From the NCBI GenBank assembly GCA_020217265.1, contig JAIWOS010000041.1:1-10134 (forward strand): a stretch of 10,134 nucleotides of DNA. Direction: 5' to 3'. Below, one piece after another: positions 1 to 10,134 of the stretch (the stretch's first letter is position 1; each line of letters starts with the position of its first letter). The position numbers were made by a program, and so were the translations under genes. Below the pieces are notes generated by a model. That model was given only the letters and a program-made list of their open reading frames with translations. It was not told the origin of the DNA and did not search any database. The stretch comes from Thiobacillus sp. (GTDB lineage: Bacteria; Pseudomonadota; Gammaproteobacteria; Burkholderiales; Thiobacillaceae).

Positions 1-813
1 CCCGAGCTGGCGGCTGCGCTGCCGCGGCACTGCGGGCCCGATGCCCAGCTGCTGGCCAGCCACACGCTGCGGCTGCGGGTGCGCTGCATTCCGCTGGCCG
101 GCGTCGACGACACCCGGGTGCTGCTGCTGGAAGACCCGAGCCAGGCCGAGCAGGCGGCGCAGCGCCTGAAACTGGCGGCGCTGGGGCGGCTGACGGCGAA
201 CATCGCGCACGAAATCCGCAATCCGCTGTCGGCGATCAGCCAGGCGGCGCAGTTGTTGCGCGAGGACACGCACGATCCCGCGCAGGCGAAGCTCACCGCA
301 ATCATCGAAAACAACGCGCGGCGGCTCGACCGCCTGGTGGAGGAGGTGCTGACGCTCAACCGGCGCGACCGCCTCAATCCCACCGATTTCGACGCCGCCG
401 CGCTCGGCGCCCTGGTCGAGGAATTGCGGCAGACTGAAGAAATCCCGCCCGGCGCCGTCATAGTGAACATGTCCGACACGCTGCATTTCCAGTTCGACCC
501 CGACCACCTGCGCCAGATCGTGTGGAACCTTATGCGCAATGCCTGGCGCTATTCGCAGCAGCAGGCCGGCAGCCTGCGCGTCGAGGCCGGCACGCAGGGC
601 GGCCAGGTCTATCTGGACATCGCCGACGACGGGCCGGGCGTGGCCCCCGAGCACCAGGGCAAGCTGTTCGAGCCTTTTTTCACTACCGCCGCGCAAGGCA
701 CCGGGCTCGGTCTGTTTCTCGCGCGCGAGCTGGCCGAAGCCAACCGCGCCGCGCTGCGCTTCGTGCCGGGCACGGGCGGCGCGCGCTTTCGCCTGAGCCT
801 CGCAGGGAGCTGA
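1..813 (+). CDS. pilS: PilS-type sensor histidine kinase, 3' part only
   Basis: The reading frame is open from the first base, so the gene begins outside the window; the in-frame GTG at 79 is internal. The visible 270 residues are the end of a PAS-like region followed by a complete kinase core. The H-box (AHEIRNP) has its phospho-accepting His at bases 208-210. The N-box (NLMRNAWRYS) has its key Asn at 538-540. The G1 motif DDGPG lies at 625-639, then FEPFFTT and the G2 motif GTGLGL at 697-714. The NAWRYS and FFTTAAQGTGLGLFLARELAEAN patterns are typical of PilS, the inner-membrane kinase that controls type IV pilin expression; the membrane segments of that family would lie upstream of the window. 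It phosphorylates the product of the next gene, whose start is two bases beyond this stop codon, so the two form an operon. Another NtrB/AtoS-like kinase is possible but less likely given the partner. Confidence 0.87.
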   Translation, partial: PELAAALPRHCGPDAQLLASHTLRLRVRCIPLAGVDDTRVLLLEDPSQAEQAAQRLKLAALGRLTANIAHEIRNPLSAISQAAQLLREDTHDPAQAKLTAIIENNARRLDRLVEEVLTLNRRDRLNPTDFDAAALGALVEELRQTEEIPPGAVIVNMSDTLHFQFDPDHLRQIVWNLMRNAWRYSQQQAGSLRVEAGTQGGQVYLDIADDGPGVAPEHQGKLFEPFFTTAAQGTGLGLFLARELAEANRAALRFVPGTGGARFRLSLAGS

Positions 814-814
814 C

Positions 815-2137
815 ATGAGCCTTTCGCCGCGCATCCTGTTGGTGGACGACGAGCCCGATCTGCTCGATCTCATGGAGCTGACCCTGGTGAAACTGGGCCT
901 CGAAACCGACCGTGCCGCCAGCGTTGCCGAAGCCTGCCGCAAGCTCGCCGGCGGGCATTACGACCTCTGTCTCACCGACATGCGGCTCGGCGACGGCGAG
1001 GGCCTGGCGGTGATCGCCGCCGCCAGCGCCCTGCCCGCCCCGGTGCCGGTGGCAGTGATCACCGCCTTCGGCAACGCCGGCAACGCGGTGGCGGCGCTCA
1101 AGGCCGGCGCCTTCGACTACCTCGCCAAGCCGGTCGCGCTGGACCAGCTGCGCGCTCTGGTCAAATCGGCGCTCAGGGTGCCGGCGCCGGCCACAGCCAA
1201 AACCGACACTGCCGCGCGCGAGCTGATCGGCGAATCGACCGCCATGCAGGATATTCGCGCCCGCATCGCCAAGCTCGCGCGCACCCAGGCGCCGGTGCAC
1301 ATCTCGGGCGAATCTGGCAGCGGCAAGGAACTTGCGGCGCGGCTGATCCACCGCCTGGGCAGCCGCGCGGAGCAGCCCTTCGTGGCGGTGAACTGTGGCG
1401 CGATCCCCGAGACGCTGATGGAGAGCGAATTCTTCGGCACCCGCAAGGGTGCGTACACCGGGGCGGACGCGGACCGCGACGGCTTCTTCCAGGCGGCCAA
1501 CGGCGGCACGCTGTTTCTCGACGAAGTGGCCGACCTGCCGCTGTCGATGCAGGTGAAGCTCCTGCGCGTTCTCCAGGAGAAAATGGTACGCAAGCTCGGC
1601 GCGACCGCCGAGGACGCGGTCGACGTGCGCATCGTCAGCGCCACCCACCAGAATCTTGCCGCGCTGGTCGATGCCGGCCGCTTCCGCCAGGATCTGTACT
1701 ACCGGCTGAACGTGATCGATCTGGCCATGCCCAGCCTGCGCGACCGCACCGGCGACATCCCCCTCCTCGCGCGCGCCCTGCTCGACAAGCTCGGCGGCCG
1801 CGACGTCGCGCTCGACCGCGACGCCGAGCAGGCGCTTGCCGCCTATGCCTTTCCCGGCAACGTGCGCGAGCTGGAAAACATCCTGGAACGCGCGCTGGCG
1901 CTGTGCGACGACCGGCGCATCCGCGCCGCCGACCTCAATCTCGCGCCCGCCCTGCCCGCCGCCAGCGGCACTGCCGGCTGCAAATACCCCTTGCAGGATT
2001 ATCTCGACCAGATGGAGCGCGCCGCCATCCTCGAAGCGCTGGAACAGACCCGGCACAACAAGACCGCCGCCGCGCGCGTGCTTGGCGTCACCTTCCGCAG
2101 CCTGCGCTACCGGCTGGAACGGCTGGGCATCGACTGA
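815..2137 (+). CDS. pilR: PilR-type sigma54-dependent response regulator
   Basis: This 440-residue NtrC-family transcription activator has close to the usual PilR length. The receiver domain covers about residues 1-120, with acidic pocket D11/D12, phospho-acceptor D55, T83 and K105. The AAA+ sigma54-activation domain covers about 140-370. It has Walker A GESGSGKE at 165-172, ESEFFG followed by GAYTGA at 212-217 (the sigma54-contact loop, usually GAFTGA), Walker B GGTLFLDEV at 230-238, and the arginine-finger region RFRQDLYYRLNV. A Fis-type helix-turn-helix ends the protein (NKTAAARVLGVTFRSLRYRLERLGID region, residues 415-440); the FRSLRYRL part is typical of PilR. In known systems, phosphorylated PilR activates pilA from a -24/-12 promoter. 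Start ATG 815 is preceded by AGGGAG at 804-809, inside the end of pilS, so translation is probably coupled. The pilA target is not in the window, so the exact regulon is inferred. Confidence 0.9.
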   Translation: MSLSPRILLVDDEPDLLDLMELTLVKLGLETDRAASVAEACRKLAGGHYDLCLTDMRLGDGEGLAVIAAASALPAPVPVAVITAFGNAGNAVAALKAGAFDYLAKPVALDQLRALVKSALRVPAPATAKTDTAARELIGESTAMQDIRARIAKLARTQAPVHISGESGSGKELAARLIHRLGSRAEQPFVAVNCGAIPETLMESEFFGTRKGAYTGADADRDGFFQAANGGTLFLDEVADLPLSMQVKLLRVLQEKMVRKLGATAEDAVDVRIVSATHQNLAALVDAGRFRQDLYYRLNVIDLAMPSLRDRTGDIPLLARALLDKLGGRDVALDRDAEQALAAYAFPGNVRELENILERALALCDDRRIRAADLNLAPALPAASGTAGCKYPLQDYLDQMERAAILEALEQTRHNKTAAARVLGVTFRSLRYRLERLGID

Positions 2138-2154
2138 ACCGCCGCCCGGCAACA

Positions 2155-2187
2155 GCCCGGCGATCCCGCACTCGACTGTCGCCGGGC
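2155..2187 (+). terminator. stem-loop after pilR, possible weak terminator
   Basis: A perfect 9-bp inverted repeat, GCCCGGCGA (2155-2163) and TCGCCGGGC (2179-2187), encloses a 15-base loop, 18 bases after the pilR stop codon. Only two T's follow, so it is not a strong intrinsic terminator. It may stabilise the pilSR 3' end or act with Rho. Its 3' part overlaps the putative promoter of the next gene. Confidence 0.4.
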
Positions 2188-2199
2188 TTGCGCTATGCT
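2172..2199 (+). promoter_or_regulatory. putative sigma70 promoter for the DUF924 gene
   Basis: TCGACT at 2172-2177 (4 of 6 matches to the -35 consensus) and TATGCT at 2194-2199 (4 of 6 to the -10 consensus) are separated by 16 bases. The predicted start near 2206 would give a leader of about 30 bases to the ATG at 2238. The match is moderate and unsupported by other data. Confidence 0.3.
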
Positions 2200-2237
2200 C
2201 CGGTGATCGGCCCCGCCCACTTCCGTTCGCGATATCC

Positions 2238-2834
2238 ATGACTCCCGCCGACGTCCTCGACTTCTGGTTCGGCCCGCACGCGGGCAATGCCGAAACCGCC
2301 GCGCGCCAGGGCAGGCTGTGGTTCGGCAAATCTCCGGAAAACGACCGCATCGTCGCCGAGCGTTTCGGTGCGACGCTGGTCGCCGCGCGTGCCGGGCAGC
2401 TTGCCTCCTGGGCGGAGACGCCGCCGGGCCGGCTCGCCCTCGTCATCGTGTTCGACCAGTTTCCGCATCACATCCATCGCGACCAGCCGCTCGCCTTTGC
2501 CACCGACCCGCAGGCGCTCGCCCTCGCGCTGGAAGCGCTGGCCCTGGGCGAAGACCGGCAGCTGAGCCGGATCCAGCGGGTCTTCCTCTACCTGCCGCTG
2601 GAACACGCCGAGTCGCTCGCCCTGCAGGAGCAGGCCGTGGCGTGCTACGACGCCTTGCTGCGCGAAGCGCCGCCGGAGGAGCGCGAACTGTTCGCCGGCT
2701 TTCTCGACTACGCCAGGCAGCACCGCGACGTGGTCGCGCGCTTCGGGCGTTTCCCGCACCGCAACGCCATCCTCGGCCGCCCCTCCACGCCCGAGGAAAT
2801 CGAATTCCTGAAGCTGCCCGGCTCACGCTTTTAG
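2238..2834 (+). CDS. DUF924 family protein, function unknown
   Basis: This 198-residue protein matches the DUF924 family, whose members are small, soluble, all-helical and TPR-like, with no settled biochemical role. Family signatures visible are the N-terminal DVLDFWFG (residues 5-12), FDQFPHHIHRDQPLAFATD in the middle (more often FDQFPRNIYRG), LPLEHAES, and the C-terminal ARFGRFPHRNAILGRPSTPEE block. There is no signal peptide and no membrane segment. The ATG at 2238 is chosen because DVLDFWFG normally sits within the first dozen residues; the same frame is open much further upstream, inside pilR, but that part is only a shadow. No Shine-Dalgarno sequence precedes the start. The gene stands alone between pilR and metG, with a possible promoter of its own, so the neighbours do not suggest a function. 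Confidence 0.85.
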   Translation: MTPADVLDFWFGPHAGNAETAARQGRLWFGKSPENDRIVAERFGATLVAARAGQLASWAETPPGRLALVIVFDQFPHHIHRDQPLAFATDPQALALALEALALGEDRQLSRIQRVFLYLPLEHAESLALQEQAVACYDALLREAPPEERELFAGFLDYARQHRDVVARFGRFPHRNAILGRPSTPEEIEFLKLPGSRF

Positions 2835-2868
2835 GGCACGGGCAGTAAAATGGCGGGCTTTCGTGCCC
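2834..2868. repeat. 7-bp inverted repeat flanking the metG -10 box
   Basis: GGGCACG at 2834-2840 and CGTGCCC at 2862-2868 are exact inverted copies, separated by 21 bases that contain the TAAAAT box. The centre-to-centre distance is 28 bases. It could be an operator, a small hairpin at the DUF924 mRNA end, or chance in GC-rich DNA. No T-tract follows. Confidence 0.35.
2846..2851 (+). promoter_or_regulatory. -10 box of the probable metG promoter
   Basis: TAAAAT, a 5 of 6 match to TATAAT, starts 33 bases before the metG ATG. No convincing -35 hexamer lies 16-18 bases upstream. The following bases (GGCGGG) repeat the pattern found upstream of dnaE and efp. The predicted transcript start is near 2858, giving a leader of about 20 bases without a Shine-Dalgarno sequence. 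Confidence 0.45.
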
Positions 2869-2878
2869 CGCCGCTGCC

Positions 2879-4939
2879 ATGACCCGCCAGATCCTCGTCA
2901 CCTCCGCCCTGCCCTACGCCAATGGCAGCATCCACCTCGGCCACCTGGTCGAATACATCCAGACCGACATCTGGGTGCGATTCCAGAAAATGCGCGGCCA
3001 CGACTGCCGCTACATGTGCGCCGACGACACCCACGGCACCGCGATCATGCTGCGCGCCGAAAAGGAAGGCATCACGCCTGAAACCCTGATCCAGCGCGTG
3101 TGGGACGAGCACACCGCCGACTTCGCGGGCTTCCACATCGGCTTCGACCACTACTACTCGACGCACTCGGAAGAAAACCGCCAACTCGCATCGAAGATCT
3201 ACCTCGCGCTGAAAGACGCCGGGCTGATCGAGGTGAAGACCATCGCCCAGATGTTCGACCCGGTGAAAAATCTTTTCCTGCCCGACCGCTTCATCAAGGG
3301 CGAGTGCCCCAAGTGCGGCGCGGCCGATCAGTACGGCGACAACTGCGAAGTCTGCGGCGCAACCTACAGCCCCACCGAACTGAAAAATCCCGTGTCGGCG
3401 GTGTCGGGCGCGACGCCGGTGCACAAGGATTCCGAGCATTACTTCTTCAAGCTCGGCGAGGCCGAGGCCTTTTTGCGCGAGTGGACGACCTCGGGCACGC
3501 TGCAAAGCGAAGCCGCCAACAAGATGCAGGAATGGTTTGCCTCGGGGCTATCCAACTGGGACATCAGCCGCGACGCGCCCTACTTCGGTTTCGAGATTCC
3601 CGGCGCGCCCGGCAAGTATTTCTACGTCTGGCTCGACGCGCCAGTGGGCTACATGGCGAGCTTCGCCAAATACGCGAAAGATACGGGCCTCGACTTCGAC
3701 GCCTGGTGGGGCAAGGACGCCAAGACCGAACTGGTGCATTTCATCGGTAAGGACATCCTCTATTTCCACGCGCTTTTCTGGCCGGCGATGCTGAAGTATT
3801 CCGGCCACCGCCTACCCACCGCCGTCTACGCGCACGGCTTCCTCACGGTCAACGGCCAGAAGATGTCGAAATCGCGCGGCACCTTCATCACCGCGCGCAG
3901 CTACCTCGACGCCGGGCTCAACCCCGAGTGGCTGCGCTACTACTTCGCCGCCAAGCTCAACGGCAGCATGGAAGACATCGATCTGAGCCTCGACGACTTC
4001 GTCGCGCGGGTGAATTCCGATCTGGTCGGCAAGTTCATCAACATCGCCAGCCGCACCGCCGGGTTCATCCACAAGAATTTCGACGGCAAGCTCGCCGAAG
4101 GCGTGGCCAACCTCGAACTCATCGGCGAGTTTCAGGCCGCCGCCGAAGCCATCGCCTGCCACTACGAAGCACGCGACTACGGCCGCGCGCTGCGCGAGAT
4201 CATGGCGCTCGCCGACCGCGCCAACCAGTACGTCGCCGACGAAAAGCCCTGGGAACTGGCGAAGAAACCCAAGGCCGTGTACCGGCTGCACGAGGTCTGC
4301 ACCGTCGCTTTGAATTGCTTCCGCCTGCTGACGCTGTACCTGAAGCCGGTGCTGCCCAAGCTCGCGGCCGAGGTCGAAGCCTTTTTGGCCATCGACCCGC
4401 TGAGCTGGGCCGACGCGCAGACCCTGTTCATCCGCCAGCGCATCAACGCCTACAGCCACCTCATGACCCGCATCGACCCGAAAGCCATCGACACCATGAT
4501 CGACGCCAACAAGCAGAACCTCGAACCCGCGCCGGCTCCGGCGCCTACGCGCCACGCCGAGGCGCAGGCGCATGCAGCGCAGCCGGTTGTGGCTGCTGCC
4601 CCAGTGGGTGAAACCATCAGCATCGACGACTTCGCCAAGATCGACCTGCGCATCGCGCGCATCGCCAACGCGGAACACGTCGAAGGCGCCGACAAGCTCT
4701 TGCGGCTCACGCTCGACCTCGGCGAACTCGGCACCCGCCAGGTGTTTGCCGGGATCAAATCCGCCTACGCGCCGGAAGCGCTGGTCGGGCGGCTCACCGT
4801 GATGGTCGCCAACCTCGCCCCGCGCAAGATGAAGTTCGGCATGAGCGAAGGCATGGTGCTGGCCGCTTCCGGTGACGCGCCCGGCCTTTTCATCCTGTCG
4901 CCCGATGCCGGTGCGCAGCCCGGCATGAAGGTGAAGTAA
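2879..4939 (+). CDS. metG: methionyl-tRNA synthetase with C-terminal tRNA-binding domain
   Basis: This cytoplasmic enzyme charges tRNA(Met) and initiator tRNA with methionine using ATP. The 686-residue length fits the long, dimeric MetRS form. The class I signature HLGH lies at residues 19-22 after LPYANGSI, and KMSKS at 328-332. A zinc knuckle has Cys143, Cys146, Cys156 and Cys159, with the same spacing as the E. coli four-cysteine type (CPKCG...CEVCG). A helical anticodon-binding domain follows, then an Ala/Pro-rich linker at about 549-577. The last domain (578-686; [27 protein letters not shown]) is the Trbp111-like OB fold used for tRNA binding and dimerisation. The ATG at 2879 gives the family N-terminus ([14 protein letters not shown]), although no Shine-Dalgarno sequence is visible. 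All key residues are intact. acyP follows after three bases and is probably co-transcribed. Confidence 0.98.
4928..4934 (+). promoter_or_regulatory. ribosome-binding site supporting the GTG start of acyP
   Basis: AAGGTGA inside the last codons of metG ends 8 bases before the GTG at 4943. It supports that GTG as the acyP start and suggests coupling to metG translation. Confidence 0.5.
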
Positions 4940-4942
4940 GCC

Positions 4943-5221
4943 GTGGACACCCGCCGCCTGCGCATCCACGGCCGCGTGCAGGGCGTGTGGTTCCGCGAAT
5001 CGATGCGACGCGAGGCGGAACGCCTGGAAATCACGGGCTGGGTGCGCAATCTGCCCGACGGCAGTGTGGAGGCGGTAGTCCAGGGCGAAACCGGTGCAGT
5101 CGAGACGCTGATCGCCTGGTCGCACCACGGCCCGCCGCTGGCGCGCGTCGAGCGGGTCGAAGTCGGGCCGGCCGACGGCCATTTCGACCGCTTCGAGAAG
5201 CGCGCCCACCCCGAATCCTGA
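4943..5221 (+). CDS. acyP: acylphosphatase
   Basis: This 92-residue protein is the normal size for an acylphosphatase, a small cytoplasmic enzyme that hydrolyses carboxyl-phosphate bonds in compounds such as acetyl phosphate or 1,3-bisphosphoglycerate in vitro; its cellular role in bacteria is unclear. Both signatures are present: [11 protein letters not shown] at residues 10-20, with catalytic Arg18 in the phosphate loop, and [12 protein letters not shown] at 32-43, with catalytic Asn36. The 18-residue distance between them equals that between Arg23 and Asn41 of the vertebrate muscle enzyme. The start is GTG, three bases after the metG stop codon, with AAGGTGA upstream. It is the last gene of the plus-strand run and faces the minus-strand small RNA. 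No good intrinsic terminator is seen for this direction. Confidence 0.95.
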
Positions 5222-5225
5222 ACGG

Positions 5226-5243
5226 CGGGCAAAAAAATGCCCG
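5226..5243. repeat. alternative hairpin overlapping the sRNA terminator
   Basis: CGGGCA (5226-5231) and TGCCCG (5238-5243) are inverted copies around a 6-base A/T loop. The right arm is shared with the main terminator stem (5239-5258), so the two hairpins exclude each other. On the minus strand it would form only in transcripts that read past the T-tract, placing the T's in a loop. For acyP transcripts it offers a small 3' stem without a T-tract. Confidence 0.5.
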
Positions 5244-5258
5244 GCTCGAGAGCCGGGC
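5231..5258 (-). terminator. intrinsic terminator of the minus-strand small RNA
   Basis: Arms GCCCGGCTC (5258-5250) and GAGCCGGGC (5247-5239) form a perfect 9-bp stem; in practice the tip opens to a loop of about 6 bases. On the minus strand it is followed by A and then seven T's (5237-5231). On the plus strand the same stem is followed by TTAGGATCC, so it is directional. The U-rich end would also suit Hfq binding. It lies about 195 bases beyond the dnaE stop codon and could also end dnaE read-through. Confidence 0.88.
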
Positions 5259-5325
5259 TTAGGATCCACCAAAGGAGGAGGATTGGAGGAGACAACACTG
5301 ATCGCCATTGCGACGCCTCAGTGTT
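5231..5325 (-). ncRNA. probable anti-Shine-Dalgarno small regulatory RNA
   Basis: An RNA of about 95 nt, with a complete promoter upstream and an intrinsic terminator downstream. Its 5' end forms a stem: AACACTGA (5325-5318) pairs with TCAGTGTT (5301-5294). Inside, TCGC and GCGA (5313-5310, 5305-5302) make a second short stem with an AATG loop and a 4-base bulge. Next comes an apparently unpaired pyrimidine stretch (5293-5259) with two blocks complementary to ribosome-binding sites: TCTCCTCC (5292-5285) and TCCTCCTCCTTT (5282-5271). The second contains CCTCCTTT, like the 16S rRNA 3' tail. The terminator hairpin closes the molecule. No start codon with a sensible frame makes it a small mRNA. 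The design resembles known CU-rich trans-acting sRNAs, such as the alphaproteobacterial CuckooRNA family and, as I recall, NcS27-type sRNAs of Burkholderia. I infer that it pairs with mRNA translation-start regions, probably with Hfq. Family membership is not established. Confidence 0.78.
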
Positions 5326-5331
5326 ATTAGA

Positions 5332-5360
5332 ATTTTCTAATATTAGAAAAGCATTGTCAA
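5332..5360 (-). promoter_or_regulatory. sigma70 promoter of the small RNA
   Basis: Read on the minus strand, TTGACA (5360-5355) is a perfect -35 box, followed by exactly 17 bases and GAAAAT (5337-5332), a 4 of 6 match to the -10 box. The expected start, about seven bases further, is A5325, which is the first base of the 5' stem-loop. A better -10 match, TCTAAT (5331-5326), has the wrong distance (23 bases). The region is AT-rich, unlike its surroundings. Confidence 0.75.
5333..5350. promoter_or_regulatory. 18-bp perfect palindrome in the sRNA promoter, probable operator
   Basis: TTTTCTAATATTAGAAAA is a perfect palindrome filling most of the space between the -35 and -10 boxes and covering most of the -10. 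A further TTAGAA half-site lies at 5327-5332, so TTAGAA/TTCTAA occurs three times (5327, 5335, 5343) at 8-base steps. A dimeric repressor bound here would block RNA polymerase. The regulator is unknown; I do not recognise the site as a standard Fur, LexA or Fnr box. Confidence 0.6.
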
Positions 5361-5419
5361 TAAATATGTCGGCATAAATGCGGATCTAGTAGGTTTGTGC
5401 CCCAACGCTGCGGTTCTGA

Positions 5420-5439
5420 CGCAACAAACGGCCGTTGCG
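5420..5439 (-). other. short hairpin after the dnaE stop codon
   Basis: CGCAAC and GTTGCG (5420-5425, 5434-5439) can pair, with the perfect palindrome AACGGCCGTT (5427-5436) overlapping the loop. It lies 13 bases past the dnaE stop codon. No T-tract follows on either strand, so it is probably not an intrinsic terminator. The rest of 5361-5452 shows nothing recognisable. Confidence 0.3.
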
Positions 5440-5452
5440 GCCCGCGGCCACA

Positions 5453-8400
5453 TCAATAAATGACGCTGACCGCCTCGGGTTTGAGCCAGCCGCCCAGGGA
5501 TTCCAGCAGCCGGTCGTCCAGCCTCACCCGCCAGCCCTCGCCCAGCCGCACCCGGCATTGCGCCTGCGGATTGCGGTATTCGACCCAGACCGGGCAGCCG
5601 CCCTCCTGCTGGGTGTAGGGCGAGAGCAGTTCGGCCAGCTTGCGTCCGCTGCCGGTCTGGCCGTGACACGCGCCGTTGCACGTGAGCCGCAAGCCCTGGG
5701 CGAAACGCGTACGGGCACCGGCGAGATCGTAGATGCGCTCGGCCGTGACGCGCAGACCGCCGGAATAGTCGTCGCGGCTGACCTTGCCCTCGATCACCAG
5801 GAGCGCATCCTCCCTCAGCAGCGGGCGGTGCTGTTCGTACAGTTCGTTGAAGATCGTCACTTCGACCTGGCCGCTGGCGTCGTCGAGCAGCAGGATGAGC
5901 ATCTTGCCGCGCCGCGTCATCTGGGTGCGCAGCGAAACCGCCACGCCGGCGAGGATGACCGGCTCGCGCGCGGGCTCCAGGTTGGCCAGCCGCCGCTTGG
6001 CGAACGACGCGACTTCGGCCTCGTAGGCGGTGAAGGGATGACCGGAGAAATAAAACCCCATCGCCGTTTTTTCCTGCAGGAGCTTCTCGGGCTCCGGCCA
6101 GGGGGGCGTGTCCACCAGCGCTTCCTCGCTTTCGACCACTTCGCCGAAAAGACCAACCTGCCCACCGTTGCGCGCCGCCTGGTCGGCCGCGTCGAGCGCG
6201 CGCCCAACCGAGGCGAAGAGGCTGGCGCGATGCGCGTTGAGCGTGTCGAACGCGCCGGCTTTCACCAGCGCTTCGAGCACGCGCCGGTTGAGGTAGCGCT
6301 TGTCGACCCGGCGCACCAGATCGAACAGGCCCTGAAACGGGCCGTTCGCGCGGCGCTCCTCGACGATGGCGTTGATCGCCGCCTCACCCGTTCCCTTGAT
6401 CGCGCCCAGCCCATAGCGGATTTCGGTTCTGGAAACCGGCTCGAAGCGATGCAGCGACTGGTTGATGTCCGGCGGCAGAATGGTCAGGCCATTGGCGACG
6501 CAGTCCTCGATGAAAACGCGCAGCTTGTCGGTGTCGGACAATTCCGACGACATCGTCGCCGCCATGAATTCCGCCGGGTAGTAGGCCTTGAGCCAGGCGG
6601 TGTGGTAGGCAACGAGCGCGTACGCGGCCGAGTGCGACTTGTTGAAACCGTATTCGGCAAATTTCTCCATCAGGTCGAACAGGCGTTCGGCCAGTTTTGC
6701 GTCCACGCCCCGCTTCGACGCGCCTTCGAGAAAAATCTGCCGCTGCTTGGCCATTTCCTCGGGTTTCTTCTTGCCCATCGCGCGCCGCAGCATGTCGGCG
6801 CCGCCGAGCGTGTAGCCGGCAAGTATCTGCGCGACGAGCATCACCTGTTCCTGGTAGACGATGATGCCGTAGGTCGATTTCAACACGTCGGCGAGATCGG
6901 GGTGGAAGTACCACTCGGGCTTGCCGACGCCGGTCTTGCGCTGTTCGTTCTTGCGAACGATGAAGTCGTCGACCATGCCCGACCCCAGCGGGCCGGGACG
7001 GTTCAACGCCATAAGCGCGATGATGTCCTCGAAGCAGTCGCCCTTGAGTTTCTTTTCCAGATCTTTCGCCGAGCGCGATTCGGACTGGAACACCGCGGTG
7101 GTGTTACCGTCGGCAAAGAGCCGGTACACCGCCGGGTCGTCGAGACGCAGGTCTTCGAGCCGGAAGTTTTCCATGCCCGGATTGCGGCGCACGAAGTGCA
7201 CGGCCTCATTCAGGATGGTGAGCGTGCGTAGCCCCAGGAAGTCGAACTTGACCAGGCCGATGGCCTCGACGTCGTCCTTGTCGTACTGCGAGACAACCGA
7301 ATCCGAGCCTTCGGCACGATACAGCGGGCAGAAATCCGTGAGCTTGCCCGGCGCGATCAGCACGCCGCCGGCGTGCATGCCGACGTTGCGCGTGAGTTCC
7401 TCGAGCTTTTCCGCGAGGCCAAAGAGTTCGCGCACCTCTTCTTCCTCGTCGTAGCGCTCCTTCAGCTGCGGCTCCATTTCCAGCGCCTTTTTCAGTGACA
7501 CCGGCTTCACGCCTTCGATCGGCACCAGCTTGGAGAGCTTGTCGCAGTAGGTGTAGGGCATGTCGAGCACGCGCCCGACGTCGCGGATCACCGACTTGGA
7601 GCCGAGCGTGCCGAAGGTGGCGATCTGCGACACCGCGCCGTGGCCGTATTTGTCCTTGACGTACTGGATGACCTTTTCGCGCTTGTCCTGGCAGAAATCG
7701 ATGTCGAAGTCGGGCATCGACACCCGCTCGGGATTCAGGAAGCGTTCGAACAGCAGGTCGTATTCCAGCGGGTCGAGGTCGGTGATGAGGAGCGCATAGG
7801 CGACCAGCGAGCCCGCGCCCGAACCGCGTCCCGGCCCCACCGGCACGTCGTTGGCCTTGGCCCAGGAAATGAAGTCAGAAACGATGAGGAAGTAGCCCGG
7901 AAAGCCCATCTGGATGATGGTCGCAAGCTCGAATTCGAGACGTTCGACATAGCGGGCGCGTTGGGTCGCGCGCTCGGTGGCGTCGGGGTAGAGCGCCTTG
8001 AGTCGATCTTCGAGGCCGTCGTAGGCGCGCTGACGGATGTAGTCGTCGAGGCTCATCCCGTCCGGCGTCGGAAAATCCGGCAGGCGGCTCTTGCCGAGCG
8101 TGAGCTCTAGGTTGCAGCGCTTGGCGATCTCGACGCTGTTCTCAAGCGCCTCGGGCAGGTCGGCAAACAGCTCCGCCATTTCCTCGGGCGTCTTCAGATA
8201 CTGCTCTCCGGTGAAGACGCGCGGCCGGCGCGGATCGCCGAGCATCATGCCTTCGGCGATGCACACCCGTGCCTCGTGCGCCTGGAAGTCGTCTGCCGAC
8301 AGGAACTGCACCGGATGCGTCGCCACGCTGGGCAGATTAAGCTCGTGGCCGAGCTCGAGCAGGCCATCGATCAGGCGTTCGGCGTGCGGCTGGCCGTAAC

Positions 8401-8914
8401 GTTGCAGTTCAAGATAGAAACGGCCGGGAAAGCAGGCCGCCCAGTGCTCGGCTTCGCGCCGGGCGGCGTCGACCTTGTCGTCGAGGAGGGCTTGCGCGAT
8501 GCTGCCCTGACTGCCGCCCGACAGCGCAATGAGGCCGTCGCTGCCCTCGGCGAACCAGGCCGGATCGATCTCCGCGTGGCCGCGATGCAGGTTCTCCAGG
8601 AAAGCGCGCGACAGCAGCTCGCACAGCCGTCGGTAGCCGGCCGCGTGCTGAACCAGCAGCAGCAGGCGCGACGGGCGCGCGCGGTCGGCGTGATTCGTCA
8701 CCCAGACGTCGCAGCCGAAGACCGGTTTCACGCCCTTGCCGCGCGCCGCGCGGTAGAACTTCACCCAGCCGAAGGTATTCGACAGGTCGGTGAGCGCGAG
8801 CGCCGGCATGCCGGCGTCTTTCGCCTTCGCAACCGCGTCGTCGAGCCGCACCAGGCCGTCGGTCACCGAGAATTCGGAGTGCAGGCGAAGGTGGACGAAA
8901 CGCGGATCGGACAT
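5453..8914 (-). CDS. dnaE: DNA polymerase III alpha subunit
   Basis: This is the replicative polymerase catalytic subunit, about 1153 residues, near the E. coli length of 1160. The order is an N-terminal PHP domain, palm, thumb and fingers, a helix-hairpin-helix region, and a C-terminal OB domain with a tail. Catalytic aspartates are visible in MPDFDIDF (D402, D404) and KFDFLGL (D558), matching E. coli D401, D403 and D555. An internal beta-clamp motif QVGLF lies at 919-923 (E. coli QADMF 920-924). The PHP domain reads LRLHSEFS and TDLSN where metal-binding versions have HxH and TDH, so, as in E. coli, it probably lacks nuclease activity and proofreading relies on DnaQ. I prefer the ATG at 8914 because MSDPRFVHLR matches the usual N-terminus and the motif positions then agree. 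An ATG at 8926 would add four residues; neither start has a Shine-Dalgarno sequence. The gene has its own promoter after the efp terminator. Confidence 0.97.
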   Translation of the reverse strand: MSDPRFVHLRLHSEFSVTDGLVRLDDAVAKAKDAGMPALALTDLSNTFGWVKFYRAARGKGVKPVFGCDVWVTNHADRARPSRLLLLVQHAAGYRRLCELLSRAFLENLHRGHAEIDPAWFAEGSDGLIALSGGSQGSIAQALLDDKVDAARREAEHWAACFPGRFYLELQRYGQPHAERLIDGLLELGHELNLPSVATHPVQFLSADDFQAHEARVCIAEGMMLGDPRRPRVFTGEQYLKTPEEMAELFADLPEALENSVEIAKRCNLELTLGKSRLPDFPTPDGMSLDDYIRQRAYDGLEDRLKALYPDATERATQRARYVERLEFELATIIQMGFPGYFLIVSDFISWAKANDVPVGPGRGSGAGSLVAYALLITDLDPLEYDLLFERFLNPERVSMPDFDIDFCQDKREKVIQYVKDKYGHGAVSQIATFGTLGSKSVIRDVGRVLDMPYTYCDKLSKLVPIEGVKPVSLKKALEMEPQLKERYDEEEEVRELFGLAEKLEELTRNVGMHAGGVLIAPGKLTDFCPLYRAEGSDSVVSQYDKDDVEAIGLVKFDFLGLRTLTILNEAVHFVRRNPGMENFRLEDLRLDDPAVYRLFADGNTTAVFQSESRSAKDLEKKLKGDCFEDIIALMALNRPGPLGSGMVDDFIVRKNEQRKTGVGKPEWYFHPDLADVLKSTYGIIVYQEQVMLVAQILAGYTLGGADMLRRAMGKKKPEEMAKQRQIFLEGASKRGVDAKLAERLFDLMEKFAEYGFNKSHSAAYALVAYHTAWLKAYYPAEFMAATMSSELSDTDKLRVFIEDCVANGLTILPPDINQSLHRFEPVSRTEIRYGLGAIKGTGEAAINAIVEERRANGPFQGLFDLVRRVDKRYLNRRVLEALVKAGAFDTLNAHRASLFASVGRALDAADQAARNGGQVGLFGEVVESEEALVDTPPWPEPEKLLQEKTAMGFYFSGHPFTAYEAEVASFAKRRLANLEPAREPVILAGVAVSLRTQMTRRGKMLILLLDDASGQVEVTIFNELYEQHRPLLREDALLVIEGKVSRDDYSGGLRVTAERIYDLAGARTRFAQGLRLTCNGACHGQTGSGRKLAELLSPYTQQEGGCPVWVEYRNPQAQCRVRLGEGWRVRLDDRLLESLGGWLKPEAVSVIY

Positions 8915-8942
8915 GGGGTGGACCATGGAAATTCAGACCGGC

Positions 8943-8970
8943 ATTTTAACGCTGCCAGGCAGGCCGCCAA
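8943..8970 (-). promoter_or_regulatory. putative sigma70 promoter of dnaE
   Basis: On the minus strand TTGGCG (8970-8965, 4 of 6) and TAAAAT (8948-8943, 5 of 6) are 16 bases apart. The -35 box overlaps the end of the efp terminator T-tract. The predicted start near 8936 leaves about 10 bases before the ATG at 8926, or about 22 before the ATG at 8914. Confidence 0.5.
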
Positions 8971-8997
8971 AAAACAAAAAGCAGCCGAAGCTGCTTT
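8969..8997 (-). terminator. intrinsic terminator of efp with UUCG loop
   Basis: Read on the minus strand, AAAGCAGC (8997-8990), loop TTCG (8989-8986) and GCTGCTTT (8985-8978) form a perfect 8-bp stem capped by the extra-stable C(UUCG)G tetraloop. TTGTTTTTT (8977-8969) follows. It lies 84 bases past the efp stop codon and ends the earP-efp transcript just before the dnaE promoter. Confidence 0.93.
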
Positions 8998-9043
8998 CTG
9001 ATTCGATTCGGAGCGGGCCGGAATCCACCCGCAAGGGGCAGGC

Positions 9044-9079
9044 CGCGGTTGATATGCCGATAAATCGGCAACAACCGCG
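9044..9079. repeat. long two-part hairpin directly after the efp stop codon
   Basis: The outer arms CGCGGTTG (9044-9051) and CAACCGCG (9072-9079) and the inner arms TGCCGAT (9055-9061) and ATCGGCA (9064-9070) are all perfectly complementary, separated by small bulges of 3 and 1 bases. This gives about 15 base pairs. On the efp mRNA it starts one base after the stop codon (9081-9083). It has no T-tract, so mRNA 3'-end protection or a Rho/pausing role is more likely than termination. Confidence 0.6.
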
Positions 9080-9080
9080 C

Positions 9081-9641
9081 TCAGTTGGCGCGGCGCTTGA
9101 ATTCGTTGGTGCGGGTGTCGATCTCGATCATGTCGCCGATTTCGACGAAGGCCGCGACCGGCAGTTCGAAACCGGTGGGCTTGATGCGCGCAGGCTTCAT
9201 CACCTTGCCCGAGGTATCGCCGCGCACGGCGGGCTCGGTGTATTCGACTTCGCGGATGACCGTGGTCGGCATTTCGACCGAGATCGCCTTGCCGTCGTAG
9301 AACACCACTTCGACCTGCATGCCGTCGTCGAGGTAGTTGAGCGCGTCGCCAAGGTTGTCGCCTTCGACTTCGTACTGGTTGTATTCGGAATCCATGAACA
9401 CGTAGAGCGGATCGGCGAAGTAGGAATACGTGCATTCCTTGCGGTCCAGCGTCACGGTGTCGAACTTCTCGTCGGCACGGTAGACCGTTTCGGTCCCGGC
9501 GCCGGTGAGGAGGTTCTTCAGTTTCATCTTGACGACGGAGGCGTTGCGGCCGGATTTCGAGAATTCGGCTTTCTGCACCACCATCGGGTCTTTGCCGATC
9601 ATCACGACGTTGCCGGCGCGGAGTTCCATTGCGGTTTTCAT
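9081..9641 (-). CDS. efp: elongation factor P, arginine-32 type
   Basis: EF-P binds ribosomes stalled at consecutive prolines and promotes peptide-bond formation. The 186 residues have the standard three beta-barrel domains: the KOW-like domain I (about 1-65) and the OB domains II and III (about 66-186), ending in the signature [19 protein letters not shown]. The tip loop of domain I reads [16 protein letters not shown], with Arg at position 32 instead of the Lys34 that is lysylated in E. coli. Arg32 marks the subfamily that is rhamnosylated by EarP, and the gene just upstream is earP, so the activation route is clear from context. The start [11 protein letters not shown] fits the family, and AGGAA (9653-9649) sits 7 bases ahead. 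Transcription may come from earP and from a possible promoter at the earP end. A UUCG terminator follows. Confidence 0.97.
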
Positions 9642-9648
9642 GGGCGGG

Positions 9649-9653
9649 TTCCT
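9649..9653 (-). promoter_or_regulatory. ribosome-binding site of efp
   Basis: AGGAA on the minus strand lies 7 bases before the ATG at 9641. It supports MKTA rather than the internal Met5 as the start. It is one of few clear Shine-Dalgarno sequences in the window, besides that of pilR. Confidence 0.6.
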
Positions 9654-9678
9654 GCTGCTAAGGGTTTGAGAAAACTCG

Positions 9679-10134
9679 TCATTTTAACTTGTTTTCGGCA
9701 AAATCCGCCAGCTTTCGGGCAAGACGCCCGGCCCGGGCCAGCGTTTCCGGCCAGGCCCGGGCGTGGGAATCGTTGGCGCCCCGGACAGCCCGCCAGTCCG
9801 CCCAGGCGGTTGCCGCCGGTGCAGCGCCCGGCACGCCGTTCCAGAACCGCCACAGGCCGGCCACCGCAGCCGCCACGTCGTTCGGCGCATCACGCAGGTA
9901 GAGCGCCAGCAGCGCCTCCAGCTTGTCCCGATGCGCGCCTTCGGACTGCGGATAGGCCTGCCACACCAGCGGATGCGCCGCCCACTGCGCGCGCACGCAG
10001 GAATCCTCGCCGCGCACGAAGTTGAGGTCGCACGCCCACAGCAGGTGGTCGTAGGCATCCTGGTCGGTGAACGGCCGCACCACGAGCCGCAGCGCGCCGC
10101 GCACGTGGCAGTCGCCCGCGCGCAGCGCCGGCAC
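9679..10134 (-). CDS. earP: EF-P arginine rhamnosyltransferase EarP, C-terminal part
   Basis: EarP (formerly DUF2331) transfers L-rhamnose from dTDP-L-rhamnose to Arg32 of EF-P, which activates it. Only the last 151 or so residues are in the window; the frame is open to the edge, and the GTG at 10134 is not a real start. The family is about 370-390 residues, so well over half is missing, including the N-terminal aspartates of the active site. The conserved C-terminal block is present: [20 protein letters not shown] followed by [34 protein letters not shown]. The RGEDS segment (Arg at 10013-10015, Glu at 10007-10009, Asp at 10004-10006) binds the nucleotide sugar in this GT-B-like enzyme. The gene ends 37 bases before efp in the same direction, the usual arrangement in earP-bearing beta- and gammaproteobacteria. 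Confidence 0.95.
9681..9686 (-). promoter_or_regulatory. possible -10 box of an internal efp promoter
   Basis: TAAAAT on the minus strand overlaps the last codons and stop of earP. It is followed by GACG, matching the pattern upstream of metG and dnaE. No good -35 box is visible, so this is only suggestive. It would let efp be made in excess over its modifying enzyme. Confidence 0.3.

Follow-up and report, generated by a model that had tools for sequence, protein, structure and literature searches.

The described family closest to the RNA considered here is Rfam RF02278, the Betaproteobacteria toxic small RNA. Members of the family are NcS03, NcS05, NcS27 and NcS62 of Burkholderia cenocepacia, four RNAs with mapped starts (PMC4603805), and Hsnc059, Hsnc063, Hsnc086 and Hsnc107, the four members of Herbaspirillum (PMC7011215). 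The word "toxic" in the name stems from growth inhibition observed upon cloning in E. coli (PMC4603805, PMC5688073). Overexpression of NcS27 slows growth, and the authors, who describe these molecules as "double-hairpin RNAs", see a likeness to the NmsR RNAs; the levels of NcS27 and its kin rise in biofilm, under starvation and in glucose medium (PMC5688073). NcS27 is also summarized in a review (PMC10987360). For S17 of Bordetella pertussis, a preprint gives reporter evidence, finds the CU region conserved across Betaproteobacteria and states that S17 resembles RF02278 (PMC11722255). Exponentially growing E. coli was not impaired by S17 (PMC11722255), and therefore the label "toxic" need not apply to the RNA of this study. 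The anti-Shine-Dalgarno motifs of the NmsRs have likewise been examined with reporters (PMC5362039).

The window, which is the whole 10,134-nucleotide stretch of Thiobacillus DNA analysed here, yields one above-threshold match in an Rfam scan, the search that an earlier note on this DNA had proposed. The match is to RF02278 at 5294-5231 on the minus strand, with 52.4 bits against a gathering score of 50, and is aligned over positions 1-64, the whole model. The same note had expected standard gene finders to leave the gap empty, yet an Rfam-based annotation would fill 5231-5294. A genus model (R1), made from relatives plus the window's own sequence, matches 5231-5325 at 107.7 bits. Two hairpins with CU-rich stretches, the second being an intrinsic terminator, are the architecture of RF02278 and are found here, with the exact pairing of the first (SL2) uncertain. 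The NmsRb model RF02877 aligns full-length at a relaxed threshold, including the 5′ stem, and its 30.8 bits against a cut-off of 52 leave the RNA outside that family. The locus almost certainly encodes an RF02278-family sRNA. It is a member of RF02278 that resembles NmsRb in build without passing the NmsRb model, and it is not new in kind, being another copy of a described family.

The predicted 95-nt transcript (5231..5325, minus strand), delimited by promoter, fold, the RF02278 match and R1, lies where the earlier note had placed it. It occupies a gap of 231 bases (5222-5452), the size given before, that separates two convergent genes. The acylphosphatase gene acyP (4943..5221, plus strand), recognized from its reading frame and a family scan, ends at 5221. 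The reading frame on the other side (5453..8926, minus strand), which we take to be dnaE from the context given in the note, ends at 5453; its closest named relative is in a Thiobacillus MAG, at 91% identity. The window's assembly (2.14 Mb in 231 contigs, 84.6% complete) holds one copy of the sRNA. Among 24 Thiobacillus loci, counting the window and leaving aside nine genus loci fetched later, dnaE adjoins the sRNA in all 24, metG was seen in 22 and acyP in 20. The adjacency to dnaE is also kept in a locus of another family (L030). A general tie between the sRNA and dnaE was considered and rejected, since among 80 dnaE loci taken from named genomes only two, both labelled Thiobacillus, carry the sRNA. 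A small ORF within the sRNA was rejected as well: a long reading frame opens at an ATG in the loop of the first stem-loop of the window's sRNA, and this ATG is missing from several Thiobacillus copies (e.g. L006, L011 and L019).

All parts of the RNA are read from the minus strand. The 5′ stem-loop SL1 (5294..5325), obtained from the fold and from covariation in helices 1 and 2, has an 8-bp outer stem in which 5325-5318 pair with 5301-5294, a 4-bp inner hairpin and a GCAAU loop. CU block 1, TCTCCTCC (5285..5292), is an anti-Shine-Dalgarno stretch that is part of the invariant core of the alignment. CU block 2, TCCTCCTCCTTT (5271..5282), falls mostly within the loop of SL2, a weak middle hairpin (5265..5287) whose Rfam-like form pairs UCCA 5287-5284 with UGGA 5268-5265; CU block 1 overlaps its 5′ arm. 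The pairing of SL2 differs between the single-sequence fold, RNAalifold and the Rfam model. The earlier note was right that two CU blocks are present, and its fully open stretch is to be amended in that block 2 sits mostly in the loop of the weak SL2. The intrinsic terminator (5231..5258), supported by a terminator scan and by covariation, consists of a GC-rich stem at 5258-5239 with a CTCG loop, followed by an A and then by the seven T's already noted; the stem measures 8 bp rather than the 9 bp claimed. The sequence CCTCCTTT, said to occur in duplicate, is found once. Of the 32 Thiobacillus copies in the alignment, 23 have it and nine lack it. The 16S tail to which the CU block was likened has no match in the window's MAG, so the comparison with 16S is tentative. 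The 95-nt RNA folds at a minimum free energy of -38.9 kcal/mol (z -4.6), a stability reached by none of 200 shuffles; the opposite strand of the locus folds well too (z -3.7).

The sRNA was found in 47 of 60 genomes in a search of relatives, the window's own included, and in 32 of 35 other Thiobacillus genomes; the three misses are 82, 83 and 75% complete (G007, G018 and G022, respectively). The alignment joins the window's sequence to 31 others of the genus, giving 32 sequences in 31 distinct rows. These copies had been selected by the first 11 bases of TGTCTCCTCCAATCC, and the whole of TGTCTCCTCCAATCC is present in 32/32 of them. The sequence departs in one copy (L145), which was left out of the alignment; this copy has the altered core CGTCTCCTCAATCC, and its promoter lacks the palindrome described below. 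Nine base pairs change on both sides, against a mean of 3.6 in shuffled alignments, and none of 500 shuffles reaches nine. Under the given structure 95.5% of alignment cells pair, versus 32.0 to 40.4% for slid structures. The 5′ stem, which lies outside the Rfam model, covaries (helices 1 and 2), and the terminator (helix 4) has three pairs with two-sided changes. SL2 is invariant across the 31 distinct rows, and RNAalifold favours another pairing there. The check on relatives that had been suggested therefore finds covarying stems and a TGTCTCCTCCAATCC block kept in the 32 selected copies. The covariation, the RF02278 match and the constant dnaE neighbour together bear out the claim of a stand-alone sRNA gene. 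Two Thiobacillus genomes (G034 and G002) contain a second, shorter RNA-like element, found by the RF02278 search and by sequence, in which TGTCTCCTCCGTT is immediately followed by a strong terminator and a T run (L149:1501-1545, minus strand; L151:1501-1545, plus strand). One genome of the same order (G042, locus L152) gives nine RF02278 matches, four of which, counting one weaker, lie within about 4 kb.

The promoter matches the earlier description. A perfect -35 box TTGACA (5355..5360, minus strand) is followed after 17 bases by the -10 box GAAAAT (5332..5337, minus strand), which is weak because only four of six positions match. The predicted start at 5325 on the minus strand coincides with the first base of the 8-bp stem of SL1. 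An upstream TTGACA occurs in all 32 aligned Thiobacillus copies, and TTGACA-17-GAAAAT is the sole sigma-70-like site found within 4900-5700 (shuffles give a mean of 0.2). Over the -10 box and the predicted start lies an 18-bp palindrome, TATTAGA-AAAT-TCTAATA (5325..5342, minus strand), which we propose as a repressor site; the earlier note mentions neither this palindrome nor a link to sulfur. In the 32 sRNA promoters TATTAGA-N4-TCTAATA is exact in 21, has one mismatch in six and two mismatches in five. That the palindrome is a plain promoter element is unlikely, as the L145 sRNA has a different promoter and further copies of the palindrome stand ahead of other genes.

When one mismatch is allowed, a genome-wide search finds the palindrome in 34 of 36 genus genomes at 70 sites in the forward column, while the reversed pattern gives none. 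Twenty-seven of the 70 sites are sRNA promoters, and 40 of the other 43 were fetched for reading of the nearest gene. At 30 of these 40 the palindrome precedes rhodanese-dsrE2, DUF302, peroxiredoxin or RND-adaptor genes: rhodanese with downstream dsrE2 at 14 (gene start 20-28 bases from the palindrome), DUF302 at ten, an RND adaptor at three, peroxiredoxin at two and a second rhodanese at one. The remaining sites are next to an NsrR/Hmp-like pair (four) or a small secreted protein (four), or have no gene found (two), and one of the latter (L199) ends at a contig edge, with a rhodanese recognizable by eye. The names SoeB, SoeC, tusA, Hmp, peroxiredoxin, rhodanese and RND adaptor are provisional ones, from our reading of the sequences. 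Family scans support DsrE2 (264 bits, cut-off 210) and, near palindrome sites, a DmsC-like protein, a 4Fe-4S protein, DUF302 and an Rrf2 protein. The DUF302 protein, which has a signal-like start, is encoded 35-40 bases from the palindrome at its ten sites (L203:1624-2163, minus strand, and similarly in L201, L204, L210, L215, L219, L221, L224, L227 and L228). The small secreted proteins, 3′ of the palindrome in L206, L207, L216 and L222, share the motif YVSPAPSL/YLSPAPSL, and the one of L206 has no Pfam or NCBIfam match. Because of its nearest genes, the palindrome-linked set looks like a reactive-sulfur regulon. What appears to be new here is that the promoter of the sRNA carries the same DNA signal as these reactive-sulfur genes.

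A candidate for the protein that reads this signal is an ArsR repressor of the BigR/SqrR/YgaV type. At one Thiobacillus locus (L231) an RND-adaptor gene preceded by AATTAGAATACTCTAATG adjoins a BigR-like ArsR gene, and at two other such loci (L232 and L234) similar sites precede a TolC-like gene; matrix scoring gave no good operator-like site at the BigR-like loci L233 and L235. With a threshold of 9, chosen after the scores had been seen, three of five Thiobacillus BigR-like ArsR loci score at or above it versus none of 20 other ArsR loci (p 0.004), all ArsR loci coming from one search. A wider set, to which five plasmid loci hand-picked among 40 listed were added, gives 5/10 versus 0/20 with L259 omitted, its site lying away from ArsR, and 6/10 when the best site in the locus is counted. 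Since the plasmid loci were hand-picked and the threshold is post hoc, the argument is confined to the Thiobacillus loci. The Thiobacillus ArsR protein carries two cysteines, presumably at positions like those of SqrR. The ArsR of L233 reaches 76.1 bits with the BigR model NF040642, below its cut-off of 155, and passes the general ArsR/SmtB model NF033788 (86.2 bits, cut-off 55).

The comparison extends to E. coli, where YgaV is a sulfide-responsive repressor that footprints near the ygaV start and sigma sites (PMC9774250). The upstream region of ygaV contains AATTTAGAAAATACTTAAA, which follows the reported start by a few bases. This AT-rich site around the transcription start seems akin to those of the sRNA promoters; the Thiobacillus palindrome instead lies over the -10 box and predicted start. 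Using a matrix from 22 distant sRNA promoters, described below, the ygaV site is second in 199,900 bases of K-12; over the region upstream of ygaV, one column-shuffled matrix in 300 equals this score. With the Thiobacillus matrix it ranks third, the top E. coli match lying inside opgC by position. The accessible text of PMC7315123, PMC10451225, PMC9774250 and PMC12423496 states one operator, the SqrR site ATTC-N8-GAAT, which differs from the Thiobacillus palindrome (PMC9774250 for the site); in these portions, and in those of PMC5823870, the letters of a BigR operator were not found. Control of the sRNA promoter by a sulfur-responsive ArsR protein is an evenly balanced proposition, and a promoter switch common to the sRNA and the reactive-sulfur genes, drawn from comparison of sequences, may be judged about equally for and against.

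Alternatively, the same RF02278 sRNA may respond to growth phase or to the status of carbon or nitrogen, as its counterparts do in Burkholderia or Neisseria, with the palindrome serving another regulator, such as an Rrf2/NsrR-type or redox protein. The rise of NcS27 and its kin in biofilm, starvation and glucose medium (PMC5688073) is in agreement with this possibility. The palindrome also lies between NsrR-like and Hmp-like genes at four of 40 sites, where the NsrR-like protein scores 129.9 bits with the NsrR model (cut-off 182). Nevertheless, a regulator of that kind fits poorly with the 30 of 40 sites that precede rhodanese, DUF302, peroxiredoxin and RND-adaptor genes, and with the resemblance of the palindrome to the ygaV promoter. 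We regard this explanation as a serious but less probable one.

Matches to the sRNA are not confined to the order. Among 369 genomes drawn from across the class, 103 match at E<=0.001, the window's own included, and only three of these matches pass the Rfam cut-off, namely the own genome and two of the same order. Outside the order 67 loci were examined, comprising the 27 best and 40 weaker ones. On inspection by eye the 27 show both a CU core and a terminator, and 35 of the 40 have CTCCTC at the expected place by pattern. These RF02278-like sRNAs (L033-L059 and L261-L300, ACTCCTCCATCCTCCTTTGGTGGTTT plus terminator) all score below the Rfam cut-off. The RF02278-type family looks wider than its name. 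At 22 of the 67 loci TTGAC/T is followed by an operator form, ATATTAGA, with a degenerate right arm. Away from the sRNA this form gives seven matches in 24 chosen genomes, without common function; one precedes a molybdopterin oxidoreductase, which we take to be SoeA.

The carriers are enriched for soxB and dsrA. With match limits of about E 1e-100 or better for soxB and 6e-33 or better for dsrA, one or both genes are found in 87 of 102 sRNA-positive and 76 of 266 sRNA-negative genomes, the own genome excluded. With one genome per family the figures are 38 of 44 sRNA-positive versus 33 of 113 sRNA-negative families; this count handles kinship to the family level only, includes weak matches and assumes the families of unlisted genomes from list order. 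By hand tally, soxB or dsrA occurs in all 22 operator-bearing carriers versus 36 of the 45 that lack an operator (p 0.025). From these comparisons it is conceivable, at slightly under even chance, that in Thiobacillus and many gammaproteobacterial sulfur oxidisers an RF02278-related anti-Shine-Dalgarno sRNA belongs directly to an ArsR regulon that senses persulfides. Reactive sulfur would remove the repressor, and the sRNA would redirect translation while the sulfur-transfer genes switch on. In that case RF02278 would represent a single branch of a larger sulfur-linked family that extends well beyond the Betaproteobacteria.

The mode of action is deduced from the relatives. A trans-acting sRNA directed at ribosome-binding sites is the best-supported reading, through RF02278 membership and the experiments on NmsRA (PMC5362039) and S17 (PMC11722255). 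This part of the earlier proposal stands, while its "16S tail in duplicate" was inexact. The reporter evidence for S17 and the NmsRs supports the anti-Shine-Dalgarno mode, and the Thiobacillus sRNA very probably acts in this way. Another possibility is that the RNA mainly sponges a protein through its CU-rich loops or pairs with one dedicated mRNA, its Shine-Dalgarno complementarity being incidental. A search for exact targets in 36 genus genomes might speak for this, as few conserved genes have the 10-base complement before ATG. Exact GGAGGAGACA-N2-9-ATG matches occur in 17 of the 36, and the recurrent ones precede genes that we name, by reading of the sequence, glmM-like (five genomes) and hppA-like (two). 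Several of the others start reading frames of very short length, and one falls on the sRNA locus. At the glmM-like genes (L323, L326, L327, L329 and L336) the GGAGGAGACA just before the start complements a stretch of the sRNA core exactly. The reporter evidence for related sRNAs (PMC11722255, PMC5362039) and the CU core being the non-varying part of the RNA both argue against a sponge or a single target, and this alternative is improbable. The remaining one, that there is no gene and that a terminator common to the convergent genes lies next to a chance promoter, draws on the convergent arrangement and the strong hairpin on the opposite strand and is practically dismissed by the Rfam match, the covarying 5′ stem, the invariant CU core and TTGACA in 32/32 copies.

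We hold with good confidence that the locus is both a stand-alone RF02278 sRNA gene and a source of anti-Shine-Dalgarno action. Family membership, architecture, conservation and covariation are established by sequence, and repression at ribosome-binding sites comes from experiments on relatives. In the proposed pathway, a sigma-70-type promoter would produce an RNA of about 95 nt, in which a 5′ stem-loop is followed by CU block 1, then by a weak hairpin that displays CU block 2 and finally by the intrinsic terminator. Through these blocks the RNA would pair with several mRNAs at their Shine-Dalgarno regions and reduce translation of them. A BigR/SqrR/YgaV-type ArsR protein, the putative repressor, would occupy the palindrome over the -10 box and start, and would release it as reactive sulfur builds up, so that the sRNA is made. 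The sRNA would presumably be co-produced with the rhodanese-dsrE2, DUF302, peroxiredoxin and RND-efflux genes and may, through its putative targets, trim other functions while the cell oxidises sulfur or is under sulfide stress. Among the matches listed in the open-licence PMC literature, no paper joins an RF02278-type sRNA with a sulfur-responsive repressor. If this reading of the promoter is true, sulfur oxidisers gain a post-transcriptional arm of the sulfide response. A single repressor and a single promoter would then be enough to test which signal naturally governs one branch of the sRNA family.

The Thiobacillus sRNA thus shares with RF02278 the sequence and structure, the CU stretches opposite ribosome-binding sites and the terminator. 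According to its description in PMC11722255, by which the likeness is judged, S17/S17S of Bordetella pertussis shares two CU-rich sites, 1 and 2, that target ribosome-binding sites, and a factor-independent terminator. S17S is, however, processed from a longer RNA made from a BvgA-dependent promoter, whereas the start of the Thiobacillus sRNA is predicted just before SL1. The Neisseria RNAs NmsRA and NmsRB (RF02877), as they are described, also have three stem-loops, with a CU stretch between SL1 and SL2 and a CU loop on SL2; they form a tandem pair, unlike the single Thiobacillus sRNA. Copy number differs likewise, with one in the window's genome and four in Burkholderia cenocepacia. Beyond the RF02278 model, the Thiobacillus sRNA has an extra covarying 5′ stem, a palindrome in its promoter and dnaE as its neighbour.
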